This document shows, in pieces, positions 1-60,105 of a DNA stretch of 60,105 nt (positions are counted from its first letter, which is position 1; each line of letters opens with the position of its first letter). The stretch is from Desulfuromonadales bacterium (GTDB lineage: Bacteria; Desulfobacterota; Desulfuromonadia; Desulfuromonadales; BM103), in contig JACZKE010000049.1 in assembly GCA_014860225.1 (NCBI GenBank), positions 1 through 60,105 on the forward strand, written 5' to 3'. The notes beneath the pieces are model-generated. The model had not been told where the DNA came from. It made no database searches and saw only the letters and a program-made list of their open reading frames with translations. The position numbers and the translations under genes were made by a program.

Positions 1-70
1 GTCCGCCAACGTTGACCAATTCGTTCACTTCGAGTAGAAAGAAACCACCAGCGTCGCTGCGCTCCGAAAG

Positions 71-139
71 GTGGACGAATTGCCTCGGAATCAGTGGCCG
101 GTTTCCTTTGGAATGAGTGGACGAATTCGCCGGAATACG
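71..139. repeat. Tandem end repeats of an IS21-like element (remnant)
   Basis: Three head-to-tail units of about 23 bases begin at 71, 94 and 117. Each opens with GTGG(A/C)CG and closes with GGAAT. Multiple short direct repeats of this type, with GTGGCCGG and GGAAT cores, are typical of the ends of IS21-family elements. No istA or istB reading frame lies inside the window, so only the edge of an element, or a solo end, can be seen. The assignment to IS21 is by remembered resemblance. Confidence 0.45.
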
Positions 140-201
140 CAGCAAGTCACCCGTTGCGCTTGTTAGTTGGATCTGCCAACAGAATCAGAAGGAACACAAA
201 T

Positions 202-297
202 ATGAAATCAGTCCAGCCTCCCTCCGTGAAAGTGTCGACCAAAGCGCCGACAGGCATCACCGGTTTCGATGAAATCACCGACGGGGGGGATATTTAA
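202..297 (+). pseudogene. Truncated KaiC-like ATPase (N-terminal stub)
   Basis: An ATG at 202 opens a 31-codon frame that stops at TAA 295-297. Residues 17-29 read KAPTGITGFDEIT, which matches the start of KaiC/RadA-like ATPases, where KAPTGI.GLDEIT is followed by GGG and the Walker A loop. Here the frame diverges right after 'DGGDI' and stops, so no nucleotide-binding site remains. The rest of the gene (normally about 450-550 codons) is missing. It sits next to IS21-like end repeats, so loss by insertion or recombination is the likely cause. A longer frame starting at 94 runs through the IS repeats and is probably not translated as such. Confidence 0.55.
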
Positions 298-557
298 TTG
301 TTAACCATTCAGAGAAAACAGTCTTGTCCAATGTGTAATAGCTACATTCTGAAAAGATACGCCGTAGCTCTTGGATGAAATTTTTTATAAATTCGAAGTT
401 ATACGTCTGTAAAGAATGCCATGGATATTTTTTTAAGTGGGCAATTTTCTCTTTGAAAATGACATACGCTAAATTATGATGACTTCCCCACAAATGACTA
501 CGGGGTATTATGTATAACCAGAAACTTCAATTATTGTCATTGCTGCAATAAGTGAGT
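298..557. other. AT-rich gap between the KaiC stub and the sensor kinase
   Basis: This stretch is clearly richer in A+T than the flanking genes. It contains only a possible 72-codon minus-strand frame (275-493) with no recognisable domain, which runs into the KaiC stub. I see no tRNA, no convincing terminator and no promoter. It may be foreign or decaying DNA left by the rearrangement that truncated the KaiC-like gene. Confidence 0.4.
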
Positions 558-3377
558 TTAAGAGAGATTTGATACGGGAACGGTGGCCAGAGCTTCTCGA
601 AGTGCAGGGAAGCTGAAAGGTTTGTGAATGAAACCGGACAAGCCCTTGCCGGCAAAAAGGGGCGTGATCTCCTGCTCGTTGTAACCGCTGGTGATGATCA
701 CTTTGACTTTGGGGTCGAGTTGACGCATCTCGCCAAAGGCTTCTTCACCACCCATGTGCGGCATAGTAAGGTCCATTACGACCTGGCCAATGGTGCCACT
801 GTATTCTTTGAAAAGCGCCACAGCTTCAAGACCGTTGCTCGCGGTCAGAACCTCGAAACCAAGCTCCTCCAGCATGGCCTTGCCGACTGCGAGTACCATG
901 GCTTCATCATCGACCAGCAACACCTGCCCGCTGCCCTGCCAGACCGAATCAGTCTCAGCGTCATCACATAAATCGGCCGATCCGGTTGCCTTTGGCAACA
1001 GCACTCTGAAGGTGGTCCCTTGACCGATCTCACTGTTGATCTGGATCATACCCTTGTGTCCCCTGACAATGCCCTGTGCAGCGGCCATACCCAAGCCCCT
1101 GCCGGTGAACTTGGTGCTGAAGAACGGATCATAGATGCGATTGAGCGTTTCCATGTTCATGCCGCAGCCGGTGTCCGTGACTTCGAAATAAACATACAGG
1201 CCCGCGCTCAAATCGTCATCGACCCAGGATTCATGCAGACAGTCGCGATCGCAGTTCACCACACCAGTAGAAATGGTAATAACTCCACTCTTTTCGCCAA
1301 GGGCTTCGGAGGCATTAATAATCAGGTTCGTGATGACTTGGCGAAGCTGAGTAGCATCGGTTTCGACAGCGGGAAGGTTCGGGGTGAAATTGAATAGCAT
1401 CTGTGCTTTCTTTGAAATCGCCCCCTCCAGCACATGCGTCATCTCTTCAATCACGCGGTTGAGATCCAGATTTTCGATAACAAACCTGCCTTTCCCCGAA
1501 TAGGCGAGCATCTGGCCGGCTATGTCCGCAGCCTTTTTGGTTGCGATCTGGATCTGTTTCAGATTGTGAACGACAGGAGATTCGCTAGAGAGTCGCAACA
1601 GTGCGAGTTCAGCATGACCAGTCACCGCCATGAGAATATTATTGAAGTCGTGGGCGATGCCACCAGCTAAAATTCCCAGACTCTCCAGCTTCTGGGCATG
1701 CAGCATCTTCTTTTCCATCTGCTGCTTTTCTTCGACCAGGAGCTTTTCCTCGGAAATATCCTGGCCGATCATCAACAGATGCGGCTGTTTTTCCGCAAAG
1801 AATCGGGCGAAGAAGAAACGGACCGACAAGGTCTTGCCAAAAGTTGTAACGATGTCCGTTTCCACCTGCCTGGCCACGCCGTCAGCCAGAACCGTTTCGG
1901 CGACATTGGTCATGCCCGAGTCCTGCAAGGACTTAAGCTCCCGGAAGTTCTGTTTCAGAAGAATCTCGGCGGGGCCACCAGCGATAGACACTGCGGCCTG
2001 GTTGATCTTGAGACAAATGCCGGTATCGCCATCAAAGACCCGGATGCCCATCGGCGACTGCTCGAGCAGAACTTCAGTAAAGTTTAATGCCCTGCGCAGA
2101 GCCTCTTCGGCCAGCTTGCGCTCGGTGATGTCTTCGACACTCGACAAAATAAGCTTTTCACCTTTGAGTTCTATTAGTAAACCTTGCTGTCGAACAGAGA
2201 CTAAATGTCCATCTTTGTGAATATATTCTTTTTCATAGGGGCCATAAACTCCCGATGTGCTGAGAGTTGCCAGCACCTGTTGCTCCTGCAAGACATATTT
2301 ATCCGGAGTAATGTCCCAATAGGTCAGATTTAACGTTTCATCAATCGATCTGCCAATGATGCTGACATAAGCAGAATTGACATCAACCAACTTCCCGTCC
2401 ATACGAGCAACCGCAAGTCCGATCAGGGATTGATCGAAAAGCATCCGGTTATACCTTTCACTGGCCAGCAACTCTCTGGTACGTTTTTTTATTTGGGATT
2501 TCAGGATCATGTTCATGATCACGAGCAGCATGACAACGACCGCGATTGTGGCAAGGACCCAGGGTAGCCATCTGGGGATCATGGAAAAAGAGTGAGAGTG
2601 AGGCTGTATCCCCAGCCAGTTAGAGCTATGTTGGTAATAAACTGACTCTTTGTCCTGTTTCCAAAGGGTCAGTTGTCGGTCGACAATGGTCAGGACGTCA
2701 AAATTTTGACCCTTTTTAACGGCAAAGTATGTGGAGAAGGGAGAGAACTGGATGGTACTCGGTACCAGATCGTAGTTCTTGGTGTGCCGCAGCCCGAAAT
2801 GCTGGGGAGCAACCCCTGCATCGACCACGCCCTCTTTGACGGCGGTAAAAACATCGTCATGCGTGGGGAACTCGAAAATATCGCACTGGACATTGAACTC
2901 CCTGGCTGTTGCTCTGAAATTCGTGCCATTGATGTCCTTGCGCATGACGCCGACCCGTCGTCCGGCCAGATCGGAAATGTTGTTGATGATCCCTTCCGGA
3001 CGGATGTAAACCTGTCCCCAGAGTTCCATTACAGATTCATGGGTAAAATCCATGATTTCTGCCCGATTTTGTGAATAAGCAACGGACATTATGAGATCAA
3101 TGGCACCGCTTTGTAGACGCTCAAGACCTTCGTTCCAGCTACCCGGCACAAACTCCAACTCCCAGTGCGCTTCGCGAGCAATTTCCCTCAGCAAATCCGG
3201 ATAAAACCCCTGAGCCTGACCGGACTCATCCATATAATTAATCGGTTCAAAAGGGAAGATGCCTACACGCAAGGATTTAACTGCTTCCGCCGTCGAAGGA
3301 ACCGACAAATTAGCAGCAGCCAGGAAAAGCATGATAAAGAAGATAAAACGATAGACTATTTTCATATGATCAATCAT
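558..3377 (-). CDS. Hybrid sensor histidine kinase with periplasmic solute-binding sensor, two PAS domains and receiver
   Basis: Membrane sensor kinase of about 939 residues. In order it has a signal peptide, a periplasmic SBP_bac_3-type solute-binding domain (about 35-255), one membrane helix (about 269-291), two PAS domains (about 308-420 and 430-550), a HisKA/HATPase core (about 560-795) and a receiver (about 815-930). The H-box 'AGGIAHDFNNILMAV' has its phospho-His near 576. The N-box Asn is near 688, and the G boxes are 'DTGCGM' and 'GRGLGM'. The receiver shows 'LLVDDE', Asp near 869 in 'MDLTMP', and Lys in 'HKPF'. The start is uncertain: ATG at 3377 is chosen, with TTG at 3395 and ATG at 3365 as alternatives, and none has a clear ribosome site. 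The ligand is unknown; the sensor domain suggests an amino acid or other small polar solute. No output regulator lies next to it. Confidence 0.9.
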   Translation of the reverse strand: MIDHMKIVYRFIFFIMLFLAAANLSVPSTAEAVKSLRVGIFPFEPINYMDESGQAQGFYPDLLREIAREAHWELEFVPGSWNEGLERLQSGAIDLIMSVAYSQNRAEIMDFTHESVMELWGQVYIRPEGIINNISDLAGRRVGVMRKDINGTNFRATAREFNVQCDIFEFPTHDDVFTAVKEGVVDAGVAPQHFGLRHTKNYDLVPSTIQFSPFSTYFAVKKGQNFDVLTIVDRQLTLWKQDKESVYYQHSSNWLGIQPHSHSFSMIPRWLPWVLATIAVVVMLLVIMNMILKSQIKKRTRELLASERYNRMLFDQSLIGLAVARMDGKLVDVNSAYVSIIGRSIDETLNLTYWDITPDKYVLQEQQVLATLSTSGVYGPYEKEYIHKDGHLVSVRQQGLLIELKGEKLILSSVEDITERKLAEEALRRALNFTEVLLEQSPMGIRVFDGDTGICLKINQAAVSIAGGPAEILLKQNFRELKSLQDSGMTNVAETVLADGVARQVETDIVTTFGKTLSVRFFFARFFAEKQPHLLMIGQDISEEKLLVEEKQQMEKKMLHAQKLESLGILAGGIAHDFNNILMAVTGHAELALLRLSSESPVVHNLKQIQIATKKAADIAGQMLAYSGKGRFVIENLDLNRVIEEMTHVLEGAISKKAQMLFNFTPNLPAVETDATQLRQVITNLIINASEALGEKSGVITISTGVVNCDRDCLHESWVDDDLSAGLYVYFEVTDTGCGMNMETLNRIYDPFFSTKFTGRGLGMAAAQGIVRGHKGMIQINSEIGQGTTFRVLLPKATGSADLCDDAETDSVWQGSGQVLLVDDEAMVLAVGKAMLEELGFEVLTASNGLEAVALFKEYSGTIGQVVMDLTMPHMGGEEAFGEMRQLDPKVKVIITSGYNEQEITPLFAGKGLSGFIHKPFSFPALREALATVPVSNLS

Positions 3378-3602
3378 GCGACCCAGCCAGCTCAAAAGGA
3401 CATCACTGCCGAAGGAAAGTTTGAAAGGGAGAGATAACCCGTACTGACAGTACTTTGGGGTTGTCTGAAGACTTTTTGTTCAGAACTTCAATCAAGTATC
3501 TTAGATGTCCTTAGACATAACAGGACCTTCATTTCAACATTCATGGCAGAAAAACAGAGTGTTGAGCCAGTAGCAATTTCAACGGCAAAGTCCAAATGCC
3601 CT

Positions 3603-3776
3603 TTAATCTTTTACCTGCTTGTCAGATTCAGAAGCTGATTTACACCGACAATCACGGTCGGTGCCGGAATCGGGGCGTCAGCCGCCGCGCAAGCCCTTAC
3701 GCTTGATGATGAGACCGGCTGCCAGGCCGGCAAAGGCGAGCAAAAAAAGCACGAGCACGGCGAAATAGACATTCAT
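3603..3776 (-). CDS. nqrM: NqrM-like Na+-NQR maturation protein, probable selenoprotein (UGA at codon 33)
   Basis: A 57-codon gene that ordinary ORF calling breaks. The ATG (3776-3774) overlaps the apbE stop as ATGA. Codons 1-32 encode a membrane helix (about 5-24) followed by 'KRKGLRGG'. Then comes an in-frame TGA (3680-3678), after which the frame stays open for 24 codons and carries a C-x-C pair ('RDCRC') before TAA at 3605. The layout (one N-terminal helix, basic stretch, G-x-C-G-G-like site, later CxC) is that of NqrM (DUF539). NqrM is needed with ApbE to mature Na+-NQR, probably by supplying the Fe between NqrD and NqrE. The TGA falls where the family has its key Cys; from memory, Cys33 of Vibrio harveyi NqrM is the essential one. 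A SECIS-like hairpin follows, so I read codon 33 as selenocysteine. The Gly-Gly after that site and a fourth Cys are not conserved here. The alternative is a nonsense mutation or a 32-residue peptide. Confidence 0.7.
3642..3664 (-). promoter_or_regulatory. Candidate bacterial SECIS hairpin in nqrM mRNA
   Basis: In the minus-strand transcript, 13 bases after the UGA of nqrM, GCACCGAC (3664-3657) pairs over 8 bp (one G-U) with GTCGGTGT (3649-3642). The closed loop is CGTGATT. The loop begins 21 bases after the UGA and has G as its second base. This agrees with the usual description of bacterial SECIS elements: a hairpin directly after UGA, loop 16-37 bases away, and a G in the first two loop positions. 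No T-run follows, so it does not resemble a terminator. SelB binding is inferred. Confidence 0.6.
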
Positions 3777-4807
3777 TGCATTACCTCTTCCACAAATTTC
3801 CGGAAAGCCGGACTGGCGTAAACCACAGTTGACGCTTGGTCATGAATGAGAAAATAAGCGGCAATCTGATGTGTTTCGCAGAGCTGGCGCCCTTTCTCTT
3901 CTCCCAGGACCATCAGCGCCGTGGCCAGCGCATCGGCACGTGCACAGCTCTGATCGAGCACGGTCACCGAAGCCAGCTTGTGACGGATCGGCTTGCCGCT
4001 GACCGGATCCAGAGTATGTGCGTAGCGTTGGCCGTCTTCTATATAAAAGTTACGATAATTTCCTGACGTAGCCAGAGCGGTTTCGGTAAGGGGGAAGATC
4101 GTGGCAACTTCACGCGTATCTTCCAGCGGCTTCTCGATTGCTATCTGCCAGGGGCCGCCGTCGCTGCGGTGACCGGAAATCTTTAATTCGCCGCCAATTT
4201 CCACAAGATAATTATTGATGCCCTGTTGTTCGAGCAGCGTTGCCAGGGCATCCACGGCGTAACCCTTGGCAACCGCAGACAGATCAATATGCAATTCCGG
4301 AACCTGCTTGCTGATGGCTGCCGGTTGCCTTTGCAACTGAATGTTTTCGTAGCCGACCCGGGCAAGGATCTTGTTGATCCGGTCCTCGCTGGGGATTTTC
4401 TTGCCCCGCTCTGTAGCGCCGAAACCCCAGAGTTCCACCAGAGGGCCGACGCTGACGTCAAAAGCGCCGCCGGTCAGGCGACTGATGGTTAAAGAGAGTT
4501 CAATGACCTGTGCGGTTTCATCCGAAATGGCAAACCAGTCTGTACTGATCCGATTGTTGAAGCGTGATATCTCGGACATCGGGTCATAGGTCGACATCAG
4601 GCTGTTGATCTTATCGAGACGCTTTTGCAACTGCAGTTGCAGAGCCTCCGTGTTTGTCCCGTCATTCTTGGGGAGCATGGCGACAGACCAGGTTGTCCCC
4701 ATGGTCTGGCCGGAGAGATGGATGGTCCCAATAATTTTCTCCTGCTGACAGCCGAGAATCAGCGCCACCAGAAGAAAACCAGCCAGAAAGCGAAGTCGTC
4801 TTAGCAT
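3773..4807 (-). CDS. apbE: FAD:protein FMN transferase (ApbE), NQR-linked lipoprotein
   Basis: A 344-residue ApbE-family protein that attaches FMN through a phosphoester bond to Thr in NqrB and NqrC. It starts with a lipoprotein signal whose lipobox 'LILGC' puts the lipidated Cys at residue 20, so it is anchored on the periplasmic side. Family motifs are visible: 'TMGTTWSV' near 35, 'DLSAVAKGYAVD' near 175, and 'ATSGNYRNF' with 'HTLDPVSGKP' near 260-285. It is encoded one base after the preceding ferritin-like gene, and its stop overlaps the nqrM start, so the three are surely co-transcribed. Both predicted targets in this operon carry the D-x-x-(S/A)-G-A-T acceptor motif. A second, more distant ApbE is at 25835-26830. 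Confidence 0.95.
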   Translation of the reverse strand: MLRRLRFLAGFLLVALILGCQQEKIIGTIHLSGQTMGTTWSVAMLPKNDGTNTEALQLQLQKRLDKINSLMSTYDPMSEISRFNNRISTDWFAISDETAQVIELSLTISRLTGGAFDVSVGPLVELWGFGATERGKKIPSEDRINKILARVGYENIQLQRQPAAISKQVPELHIDLSAVAKGYAVDALATLLEQQGINNYLVEIGGELKISGHRSDGGPWQIAIEKPLEDTREVATIFPLTETALATSGNYRNFYIEDGQRYAHTLDPVSGKPIRHKLASVTVLDQSCARADALATALMVLGEEKGRQLCETHQIAAYFLIHDQASTVVYASPAFRKFVEEVMQ

Positions 4808-4808
4808 G

Positions 4809-5273
4809 CTAAAGATCGGCCAGTCCCTGTGCGTGACGGATCATGCGCTTCATGGCTTTTTCTTCCTGGGTTTTCAAGGTCTGAAAAAGGTGGAGGGTCT
4901 CCGCATCGCTGGCGCGTTCGAGCAGATGTGCAAAATAGCTGATCAGATTGCCTTTATAGGTAATCGCTGCCTTCACCAGCTGGTCGAGATCAGTTCTTGC
5001 GCTTTCGTCAAGAATGTCCGCCTCGGCTAGCGGAAAAGCGATCTCCACGCCTTTAAACCAGTGATCAAGGACGTGGGGCGATGCGTCCCGGCAAAATTCC
5101 CCCAGCGCCAGCGCCCGGTGCTGTTCGTGGTCGATCAGGTAGTCGAGCATCAGCTGTACGCGCGGAGAAACGCCGGTTTCCTGCATTGCCTGGTAGTAAT
5201 GGCTGACCGTGCGGTGGTAGTCCGGCGCCAGATGCTGCAGAACGGTTCGTGTCTGTTCGTAGCGCATTGTCAA
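4809..5273 (-). CDS. Ferritin-like helical protein of unknown function in the NQR operon
   Basis: A 154-residue protein that looks almost wholly helical, with no signal peptide or membrane segment. I do not recognise a named family. Several helices carry acidic residues and His spaced as in diiron ferritin-like bundles: 'DHEQH' near 50, 'YFAHLLERA' near 115, and 'QEEKAMKRMIRHA' near the C-terminus. The start is the ATG at 5273, preceded by an AGGAG-like site. It lies between a palindromic insertion after nqrF and the lipoprotein gene apbE, one base from the latter, so it belongs to the NQR transcript. A role in iron handling or oxidative protection of the complex is possible but is only inference. 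Confidence 0.6.
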   Translation of the reverse strand: MTMRYEQTRTVLQHLAPDYHRTVSHYYQAMQETGVSPRVQLMLDYLIDHEQHRALALGEFCRDASPHVLDHWFKGVEIAFPLAEADILDESARTDLDQLVKAAITYKGNLISYFAHLLERASDAETLHLFQTLKTQEEKAMKRMIRHAQGLADL

Positions 5274-5286
5274 CTCCTGAAGCGGC

Positions 5287-5455
5287 CTAGCAGTCTGTCG
5301 GACTATACGGGCCGAAGCGAAAATTTGGATGTTTGAGAACAGATTTTAGCTCATTTGCAGGTTCATAGCCGTAGCTATGGACCCAAAAGGAGCTGAAATA
5401 TGGACCAAACAGCCGGATTTGCAGCCGGCTCATGGATAGTCCGACAGGCTGCTAG
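5287..5455. mobile_element. MITE-like palindromic element inside the nqr operon
   Basis: A 169-base non-coding element bounded by inverted repeats of about 20 bases: CTAGCAGTCTGTCGGACTAT at 5287-5306, and its reverse complement with one mismatch at 5436-5455. Both ends are CTAG. The interior holds a smaller palindrome around 5363-5387 (TTCATAGC...GCTATGGA). It has no transposase, so it would need help in trans. The right end recurs as a partial copy at 29275-29313. The CTAG at 5452-5455 contains the stop codon of nqrF, so the element sits directly on the end of that gene. Confidence 0.7.
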
Positions 5456-6675
5456 AGTCCGAAATCGTCGAACAGGATGTTTTCCTGTTCCACGCCCAGG
5501 TTGAAGAGCATCTCGGTGGCTGCCTTGTTCATCATTGGTGGACCGCACAGGTAATATTCGCAGTCTTCCGGTGCCGGATGGTCGGCGAGATAGCTGTCGT
5601 AAAGATACTGATGGACAAAGCCGGTGGCGCCGTCCCAGTTATCATCGGGTTGCGGATCAGAGAGCACCAGGTGCCATGTAAAGTTGTCAAATTCTTCTGC
5701 CAGAGCGTCAAACTCCTCCACATAGAAGGCCTCACGCAGACTACGGGCGCCGTACCAGAAAGAGATCTTGCGCTTCGAATGGAGTCGCTTGAGCTGATCG
5801 AAAATGTGTGAGCGCATCGGTGCCATTCCGGCGCCGCCACCGATAAAGACCATCTCGGCATCGGTCTCTTTGGCAAAGAATTCGCCGTAGGGACCCGAGA
5901 TCGTCACCTTGTCACCCGGTTTCAGGTTGAATATGTATGAGGACATCTGCCCGGGTGGCGCCTCGGGAGCCGACGGAGGTGGTGGCGAAATGCGCACATT
6001 GAGCATGATGATGCCTTTTTCTTCAGGATAGTTGGCCATTGAATAGGCACGCATGACCGGCTCATCGACTTCTGACCGGTACTGCCAGAGGTTATATTTA
6101 TCCCAATCCTCTCTGAAGCGTTCGGCAATTTCGACGTTTTTGTATTCGACAACATGTGGCGGCGCGTCGATCTGTATATATCCACCGGCGCGGAAATCCA
6201 GCTCGGCCCCTTCCGGCAACTCCAGGACCAGCTCCTTGATAAAGGTTGCGCGGCTCACGTTGGAGCGTACCCGACATTCCCATTTGCTGATGGAGAAGAT
6301 TTCCGCCGGCAGTTCGAGTTCCATGTCCTGTTTAACACTGACCTGACAGGACAGCCGATAGCCCTCATTCTCATCCCGCTTGGTGATGTGGGCGGTTTCC
6401 GTCGGCAGGATTCCGCCGCCTCCGGATCTGATCTTGACCCGGCACTGGCCGCAGGTGCCACCACCGCCGCAGGCTGAGGGGATGAATATGTCATGTTCGC
6501 CTAGCACGTTGAGCAGTTTGCTGCCGGGTTCTACCTTCAGTTTTTCTTTGTCTTTATTGATACTGAGCGTGACCTCACCAGACGGCAGCAACCAGGATCT
6601 GGTGATCAGAATAAGGCCAACCAGAATCATCACGATGCCGGTAAATATGAGTACGCCTAAGCTTATCTCAGTCAT
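5452..6675 (-). CDS. nqrF: Na+-NQR subunit F, NADH dehydrogenase module
   Basis: A 407-residue NADH-oxidising subunit of the Na+-translocating NADH:quinone oxidoreductase. An N-terminal helix (about 6-27) anchors it. A [2Fe-2S] ferredoxin domain follows with Cys69, Cys75, Cys78 and Cys110 ('[10 protein letters not shown]' then 'LSC'). The C-terminal ferredoxin-NADP reductase-like part has the FAD motif 'RAYSMANYP', the nucleotide-binding '[10 protein letters not shown]', and the C-terminal 'YYLCGPPMM'. Length and Cys spacing match Vibrio NqrF. It is the last of six nqr structural genes in order. The TAG stop is provided by the terminal inverted repeat of the palindromic element downstream, so the native 3' end may have been slightly altered. 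Confidence 0.97.
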
Positions 6676-6695
6676 AGTTTTTGTCGTTTACAGCG

Positions 6696-7307
6696 TTAGA
6701 GCTGAATACCGGAAAAAGCCATGAACGCCATGGCCATCAGACCGGCGATCATAAAGGTGATCCCCAACCCACGCAGGCCGGCCGGAACATCGGCATATTT
6801 CATTTTCTCACGGATGCCGGCCAGCGCGACCAATGCCAGCGCCCAACCGGCGCCGCTACCAAACCCGAAGACGATACTTTCGGTAAAGTTGTAGTCGCGC
6901 TCAACCATGAACAGTGAGCCACCGAGGATGGCGCAGTTCACAGTAATCAACGGCAGGAAAACGCCCAGCGCATTGTACAGGGCCGGCACATAACGATCGA
7001 GAACCATTTCGAGAATCTGCACCATTGCAGCAATCACGCCGATGTAACAGATCAGGCCGATAAAGGTCAGATCGGTATCGCTCAGGCCGAGCCAGGAGAG
7101 TGCCCCCTCCTTGAGAAGGTACTGATAGATCAGGTTGTTGGCCGGAACCGTGATCGTCTGCACGACGATTACGGCGATGCCGAGGCCGATGGCCGTGTCC
7201 ACTTTTTTGGAAACCGCGAGAAAGGTGCACATGCCAAGGAAAAAAGCCAACGCTATGTTTTCGATAAAAATCGAGCGGATCAGGAGGCTCAGATAATGCT
7301 CTAACAT
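6696..7307 (-). CDS. nqrE: Na+-NQR subunit E
   Basis: A 203-residue membrane subunit with about six helices, homologous to NqrD in inverted topology and to RnfA. It starts '[20 protein letters not shown]' and contains the conserved 'CTFLAVSK' near residue 26 and 'VNCAILGG' near 112. These Cys residues, with those of NqrD, hold the intramembrane iron centre that passes electrons between the cytoplasmic and periplasmic sides. NqrM is thought to help insert that iron. The gene starts 4 bases after the nqrD stop and has the standard length. Confidence 0.96.
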
Positions 7308-7311
7308 CTAT

Positions 7312-7935
7312 CTAGTTCTCCTCTTCGATCTGATCGGTTTTCCAGGTGCGTAAAATCCAGATCAGCAACCCGATGATAAAAAAGGCGCTCGGCGGCAGCA
7401 ACATCAGACCGTTGGGCAGATACCAACCGCCTTCGTTTGTGGTCGACAGAATGGTAATACCGAGCAGTTTTCCGGCACCGAGCAACTCACGGAAAAACGC
7501 CACCAACAGCAGCACCAGGCTGTAACCCAGGCCATTGCCGACACCATCAAGGAAACTGAGCCCCGGAGGGTTCTTCATGGCAAAGCCCTCGGCACGGCCG
7601 AGCACAATACAGTTGGTAATGATCAGACCGACGAAAATCGAAAGTTGCTTGCTGATGCCGAACGCGTAGGCCTGGAGAAACTGGTCGACGATGATGACCA
7701 GCGTCGCAATGATCGTGATTTCGACGATAATCCGGATATTGCTCGGGATCTGCCGACGGATCAGGCTGATGGAAACGTTGGATCCGGTGATAACGAAGGT
7801 GACCGCCAGGCACATGGCCACAACGGTTTCCAGTTTTGAGGTGACCGCCAGGGCAGAGCAGATACCGAGGATCTGCAAGCCGATCGGGTTTTTGTTGAAC
7901 AAGGGGTCCAGAAAAACATCTTTGGCTTTGCTCAT
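7312..7935 (-). CDS. nqrD: Na+-NQR subunit D
   Basis: A 207-residue membrane subunit with about six helices, paralogous to NqrE and RnfE. Conserved sites are '[15 protein letters not shown]' near residue 25 and '[13 protein letters not shown]' near 108; the Cys in each helps form the iron site shared with NqrE. The start ATG overlaps the nqrC stop (ATGA), indicating translational coupling. Family and order in the operon make the assignment secure. Confidence 0.96.
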
Positions 7936-8711
7936 GGTTTGACGCCTTCCTCTTTCAACTTTTCGAGAAAAGGTTTATAGCCGTCTTCTCCCATCCAGTA
8001 GCGGAGCAGGTTCCCGACGCCACGTGCGGTCAACGTCGCTCCCGCCAGACCATCCACCTGATAGACGGCGTTTGCCGAAGCCCTGTCGACCGTACCTTTC
8101 AGCACGTCAATACGGGTCTCGCCCGATGGACCGTAGACTTTCTTGCCGGGCCACTGCTTTTTCCAGGCGGGGTTGTCGATTTCGCCGCCGAGTCCGGGGG
8201 TCTCGCCGTGTTCGTAAAAGGCGAAGCCATTGATCGTGGACAAATCATCGGCCAGGGCGATAAAGCCGTACATGGTCGACCACAGACCCTTGCCATGGAC
8301 CGGCAGGATCAACTGCTGCAGGTCTCCGTCGTTATTCATCACCAGGTAAACGACTTTGTAGCGGGAACGGGACTTGATCTTCGCGAGATCTTGCTCCGGC
8401 GGAATCCGATAACGGGTTTCGGGATCACGCGCGGCTGCCCGGCTATCGAAAGTAATCGGATCGAAATCGCGACTGAACGCGTCTTGCTGCAGATCGACGA
8501 GCCGGGGCTGAATTTTTTCGAACTGCGCCTCGATCGGCCGGCCTTCCTCATAGAGACCTGCAGCCTGCAGGATGTTTTTTCTCTTTTCCTGGATCTTGTT
8601 CTGCTCCTGGCGGCTGTTCAACCCTACGGCTGCCGCCGAGACCAGAATGGAACAGATCAGGCACAGCAGAAAAGCGACGGTCAGAACCTTAGCCGTGCTA
8701 TCCCTCGACAT
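7932..8711 (-). CDS. nqrC: Na+-NQR subunit C, covalent FMN subunit
   Basis: A 259-residue subunit with one N-terminal membrane helix (about 8-30) and a periplasmic FMN-binding domain. The flavinylation motif '[12 protein letters not shown]' places the FMN-carrying Thr at residue 226, close to Thr225 of Vibrio cholerae NqrC; Ala replaces the usual Ser two residues before the Ala-Thr. The modifying enzyme is the ApbE encoded four genes downstream. The start overlaps the end of nqrB by 14 bases and the stop overlaps nqrD, as in a tightly coupled operon. Confidence 0.96.
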
Positions 8712-9906
8712 GACGCAGTCTCCGCTTGATGTGGAATTTGAGGACCATCTGATCGATCAACGGGGCAAACACATTGCCGAACAGGATGGCAAGCATCATC
8801 CCTTCAGGGAAAGCCGGGTTGACCACCCGGATCATGATGCACATGGACCCGATCAGGAATCCATAGACCCACTTGCCCTCGTCGGTCATCGCTCCGGAAA
8901 CCGGATCGGTCGTCATAAACACCAGACCGAAGGCAAAACCACCAAGCACCAGATGCCATTGTGGGCCGAGTTCGAACATCGGATTGGTGCTGCTGCCGAT
9001 GAGCGGAAACAATATTGACAGGAACAAGGCGCCGCTCAGTGCCGAGAGCATTATACGCCAGGAGCCGATGCCGGTCAGAACCAGGACTGCAGCACCAAAC
9101 AGGCAGGCCAGGGCGGAGGTCTCCCCCATCGAGCCGGGGATGGTGCCGATAAAGGCGTCGAACCAGCTGATTGTGGCGGTGATCGCTTCGACGCCTCCTT
9201 CTGCAGCTCGGCTTAATGCGGTTGCCCCACTCACACCGTCGGCGGCAACCCAGACCTTGTCGCCGGAGATCTGCGCCGGGTAGGCGAAAAACAGAAAGGC
9301 GCGTCCGGTCAAGGCCGGGTTCAGAAAGTTTTTGCCGGTGCCGCCGAAGATCTCCTTGCCGATGACGACGCCGAAGCTGATGCCGAGTGCCACCTGCCAG
9401 AGTGGCAGAGTCGGCGGGCAGATCAGCGGGAACAGCGAACCGGTCACCAGAAAGCCTTCATTAATCTCATGGCCGCGGATACTGCTGAACAGGGCTTCCC
9501 ATAAGCCGCCGACGATATTGGTCACCAGGTAGATGGGTATGAACCATGCCGCTCCGAGCAGCAGGTTGTCAAGCATCCGATCGGGGCTGGCGGTGTAACC
9601 GAGGACGTTGAGCAAGGCGCCGCGCCAGCCTTCGACACTGCCGCCCGAGGTCTGCATGATGCTGTTGGCCTGATAACCGGTATTCCACATGGCCATGAAA
9701 AAACAGGGGAGCAACGCGAACACCACGGTAATCATCACGCGTTTCAAGTCGATGGCGTCCCTAACATGTGGAGCCCCGGCTGTGACCTCCCCCGGAGTGT
9801 ACAGGAAGCTGTCGGCCGCCTCAAAAAGAGGATAGAGCCGTGCAAGTTTGCCACCCTGTGTAAAATGAGGGCGAAGCTTGTCGAGAACAGTGCGCAGTGC
9901 TTTCAT
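8698..9906 (-). CDS. nqrB: Na+-NQR subunit B, quinone- and FMN-binding membrane subunit
   Basis: A 402-residue polytopic membrane subunit, relative of RnfD, with covalent FMN and a role in Na+ transfer. The motif '[10 protein letters not shown]' marks the ApbE-modified Thr at residue 229 (Thr236 in Vibrio). The conserved '[20 protein letters not shown]' lies at about 185-204. The start at 9906 is chosen over upstream frame extensions because it gives the family N-terminus '[15 protein letters not shown]'. It has an AGAGGG ribosome site and overlaps the nqrA stop as ATGA. Confidence 0.96.
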
Positions 9907-11243
9907 CAGCCCTCTTCTTCTATTTTCTGTAAGGCCTGGCGTAAATGATGACCGTAATTCATTTTCCCCGAACAGACAAAACTGCACAAAGCCAGATCCT
10001 CTTCATCCAGCTCCAGGCAGCCGAGATTCTGCGCAAGGTCAGTATCCAGGGTAAGCAGCGATCGAAGCAGCCAGGTTGCCTTGATGTTAAGCGGCATCAC
10101 CTTCTCAAATGAGCCGATCGGCACCATCGCCCGCAAGCTGCCGTGCGTGCTGGTGGTCATCGGCAACGGACGACGCGGCAGCAGCGCCGAAGCGAAGACA
10201 TGCTTGATTGAGAACTGTCTCAGCCCCGGCTTGGCCCAGCCGAGGAATTCACGCAGATGATCTTCTTCGAGAACGGAAACCTGGTTGTGATAGCGGCCAA
10301 GGTAATTGCTGGCTTCTGCAGCGCTGTGACCATTCAGGACAGATCCTGAAATGACCCGGTTGTTGCCGGCATGCAGCTGGCCGACGAGCAGCTCTGACAG
10401 GCAGGCACCAATACGAGTGCGGATCAGTCGCGGGTTTTTGACTGCCGGGCCGCAGAGCGCAATGATTCTTTCGGTGAGGAGTCTGCCGGTGAGAAACAGG
10501 TGGCCGATGGCAATCACATCCTGGTAGCCAATATGCCAGACGGTGCGCTCTTGATCGACGCGTTCGAGGAAGTGAATATGGGTGCCAACCAGGCCGGCTG
10601 GATGACAGCCGGAAAATTCACTCACGGTAATCCCCTCAGGAGCCTCAATCCGCGCATCCGGCTTTTTGCAAAGGTAAACTTTTCCTTCAGTCAGGTGGCG
10701 GATGACCTTCAAACCGGCGGTGAACTCTGTCGTTTTCTCGGCAATCACGACCTGCGGATCCGCCGCCAACGGATTGGTGTCGATCGCGGTGACAAAAAGT
10801 GCTGCGGGACGGGTTCCCGGCGTTGGTATCTTACTGTATGGACGGGTGCGAAGTGAGGGCCACAGACCGGAATTGATCAGTTGCTGTTTAACCTCTTCAG
10901 TGGAAAGTTGATCGAGCCGGTCGGCTGCTGTTGCCGGAAAGGTTTGTTCTGCACTCCCGGCGACCTCGATAACCAGAGAAAGGAATACCCGTCGCTCTCC
11001 CCGGTTGATGGCGACAACCTTGCCCGGTGCCGGGGAAGTATAGAGGACCTTAGGATTCTTTTTGTCGGAAAACAGCGGCTGACCGAGACTGACCTGCTCC
11101 CCCTCGCTAACCAGAAGGGTCGGTTTCATGTCCTGATAATCACCACCAACAAGGGCAACGTGCGAAACCGGCGAACCGGCCTCGACCATCATTGCGGGAG
11201 CACCGCAGATGGGAAGATCGAGCCCTTTTTTGATCTCAATCAT
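9906..11243 (-). CDS. nqrA: Na+-NQR subunit A
   Basis: A 445-residue cytoplasmic subunit, the first gene of the operon. The start at 11243 gives '[16 protein letters not shown]', the usual NqrA N-terminus, with AAGGA upstream; the open frame extends to 11441 but the extra 66 residues look non-coding. Family features are '[17 protein letters not shown]' near 38 and '[17 protein letters not shown]' near 200. NqrA binds quinone or its analogues at the cytoplasmic face with NqrB. The 260 bases upstream must hold the operon promoter, but no clear -35/-10 pair was found. Confidence 0.96.
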
Positions 11244-11502
11244 GGCCGATCCTTCAGGCTCGTTGTAAGGAGCCACGATATCGTGAGCACTCGATGACTC
11301 AGCGAAGGTTGGAATTCGGAGTGTCAATCTGGAATTCATCCAGAAAAAAATATTATCTATTGACGATTGAATTACTCTACTCTTTTTACCAGAGTTCAGG
11401 CGCTGAGACAAACCAAGTTTCAACGCCCAGATACAGAGCAAACTGACGTCATCATCAAGGGGCAGATAAGCCCTGTCATAGGCGACAAACGCTTACTGTC
11501 AA

Positions 11503-11940
11503 TCAGTGGACACCCTTGATATACTTCTTGAGCTGCGTGATGACGAAATCTTTCTCTTCAAGGGATGCCTTGACCAGGTCGCCGATCGATGCCAGACCGA
11601 TCAACTGTTCATTTTCCATAACCGGCAGGTGCCGACTGCGGCTCTCGGTCACGATGGACATGGCTTCATCGACAGAGGTCTGGGGAGTGACATAGCAGAT
11701 ATCCACCGACATTACCTGGCGGACGATGGCCTTCTGGGAACAGAGTCCGCAGAGGTCAACCTTGCGGGCATGGTCGCGCTCGGAGAAGAGACCGACCACC
11801 TGTCCCTCTTCCATGACGACCAGAGCGCCGACACCCTTTTCCGCCATCATCGCCAAAGCATCATAAATTCTGGCATCAGGAGCGATGCACCAGACTTCGT
11901 TCCCTTTTCGTTTCAAGATCTGAGCTATGGATTTTGACAT
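11503..11940 (-). CDS. CBS-domain pair protein
   Basis: A 145-residue soluble protein made of two CBS domains (about 12-65 and 75-135). CBS pairs usually bind adenine nucleotides or S-adenosylmethionine and regulate a partner. The phrases 'MMAEKGVGALVVMEEGQVVG' and 'MSIVTESRSRHLPVMENEQL' are typical of such domains. The start at 11940 is preferred because AGGGGGAAGGG stands just upstream; a longer frame to 12027 lacks this. It lies alone between the nqr promoter region and an HDOD gene on the same strand. Its partner cannot be named from the sequence. Confidence 0.85.
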   Translation of the reverse strand: MSKSIAQILKRKGNEVWCIAPDARIYDALAMMAEKGVGALVVMEEGQVVGLFSERDHARKVDLCGLCSQKAIVRQVMSVDICYVTPQTSVDEAMSIVTESRSRHLPVMENEQLIGLASIGDLVKASLEEKDFVITQLKKYIKGVH

Positions 11941-12060
11941 ACCCTTCCCCCTTTGAACAGCAAAGACTGATGAGTAAGTGTAGCAAAAAAAACGTAGAAC
12001 AAAAGTGTGTGTCATTCCGAAAGCCATGATCCATCAGCCGGCAGAGGCCTCTCTTGGCTA

Positions 12061-12915
12061 TTAGCCGGCTGAGGTTTGCCTCCTGCCGGGGAAATGATCT
12101 TCAAGCATGATCTCAAATTCTGCCAGGCAAACCTCGTCAATACCCAGAAATTGGGCCTCTGCCGTTGTCGGTAGGACAATATCCTGATGAATCGTCAGTC
12201 CAAGGCCTGCCTTGCGGCAGCCTTTGTCTGCCAGCTTGACCAGGGCGACAAGAATGTTCTGCGTATCCAGCACTCCGTCATGGTGGTCGGCAACCACCTC
12301 TCTGTAAATTTCCGGTAGATTCCAATCTTCAAAAAGCCGCAGGCCCTGTTCAACATGCATGGTGGCGATCACTTCCTGAATCAGCTGCCCGGATAGGGTA
12401 ATACCGAATTCGTCGCCACTCGATATTTCCTGCAGCACCGCCAGCAGGAGCTGTTTGCCGATATCGTGAAACAATCCAGCCAGGTAGGCCTGATCAACAA
12501 GGCTCTGGTAGCCACAACGTTTCGCCAGCCATCGGGCACCGAGTGCGCAACCCTGAGCATGCTGCCAGAGGCTGTTCATATAACGGTGCAGCAACTCTCC
12601 CTGAGGACGGCCCACGTCTTCTCGACACACCCGCTCAATGACCTGTCTGGCCTTGCTGCTGCCGAGACGGGTCACCGCTTCTTCTAACGAAGCAGTTTTT
12701 TGCAGGCCGGCAAAAAATGATGAGTTCGCGGTACGGAAGAGGATACAGAGCAGCGCCGGGTCACGACCGACCAGCGACCACAGCTTATGAGAATCAGGAT
12801 CTTCGTCAGCCAGGCACGCAATGACCTGTTTGGCAACCGTGGGATGGATCGGCAGCCGTATCCGATCGGCATCAACCAATTCTTTGATAATTTCTGTCAG
12901 CGATTTTTCTGCCAA
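12061..12915 (-). CDS. HDOD-domain signalling protein
   Basis: A 284-residue HDOD (HD-related output) domain protein. The N-terminal half carries the family pattern 'LPIHPTVAKQVIACLAD', then 'RDPALLCILFRTANSSFF' and 'SLEEAVTRLGSSKARQV'. Around 135-150, 'AYLAGLFHDIGKQLLL' keeps an HD-type motif. HDOD proteins usually act as non-catalytic signalling or scaffold domains in motility, pili or biofilm control. The gene begins 2 bases after the stop of the GspE/PilB-type ATPase, so the two are co-transcribed and a role in controlling pilus or secretion assembly is plausible. Confidence 0.88.
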   Translation of the reverse strand: MAEKSLTEIIKELVDADRIRLPIHPTVAKQVIACLADEDPDSHKLWSLVGRDPALLCILFRTANSSFFAGLQKTASLEEAVTRLGSSKARQVIERVCREDVGRPQGELLHRYMNSLWQHAQGCALGARWLAKRCGYQSLVDQAYLAGLFHDIGKQLLLAVLQEISSGDEFGITLSGQLIQEVIATMHVEQGLRLFEDWNLPEIYREVVADHHDGVLDTQNILVALVKLADKGCRKAGLGLTIHQDIVLPTTAEAQFLGIDEVCLAEFEIMLEDHFPGRRQTSAG

Positions 12916-12917
12916 AA

Positions 12918-14849
12918 CTATTCTCCCAACAGACGCCGCAATTCATGTAACGGCCGCGGCTTCAAAATGCGCGGCAAACGTCGCATGACTTCCGGAAGAG
13001 AAACCTTGCCGCGAGCCGCCTTGGCAATACCGTCCTCCATCAGGGTAATCAAACCGGAACTCTCAATACTTATGCGGCGGATTTCCTGGACTGTTTTGCG
13101 GGCCAGAACGGCTTCCTTGACATTATCATTAAGGTAAAGCAGTTCAAAGATACCGACCCGACCCTTGTAGCCGGTAAACCTGCAGGCCGTACAACCGCGC
13201 CCGATCTGCAGATCGGCACCGGCCAGATCACCATGGGTGTAACCGAGCCATCGGTATTCTTCAGGAGTTGGCGTGAAGGGGGTTGTACAGTGCGGACAAA
13301 CCCTGCGCAGCAGGCGTTGCGCCAACATGCAGTTGATCGTCGAGGCGATCAAAAAGGCTTCGATGCCCATGTTCAGCAAACGCAGCAGCCCCCCGACCGC
13401 GTCCTCGGTGTGAAAAGTCGTCAGGACCTTGTGGCCGGTCAACGCTGCCTGTATTGCGGTCTCCGCAGAGAAAGCGTCACGAATCTCGCCCATGACGATG
13501 ATGTCCGGATCCTGTCGAACGATATGGCGCAAGGTTTCCGTGAAGGTCACACCGATTTTCGGATTGATTGAACACTGGGAAATGCCGTCAAGAACATACT
13601 CCACCGGTTCCTCTGCGGTGATTATACTTACCTCAAGGTTGTTGAGGTTATTAACGCAGCTGTATAGAGTCGTGGTCTTACCGGCACCTGTCGGCCCGGT
13701 CACCACGATGATACCGCTCGGCGAAGCCAGGGCATCCTCACGAAACTGCTGTAACATGCGAGGCGCCATGCCGATGTCATCGATATCAAGCAACTCACCC
13801 TTCTTGTTCATCAAGCGTAAGACAATCTTTTCGCCATGAATGGTGATGTAGAAGGAGACACGCAGGTCGAGGGTCATGCCGGTGACTGCGCTCTCATAGA
13901 GAATACGCCCGTCCTGGTGACGGCGTCGCTCGGCAATATCAGCCTCCGCCATGACCTTCAGGCGTGTCGCCAAAGGCGCGGCAACGTCAAGACTCATCTC
14001 CTTATGAACGCCGAGCACACCGTCACGGCGGAAGCGGATGCGCAGTCGGCCCTTCATCGGTTCAATATGGATGTCACTGGCCCCCTGCTGCATTGCGTCG
14101 TCAAACAGGTTGTTGACGATGCCGATGATTGTTGAGTCGTCCGCTGATGCTACCGTGCCGCGCCGGGCGCCCCGTCGATAGAGTTCAATAACTGCGCGAA
14201 TCCCCTGGCGCGGACTGATCGCAGGTACGATCTTTCTGCCAAACACCCGGTCAGCGGCTTCACGATCCTCAAGGTCAAGAGGGTCCGCAAACGCGACAAT
14301 GACTCGATCGTCGCTCCTTGCAACCGGGACAAAGGCGTGTTGGCTGAGCATTTTCGCCGGCACCTGGGCCAGCAGATCGCGACCGATGTCGGCAAAAACA
14401 GGTTCGATGAAAGGGTAACCGAGCTGCGAGGCGAGAATTTCCATCAGACTGTGTTCGTCGATGAATCCATATTCAACCAGAATTTCACCGATCTTCTGTT
14501 TCTTGTTTTCTGCCTGAATGGCCAGAGCAGCGTCCAGGTCTCCCTCACGGATATGGCCCAGTTCAACCAACAGGTCACCGATGCGGAGATCCAAACGATG
14601 CTGTTTGAGCACCTGACTGAGCTGTTGGTTGGTCAACAGACGCAACGCTTTAAAGATTTCAACCAGTGAGCGGTCGGAGATCAGTTTGGTCTTGACCCGC
14701 TTGGTGTAGGTCAGCTGTTCTTCGGTGATCAGGCCTTGTTCGATCAGCAGGCGGGCAATGCCCTCGCCCCCATGAGAAGCTGGCGAGGATTTCGCTGCAG
14801 GGAATATCTGCGTTTTCTTGCGGGGGTCAGGTGTGCCAGGTTCGGGCAT
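12918..14849 (-). CDS. GspE/PilB-family assembly ATPase
   Basis: A 643-residue type II secretion / type IV pilus assembly ATPase. The N-terminal part has tandem MshEN-like helical repeats (about 30-145, 'IGDLLVELGHIREGDLDAAL', 'IGEILVEYGFIDEHSLMEIL'), which in relatives bind c-di-GMP. The C-terminal motor has Walker A 'GPTGAGKTTTLYS' near 383, an Asp box and Walker B region ('QDPDIIVMGEIRD'), and a zinc motif with two CxxC pairs ('CPHC' and 'CTAC') near 520-560. No other pilus or secretion genes lie in the window, so this is an orphan copy linked to an HDOD gene. Whether it drives pili or secretion cannot be told. Confidence 0.93.
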   Translation of the reverse strand: MPEPGTPDPRKKTQIFPAAKSSPASHGGEGIARLLIEQGLITEEQLTYTKRVKTKLISDRSLVEIFKALRLLTNQQLSQVLKQHRLDLRIGDLLVELGHIREGDLDAALAIQAENKKQKIGEILVEYGFIDEHSLMEILASQLGYPFIEPVFADIGRDLLAQVPAKMLSQHAFVPVARSDDRVIVAFADPLDLEDREAADRVFGRKIVPAISPRQGIRAVIELYRRGARRGTVASADDSTIIGIVNNLFDDAMQQGASDIHIEPMKGRLRIRFRRDGVLGVHKEMSLDVAAPLATRLKVMAEADIAERRRHQDGRILYESAVTGMTLDLRVSFYITIHGEKIVLRLMNKKGELLDIDDIGMAPRMLQQFREDALASPSGIIVVTGPTGAGKTTTLYSCVNNLNNLEVSIITAEEPVEYVLDGISQCSINPKIGVTFTETLRHIVRQDPDIIVMGEIRDAFSAETAIQAALTGHKVLTTFHTEDAVGGLLRLLNMGIEAFLIASTINCMLAQRLLRRVCPHCTTPFTPTPEEYRWLGYTHGDLAGADLQIGRGCTACRFTGYKGRVGIFELLYLNDNVKEAVLARKTVQEIRRISIESSGLITLMEDGIAKAARGKVSLPEVMRRLPRILKPRPLHELRRLLGE

Positions 14850-14962
14850 AGTTTCATTCCATTACATAAAATAATTCAATAGTTTTAAGAGTAGCATATT
14901 TATCTGTGCATGCAAAAACTCCTGAAGAGTTACTTACAAATTCAAGGGATTCCGGATGGGTA

Positions 14963-15715
14963 CTAAGTTATAAATAGACGCAGGGCGAAGATCAACACCG
15001 TTACTATGACAAAGCGCTTAATCCATTCATGGCCTTTTTTTACAGCCACGTGCGAGGCGACCCAACCACCGCTGGCATTGCCGACGGCCAGAACCAGGCC
15101 AAGAAGCCAATCGACCTGGCCATGCCAGACAAAGACCGCCAGCGCTGGAATGGTGAAGGCCAACACGACGAAGATCTTGATGGCATTGGTGCGCACCATA
15201 TCGAACCCGGCGAGCAACATCACCGGGATAATCAGGAAGCCGACGCCGGCCTGCACGAAGCCGCCGTAGATGCCGATCAGGAAAAACGCACCGAGCAGAG
15301 CGGCCAGGCGCAGCGGCGTGTAGGCAACTTCGCGGCCCCGCAAGCGCTTGGCAGGGTCGAGCACGGAGATGATCAGCACACCGATCATGATAACGGCGAG
15401 CAATCGCTGGAACAGTTGGTCGTCAATGTCAATGGCCAGTTGCGCGCCGATGTAGCTGCCGAGCAGGGACGGCGCGGTACAGATCAACGCCAGACGCATC
15501 GGCAGGACACCGTGGCGACGAAACGAGGTGACGGCGAAAATATTCTGACAGATCACGCCGATACGATTGGTGCCGTTGGCAACGACAGCCGGCAGGCCGA
15601 GGAAGATCAGCATCGGCAGGGTCAGCAGCGAGCCGCCGCCGGCCATGATGTTGAGAAAACCGGAGACGAAACCGACTGCGGCCAGAGCCGGCAGCTGCCA
15701 GAGGTAGGGATCCAT
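14963..15715 (-). CDS. TSUP-family (TauE/SafE) membrane transporter
   Basis: A 250-residue polytopic membrane protein, about 7-8 helices, of the TauE/SafE (TSUP) family, which exports sulfite, sulfoacetate or related anions. Typical stretches are 'GFLNIMAGGGSLLTLPMLI' near the N-terminus and 'GIYGGFVQAGVGFLIIPVML' in the second half, the two inverted repeats of the fold. Its start overlaps the tcdA stop (TAATG), so they form one transcript. The substrate is not evident. Confidence 0.92.
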   Translation of the reverse strand: MDPYLWQLPALAAVGFVSGFLNIMAGGGSLLTLPMLIFLGLPAVVANGTNRIGVICQNIFAVTSFRRHGVLPMRLALICTAPSLLGSYIGAQLAIDIDDQLFQRLLAVIMIGVLIISVLDPAKRLRGREVAYTPLRLAALLGAFFLIGIYGGFVQAGVGFLIIPVMLLAGFDMVRTNAIKIFVVLAFTIPALAVFVWHGQVDWLLGLVLAVGNASGGWVASHVAVKKGHEWIKRFVIVTVLIFALRLFIT

Positions 15716-16485
15716 TACGCCTCCGCCAGGAGATCGCGAATGACTTCTCCGGCCATGGTCAGTCCAAACAGGGGCGGGATGTATGAGGAGCTGCCGAGGA
15801 TGACGCGGCGATCGGTGCAGCGCCAGAGGTGGTCATTCTTGTTGGGGCAGATGCAGTTGGCGGAGCAGGCAGCACTCTGATCACCCAGTGGACGAAATTC
15901 TTCAGTCGAATAGACCACCTTTACCCCTTTGCTGATTCCCCGGCGACGCAACTCCCGGCGGATAATCCGGGCCAGGCGACATCTCTCAGTCCGGGCCAGG
16001 TCAGCCACGGCGATTTTGGTCGGATCCAGTTTGTTGGCGGCGCCCATCGAAGCGATAATCGGAATCTTGCTTGTAACGCAATGCTCAATCAGATGGAGTT
16101 TGGCGGTGATATGATCGATGCAGTCGAGTACGAAGCTATAGCCCCGACCAAGCAGTTCATCGGCGTTATCGGCACAGAAAAAATCTTTTAGCGCTTCGAC
16201 CTGGATATTCGGATTGATAGCTCGGCAACGCTCCGCCATCACCTGCACTTTCGGCCTGCCGACAGTCTCGTCAAGGGCGTGGATCTGTCGATTGATATTG
16301 GTCAGGCAGATGTCATCGAAATCAATCAGTGTCAAGCGGCCGACACCGGCTCGGGCCAGAGCCTCAGCGGCATAGCTGCCAACTCCACCGACACCGAATA
16401 CGGCAACTGAAGCCTCTTCGAGACGTTTCAGGCCGTCCTGTCCGGTCAGCAATTCCATCCGGCTAAAGCGATGTAAGGAAGTCAT
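15715..16485 (-). CDS. tcdA: tRNA threonylcarbamoyladenosine dehydratase (TcdA/YgdL)
   Basis: A 256-residue E1-like (ThiF/MoeB superfamily) ATP-dependent enzyme that cyclises t6A37 in tRNA to ct6A. The nucleotide-binding loop 'VFGVGGVGSYAAEALARAGV' is near residues 28-47, followed by 'LIDFDDICLTNINRQ', the diagnostic Arg/Asn adenylation region. The C-terminal 'CSANCICPNK' resembles the Cys-rich strip of TcdA. Length fits the family (E. coli 268). It lies between tatD and the TSUP gene on the minus strand. A related ThiF-fold function cannot be fully excluded. Confidence 0.88.
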   Translation of the reverse strand: MTSLHRFSRMELLTGQDGLKRLEEASVAVFGVGGVGSYAAEALARAGVGRLTLIDFDDICLTNINRQIHALDETVGRPKVQVMAERCRAINPNIQVEALKDFFCADNADELLGRGYSFVLDCIDHITAKLHLIEHCVTSKIPIIASMGAANKLDPTKIAVADLARTERCRLARIIRRELRRRGISKGVKVVYSTEEFRPLGDQSAACSANCICPNKNDHLWRCTDRRVILGSSSYIPPLFGLTMAGEVIRDLLAEA

Positions 16486-16562
16486 TGGGGAGCATCTCCA
16501 GGCATTTGTTGCTTTGCCACTTTTTTAACATGGTGCATTCTCGCAAGCCAGTTTTTTTACCT

Positions 16563-17333
16563 TCAGGTAAGGTGCAGGATTCTGTGGGCGTTTTCGGTCG
16601 TGATGCGTGCAGTTTCTGCCAGAGTCCAGCCGCGCAGGCCGGCAAGCCGTTCGGCAATCAGACCAAGATACACCGGCCGGTTTGGTCGCCCACGATAGGG
16701 TTCGGGTGTTAAGTCGGGAGCGTCGGTCTCAAGCACCAGGGCTTCAGCAGGAACTTCGCGAACGACGTCCGGAAGCCGTCGAGCATTCGAGAAGGTCAAC
16801 ACTCCTCCGATGCCGAGGACGAAGCCCATGTCGATAATTTTACGGGCCGTTTCAAGGCTGCCGGAAAAGGCATGAAAGATACCGCCAAGCCGACCGCCCC
16901 CTTCCCGATGCAGCAGCTCCAGGATACGGCCGGTACTTCGCCGCGCGTGGATCAACAGGGGCTTGTCCGTCTCCCTCGCCAGGTGAATCATCCGGACAAA
17001 AACCTCTTCCTGAATTTCCCGGGGAATTCCGATCTGACGATCGAGCCCCACTTCACCGAGCGCGACAGACCTGGGATGTGCCAGAAGACGACGCAATGCA
17101 TCAAGGTGCGACGTCTGACAACTGCCGGCTGCCTGCGGATGGATGCCGGGGGCTGCGAAAACACCGGCATGCCGCTCGGCGATCGCCATCAGCTCAGGCC
17201 AGTGATCAGGCGCAACCCCAGGCACGACCCAAGTGCCGATGCCGGCATGCCTGGCCTCCTCGAGCAGAGGGCCAAGCGCATGAAGTCGATCCAGGTGGAT
17301 ATGAGTATCAATAAAGCCGGTCACAATTTGCAA
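16563..17333 (-). CDS. TatD-family metal-dependent hydrolase
   Basis: A 256-residue amidohydrolase-fold protein of the TatD (YcfH/YabD) DNase family. The metal ligands are visible in order: 'DTHIHLD' near 10, 'LGEVGLD' near 95, 'LLIHARRS' near 125, 'FHAFSGS' near 150, and 'LETDAPDLTPEPYRGRPN' near 200-217. Relatives show 3'-5' exonuclease or deacylase activity. The first in-frame codon is TTG at 17333; GTG at 17324 is equally possible and closer to the usual family N-terminus. No good ribosome site is seen for either. Confidence 0.92.
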   Translation of the reverse strand: MQIVTGFIDTHIHLDRLHALGPLLEEARHAGIGTWVVPGVAPDHWPELMAIAERHAGVFAAPGIHPQAAGSCQTSHLDALRRLLAHPRSVALGEVGLDRQIGIPREIQEEVFVRMIHLARETDKPLLIHARRSTGRILELLHREGGGRLGGIFHAFSGSLETARKIIDMGFVLGIGGVLTFSNARRLPDVVREVPAEALVLETDAPDLTPEPYRGRPNRPVYLGLIAERLAGLRGWTLAETARITTENAHRILHLT

Positions 17334-17476
17334 AGCGTATCACAACCCATAGCTGGCAACCAGTCCCTGTACGCTTTCCTTGCTAATTTGCCTTGCTGCT
17401 GTTTATCTGCCTGTGATAATCGTAACCTGTTTATAATTTTTCATTTTATACTGAATTCGTTCCGGGAGGTTTTTAT

Positions 17477-19213
17477 ATGCAGACGCCTGCACAAGGCAGT
17501 TCCACTTATATTCGCAAACTGTTTTTGTTTAATCATGGTGCCGGCCTGATAATCGGCGGCTGTTTTCCCTTTATCGCTTACCTGATGTTGGGAGACATAG
17601 CACTGACACTGCCTTTTTTCATGATCTGCCTGTTGGCCGGATTTTGCTTGGGCTCAGCCTCTTTCTGGTTTGTCAGACAGACCTTGAAAAAGCAGCTCCA
17701 ACAACAACTCCAGGCACTCTATGATCTCCTTGGCGAGGAAGAGAGTGATCATACCGGGCAAACGGTCGAGGACCTTTTTTCGGCCGTCAACAACACGGTC
17801 AGCAAGGTTCGTAATCTTTTGACCAGTCTTCGGGATACTGTCGACGAATTTGTTCCCCACTACCAGGCTCTGGCTGATACCAGCCGCTACCTTTCCGCGC
17901 GGGCCGAAGACGGTCTGCAAGCGGCGCAAAGAGCCAGGACTGACGTCGAAGGTATGCATCAGAAGCAACAGACAGTGATCGACCAGATCGAGAATCTGAC
18001 CAACTGCTCCCAGGATGAAGCCTCTATATCCAGAGAACTGTCTGCATCCCTCGAGGAAATGGCTGGTGCTTTGGAACATTCCTCGCTGAAATTTGTCGAA
18101 ACGGCCCGTAACGTCGATGAGATGGTCCTCTCTATCCAGAACGCAACCAGTCAGGCTGAGCAGATGTCTCATATTACGGAAAGTACGGCTCACGACCTGG
18201 ACCAGATTGGCGAGGCTCTCGACCGCCTTCGAGCCGGCGTTGCCGACAGTGCCGAGAGTTCGGCTGCGGTAAAACAGGACGCCGAGCAGGGAGTCAGAGT
18301 CGTGCAGTCCTTTACCTCGGAGATGGATCGCATCGACGAAGAAAGCCGGAAGGCGATTGCCGCCATGCAACGCCTGAGTCGTCAGACTGCAGAAGTCACC
18401 AAGATTATCGAAGTCATCAAGGATCTGGTCTCAGATACGGAACTGCTCGCCTTCAATGCCGCCATTATCGCAGCCAAGGCGGGCGCTGAGGGCCGTGGTT
18501 TTTCGGTGGTTGCAGAAGAAATCCGCGATCTTGCCGATCGCACAACGACCAGTGCCGACGAGATCGAAGCGATCATCAAATCGATTCGCAAGGATACCGA
18601 GCAGGTAAACACCTCGGTCGAGTCGACAGGGCACTTTATCGGTCGGGGCAAAGAGTTGTCCTTCTCGACAGCACAAGCCTTGAGCAAGATCGTCAATAGC
18701 TCCAGTCAGGCTGCTGCAGATTCCTATGAACTGTCACAGCAAACAGCTGAACAGGGAAAGCGGGCGCGCGGTATGATCGATCAGGCCGGTAGCAGTCTGC
18801 GTTCAGTCAGGGCAATCGTGGAGACCATGGAACAGCAGAACACCGCGATCAGTCACATCGACTCAGGGGTTGACGAAATGAAGTCAGCAGCCGACCAGAT
18901 TGCCCGCAGTTTTGATGAGCAGGTGAAAGCGAACCGTGAATTTGACCGCAGCCTGATGGCGCGTGAAGAACAGATTCAAGCTATTTTTGAAGCGACTCAT
19001 TACCAGATGGAGACCGTTGAAAAGATCTTCGCACACTTTAACCGTTCTGAAGAACGCCTGTCTGCGAACGCCCAAAAATCACGGGTCCTCATTGATGAAA
19101 TCAACGCGCTGGAAAGCCTGGCTGAACAACTTCGTGAGCTGGCCTCCTGCTTTCAGGCAGAAGCAGGTCCGCGCGCGGGATCGGCCAAGGCTTCAGAAAA
19201 AACAAGCCGGTAA
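17477..19213 (+). CDS. Methyl-accepting chemotaxis protein without a periplasmic domain
   Basis: A 578-residue chemoreceptor. Two closely spaced membrane helices (about 17-37 and 42-62) leave almost no periplasmic loop, so sensing must be in the membrane or cytoplasm. The rest is a long coiled coil. The signalling tip reads 'ELLAFNAAIIAAKAGAEGRG' near 320-340, a variant of the common [16 protein letters not shown] sequence, followed by 'FSVVAEEIRDLADRT'. A strong GGGAGG site precedes the ATG. It stands apart from the che operon at 31126-36892 and is divergent from tatD. A structured repeat follows 25 bases after its stop. Confidence 0.92.
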   Translation: MQTPAQGSSTYIRKLFLFNHGAGLIIGGCFPFIAYLMLGDIALTLPFFMICLLAGFCLGSASFWFVRQTLKKQLQQQLQALYDLLGEEESDHTGQTVEDLFSAVNNTVSKVRNLLTSLRDTVDEFVPHYQALADTSRYLSARAEDGLQAAQRARTDVEGMHQKQQTVIDQIENLTNCSQDEASISRELSASLEEMAGALEHSSLKFVETARNVDEMVLSIQNATSQAEQMSHITESTAHDLDQIGEALDRLRAGVADSAESSAAVKQDAEQGVRVVQSFTSEMDRIDEESRKAIAAMQRLSRQTAEVTKIIEVIKDLVSDTELLAFNAAIIAAKAGAEGRGFSVVAEEIRDLADRTTTSADEIEAIIKSIRKDTEQVNTSVESTGHFIGRGKELSFSTAQALSKIVNSSSQAAADSYELSQQTAEQGKRARGMIDQAGSSLRSVRAIVETMEQQNTAISHIDSGVDEMKSAADQIARSFDEQVKANREFDRSLMAREEQIQAIFEATHYQMETVEKIFAHFNRSEERLSANAQKSRVLIDEINALESLAEQLRELASCFQAEAGPRAGSAKASEKTSR

Positions 19214-19238
19214 GATAAAACAGACAGAGAACCGGTTT

Positions 19239-19409
19239 CCATAAGGGACTTATGGATAACACAGGTACAGTTTTCGATCCGGAAACGAGCAGTTTTTCGC
19301 AAGGTCAAGGAAATCAAGGATTTGAGCGGAGGCGTAGCACTTTACGCCGCACAGTCAAATCCGTCGATTGACGCAGAGGTTGCGGAAAAGGGCTGTTTCC
19401 GGACGAAAA
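19239..19409 (+). repeat. Dispersed structured repeat, copy 1
   Basis: The core 19267-19408 (142 bases) aligns without gaps to 59964-60105, with 8 differences. It contains a 6-bp hairpin, GGCGTA (loop GCACTT) TACGCC. Just before the core is a hairpin CCATAA-GGGAC-TTATGG (19239-19255) in place of the CCATCCGGA-type hairpin of the other copies. An open frame encoding 'FRKVKEIKDLSGG' crosses the core in the minus-independent third frame of every copy, but it has no start or ribosome site. The element lies between an MCP gene and the 3' end of a DUF815 gene. Confidence 0.75.
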
Positions 19410-19413
19410 CCGA

Positions 19414-20307
19414 CTACAAGTCGTCGGAAGCTTCCAGCATATGCTGTCCCAGCCAGTGTCGTGCAAACTGAAGCGCAGTTCGACCACAGCGTTTGCTCTT
19501 TTCGTGTGACCACTTGATAGCGGCTTTGGCCAGTTCATCGTCCCATTGCGGCTCAACCTGGTTTTCGACACAGAGTCGGGCGATGGTTTTCCGCACAATC
19601 TCCAGATAAAGCTCCTGTTTGAAAACATAGAACGAAAGCCAGAGGCCGAAGCGGTCTGAAAGGGAAATTTTCTCCTCGACCGCCTCGCCGTGGTGGATCT
19701 CGTTATTGACCATCTTTGCACCGAGATTGTCGGTGTGGAACTCCGGAAGAAGATGGCGTCGATTGGAGGTCACATAGATCAACACGTTCTTTGGTGAGGC
19801 ATAGACCGAACCGTCAAGCACACTTTTGAGAATCTTGTAACCTGGGTCATCTGGCTCGAAAGAAAGGTCATCACTGAGGATGATGTAGCGATAAGGCTGC
19901 TTGTTGATCTGCGCAAAGATATCCGGTAGATGATCAAGATCGTGTTTGTCCACCTGAACAATCCGCAGCCCTTGTTTCGCGTACTTGTTGAGCAGTGCCC
20001 GAACCACCGATGATTTGCCGGTGCCACGCGAGCCCCAGAGCAATACGTTGTTAGCGGGATAACCACGCAGGAACTGACGGGTGTTTTTTTCGAGAATCTG
20101 CTTCTGCCGGTCAATTCCGACAAGGTCATCGAGATGCGTGTCCTCGATATACTCAATCGGCTCCAGGTAGCCGGCGAACGAATGCCGGCGCCAGTTGGCG
20201 GCCGAAATTTCCGTCCAGTCAATCGGTTCAACGGCCCTCGGCAGCAACTGCTCCACCGATGAGAGGACCCGCTCAAGCTGTTCAACAACTTCCGGTTTCA
20301 GATTCAT
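19414..20307 (-). CDS. DUF815-family AAA+ ATPase
   Basis: A 297-residue P-loop ATPase of the DUF815 family. Walker A is 'WGSRGTGKSSVVRAL' at about 91-105, and the Walker B-like 'YIILSDDLSF' is near 137-146. A sensor-type 'VLIYVTSNRRHLLPEF' follows, and 'SLSDRFGLWLSF' near 220 is a family hallmark. The function of these proteins is not established. It is encoded 24 bases after the malonyl-CoA decarboxylase stop and may share its transcript. The stop lies 5 bases from the edge of a dispersed repeat. Confidence 0.9.
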   Translation of the reverse strand: MNLKPEVVEQLERVLSSVEQLLPRAVEPIDWTEISAANWRRHSFAGYLEPIEYIEDTHLDDLVGIDRQKQILEKNTRQFLRGYPANNVLLWGSRGTGKSSVVRALLNKYAKQGLRIVQVDKHDLDHLPDIFAQINKQPYRYIILSDDLSFEPDDPGYKILKSVLDGSVYASPKNVLIYVTSNRRHLLPEFHTDNLGAKMVNNEIHHGEAVEEKISLSDRFGLWLSFYVFKQELYLEIVRKTIARLCVENQVEPQWDDELAKAAIKWSHEKSKRCGRTALQFARHWLGQHMLEASDDL

Positions 20308-20331
20308 ATCTACTCCTGGATAACTGCAAGG

Positions 20332-21819
20332 TTATTGCGGACCGGCGGAACTGTTACCCCGACCGCGAGACAGCAAGCGGCGCAGGCGGGCCAGTTGCCC
20401 CTGTTCGTCCTCATCATCGCGCAGCAGATTGCGCACCCGCGACGCAGCGGCGATTTCCTTGCTGGTGGCGTAAGTCTCTATATTCTTTTCAATTTCTTTA
20501 AGCTGGTAAAGATAATTGACCATCAGACCGCATGACTCCTGCATTCCCTTGGCAGAGGTGTCGCCGAGCCAATTAATACGCTCAATGCGAGCGCCGTTGC
20601 CGAGATGAAACCGGGCAACAGGATCGAGAGGAGCCCGGTCTTTTTCGCGAGGCTCATGGAGATAGTGGGCACAAAGCGACAAAAGAGGTTCTTTCAGCGT
20701 TGCGACCACCTGCTGGTCTTGCCACCATTGCGGCGTATTGAAGACGGCCTCCGCGTCTGCAGCAACGTTGAGCAATCTCGCCGCTTCGATCAGAGCCTGC
20801 TCCATGGGTCCCCGTGTATCAACAGCCATGGCCGCCTCGAAGTAAGCGATCAGCCAGCGGCGAAAACCCGGTAGCGGTGACAATGTTGAGAAGGTCTTGA
20901 GATTCGGCAGCTGACTTTGCAGACTGGTTACGACCTGCTTGATCAAAAAGGGTCCAAAACTGATGCCCTGCAGTCCTTTCTGGGTATTGGAAATCGAATA
21001 GAAAATGGCGGTATCGGCTTCATCCACGGCAATTTTCGGGGCACTTTCATCAAGCAACTCTTGCACGCTGGTTGCCAACCCTTCGACCAGGGCAACTTCA
21101 ATAAAGATCAAAGGCTCTTCGGACATACCGGGGTGGAAAAAGGCGTAGCAGCGTCGGTCAGACTCCAACCGGTTGTGCAGATCGGTCCAGGAGTTGATGG
21201 CGTGGACTGCTTCGTAAGCCATCAGCTTTTCCAGCAAGGCTGCAGGACTCTGCCATGTGATGCGTTGAACCGAAAGGAAACCGACATCGAACCAGGTGGC
21301 CAGCAAGGACTTCAGATCGTGGTCAAGAGTGGACAGCTTTGGTTGATAGGCAAGAAAGACCAACAGGTCAGCACGCAGATCAACCAGGAATTTAATCCCC
21401 TGAGGCAAGGCATTGAATTGACGTAACAGTTTCTGCTGCGGCGAAACAAGAGTCTCCCGCATACGAGTGGCTAACTGTTGGAAGCTATTGTCGTCTGCTG
21501 TTTCAAGGAGTTGCCGTGCTGTAGTTTTCACCTGTTCGCGATCAACGCAGAAGTTGTCCACCATGGTTTCGAGAAAATTCCTGCGCCCCGTTTTGCTTAA
21601 TGTCAGATAGATTTCGCCGAGAGCCGCAGCGCGCTGGCGTGCAGAGACTTCGCCACCACGGGCAGCCAGGCATTCTTCCATGAGGCGTTTGACCCGTTCG
21701 GCATCAGCTGGTGGCAGTTCAGCATCCACCTTCGGCAGGCTGCTGAGGCCACCTGAACCGAGGATCCCTTCCCAGGCCCGTCGGATATGATCCCAGCCGA
21801 GGTAAAAACGAGAATTCAT
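20332..21819 (-). CDS. Malonyl-CoA decarboxylase
   Basis: A 495-residue MCD-family protein that converts malonyl-CoA to acetyl-CoA and CO2. The N-terminal helical domain (to about 190) is followed by the GNAT-like catalytic domain. Family signatures are 'FHPGMSEEPLIFIEVALVEG' near 225-245, 'AIFYSISNTQKGLQGISFG', and 'LKTFSTLSPLPGFRRWL' near 305-320, with a C-terminal 'GLMVNYLYQL'. The catalytic His/Ser pair of the family lies in these blocks. Adjacent genes give no further pathway clue; a role in malonate use or in removing malonyl-CoA is possible. A MITE-like element lies just upstream of the start. Confidence 0.93.
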   Translation of the reverse strand: MNSRFYLGWDHIRRAWEGILGSGGLSSLPKVDAELPPADAERVKRLMEECLAARGGEVSARQRAAALGEIYLTLSKTGRRNFLETMVDNFCVDREQVKTTARQLLETADDNSFQQLATRMRETLVSPQQKLLRQFNALPQGIKFLVDLRADLLVFLAYQPKLSTLDHDLKSLLATWFDVGFLSVQRITWQSPAALLEKLMAYEAVHAINSWTDLHNRLESDRRCYAFFHPGMSEEPLIFIEVALVEGLATSVQELLDESAPKIAVDEADTAIFYSISNTQKGLQGISFGPFLIKQVVTSLQSQLPNLKTFSTLSPLPGFRRWLIAYFEAAMAVDTRGPMEQALIEAARLLNVAADAEAVFNTPQWWQDQQVVATLKEPLLSLCAHYLHEPREKDRAPLDPVARFHLGNGARIERINWLGDTSAKGMQESCGLMVNYLYQLKEIEKNIETYATSKEIAAASRVRNLLRDDEDEQGQLARLRRLLSRGRGNSSAGPQ

Positions 21820-21837
21820 CGAAATGCTCCTTGTCCC

Positions 21838-22001
21838 AGTACCCTGTAACCCATAAACTATCGCATCTTGCTGGTTCTTTGCCGCGTCAGCGGCGTTGCG
21901 CCTTCAGCTGAGTAGCTAAGGCTGGGCAACTGAAGGCACGCCTTGCTGACCCGCCAAATCCCTGCGCAATCTTGCGAAATCCTATAGGTTACAGGGCACT
22001 A
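21838..22001. mobile_element. MITE-like element with ACCCTGTAACC terminal repeats
   Basis: A 164-base intergenic element. The left end AGTACCCTGTAACCCATA (21838-21855) pairs with the reverse complement of the right end (21984-22001) with two mismatches in 18 bases. Inside, CCTTCAG and CTGAAGG flank the centre, making a second internal palindrome. It has no coding frame. I recall similar elements scattered in Desulfuromonas and related genomes, but this is memory, not a search. It fills most of the space between the DUF445 gene and the malonyl-CoA decarboxylase gene. Confidence 0.65.
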
Positions 22002-22034
22002 GATTCGGCATCTGCGCATGGAGGTAAACTTGTT

Positions 22035-23630
22035 TCAGACCGCCCACAAAATGGCCAGATTGAGCAAACCTATCAGGAAGCCAAGAATGGCACCGAACAG
22101 GTTGATATATTTAAACTGCTCTTGCATGATTCCCATCAGCAATCCTTCTACCTGAAGGATGTCGAGCTGGTTGACCTTATCTTCCACCATACGTTTGACA
22201 TTGAGGGTCTCGATAAGTGGCGGCACTTCTTTCTGCAGGACCTCGCCGACCTGACGATAGAGGCCTTCTTCGATTTCTTCGAGAACATCGGTAGACAAAC
22301 GCTCTGCCAGCCGACCCAATGGCTGCCGGAAGATCCAGTCCTCCAGCTTGTCTCTGATAACGGCATCAATGGCAGCCGCTGCTTCGGCTGACCTGACCAG
22401 CTTGAGTAACCGGTCACCCAGTTCTCTCTGTATTCGCTCTACGCCCTCGGCTGGCAGATTGTCATCAAGCAGACTGCGAAAAGAGCGATCCTTGACCTGC
22501 TGAAGACCTTTGTCGGCAAAACCGAGCAACAGATCCGTGGTGCGCCGGCTTTGTACCGCCGACACGGAACGTTCGCTGAGATAACGTTTGGCCCCGGCGA
22601 CCTTTTCGTAGGGGGCTTTTTCCAGGAACCGGCTCAGCGGCTTATCCAGTAAGCCTTCAAGTCGCTCGCGCAGCATGGCGGCCACCTGTTGCTGGGTTTT
22701 CTCTTCACGCAGCCAGTGAGAGACTTCTTCACCGGCTTTGTCGAGAAACTCGGGTATACGGTTGTAAATCTTGTCGATGTTGATAAAACCGGACAACAGC
22801 CCTGTGAGTCCACCCAGCGAATCCAGAAAAGCTTCGATCCCCTGGCGACCACGTTCTGCCAGGCGTTCACGGAAGTCTGGATCGTAGAGCAGTCCGCCGA
22901 AACGCTCCAGAAGTGGTGGCACCTCCCGTTCGAGCTGCTGCAGAAGAACGTCAACCAGATCCTTCGGGAGCATGTCTCGCAGGGGGCGGTCACTGTGCAG
23001 CAGTCGTTCCAGACGGTCATCGACAAAGCGTTCGACGGTTTTGGCGGTTTGAGGTGAACGCAACACTGTGGTCAGGCGTGTATCGAGATGACTTTGCAGA
23101 CCCTGGTAGCGAGACGGAGTCAGGAAACTATCCAGATCACGCGCAAGTAAGGCGTCGCCTTTCTCGCGGATAAAGCTGCGTACAAGTTGTTCAAAGGCGT
23201 CGCTTGCCAGGTAGTCGCTCACCGCATAAACGGCTTTTCCGCGCACTGTCGTGACCAGATCGCGGAAACGTCGCTGGTAACTGTCTGGTACCAGGGTCTG
23301 CAAAGGACCGAGATCCCGATCGAGAAAGGCCCTGAGTTTATCGTTGACAGCGCTTTTCAGCTCACGATTAAAAGCCGGTTTTTCAAGTGTCTGGCGGATA
23401 TCGTTGGCAGTCAGCAAGTGCGAGCCAACCATCTCACCCATGCGTTGGGCAAGCTCGCCGCGCTTGGCAGGGATGATCCCCGGAGTCAGAGGCAGGCGCA
23501 CACCGAAAAGATGCCAGGGGCGTAACGGTCTGAAGAGCATGCGAATGGCGATGTAGTTGGTGACATAACCGATCAGCGCACCGAGCAGGGGCGGTATCAG
23601 GTAAGGCAGCCAAGGGAGGGTCTCTAACAT
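22035..23630 (-). CDS. DUF445-family membrane protein
   Basis: A 531-residue protein with a hydrophobic helix at each end (about 8-30 and 508-528) and a long charged helical middle. The N-terminus 'IPPLLGALIGYVTNYIAIRM' followed by 'LFRPLRPWHLFGVRLPLTPG' and 'IIPAKRGELAQRMGEMVG' is diagnostic of DUF445 (YheB-like) proteins. Their function is unknown; the shape suggests a membrane-tethered coiled-coil or scaffold. It is transcribed alone on the minus strand. Confidence 0.92.
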   Translation of the reverse strand: MLETLPWLPYLIPPLLGALIGYVTNYIAIRMLFRPLRPWHLFGVRLPLTPGIIPAKRGELAQRMGEMVGSHLLTANDIRQTLEKPAFNRELKSAVNDKLRAFLDRDLGPLQTLVPDSYQRRFRDLVTTVRGKAVYAVSDYLASDAFEQLVRSFIREKGDALLARDLDSFLTPSRYQGLQSHLDTRLTTVLRSPQTAKTVERFVDDRLERLLHSDRPLRDMLPKDLVDVLLQQLEREVPPLLERFGGLLYDPDFRERLAERGRQGIEAFLDSLGGLTGLLSGFINIDKIYNRIPEFLDKAGEEVSHWLREEKTQQQVAAMLRERLEGLLDKPLSRFLEKAPYEKVAGAKRYLSERSVSAVQSRRTTDLLLGFADKGLQQVKDRSFRSLLDDNLPAEGVERIQRELGDRLLKLVRSAEAAAAIDAVIRDKLEDWIFRQPLGRLAERLSTDVLEEIEEGLYRQVGEVLQKEVPPLIETLNVKRMVEDKVNQLDILQVEGLLMGIMQEQFKYINLFGAILGFLIGLLNLAILWAV

Positions 23631-23727
23631 GATCTTCTCTCAATTCCCATTATCGGTGAGCCTTTGGGCGCAACCTCGCAGTTTTAGTTTCAGGTTTCGT
23701 TATGAAATCAAAATCAACAGCAAAACC

Positions 23728-23789
23728 GGCGGGTCGCGTCCCGCCAGACGCCTTACTTTTTTCAACGCCATAAAAGTAATCAAAAAGGC
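23728..23789. repeat. Pair of adjacent stem-loops (possible dispersed repeat)
   Basis: In the 331-base gap between the DUF445 gene and the hslO promoter, GGCGGG-TCGCGT-CCCGCC (23728-23745) forms a 6-bp hairpin. Then TTACTTTT (23753-23760) pairs with AAAAGTAA (23772-23779), flanked by GCC and GGC. Similar double hairpins are common intergenic repeats in proteobacteria. No coding gene is supported in this gap; a 69-codon frame across it has no ribosome site. Confidence 0.4.
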
Positions 23790-23961
23790 TTGCTCCTGCG
23801 GAGGGCACTTCTTGCGCCAGGTGTTATGGCGTTTATAGTCTGCGTACTCGATAACTAACTACGCATTCGTTAACGCTGGAGCCTATCTTAACGGCCATGA
23901 CGCCTTGCTGGATAACTTAAAGTATTAACCCTTCAGCCTCCAGCCTCGCATTTGATCATCC

Positions 23962-23990
23962 TTTACCATCGAACGGCTTTGGTCTAGAAT
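23962..23990 (+). promoter_or_regulatory. Probable sigma-70 promoter of hslO
   Basis: TTTACC (23962-23967) and TAGAAT (23985-23990) are separated by 17 bases, 20 bases before the hslO start. The -10 matches five of six consensus bases and the -35 four of six. Confidence 0.5.
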
Positions 23991-24009
23991 CTTTATCCCT
24001 CAAGGAGAT

Positions 24010-24888
24010 ATGCCCATGACCGATCATTTGATTCGTGTCCTTACCCTCGATGGCGCGATCCGCGTCAGTATTGCCGCAACCACAGCACTGGTCGATGAAG
24101 TGCGGCGACGACAGCAAACCGACCCGACCGCCACTGTCGCAGTCGGCCGCCTGGCAACCGCTGCAGCGCTGATGGGCAGTCTGCTCAAGGGCCGTCAACG
24201 GATCGGCCTGACCGTCGAAGGCAACGGCCCGCTGCAGAGACTTCAGGCTGAGGCCGATGCCTATGGCCGAGTGCGGGCAACGGTCAAGGTGCCCATCGCC
24301 GGACTGCCGCCCCGTGATGGCCGTTTCGATGTCGCCGGGGCCATTGGTCGTGCTGGGTTTCTGCATGTCGTCAAGGATCTCGACATGAAAGAGCCTTACC
24401 GGGGCATGGTCCAACTGGTCAGCAGCGAAATTGCTGAAGACCTGGCCTTCTATTTCACCACATCGGAGCAAACGCCATCAAGTGTCGCCCTGGGGGTTGA
24501 ACTGGGTCAGCAGACCGAAGTTGTCGCCGCAGGAGGCTTCTTGCTGCAATTGATGCCCGACGCCGACGAGGCTCTGGCCGAACGCCTCGCAGAAAGGCTT
24601 GGTAATTGGCCACCGACGACCACCCTCCTGCGTCAGGGGCTCTCTCCAGGGACAATTATTGAGCGTCTCTTGCAAGATTTTCCTTACCAGACGCTCGGCA
24701 CGACTCCTTTGGCCTTTACCTGCACCTGCAGCCAGCAACAGACGCTCAGCCTGTTGCGCACCCTGGGAGCCGATGAACTAGATCAACTCATCGCGGCTGC
24801 TGAAGATATCCGGGTGACCTGTGAATATTGCAAGGAGATCTACGCGGTTGATCTTGCCACCTTGCAAGAGGTCAGAGCGGGTCTTTAA
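24010..24888 (+). CDS. hslO: Hsp33 redox-regulated chaperone
   Basis: A 292-residue Hsp33-family holdase chaperone of the cytoplasm. It binds zinc through four Cys near the C-terminus when reduced and opens on oxidative stress. The zinc motif is visible as 'CTCS' (a C-x-C) near 237-240 and 'CEYC' near 270-273. The N-terminal 'HLIRVLTLDGAIRVSIAATT' and 'TAAALMGSLLKG' match the family core. AAGGAG lies 9 bases before the ATG and a promoter is predicted just upstream. Its 3' end overlaps the convergent Gx transporter gene by 17 bases. Confidence 0.96.
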   Translation: MPMTDHLIRVLTLDGAIRVSIAATTALVDEVRRRQQTDPTATVAVGRLATAAALMGSLLKGRQRIGLTVEGNGPLQRLQAEADAYGRVRATVKVPIAGLPPRDGRFDVAGAIGRAGFLHVVKDLDMKEPYRGMVQLVSSEIAEDLAFYFTTSEQTPSSVALGVELGQQTEVVAAGGFLLQLMPDADEALAERLAERLGNWPPTTTLLRQGLSPGTIIERLLQDFPYQTLGTTPLAFTCTCSQQQTLSLLRTLGADELDQLIAAAEDIRVTCEYCKEIYAVDLATLQEVRAGL

Positions 24889-25471
24889 GCTGGAGCGGAC
24901 GCATTCGCGCGCCTTGTCCGGTAGCCGCAGATTGGAACGCCGGGTGTTGTCTTAGCTGCTCAAGCAAACCGGCAGCCAGCCATCCGGTCAATATACCGGA
25001 AAAGACCGTGAAAAACAGAAATAGTGGAAAAATCTGCCAGATTGCCGCGTGCTGCATGACCAGCAGACGGGCGGCAAGGATTTGACCCAAGGCATGTCCC
25101 GCCGCCCCGATTGCTGAAATCCCTATCGGACTCAGTCGTCGTCCGGCTACACGGTACATGATAATCATAGCAGAGGTTGCCAGCAGAGCCCCGGCTGTCG
25201 CCAGCCAGAACCCCGGGCTGAAAAGTCTGCCAAGCAGCAGGGCGCCTACTCCGACCCGGGCCAGGCTGACGGTCCATGCGGCCCGACCGCCATAAAGATA
25301 AAGCGCGGCCAGAGTCATAATGTTAGCCAATCCGAGGCGCAACCAGGGGACAGGCGTCGGCAATAGGGTTTCCAGGATGTGCAGGGTCACCGCTATCGCA
25401 ATGAAAAGGGCCAGAAAGACCTGGCGGCGAGCCCGTGTCAGCGCCACGGGATCAACGGCTGAGCAGGTCAT
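24872..25471 (-). CDS. Gx transporter family membrane protein (Hpre_diP_synt_I)
   Basis: A 199-residue polytopic membrane protein of the family once called heptaprenyl diphosphate synthase component I. The N-terminal helix is followed by 'LGLANIMTLAALYLYGGRAA', the family signature, and the Gly-rich 'GISAIGAAGHALGQI' near 120. In many bacteria it stands beside NusG-II and ApbE genes, as here, and is linked to flavin- or quinone-based electron transfer. The start at 25471 is chosen because AAGGAGG lies 8 bases upstream; the gene overlaps the NusG-II gene by 20 bases. The transported compound is unknown. Confidence 0.85.
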   Translation of the reverse strand: MTCSAVDPVALTRARRQVFLALFIAIAVTLHILETLLPTPVPWLRLGLANIMTLAALYLYGGRAAWTVSLARVGVGALLLGRLFSPGFWLATAGALLATSAMIIMYRVAGRRLSPIGISAIGAAGHALGQILAARLLVMQHAAIWQIFPLFLFFTVFSGILTGWLAAGLLEQLRQHPAFQSAATGQGARMRPLQLKDPL

Positions 25472-25838
25472 AAGGCGCCTCCTTGCCGTCAGGGTTGTCA
25501 ATGCGCACCAGGATGCGATTCGGCACACAGGCTAACAAATCTCCCGTGTGGCTGGCCGGTCCCATGGCGACGCAGATTTTCTGCCGACAGGATGATTCGG
25601 TAATGCGTACGCCCTGTTCGTCGATAACGAGATGGGTTTGACCGAGCGGACCATCGAGAACAACGCTGCGGGGTTGGCCAAGAGGCGCGGTGAAACAAAC
25701 CTGCTCACCGCTTGTGACCACCACACGAGACCCTGCGGGTGCAGTCGCTATCCAGATGATACCTGACAGCGAGACGCCCAACAGGAACAGTACGATCAGC
25801 CAGTCGCCGCCGGTCATGACCTGCCAGGGCGTTTTCAT
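25452..25838 (-). CDS. NusG domain II-containing exported protein
   Basis: A 128-residue protein with one N-terminal membrane anchor (about 12-32) and a small beta domain of the NusG-II type. 'ITESSCRQKICVAMG' near 90-104 carries the paired Cys seen in this family. The start ATG at 25838 overlaps the stop of the second apbE gene (ATGA), and its own end overlaps the Gx gene, so the three are translationally coupled. The function is not established; context suggests electron transfer through a periplasmic flavoprotein. Confidence 0.85.
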   Translation of the reverse strand: MKTPWQVMTGGDWLIVLFLLGVSLSGIIWIATAPAGSRVVVTSGEQVCFTAPLGQPRSVVLDGPLGQTHLVIDEQGVRITESSCRQKICVAMGPASHTGDLLACVPNRILVRIDNPDGKEAPYDLLSR

Positions 25839-26830
25839 GGCGCAGCCCGGTAGTGCGCCCAACCGGGGCTGGCGTGAAGGGTGCCGTCAGCGGCGACGAT
25901 CAATCCCTCTGCCTGTGGATATTGTGTCAGCAGCTGCAGCCCTGTTTCCGGCCCCAGAACGAAAACCGCCGTGGCAAGGGCATCCCCCAGGGCAACGCTG
26001 TCTGCAATAATAGTCACGCTCTGGCAGTCCCGGGCCGGGAAGCCGCTCTGTGGATCGAAAATGTGATGGTAGCGAATACCACCCTGCACGAAGAAACGTT
26101 CATAATCTCCAGAGGTCACCACGGCCTGATCGCTGACCTGAACCGTTTCGAGTACATCATCTTTCTCGCGGGGATGCTGGATGCCGATACGCCAGGGCCG
26201 TTGTGGCCGTTGACCGAGAAGATACATGTCGCCGCCGGCATTGATTGCAGCGCTGGTAATGCCATGCTGCTTGAGCACGGCAATCGCCCGATCGACAGCA
26301 TAGCCCTTGGCAATGCCACCAAGATCAATCTGCAGCTCCGGGATCCGCTTGGTAACCTGCCGGCCATCGAGAGTCAGAGCTGTCGGACCGGTTCCGATCA
26401 GGGCGGCAGCGATCGCATCATGACGAGGAATGCTCGGCGACTCTCCATCAATGCCCCAGAGAGTTTTCAGCCCGCCCAGCGTCAGATCAAAACCGCCGCC
26501 ACTGCGCAGAGCGACATCCAGGCCGAGCGCCAGTACTTCAGCCGTTTCTGCCGTGACCTGGCTACCGTTGTCACTTTGTGAAAGGCGGCTCACGTCACTG
26601 TCCTGATGATACACACTGAGCAGCTTATCCAGCCTTGCAATTTCGGCAAAGGCGGCATCGACAGCCGTTTCCAGCTTGCTGCTCTCAAGGCCTTCGGCCA
26701 TGATTTCGACGACCGTGCCCATTATCAGCCGGCTGCGGCGGATCTCTTCATCTTCAGGCTGCAGGCGCCACCAGGTCAGTGCCAGCAATACTGCAAGGAG
26801 CACAATAATCAGGGGACGGTTCCAGGCCAA
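25835..26830 (-). CDS. Second ApbE-family FAD:protein FMN transferase
   Basis: A 331-residue ApbE paralogue with an N-terminal hydrophobic segment (about 6-22) but no lipobox Cys, so it is probably anchored or secreted. Family motifs are 'RLIMGTVVEIMAEG' near 35, 'LQIDLGGIAKGYAVDRAI' near 170-187, 'VTSGDYERFF' and 'HHIFDPQSGFPA' near 235-260. It differs clearly from the NQR-linked ApbE at 3773-4807 and is coupled to NusG-II and Gx genes instead. It probably flavinylates a different periplasmic protein, but none with the D-x-x-S-G-A-T motif lies next to it. Confidence 0.92.
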   Translation of the reverse strand: MAWNRPLIIVLLAVLLALTWWRLQPEDEEIRRSRLIMGTVVEIMAEGLESSKLETAVDAAFAEIARLDKLLSVYHQDSDVSRLSQSDNGSQVTAETAEVLALGLDVALRSGGGFDLTLGGLKTLWGIDGESPSIPRHDAIAAALIGTGPTALTLDGRQVTKRIPELQIDLGGIAKGYAVDRAIAVLKQHGITSAAINAGGDMYLLGQRPQRPWRIGIQHPREKDDVLETVQVSDQAVVTSGDYERFFVQGGIRYHHIFDPQSGFPARDCQSVTIIADSVALGDALATAVFVLGPETGLQLLTQYPQAEGLIVAADGTLHASPGWAHYRAAP

Positions 26831-26832
26831 GG

Positions 26833-28170
26833 CTACTCCTCGCAGATTTCACCGATCAAGTCATATTCGGTAGAGTCAGTAACTTTGAGATTGACGATGT
26901 CGCCAACATCGGCATGACCTGAGGTGATGTAGACCTGACCGTCAACGTCCGGGGCCTGACGGCTACTGCGGCCGCGCAGCAACAGCTCGGTTTCTTCGTT
27001 GTAACCTTCCACCAGAACCGGTTCGATACGTCCCTTCAACGCCAGGTTCTTGCTGAAAGACACGCGTGATTGTGCCTTCATCAGGCGCTTGTAGCGTGAC
27101 TGCTTGGTGCGCTGAGGAACCTGTTCCCCGAGTTTCGCAGCAGACGTGCCTTCCTCGCGGGAATAGCGGAACACACCGAGACGTTCAAAGTGTCCTTCCT
27201 CGACAAAAGCAAGGACTTTGCGGAACTGTTCATCGGTTTCACCAGGGAACCCGACGATCAGCGAGGTGCGCAGGGTGATGTCGGGAATGCGGGTGCGGAT
27301 ACGTCCTATGAGAGCGCGGATGCCGGTTTCATCGATCCGGCGGTTCATGGCGGCCAGAATCTGGTCATCAATATGCTGTATCGGCAGATCGAGGTAGTTG
27401 CAGATTTTTTCTTCAGCGGCAATCATATCGAGCAGCTCGTCGCTGATGCCGTCCGGGTATGCGTAGAGCAGGCGCAGCCAGACCAGGTCATCAATTTTTA
27501 CCAGCTCACGCAACAGTTCTGTTAACTCAGACCCGGTGCCGCGTTCGGCGCCAAAAGCCGTGACATCCTGGGCAATCAGGTTGATTTCCTTGACGCCATT
27601 CTCAACCAGACGTCGGACCTCAGCGACCACCGAAGGGATGGTGCGTGACCGCAAGGTGCCGCGAATACTCGGAATGACGCAGTAGGAACAGTGATTGGCG
27701 CATCCTTCAGCAATTTTCACATAGGCTGAGTAAAAGGGCGACGAACTGACTCGTGGCGTGGTGTGATCGTAAAGGTAGTCGGGCAGACCGATTTCCTGCG
27801 GTTGCTCACCCTGCAGATGGTTGTCAAGCAGTTCGAGGATGCGTGGAGCATCTGCTGTACCCATAAAAAAATCAACTTCTGGAAGGTCTTTCGCCAGGGC
27901 ATCCTGGTATCGCTGTGGCAGGCAGCCACTGACAATCAACAGCTTGCAGCGGCCATTTTTCTTGTGATCGGCGACTTCAAGGATTGTATCCACCGATTCC
28001 TCCTGGGCCTCGCGGATGAAGGCGCAGGTGTTAACCACGATAATATCCGCCTGATTGTCATCGGTGACAATTGTGAATCGGTTGGCAGGCAGGTGGCCGA
28101 GCATGACTTCGGCGTCTACCAGGTTTTTCGGGCAGCCGAGGCTGACCAGACTGACGTTGTACTTGATCAA
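26833..28170 (-). CDS. rimO: Ribosomal protein S12 methylthiotransferase RimO
   Basis: A 445-residue radical-SAM methylthiotransferase that modifies Asp88 of ribosomal protein S12. The N-terminal domain begins '[19 protein letters not shown]'. The radical-SAM Cys motif is '[15 protein letters not shown]' near 150, and a C-terminal TRAM domain follows ('[14 protein letters not shown]'). The start is read as TTG at 28170 because GGAGGA (starting inside the alternative ATG at 28185) lies 7 bases upstream; if ATG 28185 is used, five residues are added. It ends 2 bases before the second apbE gene starts. Confidence 0.95.
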
Positions 28171-28242
28171 GAGGGGTTCCTCCATTGAGACGCACCAAAG
28201 ACCTTGGTACGAAGATTTCTGCCAATATTCGGGGAGTTATAA

Positions 28243-28288
28243 CACAAACTGCCCCGGGAGAAAAGAGTTCATCCGGGGCGGTTTTGTG
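28243..28288. terminator. Bidirectional Rho-independent terminator
   Basis: CACAAACTGCCCCGG (28243-28257) pairs with CCGGGGCGGTTTTGTG (28273-28288), with one G-U pair and one bulge; T-rich flanks lie on both sides. It separates the cupin regulator gene from rimO on the minus strand. Confidence 0.7.
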
Positions 28289-28387
28289 CTGAGGCTTCAG
28301 TATGGGGGATTAGTGGCAGATCTTCTCCACCATCTCAGATGTGGGAATTGACCTTACGATCACACAGACTCCCAGGTAGAATAAAAT

Positions 28388-28978
28388 CTACAATATCATC
28401 ATTTCTTTCTCGGCGTAAATCACGGCAAGTATCGTTGCAGGGCTCTCTCCATGACATGAAACAACATGCGGCAGATTTGAATCGTAATAGATTGAATCAC
28501 CGGGGTTCAGGACATCTGTATGATCCGCAAGCCTAACTTCAACCTGGCCTTCCAGCACAAAAATAATTTCTTCTCCGACATGCTGATTTGGTTCAACCTG
28601 AGATCCTTCAGCCGGAGCCAGAGTCACAAGAAAAGGCTCCATTTGTCTGTTTTGCTTCTGGTGACCAAGGGACTCATAGCTGTAGCCGCCGGTCTTACCG
28701 TCAGCGGAATTGAAACGGGACACCGTTTTTCTGTCAGTACTTCTAACGATGCAAAAAGGTGAATCTGCGCTATCTTCAAACAGCTCACCTAACGTAACCT
28801 GTAAAGCGTTTGCCAGACTGATGATATGCCCCAAAGGTGGAGAAACCTTATGATTTTCAATCTCCGCTATAATTGATTCCGATATCCCGGACTTTCTGGA
28901 AATCTCTTCTGCCGACATCGCCTTCTCGACCCTCAGGCTCTTGATTTTTTCTCCGATGTTGATGTTTTTGTCCGGCAT
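28388..28978 (-). CDS. XRE-family regulator with C-terminal cupin domain
   Basis: A 196-residue transcription factor. An XRE helix-turn-helix fills about 6-62 ('IKSLRVEKAMSAEEISRKSG', 'ISESIIAEIENHKVSPP'). A cupin domain fills about 115-190, with 'QHVGEEIIFVLEGQVEVRL' and 'LNPGDSIYYDSNLPHVV'. This pair resembles SutR/PuuR-type regulators that sense small metabolites. The ATG at 28978 has AAAGGAG 7 bases upstream, which decides against the longer frame to 29005. The gene is monocistronic; its target is unknown. Confidence 0.92.
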   Translation of the reverse strand: MPDKNINIGEKIKSLRVEKAMSAEEISRKSGISESIIAEIENHKVSPPLGHIISLANALQVTLGELFEDSADSPFCIVRSTDRKTVSRFNSADGKTGGYSYESLGHQKQNRQMEPFLVTLAPAEGSQVEPNQHVGEEIIFVLEGQVEVRLADHTDVLNPGDSIYYDSNLPHVVSCHGESPATILAVIYAEKEMMIL

Positions 28979-29274
28979 CTTTATCTCCTTTCGGTAGCTT
29001 GACATGACAGGTCTCTGCTTTCAGCAGGATTGGCACAGGTTAAATCACACCTCATCTCCTTGACCATCCTTTTGGCAAAGCAAAGCTGGTCAGCATAATG
29101 CCGACGGCAGTGGTTTGTTGTCTGTTAAACGTTGTCCTGTTCGCCCTAAGATCATTCCCCTCTTCAGTGGAACACATCGAAAACAACACATCAATCTACT
29201 CCAGAAATCCAGTCAGGTAAAGATTGACTTCCTTCCTGCATATCGACCGGCATGGCTGCAGATATGGATATTGG

Positions 29275-29313
29275 GCTAGCAGCCGGCTCATGGATAGTCC
29301 AACAGACTGCTAG
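29275..29313. repeat. Partial second copy of the 5287-5455 MITE-like element
   Basis: These 39 bases match the right end of the element at 5287-5455 (GCAGCCGGCTCATGGATAGT, then the terminal repeat), with few changes. The left half is absent, so this is a solo end. It lies in the 363-base gap between the cupin regulator and the response regulator; I see no other gene in that gap. Confidence 0.65.
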
Positions 29314-29341
29314 AGGACAAAAACATGGGGAATTATTGACA

Positions 29342-29731
29342 TTATACCGACATGAGAATCCGAACCATTGAGACAAGTCTTTTCTTGTCAGCCTTTGAGA
29401 AGTAAGCCACACATCCATGTTTGCGTGCTTCTTCTTTGTTGATTCTTTCAGTAGTCAACATAATAACCGGGGTAAATTTGTTGGCCTTGTTCCTCTCCCG
29501 CACATAGTCAGCCAGATCAAATCCGCTCATCCCCGGCATTTTGAGATCCGTGATAATCAGATCAAACTGGTTACTGAAACAGGTCTCATCCCGGACCGGG
29601 TCTTCCAGGATCTCAACAGCCACCTCTCCGGATTCCGCTGTAACAATAACGTAGTCTTCGGCAAAAGAGTCGGACAACTGAGCAAGGACAACCGGGCTAT
29701 CATCTACGACCAGGATTCTTTTCATGCCCAT
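29342..29731 (-). CDS. Stand-alone response regulator receiver (CheY-like)
   Basis: A 129-residue single receiver domain. The acidic pair is in 'ILVVDDSPVV' near 5-14, the phospho-Asp is in 'LIITDLKMPGMSG' near 62, and the switch Thr/Ser and Lys region is 'PVIMLTTE' then 'FSKADKKRLV'. It has no output domain, so it probably acts by protein contact, as CheY or Spo0F do. A possible second start lies two codons in (29725). It stands away from the che operon and from the hybrid kinase, so its partner kinase is not evident. Confidence 0.93.
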   Translation of the reverse strand: MGMKRILVVDDSPVVLAQLSDSFAEDYVIVTAESGEVAVEILEDPVRDETCFSNQFDLIITDLKMPGMSGFDLADYVRERNKANKFTPVIMLTTERINKEEARKHGCVAYFSKADKKRLVSMVRILMSV

Positions 29732-29914
29732 CGATAAAAGCTCATCGAATTAAGTAAGTGACAATTGAACGTGCCGAGGTCAGCCTGTCTACCTAAAATT
29801 ACAATAATATCAGAAATAAGACCATGGGCGAGACCTTTTTCACTATCATCCCTGCATGAATCTGTTCCAGGGATTGACAGCTTCGGCACCCTGCAAATGC
29901 ACTGATCTTAATAT

Positions 29915-29951
29915 AAAAAAAGCCCCACGGCCAGGAGGGGGACCGTGGGGC
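29915..29951 (-). terminator. Rho-independent terminator after the LolA-like gene
   Basis: GCCCCACGG (29922-29930) pairs perfectly with CCGTGGGGC (29943-29951). On the minus strand the stem is followed by seven T (29921-29915). It ends minus-strand transcripts from the LolA-like gene; the same hairpin also heads the plus-strand leader described next. Confidence 0.75.
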
Positions 29952-29986
29952 AACGTGTTTTGGGTTTTTCTTAGGAGGAGAAAAAA

Positions 29987-30130
29987 ATGGAGCAACATCT
30001 TTTGTTTGTATATATTACCGGCTTAGTCAGGAATGTCAACAAAAAATCGCGCGCTCCTGCTGGCCGGCGTTTTTTTGAAAACGCATGTTCTCAAAAGAAA
30101 CGGCTCATACATAGGACGACAGACACTTAG
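29987..30130 (+). other. Possible 47-codon ORF with canonical ribosome site; likely remnant or leader
   Basis: TTAGGAGGAG lies 6 bases before an ATG (29987) in a purine-rich context, one of the best ribosome sites in the window. The frame runs 47 codons to TAG at 30130 and overlaps the convergent LolA-like gene end by 4 bases. After about 13 residues ('MEQHLLFVYITGL') the composition turns basic and unlike a protein. I recognise no family. It may be the surviving 5' end of a deleted gene or a regulatory leader. The rest of the gap 29732-30126 holds only the terminator hairpin. Confidence 0.25.
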
Positions 30131-30951
30131 AAGCCCATCTCCTCGCCGGTTGGTCGGACCACCTGAACGTCCGGTGGTACGCTAAAGTCAAAGGTCGTCT
30201 CCGGGATGCCGAGATTAACCTGCAAGTTGCCGAATTCGATGGTCGTGCTGTTGCCATTGGGATCATAGACTGCGGTTGACAAGATTGGAAACCGGAGATC
30301 GCTCTGGCTGCCCTCGTTGCCGGGAACGGTCAGGGGGATCTCGGACTGTACCTTCTGCTCGCGCCTCTGGTAGGCCTCAACAGCATTGCGATCGACCACC
30401 ATAACCAGTCGGCTGATCAGCGGAGAGGCCTGACGTGGTGTCAGTTCGAGGATGTAGTTACCGTCGGTATCCTTGTTCGGTGTGGCCCAGCTGATCTGGA
30501 AATCCCGCGAGAGGTTGCCGAGCCCGGTGATGAAGGTCATCGGATCGTCCTGACGGGCCTGCTTGACCATTGCAATATCCGACTGAATGACCTGGTTGTT
30601 CTCCGGAAGGTAGACCGACAACGTCTTGTTGTCGGAAACAATTTCCTGGTTGGTGGGTTGATTGTACTGCCAGCGGAATTTAACAACCGGGGCTGCCTGA
30701 TCCTTCCGATAGTCAAAGGCAACTTCAACACGACCGTTAGCACGCTGCAGGCGGTCGAGTGATGCGATCATCGATTCCTGAACAAAGTCAGCGGAGTAGT
30801 CGTAGATTCTAAATTCTTTATCGGTTTCCTCCTGGAACGGGGTCTCCAGGGTGCGCGTGACCTCGCTGAGGGATGCGGCCCATGCGGGAGTCGCCGCGAG
30901 TGCCAGGAAAAGGCCCAGGCACAATGTCGAGATAAAGCTCCGGTTTGTCAT
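30127..30951 (-). CDS. LolA-like outer-membrane lipoprotein carrier protein
   Basis: A 274-residue exported protein with a signal peptide ending 'AATPAWA' near residue 25. The mature part is a LolA/LolB-fold-like beta domain: 'RIYDYSADFVQESM' near 50 and 'RANGRVEVAFDYRKDQA' near 75 correspond to the LolA region in which lipid-modified substrates induce membrane stress. It is longer than E. coli LolA (about 200), and I do not see all LolA-specific residues, so it may be a lipid carrier for another envelope component. The start at 30951 has an AGGAG site. Confidence 0.7.
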   Translation of the reverse strand: MTNRSFISTLCLGLFLALAATPAWAASLSEVTRTLETPFQEETDKEFRIYDYSADFVQESMIASLDRLQRANGRVEVAFDYRKDQAAPVVKFRWQYNQPTNQEIVSDNKTLSVYLPENNQVIQSDIAMVKQARQDDPMTFITGLGNLSRDFQISWATPNKDTDGNYILELTPRQASPLISRLVMVVDRNAVEAYQRREQKVQSEIPLTVPGNEGSQSDLRFPILSTAVYDPNGNSTTIEFGNLQVNLGIPETTFDFSVPPDVQVVRPTGEEMGF

Positions 30952-31125
30952 TACAGGCTCCTCAAACAACCAGCCAACAGGCTGATTTAGAATGGATCTC
31001 AAAGGGACTTAATCATCATGGGCACAGTAAACCATCATATCCCCGGTAGCAAGATCAAACGCTGGCGTGGGGTCGAGGTTGCCGCCGGTGCACAAGTGAT
31101 GTAAAGTTGGCCGATATAGACTTGA

Positions 31126-31749
31126 TCAACCAGGAGGTTCTCCAATAGCATCAAGGAAAATGTCGAGGGTCAGCGGATCGGGAAGCAGAAAGAAATGGCC
31201 TTTAATGGCAAGGCCCTGATCCCGGTCACCGCTGAAATCGGTTTCCACCATCAGGGCCATGTCTCCGGATTTTCTCAACTCGATCAAAACGTAATCGACC
31301 ACGGCCCCAGCCATGTCATAAGCCAGCAGGGGCACCGAGGGAATCAGGGTTTTGTTAAGCAGATTACCGAGTGCGCTGAGATATGCCGACGCAAGGATGT
31401 TGCCAACTTCTTTCAAGGCAGAGACGGTTTCCGCGTTCATGATCAGAGCTTTTTTTTGGCGACCAAGCAGGCTGCAGAGAAGGCGATGGGCACTCTCCTT
31501 GGGAAAAAGCAGCATGATGCTGCCGCGGGCATCGCCGAGAATCTGCAGAGTAATGCCGACCATCAGTCTCTCGGCTCCACCGAGATGACCTGAAACCTTA
31601 CTGATTTCGGTGATCGTGACATGCGGAACCTGCAGATAGACAGTCTGGCCGATCATTTGCGAGAGAGCGGTGGCAGCATGACCCATGCCGATATTACTGA
31701 TCTCCTTTAAAGCGTCGAGTTGGGTGTTGCTCAGCTCACGAAAGGGCAT
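31126..31749 (-). CDS. cheC: CheC-type chemotaxis phosphatase
   Basis: A 207-residue CheC/CheX/FliY-family protein that dephosphorylates CheY-P. Two copies of the family motif with its Glu/Asn pair are visible: 'LKEISNIGMGHAATALSQM' near 12-30 and 'KEVGNILASAYLSALGNLL' near 112-130. The start at 31749 (ATG) overlaps the end of cheA by 14 bases; the open frame extends to 31794 but only by running further into cheA. It replaces CheZ in this operon. No cheD is present here to regulate it. Confidence 0.93.
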   Translation of the reverse strand: MPFRELSNTQLDALKEISNIGMGHAATALSQMIGQTVYLQVPHVTITEISKVSGHLGGAERLMVGITLQILGDARGSIMLLFPKESAHRLLCSLLGRQKKALIMNAETVSALKEVGNILASAYLSALGNLLNKTLIPSVPLLAYDMAGAVVDYVLIELRKSGDMALMVETDFSGDRDQGLAIKGHFFLLPDPLTLDIFLDAIGEPPG

Positions 31750-33649
31750 CAAATTCTCCAGGACAATCGTTTGTGAAAAGTTGACCGTCCTCAATCAACG
31801 ACTGTGGATCGATGATGAAAACGACTTGGCCATCCCCTTCCACGGTTGCTCCACTCAGACCGGTCAAGAGGTTCAGGGGAAAACCGAGACTTTTAACAAA
31901 AGCCTCGCGTTGTCCTAGAAAGCGGTCCACTTGCAGGCCGACACGTCGACCCTGAATTTCGATCAGGACCACCCATGTGGTTTCTCCTGCAGCGACTTCC
32001 GGCAAGCCGAGAGCTTCTGCAAGCGAATAAAGGTTGACAACTTCTTCACCGAGACGAAAAACCCGTTTCTGTCCGGAGTTCCTAATTTCGCTGGTCGGTA
32101 AATCCAGGGTGCGTTGCACGCGGGAGATTGGCATGGCCAATGGCTGGCCGGCACAATTGACCAGCAAAATTTTGATGATGGCAATGGAAAGGGGCAACCG
32201 CATCTGGAAGCGAGAGCCCTGGCCGGGCGAAGAGAGGATCTCCAGAGTCCCGCCGAGCTTACTGACCGCTGCCTTGACCACATCCATGCCCACACCCCGG
32301 CCGGAGATTTCTGTAATCTCTTCAGCAGTGGAAAAGCCTGGTTGACAGACCAGCATCAGGGCATCACGATCGCTTAAAGCGGTTGCCTGGGGAGACGTCA
32401 GCAGGCCCCGGTCCACGGCTTTCTGGCGTAAAGGTTCAGGATCCATGCCTTTCCCGTTGTCAGCGACCTCAATCAGGACGAGATCTTTTTCCCGAAGGGC
32501 CGAAACTGCCACGATGCCTTCTTTTTCAATGCCGTGATCCACGGCATTGCGTACAAGGTGTACCAGTGGAGCAGTAACTTCCTCAAGGATCGCACGATCA
32601 ATGCCGACCTCGCCACCAGTCAGGTGAAGAGTGACTTTTTTACCGGTTTTGCGGCTCAGATCGCGGACGATGCGAGGTAGACGTCCGGTAATGTTTTCCA
32701 ACGGCATCAGGCGGGCCTGAAGAACATGGTGATACAGATCATCAATCAAACGGCTGGTTTGACTGAGCGTCTGCGTCAGTTGGTTCCAGTCGCGACCAGC
32801 GGTGGCGGTGTTAAGCAGATAACGGTTCGTGATCAATTCTCCGCTCAGGTTGACAAACTGGTCAAGCAGGTCAGTACGCACGCGAATGGTGTGAGTTCCT
32901 TCATCGCGATCACCGCCTTCCTGTATGCGGCGGTCGTCGATAAAGCGCACCTTAACAACCCCGCTGATCCGTAGCAGGGCCTCCTCGATAAGCATCCTGT
33001 TTAGCGAGGTACGCAACCAGGCATGAATTTGCTGGCAGGGTGCGCCACTGCGCAGTGTAGACAAGTCCGGCTTGCTCGACATCAGCACGCCGGATTTTTC
33101 CAGCTCACGCAGGATCAGGATGCCGCGAGCTGCTGAAGCCGGAGTATCTTCGGCCAGATCAACCAGCACCTGGAAAACGTTCGCTTCTACTACAACTGTA
33201 CTCGCTTCGGGCTCTTGCTCTATTGCTGCGGCAAGCGAGCATTCTCCCTGATTGTCTTTCGGTGTTTCTGCAACCTGAATGGGCTTCCCATGAGGCGTTT
33301 CGGCCAGGAAGACGTCAATTGATCTCTCCGACTGGTTGGACTGCAGGTCGTCCAGGAGTCCATCGAGAAGATCGATACCGGCCAGGAGATAGTCGACTGT
33401 CGAAGACGGTACTTCGCCAGAGTCGCGGAAACCGTCAAGCAGGTCTTCAAGATGATGAGACAGCTGTGCGGTTCGATCGAAGCCCATGGTTGCCGCCATG
33501 CCTTTGATCGAGTGCGCTTCACGGAAAAGGGCGTCAATTGTCTCCCGGTTGCCTGGTTTTTGCTCCAGAGTGACGACCAGTTGGTTGAGGTTATTGATGT
33601 GTTCCCGGGTTTCGCTTAAGAAAAGCCCCCGGTACTGGGACATGTCCAT
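31736..33649 (-). CDS. cheA: Chemotaxis histidine kinase CheA
   Basis: A 637-residue CheA. The P1 Hpt domain has phospho-His46 in 'FREAHSIKGMAATMG'. A second small domain (about 155-245) may be a degenerate P2. Dimerisation begins near 255 ('FVNLSGELITNRYLLN'). The HATPase has its N-box in 'LVRNAVDHGIE' and G boxes in 'VADNGKGMD' and 'EISGRGVGMDVVKAAV'. A CheW-like P5 domain ends the protein. It autophosphorylates in receptor arrays and passes phosphate to CheY. It sits between cheY and cheC on one transcript. Confidence 0.95.
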   Translation of the reverse strand: MDMSQYRGLFLSETREHINNLNQLVVTLEQKPGNRETIDALFREAHSIKGMAATMGFDRTAQLSHHLEDLLDGFRDSGEVPSSTVDYLLAGIDLLDGLLDDLQSNQSERSIDVFLAETPHGKPIQVAETPKDNQGECSLAAAIEQEPEASTVVVEANVFQVLVDLAEDTPASAARGILILRELEKSGVLMSSKPDLSTLRSGAPCQQIHAWLRTSLNRMLIEEALLRISGVVKVRFIDDRRIQEGGDRDEGTHTIRVRTDLLDQFVNLSGELITNRYLLNTATAGRDWNQLTQTLSQTSRLIDDLYHHVLQARLMPLENITGRLPRIVRDLSRKTGKKVTLHLTGGEVGIDRAILEEVTAPLVHLVRNAVDHGIEKEGIVAVSALREKDLVLIEVADNGKGMDPEPLRQKAVDRGLLTSPQATALSDRDALMLVCQPGFSTAEEITEISGRGVGMDVVKAAVSKLGGTLEILSSPGQGSRFQMRLPLSIAIIKILLVNCAGQPLAMPISRVQRTLDLPTSEIRNSGQKRVFRLGEEVVNLYSLAEALGLPEVAAGETTWVVLIEIQGRRVGLQVDRFLGQREAFVKSLGFPLNLLTGLSGATVEGDGQVVFIIDPQSLIEDGQLFTNDCPGEFDALS

Positions 33650-33672
33650 AAGGGTTTCCGAATACCTGGCCT

Positions 33673-34032
33673 TTATCCTGTAATCCGTCTGACAATTTCA
33701 AGCACATTGCCTTGCTTGAACGGCTTGACGATAAAATCTTTTGCACCCGCTTCCACCGCCTCGAGGACCAGTGAGTCCTGGCCAAGGGCGCTGACCATCA
33801 CCACGCACGCATCCGGGTCACTGGCCATAATCTCCTGCAGTGCCTCGATGCCGCTCTTTTTGGGCATGACAATATCCATGGTCACCAGATCCGGCCTGGT
33901 TTCCTGATACAGCCCAAGAGCCACTTCACCATTGTCCGCTTCAGCAACCACCTCAAAGCCTGCATGGACGAAAATATCCTTGAGCATGTTACGCATAAAA
34001 AGCGCATCATCGACGACCATCACCCGTAAAGC
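33673..34032 (-). CDS. cheY: Chemotaxis response regulator CheY
   Basis: A 119-residue single receiver domain. 'VMVVDDALFMRNML' gives the acidic pocket, 'LVTMDIVMPKKSG' the phospho-Asp near 52, 'VVMVSALGQDS' the switch Ser, and 'DFIVKPF' the conserved Lys. The start at 34032 follows AGGAG. It is encoded 23 bases before cheA, and a dispersed repeat separates it from cheW upstream. The sequence is close to the CheY-like regulators of alternative chemosensory systems, so its output could be motility or another process. Confidence 0.93.
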   Translation of the reverse strand, partial: ALRVMVVDDALFMRNMLKDIFVHAGFEVVAEADNGEVALGLYQETRPDLVTMDIVMPKKSGIEALQEIMASDPDACVVMVSALGQDSLVLEAVEAGAKDFIVKPFKQGNVLEIVRRITG

Positions 34033-34066
34033 CATAACTGTCTCCTGTTTACTATACATAGGCTTG

Positions 34067-34241
34067 TTTTCGTCTGGAAATGGCCCTTTTCCACAATCTC
34101 TGCGTCAATCGGCGGATTTGATTGTGCGGCGTAAAGGACTACGCCTCCGCTCAAATCCTTGATTTCCTTGACCTTGCGAAAAATTGCTCGTTTCCAAATC
34201 GAAAATAACGCGTGTGCCATCCGGAGTTTCCGGATGGGCAC
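34067..34241 (-). repeat. Dispersed structured repeat, copy 2 (inside the che operon)
   Basis: Reverse-strand copy of the repeat also found at 19239 and 59932. It carries the GGCGTA-TACGCC hairpin in its core. At 34214-34241 it has a strong hairpin in which GTGCCATCCGGA pairs with TCCGGATGGGCAC over 12 bp with one bulge. It lies between cheW and cheY, ending 3 bases before the cheW stop, so it is transcribed within the operon. Confidence 0.75.
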
Positions 34242-34244
34242 AAG

Positions 34245-34664
34245 CTAAATTGATTGATTGTTTAACAGCTCAATGACTTCATTCGTATCGAGCAGGTTGA
34301 TCGTCATCTCATCCAGGTTGGCCACGCCGCGGACAACCTTGACCCCGGCGCTTGACGGTGATGACTGCAATTCCGAAAGATCAAGGTTGACGATTCTATG
34401 GATGCTGCCGACTGTTAAAACCAGCGATTTGAATTGCGGAGTCAGAACCACCCACCGATGATCGCGCTTTTCTCCCGGAAAGCCGAGCAGAGCCGACAGG
34501 TCAATCACGGCGAGGACCTGGCTGTGGAAGTTGATGGCGCCGACGAGAGCTCCCTCAGCCCGCGGAACATAGTAAAGAGGAGGGTCTTCAACGATCTCCT
34601 GGATCGCACTGATCTCCAGACCGTAAATGTCTTCTCCGAGTGTGAAAAGCAGGGTCAGCGTCAT
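34245..34664 (-). CDS. cheW: Chemotaxis coupling protein CheW
   Basis: A 139-residue CheW-domain protein that links receptors to CheA. 'LFTLGEDIYGLEISAIQEIV' forms the first strand block, and 'YYVPRAEGALVGAINFHSQV' followed by 'AVIDLSALLG' is the standard core. It lies between the MCP and cheY genes. Length and fold features are normal for the family. Confidence 0.94.
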   Translation of the reverse strand: MTLTLLFTLGEDIYGLEISAIQEIVEDPPLYYVPRAEGALVGAINFHSQVLAVIDLSALLGFPGEKRDHRWVVLTPQFKSLVLTVGSIHRIVNLDLSELQSSPSSAGVKVVRGVANLDEMTINLLDTNEVIELLNNQSI

Positions 34665-34673
34665 GACTCAGCC

Positions 34674-35942
34674 TTACTCTTCCTTGACCAGTTTGAATCG
34701 CTTGACGATCTGAAGCATTGACTCGGACATAGTGGACAGGTTTTGAGCCGACAGCGCTAACCCTTCCATGGAGGCGGACTGCTTCTGCGTGGTCGCCGAA
34801 ACCTGCTCGGTTGCCGCTGCGTTGTCGGAAACGACCTTGTCGATTTCGTCAATTGCCCGGGTGATCTGTTCGGCACTGGAGATCTGCTGTGCTGTCAGCT
34901 CGGCGATGTTGGTGGCCTTGGACCGGGTGACCTCGGCATTCTGGGTGATCTGCGAGAACGCATGGTTGGTCCGATCGACCGCTTCCCGGCCAATCTCCAT
35001 TTCCTCAATCACCTGTCCCATCGAGGACTGTACCAGATGGCCTTCGGTGCGAATACCTTCCACCAGAGCGGTTATCTCGTTGGCAGAGATAGTGGTCGAA
35101 TCGGCCAACTTGCGGATTTCCTCGGCGACCACGGTAAAACCGCGACCGTATTCACCGGCACGGGCTGCTTCGATCGTGGCGTTGAGGGCGAGCAGATTGG
35201 TTTTTTGGGCAACCCCATTGATAACTTCAACGAACTTACTGATTCTCTGTAACTGGCCAATAAAATTGAACATCTGCTGGCTGCTGCTCTGCGCTTCGGC
35301 GAGGACCTGGCGGATGCTGTCGAGACTGGCACCGGCCAGTTCACTACCACTCCTGGCCGTATCCACGGTCTGGTGGGCCGATTCAGCAACCTTGCTTGCC
35401 GCAGTAGCGACCTGATTGATCGACCTGGCCACGTCGTTGAAGATGCGCTTCGATTTCTCTACCATCTCTGCCTGGGTTTCAGCTCCCCTGTTGATCTGAT
35501 TAACGGTGTGGGCAACCTCCTGGGCTGAAGCGGAGACCTCCTGTGATGTGCTGGAGAGGTTCTGCGCCGAGCCAGCAACCTTAAAAGCTATACCGCGGAT
35601 ATCACCGACCAGGGCGCGCAGGCTCTCCTGGATATGATTCATGGACTTTGCCAGATCACTCGTTTCATCCGGGAAGCGGCCTTCTTTCAGTTGAATCGTT
35701 TCGGATAGATTCCCCTGACTGATCTGATCGCCAACCGAGGTCAGACGACGGATATTTGCGGCGAACGCCCGGGAAAAAACCGCACCGATGATCAATCCGA
35801 CCACAAGGGCGCAGGCAACGCTAAAAAACTGCTGGAATTCCGGCGGGATTTGCAGATAAGGAACCGCCAGATTGACGATGACTCCCGAAACCACCACCAC
35901 GAGAAAACCGACGATAAACTTATAACTGATTTCGACGCGCAT
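34674..35942 (-). CDS. Methyl-accepting chemotaxis protein of the che operon
   Basis: A 422-residue receptor. Two N-terminal helices (about 8-28 and 38-58) are joined by a very short external loop, followed by a HAMP domain (about 58-110) and a long signalling coiled coil. The tip is canonical: '[20 protein letters not shown]' near 260-280. With almost no periplasmic domain and no cytoplasmic sensor module, it must sense through the membrane, through HAMP, or through a partner. No CheR-tethering C-terminal pentapeptide is present. It is encoded between cheR and cheW and presumably forms arrays with this CheA/CheW. Confidence 0.94.
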
Positions 35943-36025
35943 GATTCCACTCCTTACCGGGCAGACATCTCCAGGCTTTTTACGAGCCGCAGACAGGACT
36001 CTGGAAATTTTTCCGGGCCGGTCTC

Positions 36026-36892
36026 CTAAATGGCAGGTATGGAGACGGGTACGGCGTTACGCCGGTAGATCCTTTCTACAGGAAATTCAGCATGATAATA
36101 GCAGCGTATGTTGTCGGTCATGGTTTCAGACCGGCCCAGGACCAGAGCTCCATGTTCCGGCAGGGCCGCCGCAAAGCGTGACAAAATGCGTTCCTGCTCC
36201 TGTCGCGTAAAATAGATCATCACGTTGCGACAAAGGATCAGGTCCGCAGCAGGGTATTCATTGGCAGTCATGATATTGTGGCGTAGAAATTCGACTTTGT
36301 TGCGTACACACTCTATGAGACGATAGCGTCCATTCTCAGCGCGAAAATATCTTGAGATGACCTCTGGTGGCACTTCTTTCATACGGGTGACATCAAAATG
36401 TCCGGATCGAGCTGTCTCCAGAACGGGATTGCTGATGTCTGTCGCCAGTATGCGAATGTCCAGATCGGTTGCTGCCAGGTCGTCAACCAGCATAGCCAGG
36501 GAATAAGGCTCCTCACCGGATGCGCAGCCGGCGCTCCAGAGTGTCAGCCTGGTACGCTTGGCCGTGCGGACCCGCTGACAAAGATCCGGCAGAATTCTCT
36601 GTTCGAGAATCCGGAAGATGCCCGGGTTGCGGAAGAATTGAGAAACATGGATGGAGAGGGTCGCCAGCAAGGTGTCCAGCTCATCCCGGTCCATTTCCAG
36701 TCGCTTGAGATAGGATGCAAAATTGGCGACCTTGCAGAGTCGCAGACGTTTGGCAATCCGTCGTCGGATACAGCGGTCCTTGTACTGGCCAAGATCGAAC
36801 TGTCGCCGGTCGCGCAGGAGCTCCCTGATCGCCGTGAATTCATCGTCGGAAAGTTCTTCACTCGTCAATGGCTGGGCGGTTGGCTCAGTCAT
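36026..36892 (-). CDS. cheR: Chemotaxis protein methyltransferase CheR
   Basis: A 288-residue SAM-dependent methyltransferase that methylates receptor Glu residues. A small N-terminal helical domain (about 10-75) precedes the Rossmann domain with '[18 protein letters not shown]' near 118-135 and '[20 protein letters not shown]' near 215-235, the family signatures. It is the first che gene of the minus-strand operon, 18 bases downstream of thiL. No cheB methylesterase gene is found in the window. Confidence 0.95.
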
Positions 36893-36910
36893 TCTGCCTC
36901 AAAAATGCCT

Positions 36911-37918
36911 TCAAGAGCGACAAAAATGGTCATATCCTCTGACAAGAACGGGTCGCGCTGCACCTGATTTGTCTAGAAGCGAAAGGATCCCGGAACCCGC
37001 CTGAATCATCCCGATTGCAGTAATCGGCAGACTCAGCTTAATACAAAGGGCAGCAACCTCTGCCGCTTTTTCCGGGGCCACGGTAAAAAGAAGCTCGTAA
37101 TCCTCACCGCCATTGAGAGCCAGGCCAAGCAGGTCGGGTTGCGTGTCGGCGTGCTTACGAAAGCATTCCGACAGGGGTAGCTTGCCCTCTTCGATCTGTC
37201 CATCTACCTGTGATGCCTGCAGGATATGCTCCAAATCGTTGGCCAGGCCGTCGGAAATATCGATCATAGACCTGGCGAGGCGTTGTTCGCCAAGCAGGCG
37301 GCCGAGTTCAACCTGCGCTGTTGGCTGATGGTGACGGGCCAGCAGCTCCGGCTCTGGTTCTATTCCGTTGCGTAACAGGTGCAAGGCCAGGGCGCTGTCA
37401 CCCAGCGTTCCGGAAACCATAATCAGATCGCCAGGCTGCGCGCCGTCGCGACCGATGGCCTGGTGCGCCGGAGCACTTCCCTCGACGGTGACCGAGATCA
37501 TCCAGGGGCCGGGGCTGCGACAGGTATCGCCGCCGACGAGGGTCACGTTGTATCGCGCTGCCTCACTAAGGGCACCTTTGAGGAAAGCGTTGATATCGTC
37601 CCAATCGGTTTCTTTGGGGCAGGCCAAACCAAGATAAAGATAGCGAGGGGTGCCGCCCATGGCAGCGATATCGCTCAGGTTGACTGCAACTGCTTTGTGG
37701 CCGAGAGATTCACAATCGGTCCAGGCGAGGCAGAAGTGCACGTCTTCGATGAGCAGGTCGGTCGAGGTCAGCAGGTGATGTCCGTCAGGCAGGCTGAGCA
37801 CGGCGGCATCATCACCTATACCGCGATGAACCCCTGCACCATCAACAACCTGCCGGCGGATGCGATCGATCAGCTTGAATTCACCTAAATCCTGTAGTTT
37901 CAATCGTACCGTCCACAA
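36911..37918 (-). CDS. thiL: Thiamine-monophosphate kinase
   Basis: A 335-residue ThiL that phosphorylates thiamine monophosphate to thiamine pyrophosphate. Motifs are 'GIGDDAAVLSLPDG' near 35, 'AVNLSDIAAMGGTPRYLYLG' near 80-99, 'LVGGDTCRSPG' near 123, 'DISDGLANDLEHI' near 220 and 'NGGEDYELLFTV' near 270. The start is unclear: only TTG codons precede 'DLGEFKLIDRI', at 37918 and 37903; the first is listed. It stands upstream of cheR on the same strand, with no evident functional link. Confidence 0.93.
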   Translation of the reverse strand: MWTVRLKLQDLGEFKLIDRIRRQVVDGAGVHRGIGDDAAVLSLPDGHHLLTSTDLLIEDVHFCLAWTDCESLGHKAVAVNLSDIAAMGGTPRYLYLGLACPKETDWDDINAFLKGALSEAARYNVTLVGGDTCRSPGPWMISVTVEGSAPAHQAIGRDGAQPGDLIMVSGTLGDSALALHLLRNGIEPEPELLARHHQPTAQVELGRLLGEQRLARSMIDISDGLANDLEHILQASQVDGQIEEGKLPLSECFRKHADTQPDLLGLALNGGEDYELLFTVAPEKAAEVAALCIKLSLPITAIGMIQAGSGILSLLDKSGAARPVLVRGYDHFCRS

Positions 37919-37962
37919 TTTTTGCTTTAATCGGATAAGGGGCCATTTTTATTCGAGAAATT

Positions 37963-38748
37963 TTACCTGTCAAGTAAACTTCCTTGCGGTCCCCAGCTGA
38001 ACTCGTTCGCTTGCCATTTTTGCGGCTCCTCGTTAAAGCGGCGTTCAATCAACAAACGTTGGCCATCCGCCTTGACCTTCAAAAGTGTCGAGCAGCGCGT
38101 GCCATATTCTGACATAGTGATAAAAATCGCCGAGAGGGCGCGTTCCCATTCGCGCGGGATGCCGGTGTCCGGTAAGTCCTTATCTTCTGCGCGGGTGGTG
38201 TCGCCAAGCAGGGCAAAGGCTGCTTCCTGGTCGAGGGGAGACTCTCTGAGCAGTTTGCTGAGACCTGCTTTGCCGCGCACGACTTTAGGCCAGGGCGTGT
38301 CAAGCAGATGATTACTCAGGCCGTAAATACCCGGGGGTAAAAGCCTGGAATGGTTGTCTTGGTTTGAAACGTACCAGAGTTCTTCGGCGTCACCGAGCAG
38401 CAGGTTGAAGCCCGCAAAATCGTCAATGATCGTTTTGATGCTGGCGATGAAATCGGCCGGCGCTAAGCCCCCCTGCAGATAATCGCGCACCAGCCAACCC
38501 CGCGACCTACTGCTGCGGCGCCCATTATCCCTTAAGCCTTCGCGGATATTGGTAACAGTTGCCCAGCGGTCATTGCGGACGCCGAACCAGGTGCCTCCCG
38601 AAGCCAGGTCGCGCCCGGCGATCATTCCCGGTGATTCGTCCCAGTATTCGGCTGCTACCGTTGGCCGTGCATAAAATTCGTCGCGGTTGGCAAGAACCAA
38701 GAGCGGCATCTGCTCAATTTGTTGATGAGCGATCAGGATCAGGCACAT
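37963..38748 (-). CDS. NRDE (TANGO2-like) family protein
   Basis: A 261-residue protein of the NRDE family. The N-terminal Cys2 and 'LLVLANRDEFYARPT' give the motif for which the family is named, and 'GRDLASGGTWFGVRNDRWAT' follows. The fold is related to Ntn hydrolases, where Cys2 would be the nucleophile after Met removal. The bacterial function is not established. It lies 45 bases upstream of thiL on the same strand. Confidence 0.9.
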   Translation of the reverse strand: MCLILIAHQQIEQMPLLVLANRDEFYARPTVAAEYWDESPGMIAGRDLASGGTWFGVRNDRWATVTNIREGLRDNGRRSSRSRGWLVRDYLQGGLAPADFIASIKTIIDDFAGFNLLLGDAEELWYVSNQDNHSRLLPPGIYGLSNHLLDTPWPKVVRGKAGLSKLLRESPLDQEAAFALLGDTTRAEDKDLPDTGIPREWERALSAIFITMSEYGTRCSTLLKVKADGQRLLIERRFNEEPQKWQANEFSWGPQGSLLDR

Positions 38749-38831
38749 GCAGCATCCCTGTTTGTGAGTAAGTTTACATTAAGTTTGGCAGAATTTGGAG
38801 GCTATGACAATCAGGATAGGACAAAAGGCAT

Positions 38832-38861
38832 AAAAAAGTGGCTCTTCCAGTGAAGGGCCAC
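38832..38861 (-). terminator. Rho-independent terminator of the nitrilase-like gene
   Basis: On the minus strand GTGGCCCTTC pairs with GAAGAGCCAC (38861-38838) around a 4-base loop, with one mismatch, and six T follow (38837-38832). It lies 70 bases after the stop of the gene at 38929-40176. Confidence 0.7.
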
Positions 38862-38928
38862 ATCATAATCATGTAATGGCTTCGAAATGAACGAGTATCC
38901 AGATGGACACGAACTGGGGACTCCAGGT

Positions 38929-40176
38929 TTATTTCTTGTGCGAACGCGCAACGGCTCGCGTGTTTGCAGAGGCACCCTCTTCAATGGAGAAAATTTTTCT
39001 GGAGGCCTTTGGTGACGAGACTTCCGGCACCCTGGTCTCACCGGTGAGCTCGTCGCTGCTGAGACGAATCCAATGTCCCTGGTCGGCGCGAAAAACCGCG
39101 TGAACTTTAATCGGGGTGCGTGTAGCACGCGGATCGAGTTCATGGAAAAAGGGCAGGCTGAAATAATAGAGACGGGTTGCCGCACCGAAACGCAACCGAC
39201 AGACGGGCCGGCCTGCAAAATCATCGGTTGAATATTCTGCCCTGTCGATCGGCTTGAGTTTATGGTTTTTATGAATGAGAACTGAAGAATGCCCGAAGTT
39301 CGCTCCCGGCGGGCTGCCGGCACACAGGGTCTCATCCGAGCAGTTGCAGAACAGGGTCACGGTATCGCTGACTCCGGGTGTACGTGCTAGATATTCACCG
39401 TAAAAGCCGTTGGCGACGTCACCAAACGCGGAGTGCTCAGGCTTGGGGTTGCATTCAATAACGGCCAGCAAATCGAGCCTCTGGCGGGTTTCAAAAAATA
39501 GCTGATTGGCTTTCTCGATAATAACATTGATGTTCGATTGGTAGAGATCGCGGTACGCATAATCGATACAGATCAAGGCCATGAAATTGAAGCAGCTGGG
39601 CTGACAGCGAAACAGAGGGAAGATCTTTCCCCGATAAAGATAATGATCGCTGTCGAGGTTCTCCTCGCCGACGAAAGGGTGGCTCTTGGCTTCGAAAAAG
39701 ACCCGCAGGCGTCCATCGTCTTCTTTAACGGCAACCATGCAGCAGTTGACCGGCAGTGTCTCAACGTCACCCGTATTTATATCCTCGAGTACCGAGTCGA
39801 GGGTTTCTTGGTTGTCGGCAGCAAAGCATTGCAACAGTCCCTTGTAGTCCCCCAGGTTAATAGGGCCCAGGCCGATGATGGTCACGGTGTTCGGGTGCAT
39901 CACGTCAATCAGATCAAGGGCATCCCGGAGGTGATTGAGGGGAAGGGTGGACTCGGGGAAGAAGAGAAAGTTAGCCTTCTTCAGGTTGCCATGACCGGCA
40001 ATGGCCAAGCGCATGACCGACTCGATGGTCTGCCAGTTGCGCTCGGGATTGGCCAGTCGATAGACCTGGTTGTGCCGCTCAAGTGAAGTGGGAATCTGGC
40101 ACGTGAGCGCATGCAGATGCTGCCTGAGCGGAAATCGGAGCGACAATTTCTTCTCGACAATCTGGAACATAATCAA
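38929..40176 (-). CDS. Predicted carbon-nitrogen hydrolase (nitrilase)-like protein
   Basis: A 415-residue soluble protein without a clear close family. Three spaced motifs resemble the nitrilase Glu-Lys-Cys triad: 'NFLFFPESTLPL' (Glu near 75), 'YLYRGKIFPLF' (Lys near 184), and 'FMALICIDYAYRDL' (Cys near 203). It also has 'GANFGHSSVLIHKN', which fits a late strand of this fold. The protein is longer than usual, and its C-terminus (about 370-415) is basic and Ser/Ala-rich. A possible CN-hydrolase role is inferred from motifs only. It is a single gene with its own terminator. Confidence 0.5.
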   Translation of the reverse strand: MIMFQIVEKKLSLRFPLRQHLHALTCQIPTSLERHNQVYRLANPERNWQTIESVMRLAIAGHGNLKKANFLFFPESTLPLNHLRDALDLIDVMHPNTVTIIGLGPINLGDYKGLLQCFAADNQETLDSVLEDINTGDVETLPVNCCMVAVKEDDGRLRVFFEAKSHPFVGEENLDSDHYLYRGKIFPLFRCQPSCFNFMALICIDYAYRDLYQSNINVIIEKANQLFFETRQRLDLLAVIECNPKPEHSAFGDVANGFYGEYLARTPGVSDTVTLFCNCSDETLCAGSPPGANFGHSSVLIHKNHKLKPIDRAEYSTDDFAGRPVCRLRFGAATRLYYFSLPFFHELDPRATRTPIKVHAVFRADQGHWIRLSSDELTGETRVPEVSSPKASRKIFSIEEGASANTRAVARSHKK

Positions 40177-40264
40177 ACTCCGGAATTCTCCGGCGGTAGA
40201 GCTAATGTGAGAATGTTTGTTTATCGCCGGTTGTTTTTATGCCCGTTGAAATTTGACCGGGCTA

Positions 40265-40429
40265 TTAAAGTGCGAGCGGCTTGGCCGGGCCATGTACTGT
40301 TTCCAGCCTCGAGCCTTTAATTGTCAGCAGAGCGCCGCATTGTGAACATTCGAGTAGATCTGCACTGAATCCGTCAGCGTGCAGGTCGATTTCCAGGTGA
40401 TCCTGGCGGTTACAGTAAGGGCAGTTCAT
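40265..40429 (-). CDS. 54-residue zinc-ribbon peptide
   Basis: A short protein with two Cys pairs, 'CPYC' at residues 3-6 and 'CSQC' at 28-31, which together would bind one zinc ion in a ribbon fold. The start ATG at 40429 is set by AAGGAGG 5-6 bases upstream; the longer frame to 40465 is not needed. The function is unknown. It lies between the nitrilase-like gene and the amino-acid transporter operon, on the opposite strand from the latter. Confidence 0.65.
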   Translation of the reverse strand: MNCPYCNRQDHLEIDLHADGFSADLLECSQCGALLTIKGSRLETVHGPAKPLAL

Positions 40430-40687
40430 TGATGCCTCCTTGGCAAAGGTTAAGATGCTCAACACTCTACACCCCTACAGTAACCATGTAAAGTATTTTT
40501 TACTATTTTTAGTATAACGTTGTTGTATGATCCCGTGTTATCTACAAAGTTTGCAACAGCCTTTATACACTTCCGGCCAGAGAAGTGCCGTGAGGGCCGA
40601 TAGTGACAGACATGGCAAACCACACACGCGGCGAAAGCCCGCTATAAGATAAATGGTGCGAAATCAGCACAACAAGAGTTTGTACAT

Positions 40688-40716
40688 TTGACAGTCTAAT
40701 GGCCACAAAGTATAGT
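40688..40716 (+). promoter_or_regulatory. Strong sigma-70 promoter of the amino-acid transporter operon
   Basis: TTGACA (40688-40693) and TATAGT (40711-40716) are 17 bases apart; the -35 is a perfect consensus and the -10 matches five of six. The start codon of the binding protein follows 75 bases downstream. The remaining gap back to 40430 is otherwise empty of genes. Confidence 0.7.
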
Positions 40717-40790
40717 TAATACATTGTTTTATTGGTGCGGTTGCTATTTTGATGCGGGCAGACAACTCTAGACCTTAAGGAGGAAAACAG

Positions 40791-41810
40791 ATGAAACTGA
40801 ACAGAGTGACAGCTTTGGTTGCAATCCTGTCGTTATTGGCCGCGGGCATTGCTTTTGCCGGAAAAGATCTTGATGCAGTGAAAAAGAAAGGTTTTATTCA
40901 GGCAGGCGTGAATGGCGGAGTTTTCGGCTTTGGCATGCCGGATGAGAAAGGCGTCTGGAAAGGCCTGGATGTCGATACTGCCCGGGCCGTGGCAGCAGCA
41001 GTCTTTGGTGATGCCAGCAAGATCAAGTATGTTCCACTGACCGCACAGCAGCGCTTCACAGCCCTTCAGTCTGGCGAAATCGATCTGCTGACCCGCAATG
41101 CGACCCGCACCCTCAGCCGTGACACCCAACTCGGTCTGAACTTCGTGACGGTCAACTATTACGACGGCCAGGGCTTCCTTGTGCCGAAAAAACTTGGCAT
41201 AACGAGTGCCAAAGAGCTCGGCGGCGCGACGGTCTGTGTTCTGCCGGGAACCACCACCGAACAGAATGCCGCCGATTTCTTCCGTACCAACAAGATGGAC
41301 TGGAAACCGGTCGTTATCGAGTCGACCTCCGAACTGGCCAAGACGTTCTTCGCCGGGCGTTGTGACGTGCTGACTTCCGATGCTTCCCAGTTGGCCGGGA
41401 CCCGTGCGATTGCGCCGAATCCTAAGGATTACGTAATCCTGCCGGAGATTATCTCCAAGGAGCCTTTGGCGCCTGCCGTCCGCCATGGCGATGATCAGTG
41501 GCGTGATATCGTCGACTTCTCCGTGCTGGCGATGATCAACGCTGAAGAGTTAGGGATCACATCAGAGAACGTCGACGAAATGCTCAAGAGTTCTGATCCG
41601 ACAGTGCAGCGTTTCCTCGGCGTGATCGAAGGGAATGGCAGCGCTCTCGGTCTCGATGAAAAGTGGGCCTACAACATCATCAAGCAGGTCGGCAACTACG
41701 GTGAGGTTTTCGAGCGTAATGTCGGCGTCAATACCACCTTGGGTCTCGAGCGCGGTCTGAACGCACTATGGACCAACGGCGGTCTGATGTATTCACCGCC
41801 GTTCAAGTAA
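40791..41810 (+). CDS. Amino-acid ABC transporter substrate-binding protein (AapJ-like)
   Basis: A 339-residue periplasmic binding protein with a signal peptide cut near 'AAGIAFA' (about residue 23). 'DLDAVKKKGFIQAGVNGGVF', 'GLDVDTARAVAAAVFGD' and 'LTRNATRTLSRDTQLGLNF' match the AapJ/BztA group that binds L-glutamate, aspartate and other L-amino acids. AAGGAGG precedes the ATG. It is followed by two permease genes and an ATPase gene in the classic aapJQMP order. The exact substrate cannot be read from the sequence. Confidence 0.93.
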   Translation: MKLNRVTALVAILSLLAAGIAFAGKDLDAVKKKGFIQAGVNGGVFGFGMPDEKGVWKGLDVDTARAVAAAVFGDASKIKYVPLTAQQRFTALQSGEIDLLTRNATRTLSRDTQLGLNFVTVNYYDGQGFLVPKKLGITSAKELGGATVCVLPGTTTEQNAADFFRTNKMDWKPVVIESTSELAKTFFAGRCDVLTSDASQLAGTRAIAPNPKDYVILPEIISKEPLAPAVRHGDDQWRDIVDFSVLAMINAEELGITSENVDEMLKSSDPTVQRFLGVIEGNGSALGLDEKWAYNIIKQVGNYGEVFERNVGVNTTLGLERGLNALWTNGGLMYSPPFK

Positions 41811-41924
41811 GCGATTACCGTTCGATCGGGGGGGTGGTGCTTCCGGCCGCCTCCCCGACATGCAATGCTGTTCACAGAACATCTCCTTCAGTCAGGCCAG
41901 CCTTGATAAGACACAGGATCATCC

Positions 41925-43124
41925 TTGACGAGCAAACCCTCGATCGTGGCGGATACGGAATATCAGCCGAGTGCTGTACCCTTCTGGCGTGATCCCGACA
42001 AGCGGGCTATTGTTTTCCAGGTTGTCGCCCTGCTGCTGGTCGCCTTTGTCAGTTATTACCTGTTTTCCAACACTCAAGCCAATCTTGAGCGGCAGTCAAT
42101 TGCGACGGGTTTCGGTTTCCTCGGCAAGGAAGCCGGCTTCGAGATCGGCGAGTCGCTCATTGCCTACTCGGCGGCCGATCGCTATGTAGATGCCTTGCTG
42201 GTCGGGGCGCTGAATACCATCAAAGTCTCATTCATCGGCATCGTCTTCACCATTGTTCTCGGAACACTTGTGGGCATAGCCCGACTCTCAAGCAACTGGT
42301 TGGTCGCCAAACTGGCCGGCAGCTACATTGAGTTGATGCAGAATATCCCGGTTTTACTCCAGCTTTTCTTCTGGTATGCCATTTTCTACGAATCCTTTCC
42401 GTCACCGCGACAGGCACTCAACCCCTTCGCCGGAGTGTTCCTCTGCAATCGCGGTCTGATTTTTGCGGTGCCCGAGACACATGCAGCGCACGCGACCATG
42501 GGATGGGCTTTTGCTGCGGCGCTGGTCATTGGCTGGGGGCTGCATCGCTGGGGCAACCGTCGGCAGGCCCGGACAGGCCAGATCTTTCCGTCGATACGCG
42601 TCAGCATGGCTCTCTGTATATTCCTGCCATTCCTGGTCTGGGTCTTCGCCGGCACTCCGACAGCCATGGACGTGCCGGAACTGCAAGGCTTCAATTTCAA
42701 GGGAGGTGTGACCGTCAGTCCGGAATTCAGCGCCCTGTTGCTCGGCCTGGTATTCTACACCGCGGCCTTCGTCGCCGAGATAGTGCGAGCCGGTATCCAG
42801 TCGGTCGGCCGTGGCCAGGTCGAAGCAGCCATGGCGATCGGCTTGCTGCCTGGCCAGGTGCTGCATCTGGTGATTCTGCCCCAGGCGTTGCGCGTGATCA
42901 TCCCCCCCTTGACCAGCCAGATGCTCAATCTGACCAAGAACAGCTCTCTGGCCATCGCGATCGGCTATGCCGATTTCGTCGCGGTGACCAATACCACTAT
43001 CAATCAAACCGGACAGGCGATTGAGGGGGTGGCGCTGATTATGCTGGTCTACCTGTTTTTCAGTCTGTCTATGTCCCTTTTCATGAACTGGTACAATAAA
43101 AAAATGGCCTTGGTGGAGAGATGA
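41925..43124 (+). CDS. Amino-acid ABC transporter permease (AapQ-like)
   Basis: A 399-residue inner-membrane permease with about eight helices. The N-terminal half includes 'ALNTIKVSFIGIVFTIVLGT' and 'LAGSYIELMQNIPVLLQLFF'. The C-terminal EAA-type loop is 'EAAMAIGLLPGQVLHLVILP' near 300-320. The start is TTG at 41925, supported by AGGA upstream and the conserved length. It pairs with the next permease to form the channel. It has the long central insertion typical of AapQ/BztB, compared with short HisQ-type permeases. Confidence 0.92.
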   Translation: MTSKPSIVADTEYQPSAVPFWRDPDKRAIVFQVVALLLVAFVSYYLFSNTQANLERQSIATGFGFLGKEAGFEIGESLIAYSAADRYVDALLVGALNTIKVSFIGIVFTIVLGTLVGIARLSSNWLVAKLAGSYIELMQNIPVLLQLFFWYAIFYESFPSPRQALNPFAGVFLCNRGLIFAVPETHAAHATMGWAFAAALVIGWGLHRWGNRRQARTGQIFPSIRVSMALCIFLPFLVWVFAGTPTAMDVPELQGFNFKGGVTVSPEFSALLLGLVFYTAAFVAEIVRAGIQSVGRGQVEAAMAIGLLPGQVLHLVILPQALRVIIPPLTSQMLNLTKNSSLAIAIGYADFVAVTNTTINQTGQAIEGVALIMLVYLFFSLSMSLFMNWYNKKMALVER

Positions 43125-43128
43125 CCCG

Positions 43129-44223
43129 ATGAATGCTCCGCCCAAAAAGCCATCCAGAGAATTTCTCAAGCCCCCGGTCACCGAAGTCGGCGTGCTTGGC
43201 TGGCTGCACAGCAACCTGTTCAATACCTGGTACAATTCACTGCTGACCGTAGTGGTCTTGCTGATGCTATGGCAACTGGTGCCGCCGCTCTTCGGCTGGG
43301 CTTTTGTAGACAGTGTCTGGAATAGCCCGGCTGAGGCCTGTCGTGATATCGAAGGGGCCTGCTGGTCGGTCATCCCACAGAACATCAGCTTTATTGTTTT
43401 CGGCTTTTTCCCGGATGGTCATCAATGGCGGCCGGGCATCGCCATGTTACTGCTCCTTGGCCTGGTCATCTTTTCCAAGGACAGCAGGCACTGGAAGAAA
43501 TCCCTTGCTGTCTACTGGCTGGTCGGGCTGGTCACGATGGGCATCTTGATGTACGGTGGCCTGTTCGGCCTGCTGGTAGTCGATACCGATCAGTGGAGCG
43601 GTCTGCCGTTGACCTTCATGCTCGCACTGTTCGGCATGGTTGCCGGGTACCCGCTCGGGGTGTTGCTGGCGCTGGGACGACGTTCGAGGATGCCGGCAAT
43701 CAAGACCCTGTGCGTGGTTTATATCGAAATGATTCGCGGGGTGCCGCTGATCAGCCTGCTCTTTATGTCTTCAGTCATGTTCCCGCTTTTCCTTCCCGAA
43801 GGAGTAACGTTTGACAAGGTGCTGCGTGCCCAGGTCGCCATCATTCTCTTCACCGCAGCTTATATCGCCGAGGTGGTGCGCGGCGGCTTGCAGGCGATGC
43901 CACGTGGCCAATTCGAAGCCGCCGAGTCGTTGGGACTGAACTACAACCAGACGATGCGACTGATTATTCTGCCGCAAGCACTGAAGATTGTGATTCCACC
44001 ATCCCTGGGGATTTTGCTGTCTACGTTCAAAGACACTTCTCTGGTGGTCATCATTGCCCTCTACGATGTACTAAAAACGACCAAGGTCACCTTGTCGAAC
44101 CCGAAGTGGACGGGCTTTTCAACCGAAGCCTATATATTCCTGGCGGTTTTCTACTTCATCTGCTGCTATGCCATGTCGAATTATAGCCGTAAACTGGAAA
44201 AGGCCCTGCACACCGGCCGCTGA
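43129..44223 (+). CDS. Amino-acid ABC transporter permease (AapM-like)
   Basis: A 364-residue membrane permease, the partner of the preceding one, starting 4 bases after it. '[20 protein letters not shown]' and the coupling loop '[20 protein letters not shown]' near 260-280 are typical of the polar-amino-acid uptake family. About eight helices are predicted. Gene order and length agree with AapM/BztC. Confidence 0.93.
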
Positions 44224-44255
44224 TCTCCAGGCAGGCCGCACCTTGTGAGAATCTT

Positions 44256-45026
44256 ATGAACGATGCTGAAAACCGGACCGCCGCCGCGCCCTCTGTAAGG
44301 CCGATCATCGAAGTCAACAGCATGCACAAGTGGTACGGTGATTTTCACGTGCTCAGCGACATCAACCTGCAGGTGCATCTCAAGGAACGCATTGTTATCT
44401 GCGGTCCATCAGGTTCGGGCAAGTCGACCCTCATCCGTTGCATTAACCGGCTCGAGGAACATCAGCGTGGACAGATCATCGTTAACGGCACCGAGCTGAC
44501 CAACGACATCAAAAACATTGAGAAGGTGCGCACCGAAGTCGGCATGGTCTTTCAACATTTCAACCTGTTCCCCCATCTGAGCATTCTTGAGAATTTGACC
44601 CTGGGGCCGATCTGGGTGCGCAAAACGCCGAAGAAAGAGGCGGAAGAGATGGCGATGACGTACCTGGAGAAGGTGCATATTGCCGAGCAGGCCCTCAAGT
44701 TTCCCGGGCAGCTCTCCGGAGGTCAGCAGCAGCGGGTGGCAATCGCCCGCAGCTTGTGCATGAAACCGAAAGTCATGTTGTTTGACGAGCCGACTTCAGC
44801 CCTTGATCCGGAGATGATCAAAGAGGTTCTCGATGTCATGATCGACCTGGCCAGGGAAGGTATGACAATGCTTGTAGTCACGCACGAGATGGGATTTGCC
44901 AAAAGCGTTGCCGACCGGGTGATGTTCATGGACTATGGCGAAATCGTTGAGCAGAACACGCCACAGGAATTCTTCGACAATCCGCAGCACGAGCGGACCA
45001 AGCTGTTTTTGAGCCAGATCTTGTGA
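44256..45026 (+). CDS. Amino-acid ABC transporter ATPase (AapP-like)
   Basis: A 256-residue ATPase of the polar-amino-acid uptake family. Walker A is '[14 protein letters not shown]' near 50, the Q-loop is in '[12 protein letters not shown]', the signature is '[15 protein letters not shown]', Walker B is '[15 protein letters not shown]', and the switch His is in '[11 protein letters not shown]'. All catalytic residues are intact. It ends the operon; the short stem CCTGCC-GGCAGG at about 45042 is not followed by a T-run, so no firm terminator is called. Confidence 0.94.
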
Positions 45027-45110
45027 CCGCGGTTTTGTCCTGCCACAACAGGCAGGAGGTGGGACTGGATTTCGCCCGATGCGGGGCGGCAGATCTCCCA
45101 GGGGTTAAGT

Positions 45111-46916
45111 TCAATCCTGGCTTACATCGTGGGTCGTTTTTTCTGGTGAATCAACAGATTTTTTCCAGCGACCAAGGACAAACGAGGCCAGCGCCGCAAC
45201 CAGGCCGAAAGTAAAGACACTGAACATTAGCGGCATCCCCTTTAGTTGCATCGTATCCATCAAAAAAACCTTCCCGGCGCCAATCACTGTGACCACCACG
45301 GCCACATTACGTAGTTCCTCATTCCTGCGCACCAGGCTCAGCAATAGCAGAGTAGCCGCAATAACGTTGATTAAAACGGATTGGGCGCCACCGAAGGCAC
45401 TGTGGGTTGCCGCGTGCAGGAAATCCAGGGTTTGATAGAGTCCGACCCGCAACGTAAAGAAGCCGCTGACCAGGGCAGCAACCAGCAAAATGCTCGCGCC
45501 ACGATCATTCTTATTAAGCTTATCCAGGAGAGTGGTTCCGGGCGCAGGAGGATGGCGACGCGCCCAGAAGTAATGGCAGAAGGCGATTATGGCCAGCAGA
45601 CCCGAAGACAGCGCGCCAACCAGAGAAGGTTTGGTCCCGTCTGTTGTCCAGAGCAAAGAGACCAACACAGAACAGGCATAGAACTGCAGAAGATATGAGC
45701 CCAAACGCAAACCGAGATTTCCACGTCGCATGGAAACCCAGGCCATACCGACGGCAAGCAACGCGACGAGCGTTCCGGCAATCACTGCATGACCGATGGC
45801 CATTGGTGCAGCAAAAGCCATGAGGAACCCACCAGCCATGGCAAAGGAGGTCGTTCCTAAAGCTCCACCCTCGGTCCTGTGTGCCAGCCACCAGGCGACC
45901 ATCAGATGAGCAATGGCCACAATTATTGCTACCGAGCCAAAAGTCGCCGGCGTAGTCAATCCCAGCCCGATTGCACCCTTGGCCGCCAAATAAATCCAAA
46001 AGACGTTAAGAACCGGCAGGACCACATCAAACTTGGATATCTTTTCCTGCACCTTGCCAAGGACACCAAGAAGTGCAATTCCTGCAAAGACCAGCCCCAG
46101 GAAACCGATGGACGGCAACATCCCCTGAACTGAGAAATCAAGGTTTTCAAGACTTAATTTAGACAGGTATACAGCCAGCTTCTGATTCCATAATAGAATC
46201 ATGAAGAGGGACAGAACCAGCAACAGCCAACGTAACCAGGAAGCCCTCAACAAGCGCGTGGCATAGGTAGCAAAAATATTTGCCAGGCCCAGAATGACCG
46301 CGAGATAGGGGAAAACCGGGTTGGGATAATCAAGGGCGAAGCTGCCAAAGCTCATACCAATTGTTCCGACGAACACCGGTAGAGCCACATGGTGAAGCCG
46401 ACTGATGATGGTTGCAACCAAACCGGTTACAACCATGGCGACGTAGGCAAGCTCTGTTGGCACCGTATCGAACACACGATGAGCCTCGACAACGACACCG
46501 CACATGACAATGGTTCCCCAGAGGATAAAAACCGGAGCCTGAATACTTTTTTCTTTATAAGCAAACCATCCGTAGATAATCAGTCCAAACGCGTAGAGCA
46601 TGCCGATGAAAGAGCCGAGCTGCAAGTCGATGGTGCCACTATCAGCAGCCGTCCTCAAAGCGAGAGCGACGGCGACAATAAAACTTGTCGTCGCAATCCG
46701 CGAGAGTATGTACGATTTGTCTACCCAGGACAGGATTTCGTCAGAGGTTCCTCCTTCAGTTGACAGCTTATGAGGGGTTTTCTTTTGGGCAGCATCGCCA
46801 GTCAGAGCAACAGTTCCAATACCAGCCTGCAGTTGATTGACCGTCTCGGTTAAAGCAGAAACCTGCGACTCGAGATCTGCAACGCGTTTTACCAGATCAT
46901 CATGCGGCTCAATCAT
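45111..46916 (-). CDS. Large polytopic membrane protein (DUF2339-like)
   Basis: A 601-residue protein with a short coiled coil at the N-terminus (about 5-40) and some 16 or more membrane helices. No transport or catalytic motif is obvious. The coiled-coil start followed by many short helices resembles DUF2339 membrane proteins. The start at 46916 (ATG) has GAGG just upstream; GTG two codons earlier is an alternative. It is a single gene facing the ABC operon end to end. The function is unknown. Confidence 0.7.
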   Translation of the reverse strand: MIEPHDDLVKRVADLESQVSALTETVNQLQAGIGTVALTGDAAQKKTPHKLSTEGGTSDEILSWVDKSYILSRIATTSFIVAVALALRTAADSGTIDLQLGSFIGMLYAFGLIIYGWFAYKEKSIQAPVFILWGTIVMCGVVVEAHRVFDTVPTELAYVAMVVTGLVATIISRLHHVALPVFVGTIGMSFGSFALDYPNPVFPYLAVILGLANIFATYATRLLRASWLRWLLLVLSLFMILLWNQKLAVYLSKLSLENLDFSVQGMLPSIGFLGLVFAGIALLGVLGKVQEKISKFDVVLPVLNVFWIYLAAKGAIGLGLTTPATFGSVAIIVAIAHLMVAWWLAHRTEGGALGTTSFAMAGGFLMAFAAPMAIGHAVIAGTLVALLAVGMAWVSMRRGNLGLRLGSYLLQFYACSVLVSLLWTTDGTKPSLVGALSSGLLAIIAFCHYFWARRHPPAPGTTLLDKLNKNDRGASILLVAALVSGFFTLRVGLYQTLDFLHAATHSAFGGAQSVLINVIAATLLLLSLVRRNEELRNVAVVVTVIGAGKVFLMDTMQLKGMPLMFSVFTFGLVAALASFVLGRWKKSVDSPEKTTHDVSQD

Positions 46917-47261
46917 AAACACCTCGCACTATCCAGGCCAATGGACCTGAACCCCGGTCATCCGTTGAAATTATAATGATAGCAATTAAGCCTATTCCGC
47001 GATTGAGAGCTTTGCTGCTATTCCTGGCATCGCAGAGGCTTGACCAAAAACAGCATGTGAAGGCAACACAAAGAGAAATATATCTACAATATGTATAAAT
47101 AGAACAGTATTTTATTTATATCTTTCTGTCAAGACTCCCCTCACAAAGCAACCATAAGAGCTTCATAACTAATAATATTTAATTCTAAGGCAGGCGATTA
47201 TCAGAAATTTTTCCAATTACATCCCACAGAGGATTTTCAATAAACACCTGGCACAGTACAT

Positions 47262-47291
47262 TTGACAAAAACCATTGCATCATGCTAGAAA
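47262..47291 (+). promoter_or_regulatory. Possible promoter of the first cytochrome cassette
   Basis: TTGACA (47262-47267, perfect -35) is followed after 18 bases by TAGAAA (47286-47291, four of six), about 55 bases before the GTG start. The 400-base gap (46917-47346) is AT-rich and holds no gene. Confidence 0.4.
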
Positions 47292-47346
47292 CAAACCACG
47301 TTTTACCTGATACAACCATCTCTTTTTTCGCATGGAGGAGAAGACT

Positions 47347-47961
47347 GTGAAAATCTATGTCTGGCGATGTTTATCTCTGGCGATTGGCCTGGTGGCATTT
47401 GGCGCCGTTGTGGTCTATGCAGCTGAGGTCGAAAAATATTTCGACCGTCATGGCACCCTGATTGTCCAGGAAAAGGTCGAAAAGTACAAACGCCGTGCTG
47501 ACGAGGGCACGACTTACCCGGTGCCGCCACCACCTTTTTCTGAAGATATCTTCCCTTGCTCCGACTGCCATGCGGACATGGAACCAAACCCGCAGCGGCG
47601 TGAGCTGGTTGACATGCATGAGGACATAGTCCTTAACCATGCCGAGGGGCAACGCTGGTGCCTGGACTGTCACAATCTCGACGACCGGGACACTTTGCGC
47701 CTGATTTCCGGGGAGGTTATACCGTTCACTGAATCGTACCGGCTCTGTGGCCAGTGCCACGGCGACAAGCTCCGCGACTGGAAAGTTGGCGTCCACGGCA
47801 AGCGGACCGGCTTCTGGAACGGCGAGAAGCAATACCTGCTCTGTGCCCATTGCCACAACCCGCACAGCCCCAGCTTTAAACCATTGCAACCGATGCCAGC
47901 GCCGGTTCGTCCTGAGAACCTGGATCGCCAGGGTTCCCAGGCAGCGCCAACACACAATTGA
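47347..47961 (+). CDS. Tetraheme cytochrome c, cassette 1
   Basis: A 204-residue exported cytochrome with four CxxCH sites in order: 'CSDCH', 'CLDCH', 'CGQCH' and 'CAHCH'. A hydrophobic N-terminal segment (about 8-28) acts as signal or anchor. The start is read as GTG at 47347 because GGAGGAG (47334-47340), which overlaps an upstream in-frame ATG, lies at the right distance. It heads a cassette of cytochrome, Tat-exported Fe-S protein and NrfD-like membrane protein, the order seen in Cbc-type quinol-cytochrome complexes of Geobacter. It probably passes electrons between the Fe-S subunit and other periplasmic cytochromes. Confidence 0.92.
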   Translation: MKIYVWRCLSLAIGLVAFGAVVVYAAEVEKYFDRHGTLIVQEKVEKYKRRADEGTTYPVPPPPFSEDIFPCSDCHADMEPNPQRRELVDMHEDIVLNHAEGQRWCLDCHNLDDRDTLRLISGEVIPFTESYRLCGQCHGDKLRDWKVGVHGKRTGFWNGEKQYLLCAHCHNPHSPSFKPLQPMPAPVRPENLDRQGSQAAPTHN

Positions 47962-47999
47962 CACCAATCAACCGAAGACCTCTTTAGAGGAGATAATAT

Positions 48000-48926
48000 A
48001 TGTGTAACGAATCCAGCCACGACAAGCATGCCTTCAGGAAATCTCGCCGCAAGGTCCTTAAAGGTCTGGCAGCGGGTATTGGAGCTCTGGCCCTACCGGC
48101 AACCAATGCCTCAGCATCGGTTTGGGAAGCATTTTTTCAGAAAAATTTCCGGGAATTGAACAAGACTGAGCTCAACCAGGTGCTGGCTCGTCTTGAGGGT
48201 GAATACAGCAAAGAGTACGGCAAGCAGGTCACTGTTAAGGCAACGCTGCCTATCGAGGGCGTCAAATACGGCTATGGTCTCGATCTTTCCCGCTGTATCG
48301 GCTGCCGACGCTGCGTCTATGGCTGCGTGGAAGAGAATAACCAGTCACGCGAACCCGAAATCCAGTGGATTCGCGTGATGCAGCTTGACAAAGAAAAAGG
48401 CGTTGACCTGTCACATGCCGAGCACTATTACAACCCGCCTGAAGTCCCGCAAGAAGGCAAGTTCTACATGCCGGTACAATGTCAGCAATGCGAGAACCCG
48501 CCCTGCACAAAAGTTTGCCCGGTTCAGGCGACCTGGAAAGAGAATGACGGCATTGTCGTGGTAGATTACAACTGGTGCATCGGCTGCCGCTATTGCATGG
48601 CCGCCTGCCCTTATTCTGCACGTCATTTCAACTGGGCCAAGGGTAAGCTGCCTAAAGAAGAGATGAATCCAGACACTCATTATCTCGGCAATCGGCCACG
48701 GCCGGTTGGCGTGGTGGAAAAGTGCACCTTCTGCATCCAGCGAACGCGCGAACAGCCCGGACGCTATCCTGCTTGCGCAGAGGTCTGTCCGGTCGGCGCC
48801 CGCAAGTTCGGCAACATGCTCGACCCGAAGAGTGAAATCCGTTACCTGATCGAGAACAAACGCGTTTTCATCTTCAAGGAAGATCTCAATACGCAACCGA
48901 AATTCTTCTATTTCTACGCGACCTAA
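48000..48926 (+). CDS. Tat-exported 4x[4Fe-4S] ferredoxin subunit, cassette 1
   Basis: A 308-residue DmsB/HybA-type Fe-S protein. A Tat signal 'SRRKVLKGLAAG' lies at about 15-26, so it folds before export to the periplasm. Four clusters can be traced: 'CIGCRRCVYGC', 'CQQCENPPCTKVCP', 'CIGCRYCMAACP', and 'CTFC' with a later 'CAEVCPVGA'. It wires the NrfD-like membrane subunit to the tetraheme cytochrome. GAGGAG lies 8 bases before the ATG. Confidence 0.94.
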   Translation: MCNESSHDKHAFRKSRRKVLKGLAAGIGALALPATNASASVWEAFFQKNFRELNKTELNQVLARLEGEYSKEYGKQVTVKATLPIEGVKYGYGLDLSRCIGCRRCVYGCVEENNQSREPEIQWIRVMQLDKEKGVDLSHAEHYYNPPEVPQEGKFYMPVQCQQCENPPCTKVCPVQATWKENDGIVVVDYNWCIGCRYCMAACPYSARHFNWAKGKLPKEEMNPDTHYLGNRPRPVGVVEKCTFCIQRTREQPGRYPACAEVCPVGARKFGNMLDPKSEIRYLIENKRVFIFKEDLNTQPKFFYFYAT

Positions 48927-48941
48927 TTCGGGAGTAGTCAG

Positions 48942-50270
48942 ATGAAAAATATCTGGAATTTTTACAAAGGGACCATAGCTGTGACCGTTCGAGGAAGCGC
49001 CGCCTACTATTGCTGGGTGGCTTTCCTCCTCGCACTGATGGTGATCGGCGTCATCACCTACATTGTGCAGCTCAACGATGGCCTGATCATTACCAACATG
49101 CGCGACCAGGTGTCGTGGGGATTCTACATCTCAAATTTCACCTTCCTGGTTGGTGTCGCGGCGGCTGCGGTCCTGCTGGTCATTCCGGCTTATGTCTACC
49201 ACTGGAAACCGATTAAAGAGATTGCCTTGCTTGGTGAATTACTGGCTATTTCTGCGATCATCATGTGTCTGCTCTTTGTGACGGCCGACCTCGGCCGCCC
49301 GGACCGTTTCTGGCATCTGATTCCCTTCGTCGGCATTCTGAACTTTCCACAATCATTGCTGGCCTGGGACGTGATGGTCCTCAATCTTTATCTGACACTC
49401 AACCTGGTCATAGCCGTCTACTACCTCTACAATCTTTATTACAAGCGGGTGCCAAACAAGAATTTCATGACACCGCTATTGCTCTTATCGATTCCAGCTG
49501 CCATTTCAATCCACACGGTGACAGCCTTCCTCTACAACGGCCTGGCTGCGCGACCGTTCTGGAACGCTTCAATCCTGGCCCCGCGTTTTCTCGCTTCAGC
49601 ATTCTGTTCAGGTCCGGCGTTCATGATCCTGATCTTCTTCCTTGTCCGCAAGTACACCCGCTTCAAGATCACGGACGAAGCCATTCAAAAGATTGCCGAA
49701 CTGATCGCTTACGCGATGTTCATCAACCTCTTTCTGTTGGGGGCCGAGATTTTTAAAGAGTACTACTCCGACACTGTTCACCTGGCACCGATGCAGTACC
49801 TGCTGCAGGGGCTGCATGGTCACAATGCGCTGGTTCCATGGATCTGGACAGCCATGATCTTTAACGTCACGGCCTTTATGATCTTCCTGATCCCTGATAC
49901 ACGGCGCAACAACACGGCCCTGGTATTTGGCTGTGTCCTGATCTTTGTCGGTGTTTATATCGAGAAAGGCATGGGCCTGGTTATCCCGGGTTTTGTTCCT
50001 GATGTCCTCCATGAGATTTACGAGTATGTTCCCTCGGGAATGGAAATGATGATTGCTATTGGAATTTGGGCGACAGGACTGTTTGTGTTCACAATGCTGC
50101 TGCGCGTGGCAATCCCGATTATGAACGGCGATTTCCACGTCGCCGAGGACGGTGTCGGTTTTCAAATCAGTGACAATCTGTTTTTTCTGCGGAAATCTGA
50201 CCGCGAAAAGGACATAAACGGATCTGATGAAAATGCAACAGCAACGTCCGAAGGAAGCGATTCGGCATAA
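48942..50270 (+). CDS. NrfD/PsrC-like membrane subunit, cassette 1
   Basis: A 442-residue membrane protein with about ten helices, related to NrfD, PsrC and HybB, which exchange electrons with quinones. 'WGFYISNFTFLVGVAAAAVL' and 'IPFVGILNFPQSLLAWDVMV' show the family pattern. It starts 15 bases after the Fe-S gene. A charged C-terminal tail (about 405-442) is exposed. In the 250 bases after it, a GTCCCC-GGGGAC hairpin (50293-50321) lacks a T-run. Confidence 0.93.
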   Translation: MKNIWNFYKGTIAVTVRGSAAYYCWVAFLLALMVIGVITYIVQLNDGLIITNMRDQVSWGFYISNFTFLVGVAAAAVLLVIPAYVYHWKPIKEIALLGELLAISAIIMCLLFVTADLGRPDRFWHLIPFVGILNFPQSLLAWDVMVLNLYLTLNLVIAVYYLYNLYYKRVPNKNFMTPLLLLSIPAAISIHTVTAFLYNGLAARPFWNASILAPRFLASAFCSGPAFMILIFFLVRKYTRFKITDEAIQKIAELIAYAMFINLFLLGAEIFKEYYSDTVHLAPMQYLLQGLHGHNALVPWIWTAMIFNVTAFMIFLIPDTRRNNTALVFGCVLIFVGVYIEKGMGLVIPGFVPDVLHEIYEYVPSGMEMMIAIGIWATGLFVFTMLLRVAIPIMNGDFHVAEDGVGFQISDNLFFLRKSDREKDINGSDENATATSEGSDSA

Positions 50271-50520
50271 ACCTGCTTGCTGAACATGCATCGTCCCCTT
50301 CCGGCAATTCCGCACGGGGACTAAATAGTGTCGAGCGAAACCCGGCTTCCAGGGCACTTCTTACTGGAAAAAACATCGAATAGTCTTATGCTTCTTAAGC
50401 TTCGCAAGACACCTGTAACTTAACGGCTCAGGCCTGCAAAGCGTTAATTCACGCATAGTGGCGTTGTAATATTCAGAATCAGCATGCAAGAGAATTTCAC
50501 AGGAAGAGAGGGAATCGATA

Positions 50521-51009
50521 GTGAAAAGTCATGTTTGGCGACCACTGTTTGTGGTCATTGGCATTGTCGCCGCAATCCTGCTGTTCCGGGCGTTTTACGT
50601 GCCGGATAATTTTGGCTCAGGCGAATACGGCTTCATGTACAGCTTCCATAACAAGGATAATGATGAAGTCTGGAAGCAACAGCCGCTCAAATACCGTGAC
50701 ACGGGCAAGCAGAAGATGCACGAGTACTGCGGGGAATGCCACGGCGGTGAAGTTGAAATCCGCACCGAGGACCTGCACGGGACTATCCCTTGTGAAAACT
50801 GTCATGGCCCGGCTCTCGACCATCCTGAGAACCCGGAGCTTCTGGCAATCGACAGAAGTCGCGATCTCTGCCTGCGCTGCCACACGCTGCTGCCTTACAC
50901 CACCAGTGAGCGCAAGCGCATTCCGGGCATTGATCCCAAGGAGCACAACGTCGATGAGTTCTGCGTCGATTGCCATAATCCGCACAACCCGAGACTGGAG
51001 GATATGTAG
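50521..51009 (+). CDS. Tetraheme cytochrome c, cassette 2
   Basis: A 162-residue exported cytochrome with an N-terminal helix (about 8-24) and four CxxCH motifs: 'CGECH', 'CENCH', 'CLRCH' and 'CVDCH'. It starts with GTG at 50521. It is a shorter paralogue of the cassette 1 cytochrome and heads the second cassette of the same layout. The next gene begins 2 bases after its stop. Confidence 0.92.
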   Translation: MKSHVWRPLFVVIGIVAAILLFRAFYVPDNFGSGEYGFMYSFHNKDNDEVWKQQPLKYRDTGKQKMHEYCGECHGGEVEIRTEDLHGTIPCENCHGPALDHPENPELLAIDRSRDLCLRCHTLLPYTTSERKRIPGIDPKEHNVDEFCVDCHNPHNPRLEDM

Positions 51010-51011
51010 TT

Positions 51012-51788
51012 ATGAAGCGGCGTGATTTTATGAAAAAAACGATTGTTGTCATTGCCGGCGCCTCGGTTCCTCTCTCTGCCCTCGATCTCATTGATCCGAA
51101 AGAGGTTTTGGCAGCCAATCCCGAAATTCACTGGGCATTTCTGATCGACACCTATAAATGTGTCGGCTGTGGTTTCTGTGTTAAAGCCTGCAAGACTGAG
51201 AATGACATTCCCTTCGAGGCCAACGTCAGCCGCACCTGGGTTGAACGTTACGTTTACACCAAGGATGATCGCCGCTATGTCGATAGCCCGCAAGCTGCCC
51301 AGTATGGTTTTACAGAAGCGAAGATTGATCTCGGCGAGCACTTTGGCTTCCAGGAAATTGACCCGGATAATGTCGGCAAAGCTTTCTTCGTGCCGAAGCT
51401 TTGTAACCATTGTGAAACACCTCCCTGCACCCAGGTCTGCCCGGTCGGTGCCACCTACAAAACTGATGACGGCGTTGTGCTGGTAGATCGTTCCTGGTGT
51501 ATCGGTTGCGGCTACTGCATCATGGCCTGCCCCTTTGGTGCACGTTTCTTCCATCCAACCGAACATGTCGCCGACAAATGCACCTTCTGCTACCACCGCA
51601 TCACCAAAGGGCTGGAGACCGCCTGTGTCAACGCCTGCCCGTTCAGTGCACGCAAGATGTGCAACATCAGGGATATCAATGACCCGGTCACGAAGATCAT
51701 TCTTAATGAACGTGTCGGTGTCCTCAAAGACGAATTTGGAACCAGACCACAGGCCTTCTATATTGGCCTCGCCTCGGAGGTACGTTAA
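51012..51788 (+). CDS. Tat-exported 4x[4Fe-4S] ferredoxin subunit, cassette 2
   Basis: A 258-residue Fe-S protein with a Tat signal 'RRDFMKKT' at residues 3-10. The four cluster motifs are 'CVGCGFCVKAC', 'CNHCETPPCTQVCP', 'CIGCGYCIMACP', and 'CTFC' with 'CVNACP'. It is a paralogue of the cassette 1 protein but 50 residues shorter. It lies between its cytochrome and the NrfD-like gene with gaps of 2 bases, so the three are one unit. Confidence 0.94.
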   Translation: MKRRDFMKKTIVVIAGASVPLSALDLIDPKEVLAANPEIHWAFLIDTYKCVGCGFCVKACKTENDIPFEANVSRTWVERYVYTKDDRRYVDSPQAAQYGFTEAKIDLGEHFGFQEIDPDNVGKAFFVPKLCNHCETPPCTQVCPVGATYKTDDGVVLVDRSWCIGCGYCIMACPFGARFFHPTEHVADKCTFCYHRITKGLETACVNACPFSARKMCNIRDINDPVTKIILNERVGVLKDEFGTRPQAFYIGLASEVR

Positions 51789-51790
51789 TC

Positions 51791-53074
51791 ATGGTTGAAC
51801 ACGCAATGGCCGTTCACGGAGAACTCTGGACCGTCAAGGAACTATTTGTTCTCCCCAACGAATATATCTACTGGTCAATCCAGATCGTTATGTACCCTTT
51901 CATGACAGGTCTGGTTGCCGGTGCCTTTGTCCTTTCCTCCCTCTACCATGTGTTCGGAGTCAAACAGCTCAAGGAGATAGCCAGATTTTCACTGGTCTTT
52001 TCCTTTGCCCTGCTACCGGTAGCGATGATGCCGCTGCTGCTGCATTTGCAACAGCCGTTTCGCGGCATTAATGTCATGATGACGCCGCACTTCACCTCTG
52101 CGATTTCGGCCTTCGGTATTGTCTTTATGACTTATTCCTTTATCGTTGCCTCGGAGATCTGGTTCGAATATCGCAAGCACTTTGTCTTGACGACTCAGAC
52201 CTTGGCAGCGCAGACTGATCGCAGCGGCTTTGACAACCTGCGTATGTATTTTTTCAAAGTGCTGACCCTCGGCGCTATGGACATCAGTAACGAGGCCATC
52301 CAGAAGGATCACAATGCAGTCAAGAAACTGGCAACACTCGGTATCCCCGTCGCCTGCTTCCTGCACGGCTACGCAGGCTTTATCTTCGGCTCGGTCAAGG
52401 CCAATGCGCTCTGGATGACTCCGCTGATGCCGGTAATCTTCATCTGTTCTGCAGTTGTCTCCGGAATCGCGCTCTGCATCCTCTGTTACGTTGTGACCAT
52501 GGAAATTCGCAAGTTCATGGCCAAGCGCAAGATGAGTCGCTGGGCCAAGGACACAAGCGCACCAACTGTTGAGCAACTGCAGTCCGCTGAGACGCAGGAA
52601 ATTGCGATTGCTTCCAATTATCTTCTCTATTTCATGATCGCCGCACTCACGCTTGAAATCCTCGACATGATTTTCCGCGGCTACACCCAGGTCAAATCCT
52701 GGGATATTCTGCGCGAGGTCATCCTGGAGCGCGACTTCAACAAGATCTTTATCATGCAGTACGCAATTGGCAACGTGCTCCCATTCTTGCTAATGGTGCT
52801 CCCCGGGCGAACCGTACGTCGAACGACAATTGCTACCGTGCTGGTTATCTTCGGGGTGTTCATGATGCGTTGGAATGTTGTCATCGGCGGGCAGGCTTTC
52901 TCGTTAAGCTTTTCCGGTTTCATGCATTATCACATGCCGTTCCTCCCGACCAACTGGGAGACCTTCCGGGAAGGTTTTTTCGGTGCAGTAACAGTCATGG
53001 CCACACCATTTGTGATCTTCTGGTTCCTGAACAAGATCGTTCCTGCATTCCTTAAGGAAGATGAAGCCCACTGA
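51791..53074 (+). CDS. NrfD/PsrC-like membrane subunit, cassette 2
   Basis: A 427-residue membrane protein with about ten helices, paralogous to the cassette 1 subunit. 'IQIVMYPFMTGLVAGAFVLS' and 'GIPVACFLHGYAGFIFGSVK' fit NrfD-like proteins. It would exchange electrons with menaquinone and hand them to the Fe-S subunit. A strong terminator follows its stop at 53097-53132. Confidence 0.93.
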   Translation: MVEHAMAVHGELWTVKELFVLPNEYIYWSIQIVMYPFMTGLVAGAFVLSSLYHVFGVKQLKEIARFSLVFSFALLPVAMMPLLLHLQQPFRGINVMMTPHFTSAISAFGIVFMTYSFIVASEIWFEYRKHFVLTTQTLAAQTDRSGFDNLRMYFFKVLTLGAMDISNEAIQKDHNAVKKLATLGIPVACFLHGYAGFIFGSVKANALWMTPLMPVIFICSAVVSGIALCILCYVVTMEIRKFMAKRKMSRWAKDTSAPTVEQLQSAETQEIAIASNYLLYFMIAALTLEILDMIFRGYTQVKSWDILREVILERDFNKIFIMQYAIGNVLPFLLMVLPGRTVRRTTIATVLVIFGVFMMRWNVVIGGQAFSLSFSGFMHYHMPFLPTNWETFREGFFGAVTVMATPFVIFWFLNKIVPAFLKEDEAH

Positions 53075-53096
53075 CCATATTTCAGCTTTGCAAACG

Positions 53097-53132
53097 AAAA
53101 AGGCCGCTCCCATCCTGGGGGCGGCCTTTTTC
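53097..53132 (+). terminator. Rho-independent terminator of cassette 2
   Basis: AAAAAGGCCGCTCCC pairs with GGGGGCGGCCTTTTT around a 5-base loop, and the T-run is built into the stem. A-rich and T-rich arms make it usable in both directions, so it may also stop the minus-strand gene of the small peptide at 53171. Confidence 0.85.
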
Positions 53133-53170
53133 GTTTCCATATTTAATAGCCAAAGGAACTTCCAGCCTCC

Positions 53171-53317
53171 CTAGTTGAACATCTTGGCGCCGAGGTAGGC
53201 AAGCGCGGGCCAGGCAATCAATACGGCAGAGACAAAGGCGAAAATGCCCAGCACGCTCATGATTGCGATGGTGTAGCTGGCTTTTACATTATTGACGATA
53301 TTGGCTGCGGCTTTCAT
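53171..53317 (-). CDS. 48-residue membrane peptide A (undescribed twin pair)
   Basis: A single-helix peptide found by reading the sequence, too short for ordinary gene calling. ATG at 53317 has AGGAG 6 bases upstream and TAG at 53171. After a polar start ('MKAAANIVNNVKASYT'), one hydrophobic helix (about 17-42) ends in 'FVSAVLIAWPALAYLGAK'. Peptide B next door has the same length and C-terminal two-thirds, so the frame is under protein-level selection. It resembles small accessory subunits of respiratory complexes, but no named family is recognised. It runs opposite to the cytochrome cassettes. Confidence 0.7.
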   Translation of the reverse strand: MKAAANIVNNVKASYTIAIMSVLGIFAFVSAVLIAWPALAYLGAKMFN

Positions 53318-53418
53318 AACTATCTCCTGTCGAGTTCTCCCATCGAGTGAGAGCGTTTACTGATAACGGTTAACAACTAGTTAGTGTCTACACGCACACT
53401 CCGCACGAAAACTGAAAA

Positions 53419-53565
53419 CTAGTTAAACAGTTTCGAGGCAATGTAAGCGAGTGCCGGCCAGGCAATCAGTACAGCCGATATAAACGCCACCACGCCGAGC
53501 GCGGCAATGATCAGAACCAGGTAACTGCTTTTCACAGTATCCATAAAGCGGCTTTGAGTTTTCAT
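53419..53565 (-). CDS. 48-residue membrane peptide B (undescribed twin pair)
   Basis: Paralogue of peptide A, encoded just upstream of it on the minus strand. ATG at 53565 follows AGGAGG by 5 bases; TAG ends it at 53419. The sequence keeps V-K-(A/S)-S-Y near 11-15 and 'FISAVLIAWPALAYIASK', against F(V)SAVLIAWPALAY in A, while the first ten residues differ. Conservation of length, helix and the S-A-V-L-I-A-W-P-A-L-A-Y core argues for a shared binding role, possibly with the NrfD-like subunits or the NapC-type cytochrome. This is inferred from position only. Confidence 0.7.
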   Translation of the reverse strand: MKTQSRFMDTVKSSYLVLIIAALGVVAFISAVLIAWPALAYIASKLFN

Positions 53566-53847
53566 GACGTCCTCCTGTCTTTTGGGTTGTAACCTGTTCC
53601 TCTTTCTTGATTAAATATTTAACATTAAATTAATTTTATGTCAACAATAATAGTTAGAAATATTTCATTATTTTTAAGGAAGAGCTAACCTCTCCTTTTT
53701 TCTTGTTTTTTTTAGCTTTCTTTGATAAATAAACACCAATTAATCCTTTTTGCTTAATGGCTATTTTTTAATTTATTAACTTTTCAGGCGTCCTGGTTAA
53801 GAATTCACAGGCTGCCAATCGATTATGCACTCGCAAAAACTCATGGG
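53566..53847. other. AT-rich intergenic region upstream of the NapC-type cytochrome
   Basis: About 280 bases of strongly AT-rich DNA hold the divergent control region of the small peptides (minus) and the cytochrome gene (plus). An imperfect AAGGAAGAG...CTCTCCTT stem with six T lies at about 53676-53702. I see no coding frame, and no clear -35/-10 pair could be fixed. Confidence 0.4.
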
Positions 53848-53973
53848 ATGGCTAAGCAAAAATTTCATCCTACGAGGCTTGGTGTTTTTTCAGGGACGAA
53901 GGCATACAGATGGTATGTCGAGGTCCTGAAAAAACGCCATAACGCCGTAGGATGGGCTTTTTGTGACGCCATC
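53848..53973. repeat. Long near-perfect hairpin element (MITE-like)
   Basis: About 126 bases fold back on themselves: GATGGC at 53848 pairs with GCCATC at 53968-53973, AGCAAAAA with TTTTTTGT, CATCCTACG with CGTAGGATG, and GTGTTTTTTCAGG with CCTGAAAAAACGCC. GCATAC and GTATG close the tip. I recall similar repeats near CATCCTACG in other deltaproteobacterial genomes. It stops 25 bases before the cytochrome start, so it lies in its leader. Confidence 0.7.
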
Positions 53974-53998
53974 AATCGATGAGTAACAGGAGTATCCC

Positions 53999-55462
53999 AT
54001 GGGACAGTTCGACATGGTCAAGGACTTCTTCCTTGGCATCAGCCGCAGCCGCGTATCTCTTGTTGGCGGCATGCTCGTTACCATCACCACCCCTTTCCTG
54101 GTCAGCTTCATGCTGGCCGATACGATCTGGCACATAAAGAACCCCTACTTCGGCGCAGCAGTCTACCTTGCCTTGGGTCCGGTCTTTCTCGGCGGACTGG
54201 CAATGATCTTTATCGGCGCCTTCTTTTTCCGCGGTGATCGTGATGTTCACCTCTTCACTCTGCAATATCTGCGCAGATATTTCACAGAACCTGACATGTT
54301 CGGGCGCCTGCGAAGAAACGTTTTTCTGATCGTACTGCTGACTTCAGTCAACTTTGCCGTATTCAGTATGTTTCTCTACCGGGCCTATCATTACATGGAG
54401 TCGACCCAGTTCTGCGGTCAGTTCTGTCACACTGTCATGCAACCTGAGCACACTGCTTACCAAAACTCACCACATTCACGTGTTGCCTGTGTTGAATGTC
54501 ATATCGGCGCTGGTGCAGACTGGTTTGTGAAATCGAAGATTTCAGGAGCACGCCAGTTGCTGGCAGTGGCAGCCGGAACCTACCCGACCCCTATTGAAAC
54601 GCCTGTGCATGGCCTTCGCCCGGCAAGAGAGACCTGCGAACAATGCCACAGACCCGAGCTCTTTCATGGCGACAAGCTTAATGTCACCAGGAGTTTTCTC
54701 CCGGACGAGCAAAACAGCACTGTGTACAATGTCCTCTTGATGAAAATTGGCAGCGCCGGAGACAGGACGCAAAGTTCGCACGGCATTCACTGGCACGTTG
54801 CTCCTGAGAACAAAATCACCTACAGGGCGACGGATTACAAGCGCATGGTGATTCCGGAGGTCACCCTGACCCGGGCGGATGGGACACAAACAGTGTTCCG
54901 CACACCTGATGCGGATGAACTGTTACAAGAAACCGGACAAGAGGATGCTGTTCGCGAGATGGATTGCATCGATTGCCACAACCGCCCATCGCACATCTAC
55001 CTGCCTGCGGATGTGGCCCTGGACCGCAAACTGGCTGAAGGCAAGATCCCCCAGGAGCTGCCCTACATCAAACAGCAGGCACTGGAACTGATCACGGTCG
55101 ATTATGCAAGCACGGAACTGGCCCGGGAGAGTATCACCGACGGTCTCACCAGCTGGTACAAAGCCAACTATCCACAACTGGTCGCAGAGCAGCCTCAATT
55201 ACTGGAAGATGCTGTTGCCGGAGTCGTTACCGCCTACACAGAAAATGTTTTTCCGGAAATGAACGTTGAATGGGGCACCTACGTCAACCATATCAGTCAT
55301 GGCCCGGACTTCGATATCGGCTGTTTCCGCTGCCACGATGACTCGCATGAGAGCCCGGACGGCAAAACCATCTCTGCCGACTGCAACACCTGTCATACCT
55401 TGTTAGCCATAGAGGAGGAGAATCCACCGATCCTGAAGACCCTGCAGGGAGCTGCCCGCTAG
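53999..55462 (+). CDS. Multiheme NapC/NirT-type cytochrome c
   Basis: A 487-residue membrane-anchored cytochrome. Three hydrophobic helices (about 22-42, 52-74, 107-127) precede a periplasmic part. The first heme site is 'CGQFCHTVM' (139-144, C-x3-C-H), followed by 'CVECH', 'CEQCH', 'CIDCH', 'CFRCH' and 'CNTCH', for six hemes in all. The block 'RVACVECHIGAGADWFVKSK' is typical of NapC/NirT-like quinol oxidising cytochromes of Desulfuromonadales. It is transcribed alone, downstream of a long hairpin. It may accept electrons from menaquinol for extracellular or periplasmic reduction. Confidence 0.92.
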   Translation: MGQFDMVKDFFLGISRSRVSLVGGMLVTITTPFLVSFMLADTIWHIKNPYFGAAVYLALGPVFLGGLAMIFIGAFFFRGDRDVHLFTLQYLRRYFTEPDMFGRLRRNVFLIVLLTSVNFAVFSMFLYRAYHYMESTQFCGQFCHTVMQPEHTAYQNSPHSRVACVECHIGAGADWFVKSKISGARQLLAVAAGTYPTPIETPVHGLRPARETCEQCHRPELFHGDKLNVTRSFLPDEQNSTVYNVLLMKIGSAGDRTQSSHGIHWHVAPENKITYRATDYKRMVIPEVTLTRADGTQTVFRTPDADELLQETGQEDAVREMDCIDCHNRPSHIYLPADVALDRKLAEGKIPQELPYIKQQALELITVDYASTELARESITDGLTSWYKANYPQLVAEQPQLLEDAVAGVVTAYTENVFPEMNVEWGTYVNHISHGPDFDIGCFRCHDDSHESPDGKTISADCNTCHTLLAIEEENPPILKTLQGAAR

Positions 55463-55479
55463 ATCACCTTTCAGCAAGC

Positions 55480-55517
55480 AAAAACGGGGGCAGACTCGAT
55501 CTTGAGTCTGCCCCCGT
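55480..55517. terminator. Strong convergent terminator between cytochrome and ubiD genes
   Basis: ACGGGGGCAGACTC (55484-55497) pairs perfectly over 14 bp with GAGTCTGCCCCCGT (55504-55517) around GATCTT. On the minus strand it is followed by TTTTT (the A-run at 55480-55484). It serves the UbiD gene and possibly the plus-strand cytochrome. Confidence 0.85.
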
Positions 55518-55544
55518 TGCATTTCCAGCAAGCACTGAATCCCC

Positions 55545-57383
55545 TCAGATCAGACCATGCAAAGCTCCCCCTGCGGCACCGAGAGCATCGACCCGACGCT
55601 CAACAGCAGGGTCTTCCTCTAGAGGTGGAGCATGAAAGGGTTTCGTTCTGGCATCAATGACCAGGCTGCCATGGCAGCCCCAATGCTTAACATGGCAGTA
55701 GGACTCAATCCCTTCAATGTCACTGGCAGGAGCGGAACGGGTAAAGGTCACCCAGAGCAGATTCTCAAGATTGCGTGCGGCAAACGCTGCGTCGTCGACA
55801 ATCACAAGCAGAGGGAAGTCGTTGATCTCATCGTCCCGGGTGTAGGAACGGCAGAATGCCAGCAGATCTGCGGACGGTACACCGCGTTCTCCCTGCCAGG
55901 CCTCACCCTGCAGGACGAGCACGCCCGGAGCAGCGAGCTGTGCTGCGGAGAACCCTGCCGGCAAGCGCAAATCACCTGAAATCCGGGTCGGCAGGCTGCG
56001 CCGGATCGGCCCGCATGCCGCCATGACCACCTTGGAACCAGCATTCAGGGCCGACCCGGAATAATCAAGCGTGTCGATTGTGGTGCATGTCTGGAAATGC
56101 AGATCCCGGCGCCAGTCAATTCGGGACAACAGAGAACACAAAAACTCACCGACATCATGAATGTCCAATTCCGGCTGATCAGACTCATTGACGATCATCA
56201 GATACTTGGCGAGCGACAGCTGCCCTTGACCGAGCAAGGCATTGGCCTGGGTGAGCAGTTCCTGTGGCCCGGCATTTTCAACATAGGGCACATAGCGCTC
56301 ACTGCCGACAGCCAGGAGGAGAGGATGAACACCCGCAACATCAACGGCATGAACAGCCCTGACCCCCGGCACCAGATCCGGGATCGCGGCACCGGTCATT
56401 GCATGAATCAAAGCGCCGAAGGTTGTGTCTTCCTGAGGAGGTCGCCCAACCGTGGTAAAAGGCCAGATCGCGCCGGGCCGATGAAACACCTGTGTGACCT
56501 TCATCACAGGAAAGTCATGGGCCAAACTGTAGTAACCCAGGTGATCACCGAAAGGGCCTTCCTGCCGGGTTTGTCCGGGAAGGATATAACCTGTCAGGCA
56601 AAAGTCCGCTTCTGCCGGAGCCAGCAAACCGTTGGGCGTCTTGACCACTGACAGGCGATGCCCACCAAGAAGGCCGGCAAATGCCAGTTCCGGCATACCT
56701 TCAGGCAGAGGCATGACTGCAGCCAGGGCCAGGCTCGGTGGACCACCGACAAAAACGTTAACCGCCAGGGGCTGGCCTTTTGCCAGAGCAGCCGCATGAT
56801 GCACGCCGATACCGCGATGAATCTGATAGTGCAGTCCAGCCTCGTCTGAAGCATATGCACCACCGGAAATCTGCACCCGATACATACCAAGATTAGAGTC
56901 CCGCCAACCGGGCTTGTCGAGGGACTCAGAATAAACCTGCGGCAGGGTAACAAACGCGCCACCATCCTTGGGCCAGGAAACCAATTGCGGCAATCCGGCA
57001 AGCGTCGTGGTGTGTCGCAACAAAGGGCCACTGCTCGCCGACTTCGGCAACAGATGCCACGCATGCCGACCGAGCATAAGCGTGGAGCCCAAATTGCGAA
57101 ACGCCAAACCGGGATCAACCTTCAGAGCAACCAGTCGCTCTATTGCCGGTAGAGTATCACGAAACAGGTAACGGGCTCGCTCAAGGGAACCGAACAGATT
57201 CCCCAGCATTGGAAAATTACAGCCTTTGACCCTGGTAAAGAGCAAAGCCGGGCCACCGGCGGCGTAGACCCTGCGCTGTATGGCACCGACTTCAAGAAAG
57301 GGATCGACTTCGACGTCTATGCGCTTAAGCTGCGCCGTTCTTTCCAGATCGGCAACAGTATCGTTTAAATTGCGATAACCCAT
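55545..57383 (-). CDS. UbiD-family decarboxylase
   Basis: A 612-residue UbiD-type decarboxylase that needs prenylated FMN. 'GVHHAAALAKGQPLAVNVFV' and 'VNVFVGGPPSLALAAVMPLP' lie in the prFMN-binding region, and 'GQTRQEGPFGDHLGYYS' near 282-298 carries the Arg and Glu of the active site. It is longer than E. coli UbiD (about 497). Its substrate could be a menaquinone precursor or an aromatic acid; neighbours do not settle this. The partner prenyltransferase UbiX is not in the window. Confidence 0.9.
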   Translation of the reverse strand: MGYRNLNDTVADLERTAQLKRIDVEVDPFLEVGAIQRRVYAAGGPALLFTRVKGCNFPMLGNLFGSLERARYLFRDTLPAIERLVALKVDPGLAFRNLGSTLMLGRHAWHLLPKSASSGPLLRHTTTLAGLPQLVSWPKDGGAFVTLPQVYSESLDKPGWRDSNLGMYRVQISGGAYASDEAGLHYQIHRGIGVHHAAALAKGQPLAVNVFVGGPPSLALAAVMPLPEGMPELAFAGLLGGHRLSVVKTPNGLLAPAEADFCLTGYILPGQTRQEGPFGDHLGYYSLAHDFPVMKVTQVFHRPGAIWPFTTVGRPPQEDTTFGALIHAMTGAAIPDLVPGVRAVHAVDVAGVHPLLLAVGSERYVPYVENAGPQELLTQANALLGQGQLSLAKYLMIVNESDQPELDIHDVGEFLCSLLSRIDWRRDLHFQTCTTIDTLDYSGSALNAGSKVVMAACGPIRRSLPTRISGDLRLPAGFSAAQLAAPGVLVLQGEAWQGERGVPSADLLAFCRSYTRDDEINDFPLLVIVDDAAFAARNLENLLWVTFTRSAPASDIEGIESYCHVKHWGCHGSLVIDARTKPFHAPPLEEDPAVERRVDALGAAGGALHGLI

Positions 57384-57537
57384 GATAAATGACCGGTCTC
57401 ATATGAGGTTGTCAGGAACAGCCGGGAACGCTGCCCGATCATTGTACCCAGAGTCTCAGGTGAAAACAAAAGCTTTCTGAAATACTCCGGGCACTGGCAC
57501 TGGCAGAAAGCAGGATGATCACTTATACTGATGAATA

Positions 57538-57894
57538 ATGAACAATGAATGGCAAAAGCAGATAAAGACTCCCATCGGTACCAGCCTGCAAAGGCTGGCG
57601 ACGATCGTTTACGCCCTGCAGGCGGTCAGCCTGTTTACCGGCACCCTGACCCTCTTCGCCGGCGTGATCATCAACTACGTTCGCTGGGAAGATGTCCAGG
57701 GAAGCTGGATCGAAAGCCACTTTCGCTGGCAGACCAGGACCTTCTGGTACACGCTTCTATGGATGGTGATCGGCGGCATTACGACTATCTTCCTGATTGG
57801 CTGGGTTGTTCTGCTCGCGGTTTCACTCTGGCTGATATACCGGATCGTCAAGGGCTGGGTTTATCTCAGTGAACAGCGGCCCATGCCCTCCTGA
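57538..57894 (+). CDS. Small membrane protein (DUF4870/Tic20-like)
   Basis: A 118-residue protein with about three hydrophobic segments (about 18-42, 68-92 and 90-108, with 'WMVIGGITTIFLIGWVVLLA'). Loop 'INYVRWEDVQGSWIESHFRW' near 45-64 and the arrangement resemble DUF4870-type membrane proteins. The function is unknown. It converges on uvrB, the two stops being 3 bases apart. Confidence 0.7.
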   Translation: MNNEWQKQIKTPIGTSLQRLATIVYALQAVSLFTGTLTLFAGVIINYVRWEDVQGSWIESHFRWQTRTFWYTLLWMVIGGITTIFLIGWVVLLAVSLWLIYRIVKGWVYLSEQRPMPS

Positions 57895-57897
57895 ACA

Positions 57898-59895
57898 TCA
57901 ACTGCGCAAGGCAAGATCCTGCTTCTCCAGGAGAAGAATACGATCCCGCAACTGCGCGGCTTTTTCGAATTCCAGATCAGCGGCAGCGCGCAGCATTTCA
58001 GATCGCAAACGCTTGATATCAGCGATTAACTCTGCGTGGGATCCGTATTCGGCGAGAGCCTCGGCGGCCAGGCTTTCTGTCGACGTTTCTGATTTTCCGA
58101 GGACATCCAGAATCGACCGGAACGATTTGCGGATCGTCTCCGGAGTAATCCCGTGAACCTCGTTATAAATCAACTGCGCAGCTCGTCGCCTCCCGGTTTC
58201 ATCGAGGCAGGCCTGTATGGAGCGCGTGGTCTTGTCGGCGTACATAATCACCCGGCCATCGATATTACGCGCCGCGCGGCCACAGGTCTGGATCAAAGAG
58301 CGGGCACTACGCAGGAAGCCCTCCTTATCGGCATCCAGAATGGCAACCAGCGCAACCTCCGGAATGTCAAGGCCTTCGCGCAGGAGGTTGATGCCGACCA
58401 GCACGTCAAAGACCCCCTGGCGCAAATCACGGATAATCCGGATGCGTTCGACAGTGTCGATATCGGAATGCAAGTAGCGAACCCGGATACCGACCTCATC
58501 CAGGTAGCCAGTCAGATCTTCGGCCATACGTTTGGTGAGAGTGGTCACCAGGATCCGGCCTTTTTCTGCCACAACCAGGCGGATCTCATGAATCAGATCG
58601 TCGACCTGATTACTGGCCGGACGAATTTCAATCGGTGGGTCGACGAGTCCGGTTGGCCGCACGATCTGCTCGACAACGACGCCAGCTGACTGGGTCAGTT
58701 CGTAATCACCCGGCGTCGCTGATGCGTAGATGGTCGGAATATTCTTGGCACTGAACTCATCGAAAGTCAGCGGCCGGTTATCAAGCGCTGAAGGCAGGCG
58801 AAAGCCGTATTCAACCAGGGTCTCCTTGCGGCTGCGATCACCACGGTACATCCCCCCGATCTGCGATACGGTCACATGGCTTTCATCAATGAAAAGCAAC
58901 GCATCATCAGGGAAATAATCAAAGAGTGTCGCCGGAGGCGTGCCGGCCGGACGTCCATCCAGATACCGAGAATAGTTTTCGATGCCCTGGCAGAATCCCA
59001 TCTCCTCCATCATTTCTATATCGAAAAGAGTGCGCTGCTCAATACGCTGGGCCTCCACCAGGCGATTCTGGCCGCGCAGAAGCTGAATCCGTTCGCAAAG
59101 TTCCTCCTGTATCGCATGAATAGCCCGCTCCAGGGTCGGCTTGGTGGCGACGTAATGGCTGGCAGGAAAGATTGCGGTTGTCGTCAAGCGATCGATGACC
59201 TTGCCACGCAGGGGGTCGATCTCGCTGATCATCTCGATTTCATCACCGAAAAATTCGATGCGCAGAGCACGATCTTCCTCGTACGCCGGAAAAACTTCCA
59301 CCGTATCACCGCGCACCCGGAAACTGCCGCGATGGAAATCGATATCATTGCGACTGTATTGAATATCGACCAGGCGGCGCAACAGCTGGTTGCGTTCCAG
59401 CGCCATTCCCTGTTCAAGGCGGATCAGCAGGCCATGATAAGCCTCTGGTGAACCGAGTCCATAGATACAGGAGACCGAAGCGACGATCAGGACATCACGT
59501 CGGGTCAGCAGGCTGCGTGTAGCACTGTGCCGCAGCTTGTCGATCTCCTCATTGATCGAAGAATCCTTTTCTATATAGGTGTCTGTTGTCGGAACGTAGG
59601 CTTCAGGCTGGTAGTAGTCGTAATAGGAGACGAAATACTCGATGGCATTGTCAGGGAAGAGTTCTTTGAATTCACCGTAGAGCTGGGCAGCCAGGGTTTT
59701 GTTCGGGGCGAGCACCAGGGTTGGTCGCTGAACTTCCTTCACCACATTGGCCATGGTGAAGGTTTTGCCCGATCCGGTCACGCCGAGCAGAACCTGGTGA
59801 CGGTCGCCGCGGCGAAGACCTGCGATCAGTTCAGCGATGGCCTGCGGCTGATCACCTCGAGGTTGGAAGTCGGTCTTGAGATCAAATTTTGCCAT
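57898..59895 (-). CDS. uvrB: Excinuclease ABC subunit B
   Basis: A 665-residue nucleotide-excision repair helicase-like subunit. Walker A is '[13 protein letters not shown]' near 38-50. The beta-hairpin that probes DNA is in '[20 protein letters not shown]' near 92-111. Later helicase motifs include '[19 protein letters not shown]' and 'QTCGRAARN'. The UVR domain, which binds UvrC, is at the C-terminus ('[19 protein letters not shown]'). All key parts are present at normal length. It is transcribed alone; a dispersed repeat lies just upstream of its start. Confidence 0.97.
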
Positions 59896-59931
59896 ACATC
59901 AGGCCGGGAATGCTTGTTTCGTCGTCAATTA

Positions 59932-60105
59932 GTGCCCATCCGGAAACTCCGGGTGGCACGACCACAGTTTTCGATCTGGAAACGAGCAATTTTTCGCAAG
60001 GTCAAGGAAATCAAGGATTTGAGCGGAGGCGTAGTCCTTTACGCCGCACAATCAAATCCGCCGATTGACGCAGAGATTGCGGAAAAGGGCCGTTTCCGGA
60101 CGAAA
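59932..60105 (+). repeat. Dispersed structured repeat, copy 3 (cut by window end)
   Basis: The 142-base core (59964-60105) matches copy 1 without gaps. The preceding hairpin GTGCCCATCCGGA-AAC-TCCGGGTGGCAC (59932-59959) matches that of copy 2. The core hairpin is GGCGTA-GTCCTT-TACGCC. It lies upstream of uvrB, pointing away from it, and may continue past the window edge. Confidence 0.75.

Follow-up and report, generated by a model that had tools for sequence, protein, structure and literature searches.

A predicted selenocysteine form of an NqrM-like protein in the Na+-NQR operon of a Desulfuromonadales bacterium

Is the small gene behind apbE in the Na+-NQR operon of a Desulfuromonadales bacterium cut short by a stop codon, or does it encode a maturation factor with selenocysteine (Sec) in place of a cysteine? 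The question is raised by a stretch of DNA of 60,105 nt (the window), which is contig C59 of the 3.94-Mb genome G000 (68 contigs, 100% complete by table). An earlier note on this DNA had described a frame directly 3' of apbE and overlapping its stop, with a membrane helix, a basic stretch, GG-UGA at codon 33 and a further 24 sense codons with a CxC pair, in an operon holding all NQR parts and ApbE. These descriptions are borne out by the frame and by its surroundings (Table 1), and the strand, which had not been given, is the minus strand; a forward-strand frame at the locus was rejected as lying on the wrong strand. The ATG of the nqrM-like gene (3776-3774) and the TGA stop of apbE (3775-3773) share an ATGA overlap, and the frame reaches its TAA at 3605-3603. 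When read with Sec, the product has, in order, one hydrophobic stretch, KRK, GGU33 and C43-x-C45, the cysteine pair being part of the 24 sense codons between the TGA and the TAA. Residues ~3-24 of the predicted protein are taken as a single membrane helix. The operon contains a complete nqrA-F set and apbE, as assigned by family matches or operon position. The true nqrA start is probably near 11243; the mechanical start of the open frame (11441) is further upstream, and its first 66 residues fall outside the family match.

Table 1. Features of the NQR operon and of the nqrM-like gene, in window coordinates
Feature	Position	Strand	Remarks
nqrM-like gene with in-frame TGA	3603..3776	-	57 codons + TAA
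TGA codon 33, inferred selenocysteine	3678..3680	-	column is Cys in 60/70 matched genomes
SECIS-like hairpin CACCGAC-CGUGAUU-GUCGGUG	3643..3663	-	loop starts 21 nt after UGA; overlaps TDRDCRC codons
hydrophobic stretch, then KRK	3705..3770	-	read from sequence, ~residues 3-24
C43-x-C45 pair	3642..3650	-	invariant in 27-row alignment
apbE, FAD:protein FMN transferase	3773..4807	-	PF02424; stop overlaps nqrM start
ORF154, unnamed	4809..5273	-	no family match; conserved in these NQR operons
nqrF	5452..6675	-	TIGR01941
nqrE	6696..7307	-	TIGR01940; Cys27 (LGMC), Cys125 (VNC)
nqrD	7312..7935	-	TIGR01939; Cys26 (LGIC), Cys109 (TNC)
nqrC	7932..8711	-	FMN-binding domain PF04205 + operon position
nqrB	8698..9987	-	PF03116 + operon position
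nqrA open frame	9906..11441	-	NF003759 + TIGR01936; match spans residues 67-511

Two neighbours of the gene are recorded here in their own right. A hybrid sensor kinase (SBP_bac_3, PAS, HATPase and response regulator domains) is encoded directly downstream on the same strand, at 558-3395. Between nqrF and apbE lies ORF154, a frame of 154 residues with no Pfam or NCBIfam match, which tblastn matched in 38 of the 40 NQR loci that were fetched. In 36 of these the match lies 3' of nqrF or ahead of apbE and in two it is upstream of nqrA; some matches have only 23-32% identity. It is an unnamed NQR-associated protein that deserves a separate study.

The relatives of the gene were collected by a product-based search of 136 genomes of the order (E <= 0.01), which gave 65 matching genomes, and by searching 277 genomes of the class with a profile (E <= 0.001), which gave 70. 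From the order search, G135 (E 0.003) and the secondary weak hits of G082 and G089 were set aside, as were those of G029 and G072 from the class search. One further candidate, G102 (E 0.0088, with one TGA), was rejected, as its frame has no hydrophobic stretch and lies over a pilin-like frame (by eye). Beyond the class, a draw of 395 genomes of the phylum contained six matching genomes, of which two were weak and outside the class and neither of these had a stop; a genome contig scan gave 12 loci in records titled Deltaproteobacteria, Desulfuromonadales, Desulfuromonas or, in one case, Desulfobacteraceae. The earlier note had raised the prospect that UGA and Cys exchange at codon 33, and this is what the alignment of the best matched stretch from all 70 genomes of the class presents: column 33 is TGA in 10 genomes and Cys in the other 60 (TGC in 41, TGT in 19). 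No other stop occurs in any of the 70 stretches, and the single stop of the ten is always TGA and always in this column. The TGA genomes (G000, G007, G010, G011, G016, G017, G047, G071, G073 and G123) belong to three families (f1, f8 and f18).

A sequencing or assembly error at the TGA, with TGC or TGT as the true codon, has to be weighed at this point, as TGA and TGC are one base apart and most of the named relatives are metagenome assemblies. However, it is contradicted by the same TGA in nine other genomes, and seven of the ten match public records that carry names of their own; moreover, all ten share a hairpin geometry, described below, that is absent from 59 of the 60 Cys forms. We regard an error as having a practically negligible chance of being the explanation.

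One could also argue that the UGA is a real stop, so that the gene yields a membrane peptide of 32 residues and its downstream part is the decaying remnant of a nonsense pseudogene. UGA does serve as the stop of apbE, nqrC and nqrA in the same operon, and dN/dS among the ten TGA forms is higher after the UGA (0.39 for codons 34-49) than before codon 33 (0.17), both being Nei-Gojobori values over all pairs, which are non-independent. A decaying gene would nevertheless gather other stops and frameshifts, and thus a frame kept intact in ten genomes of three families, with TGA at the same codon and C43-x-C45 in 10/10, counts against a pseudogene; the loss of frame after the UGA that the note had named as a possible objection is not seen. 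The presence of the hairpin wherever the TGA stands and the occurrence of the selenocysteine machinery, both treated below, point in the same direction. A nonsense pseudogene is thus very improbable.

The distribution of the two forms was followed on a 39-row tree built from NqrD, NqrE and NqrF together, from which the Sec/Cys gene itself was excluded and in which the Cys labels of G046, G031, G472, G037, G041 and G101 were confirmed. The Sec/Cys label requires seven state changes on this tree, at least three of them forced by starred branches. Since 31 of 500 shuffles were as low as seven changes, the label is only loosely clustered. The closest exchange is between G015 (TGC) and G016 (TGA). 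The tree places these two members of one genus as sister rows with an SH-aLRT of 97, and 13 of the 171 nt of this gene differ between them. Altogether, the comparative evidence makes the claim of a predicted selenocysteine-NqrM a strong one.

The UGA is followed by a SECIS-like hairpin. In the window it has 8 bp, a folding energy of -11.4 kcal/mol and a 7-nt loop at a spacing of 21 nt. The Fig 2A legend of PMC13188914 sets the limits of bacterial SECIS elements (bSECIS) at a stem of 4-16 bp, a loop of 3-9 nt with G in its first two positions, a spacing of 16-37 nt and a folding energy of -7.5 kcal/mol or lower. Compared with the model as this legend states it, the window hairpin is within the limits, with G at loop position 2 followed by U, whereas two of the ten TGA forms (G007 and G071) are outside some of the limits as scripted by us. 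By the same script the strict limits were passed by 8/10 TGA forms, 8/60 Cys forms (seven of them with another geometry) and 37/1000 mononucleotide shuffles. The loop is found at +21 in all ten TGA forms and reads CGUGAUU in eight, CGUGACU in one and AGUGACU in one, above a stem with 6 or 7 of 7 pairs. If the geometry is fixed as a 7-nt loop at +21, at least 6/7 pairs and G in the first two loop positions, it is kept in 10/10 TGA forms versus 1/60 Cys forms, a contrast between related sequences and hence not a probability. The one Cys form that still has the hairpin is G015, the sister of G016; this is most simply explained by a recent change from Sec to Cys, with the SECIS retained as a relic.

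Tests of the fold itself gave more modest results. Covariation in the hairpin is weak, the observed value being reached by 63 of 500 shuffles. Synonymous resampling with the peptide given yielded a mean z of -1.11 in the ten TGA forms versus +0.19 in 25 of the 60 Cys forms, G016 being the only TGA form below p 0.05, and the window stretch folds moderately better than shuffles (z -1.66). The Rfam scan of window positions 3000-4900 had no matches and hence no SECIS, and in free folding of the 55 nt after codon 33 in 35 sequences the TGA and Cys forms could not be told apart, judging the energies by eye. The hairpin overlaps the codons of the (G)RDCRC stretch, therefore its conservation is not independent of the protein and part of it could be at the protein level. 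This stretch is more uniform in the TGA forms than in the Cys forms (DKECHC, ESDCQC, SHDCRC, QHDCKC etc.), and we read the uniformity as RNA constraining protein.

The genome itself was searched for the parts needed to read UGA as Sec, and all four that the earlier note had listed (selA, selB, selC as tRNA-Sec, and selD) were found. The selA (617.7 bits), selB (394.4 bits) and selD (362.4 bits) genes form one cluster at C41:5788-10103, and tRNA-Sec scores 74.9 bits with the anticodon TCA (read by eye). It can be added as a separate observation that selD (C41:9180-10103) is a Sec gene in its own right: its TGA lies in frame within TSGUAAK, and a 9-bp hairpin follows at 33 nt. SelA, SelB, SelD and tRNA-Sec are each above the cut-off in 8/10 TGA genomes. 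None of the four is above it in G010, which is 59% complete; in G073 selA is below the cut-off and selB is present only as a piece at a contig start, adjoining selD; selD is the only part missing from G016, and tRNA-Sec the only one missing from G011, in a search that covered 150 of 361 candidates. Nine of the ten TGA genomes therefore have at least three of the four parts, if the selB piece of G073 is included. SelA is also above the cut-off in 59 of the 70 matched genomes, and the Cys genomes mostly have the machinery too. Thus the machinery is a necessary trait, but by itself it does not predict Sec at this gene.

A further alternative is that the UGA is decoded as another residue, e.g. Trp or Gly, by near-cognate readthrough or reassignment. 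The column is Cys in 60/60 non-TGA matches and never Trp or Gly, UGA terminates the neighbouring genes, and the genome holds tRNA-Sec together with selABD; such decoding would be extremely unlikely. As judged from these genomes, Sec is very probably inserted at codon 33 of the gene.

The second part of the question is whether the protein is an NqrM. The earlier note had assigned it the layout of NqrM (DUF539) with the UGA on the conserved Cys, and the assignment is upheld by profile alignment and gene position, but not by a PF04400 match, the fourth Cys or the PEPCD motif. In hmmscan at E up to 10, none of five family members, the window protein among them, was matched by PF04400. Four genuine NqrMs, used as controls, score 78.6-84.4 bits on PF04400 and match only from residue 22-23 on; three of them (Klebsiella, Enterobacter and Providencia) are annotated NqrM and the one from Aeromonas was assigned by PF04400. 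The model covers largely the tail that differs here, therefore we read the misses as a matter of the reach of the model and not as absence of the family. When the 27-row family alignment was compared by hhalign with five gamma-proteobacterial NqrMs, the fifth being that of Proteus (assigned by its position after apbE and by similarity), the two aligned over 51 columns, including the helix and the basic stretch, with 98.4% probability and an E of 1e-14. U33 stands opposite the GSC cysteine, which in the Aeromonas NqrM is residue 33 (counted by eye), and C43-x-C45 stands opposite CDC. A single BLASTP comparison of the window protein with Proteus NqrM gave 6e-06 and another pairwise BLASTP 1e-05.

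The likeness extends to general build and gene order. As in the gamma-proteobacterial NqrM (DUF539, PF04400), the protein is small, with an N-terminal hydrophobic stretch, a basic stretch, GxC at 33/34 and CxC, and it is encoded after nqrF or apbE; the order in Providencia is nqrF-apbE-nqrM. Among 40 fetched larger loci (34 placed from the locus search and six from the profile-search coordinates) the gene follows nqrF, or apbE where nqrF is off the contig, on the same strand as the NQR genes. It differs from the gamma-proteobacterial NqrM in having TGA for the GSC cysteine, a spacing to CxC that is two residues shorter, no PEPCD motif, no long charged tail (PEPCD-RKK) and no PF04400 match. There are three conserved Cys positions here (U33, C43 and C45) versus four without variation across the five genuine NqrMs; the window protein is without a fourth, and the further Cys that occur in a few TGA forms (G047, G071) are not conserved. 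The Cys-type NqrM-like proteins of Desulfuromonadia (60/70) share with it the family, the column and, in the fetched loci, the operon, and 59/60 of them differ in lacking the hairpin geometry. Judged by homology and position, the window protein is thus a divergent, Desulfuromonadia-type NqrM and is not a PF04400 member by score.

One would argue that a Sec protein of this kind need not be an NQR maturation factor and could be a small membrane protein of its own kind, with a metal or redox function, whose gene accompanies the operon. The PF04400 miss and the absence of the PEPCD-RKK tail and of the fourth Cys are in favor of this. So is the distribution within the order, where 57 of 64 genomes with nqrF also match the family (counted by hand) and seven do not (G019, G032, G081, G096, G097, G098 and G103); a loose pattern, applied to all seven but G097 up to ~2 kb after nqrF or to the contig end, found no candidate. 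In G032, G096, G097, G098 and G103 the enzyme may mature by another route or with a factor that has diverged further. On the other hand, the hhalign result and the BLASTP match to Proteus NqrM connect the protein to the known factor, and it occupies the same place as nqrM of Providencia. A complete Cys-type nqrM elsewhere in the genome, which the earlier note had held up as a possible refutation, was not found: the family profile has one match only, the nqrM-like gene, and PF04400 has none there (0/1) or in 247 genomes of the phylum (0/247), although its controls were silent in both searches and absence is not proved by them. A separate protein is therefore unlikely, and the window protein quite probably has the role of an NqrM in NQR maturation. 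On a neighbouring subject, no nqrM or apbE is annotated beside nqrF in alpha-proteobacterial plasmid operons of Ruegeria, Marinibacterium and Qingshengfaniella, whose gene tables are incomplete; the NqrM factor of those operons may be elsewhere or unannotated.

We consider that the gene very probably encodes a Sec-containing NqrM, a maturation factor of Na+-NQR, which is translated in full. Its start would be coupled to the apbE stop. The SECIS hairpin 21 nt past UGA 33 would recruit SelB with Sec-tRNA(UCA), Sec would be inserted, and translation would go on through the CxC pair to the TAA. The product would be anchored in the membrane by one helix; Sec33, Cys43 and Cys45 follow closely after the basic stretch and hence probably face the cytoplasm, where the three residues may form an iron-handling site. 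Kostyrko et al. in 2016 reportedly found that, among the cysteines of V. harveyi NqrM, only the loss of Cys33 abolishes maturation. Sec33 would take the role that Cys33 has in other NqrMs and bind or pass iron or an Fe-S unit. The recipient of the iron would be the four-cysteine site between NqrD and NqrE. In both proteins of the window the LG(I/M)C and (T/V)NC cysteines that one would expect at the cluster site are retained, and we take them to be its ligands; NqrD and NqrE match PF02508 and both are open frames with no in-frame TGA. As a ligand, a selenolate would be softer and more acidic, and easy to reduce again. The selenium might either touch the iron or act in redox release; direct ligation of iron by Sec33 has, in our estimate, an even chance.

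The earlier note knew of no described selenoprotein NqrM, and its view still stands: the literature that we searched contained no report of an NqrM with selenocysteine, although most subscription papers were outside the search and an unseen report is possible, and no report linking a selenoprotein with Na+-NQR. The table of a 2026 catalogue of 119 selenoprotein families or subfamilies is likewise without NqrM (PMC13188914). Table 1 of that catalogue includes a predicted Sec form of 'NADH:ubiquinone oxidoreductase subunit E' (PF02508, an Rnf/Nqr membrane subunit). Going by this entry, the two cases have in common a predicted selenium in an NQR/RNF-related protein and differ in that PF02508 is a cluster-bearing subunit family and not an assembly factor. 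The nine new selenoprotein families of deep-Sep, as presented in the part of PMC12013277 that we consulted, include none named NqrM and three unnamed hypothetical proteins, for which the consulted part of PMC13188914 gives the NCBIfam models NF049953, NF041197 and NF049942. These models were not among the matches in an NCBIfam scan of 27 family members. An Nqr complex and 31 selenoproteins have been reported together, NqrM not being named in the consulted portion of that report (PMC2702500).

Our evidence inclines us, on balance, towards a wider view: that this is a new selenoprotein family with Sec on the reputedly indispensable Cys of NqrM, that an iron-handling selenolate loads the buried [2Fe-2S] site of the sodium pump, and that Sec was swapped with Cys several times in one class, with the result that assembly of a respiratory complex would be selenium-dependent in these bacteria. 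Under the standard code the gene stops at codon 33, and the family escapes PF04400, therefore NQR operons here can seem to be without NqrM. If the finding is true, it adds one more family to the selenoprotein catalogue and provides a case of selenium dependence in an assembly factor for a respiratory complex. Residue 33 would then be marked as the chemically working atom of NqrM, and the selenium would offer a natural spectroscopic handle (77Se, Se K-edge) on iron binding by NqrM, for which the close Sec/Cys pair of G015 and G016 permits a matched comparison.
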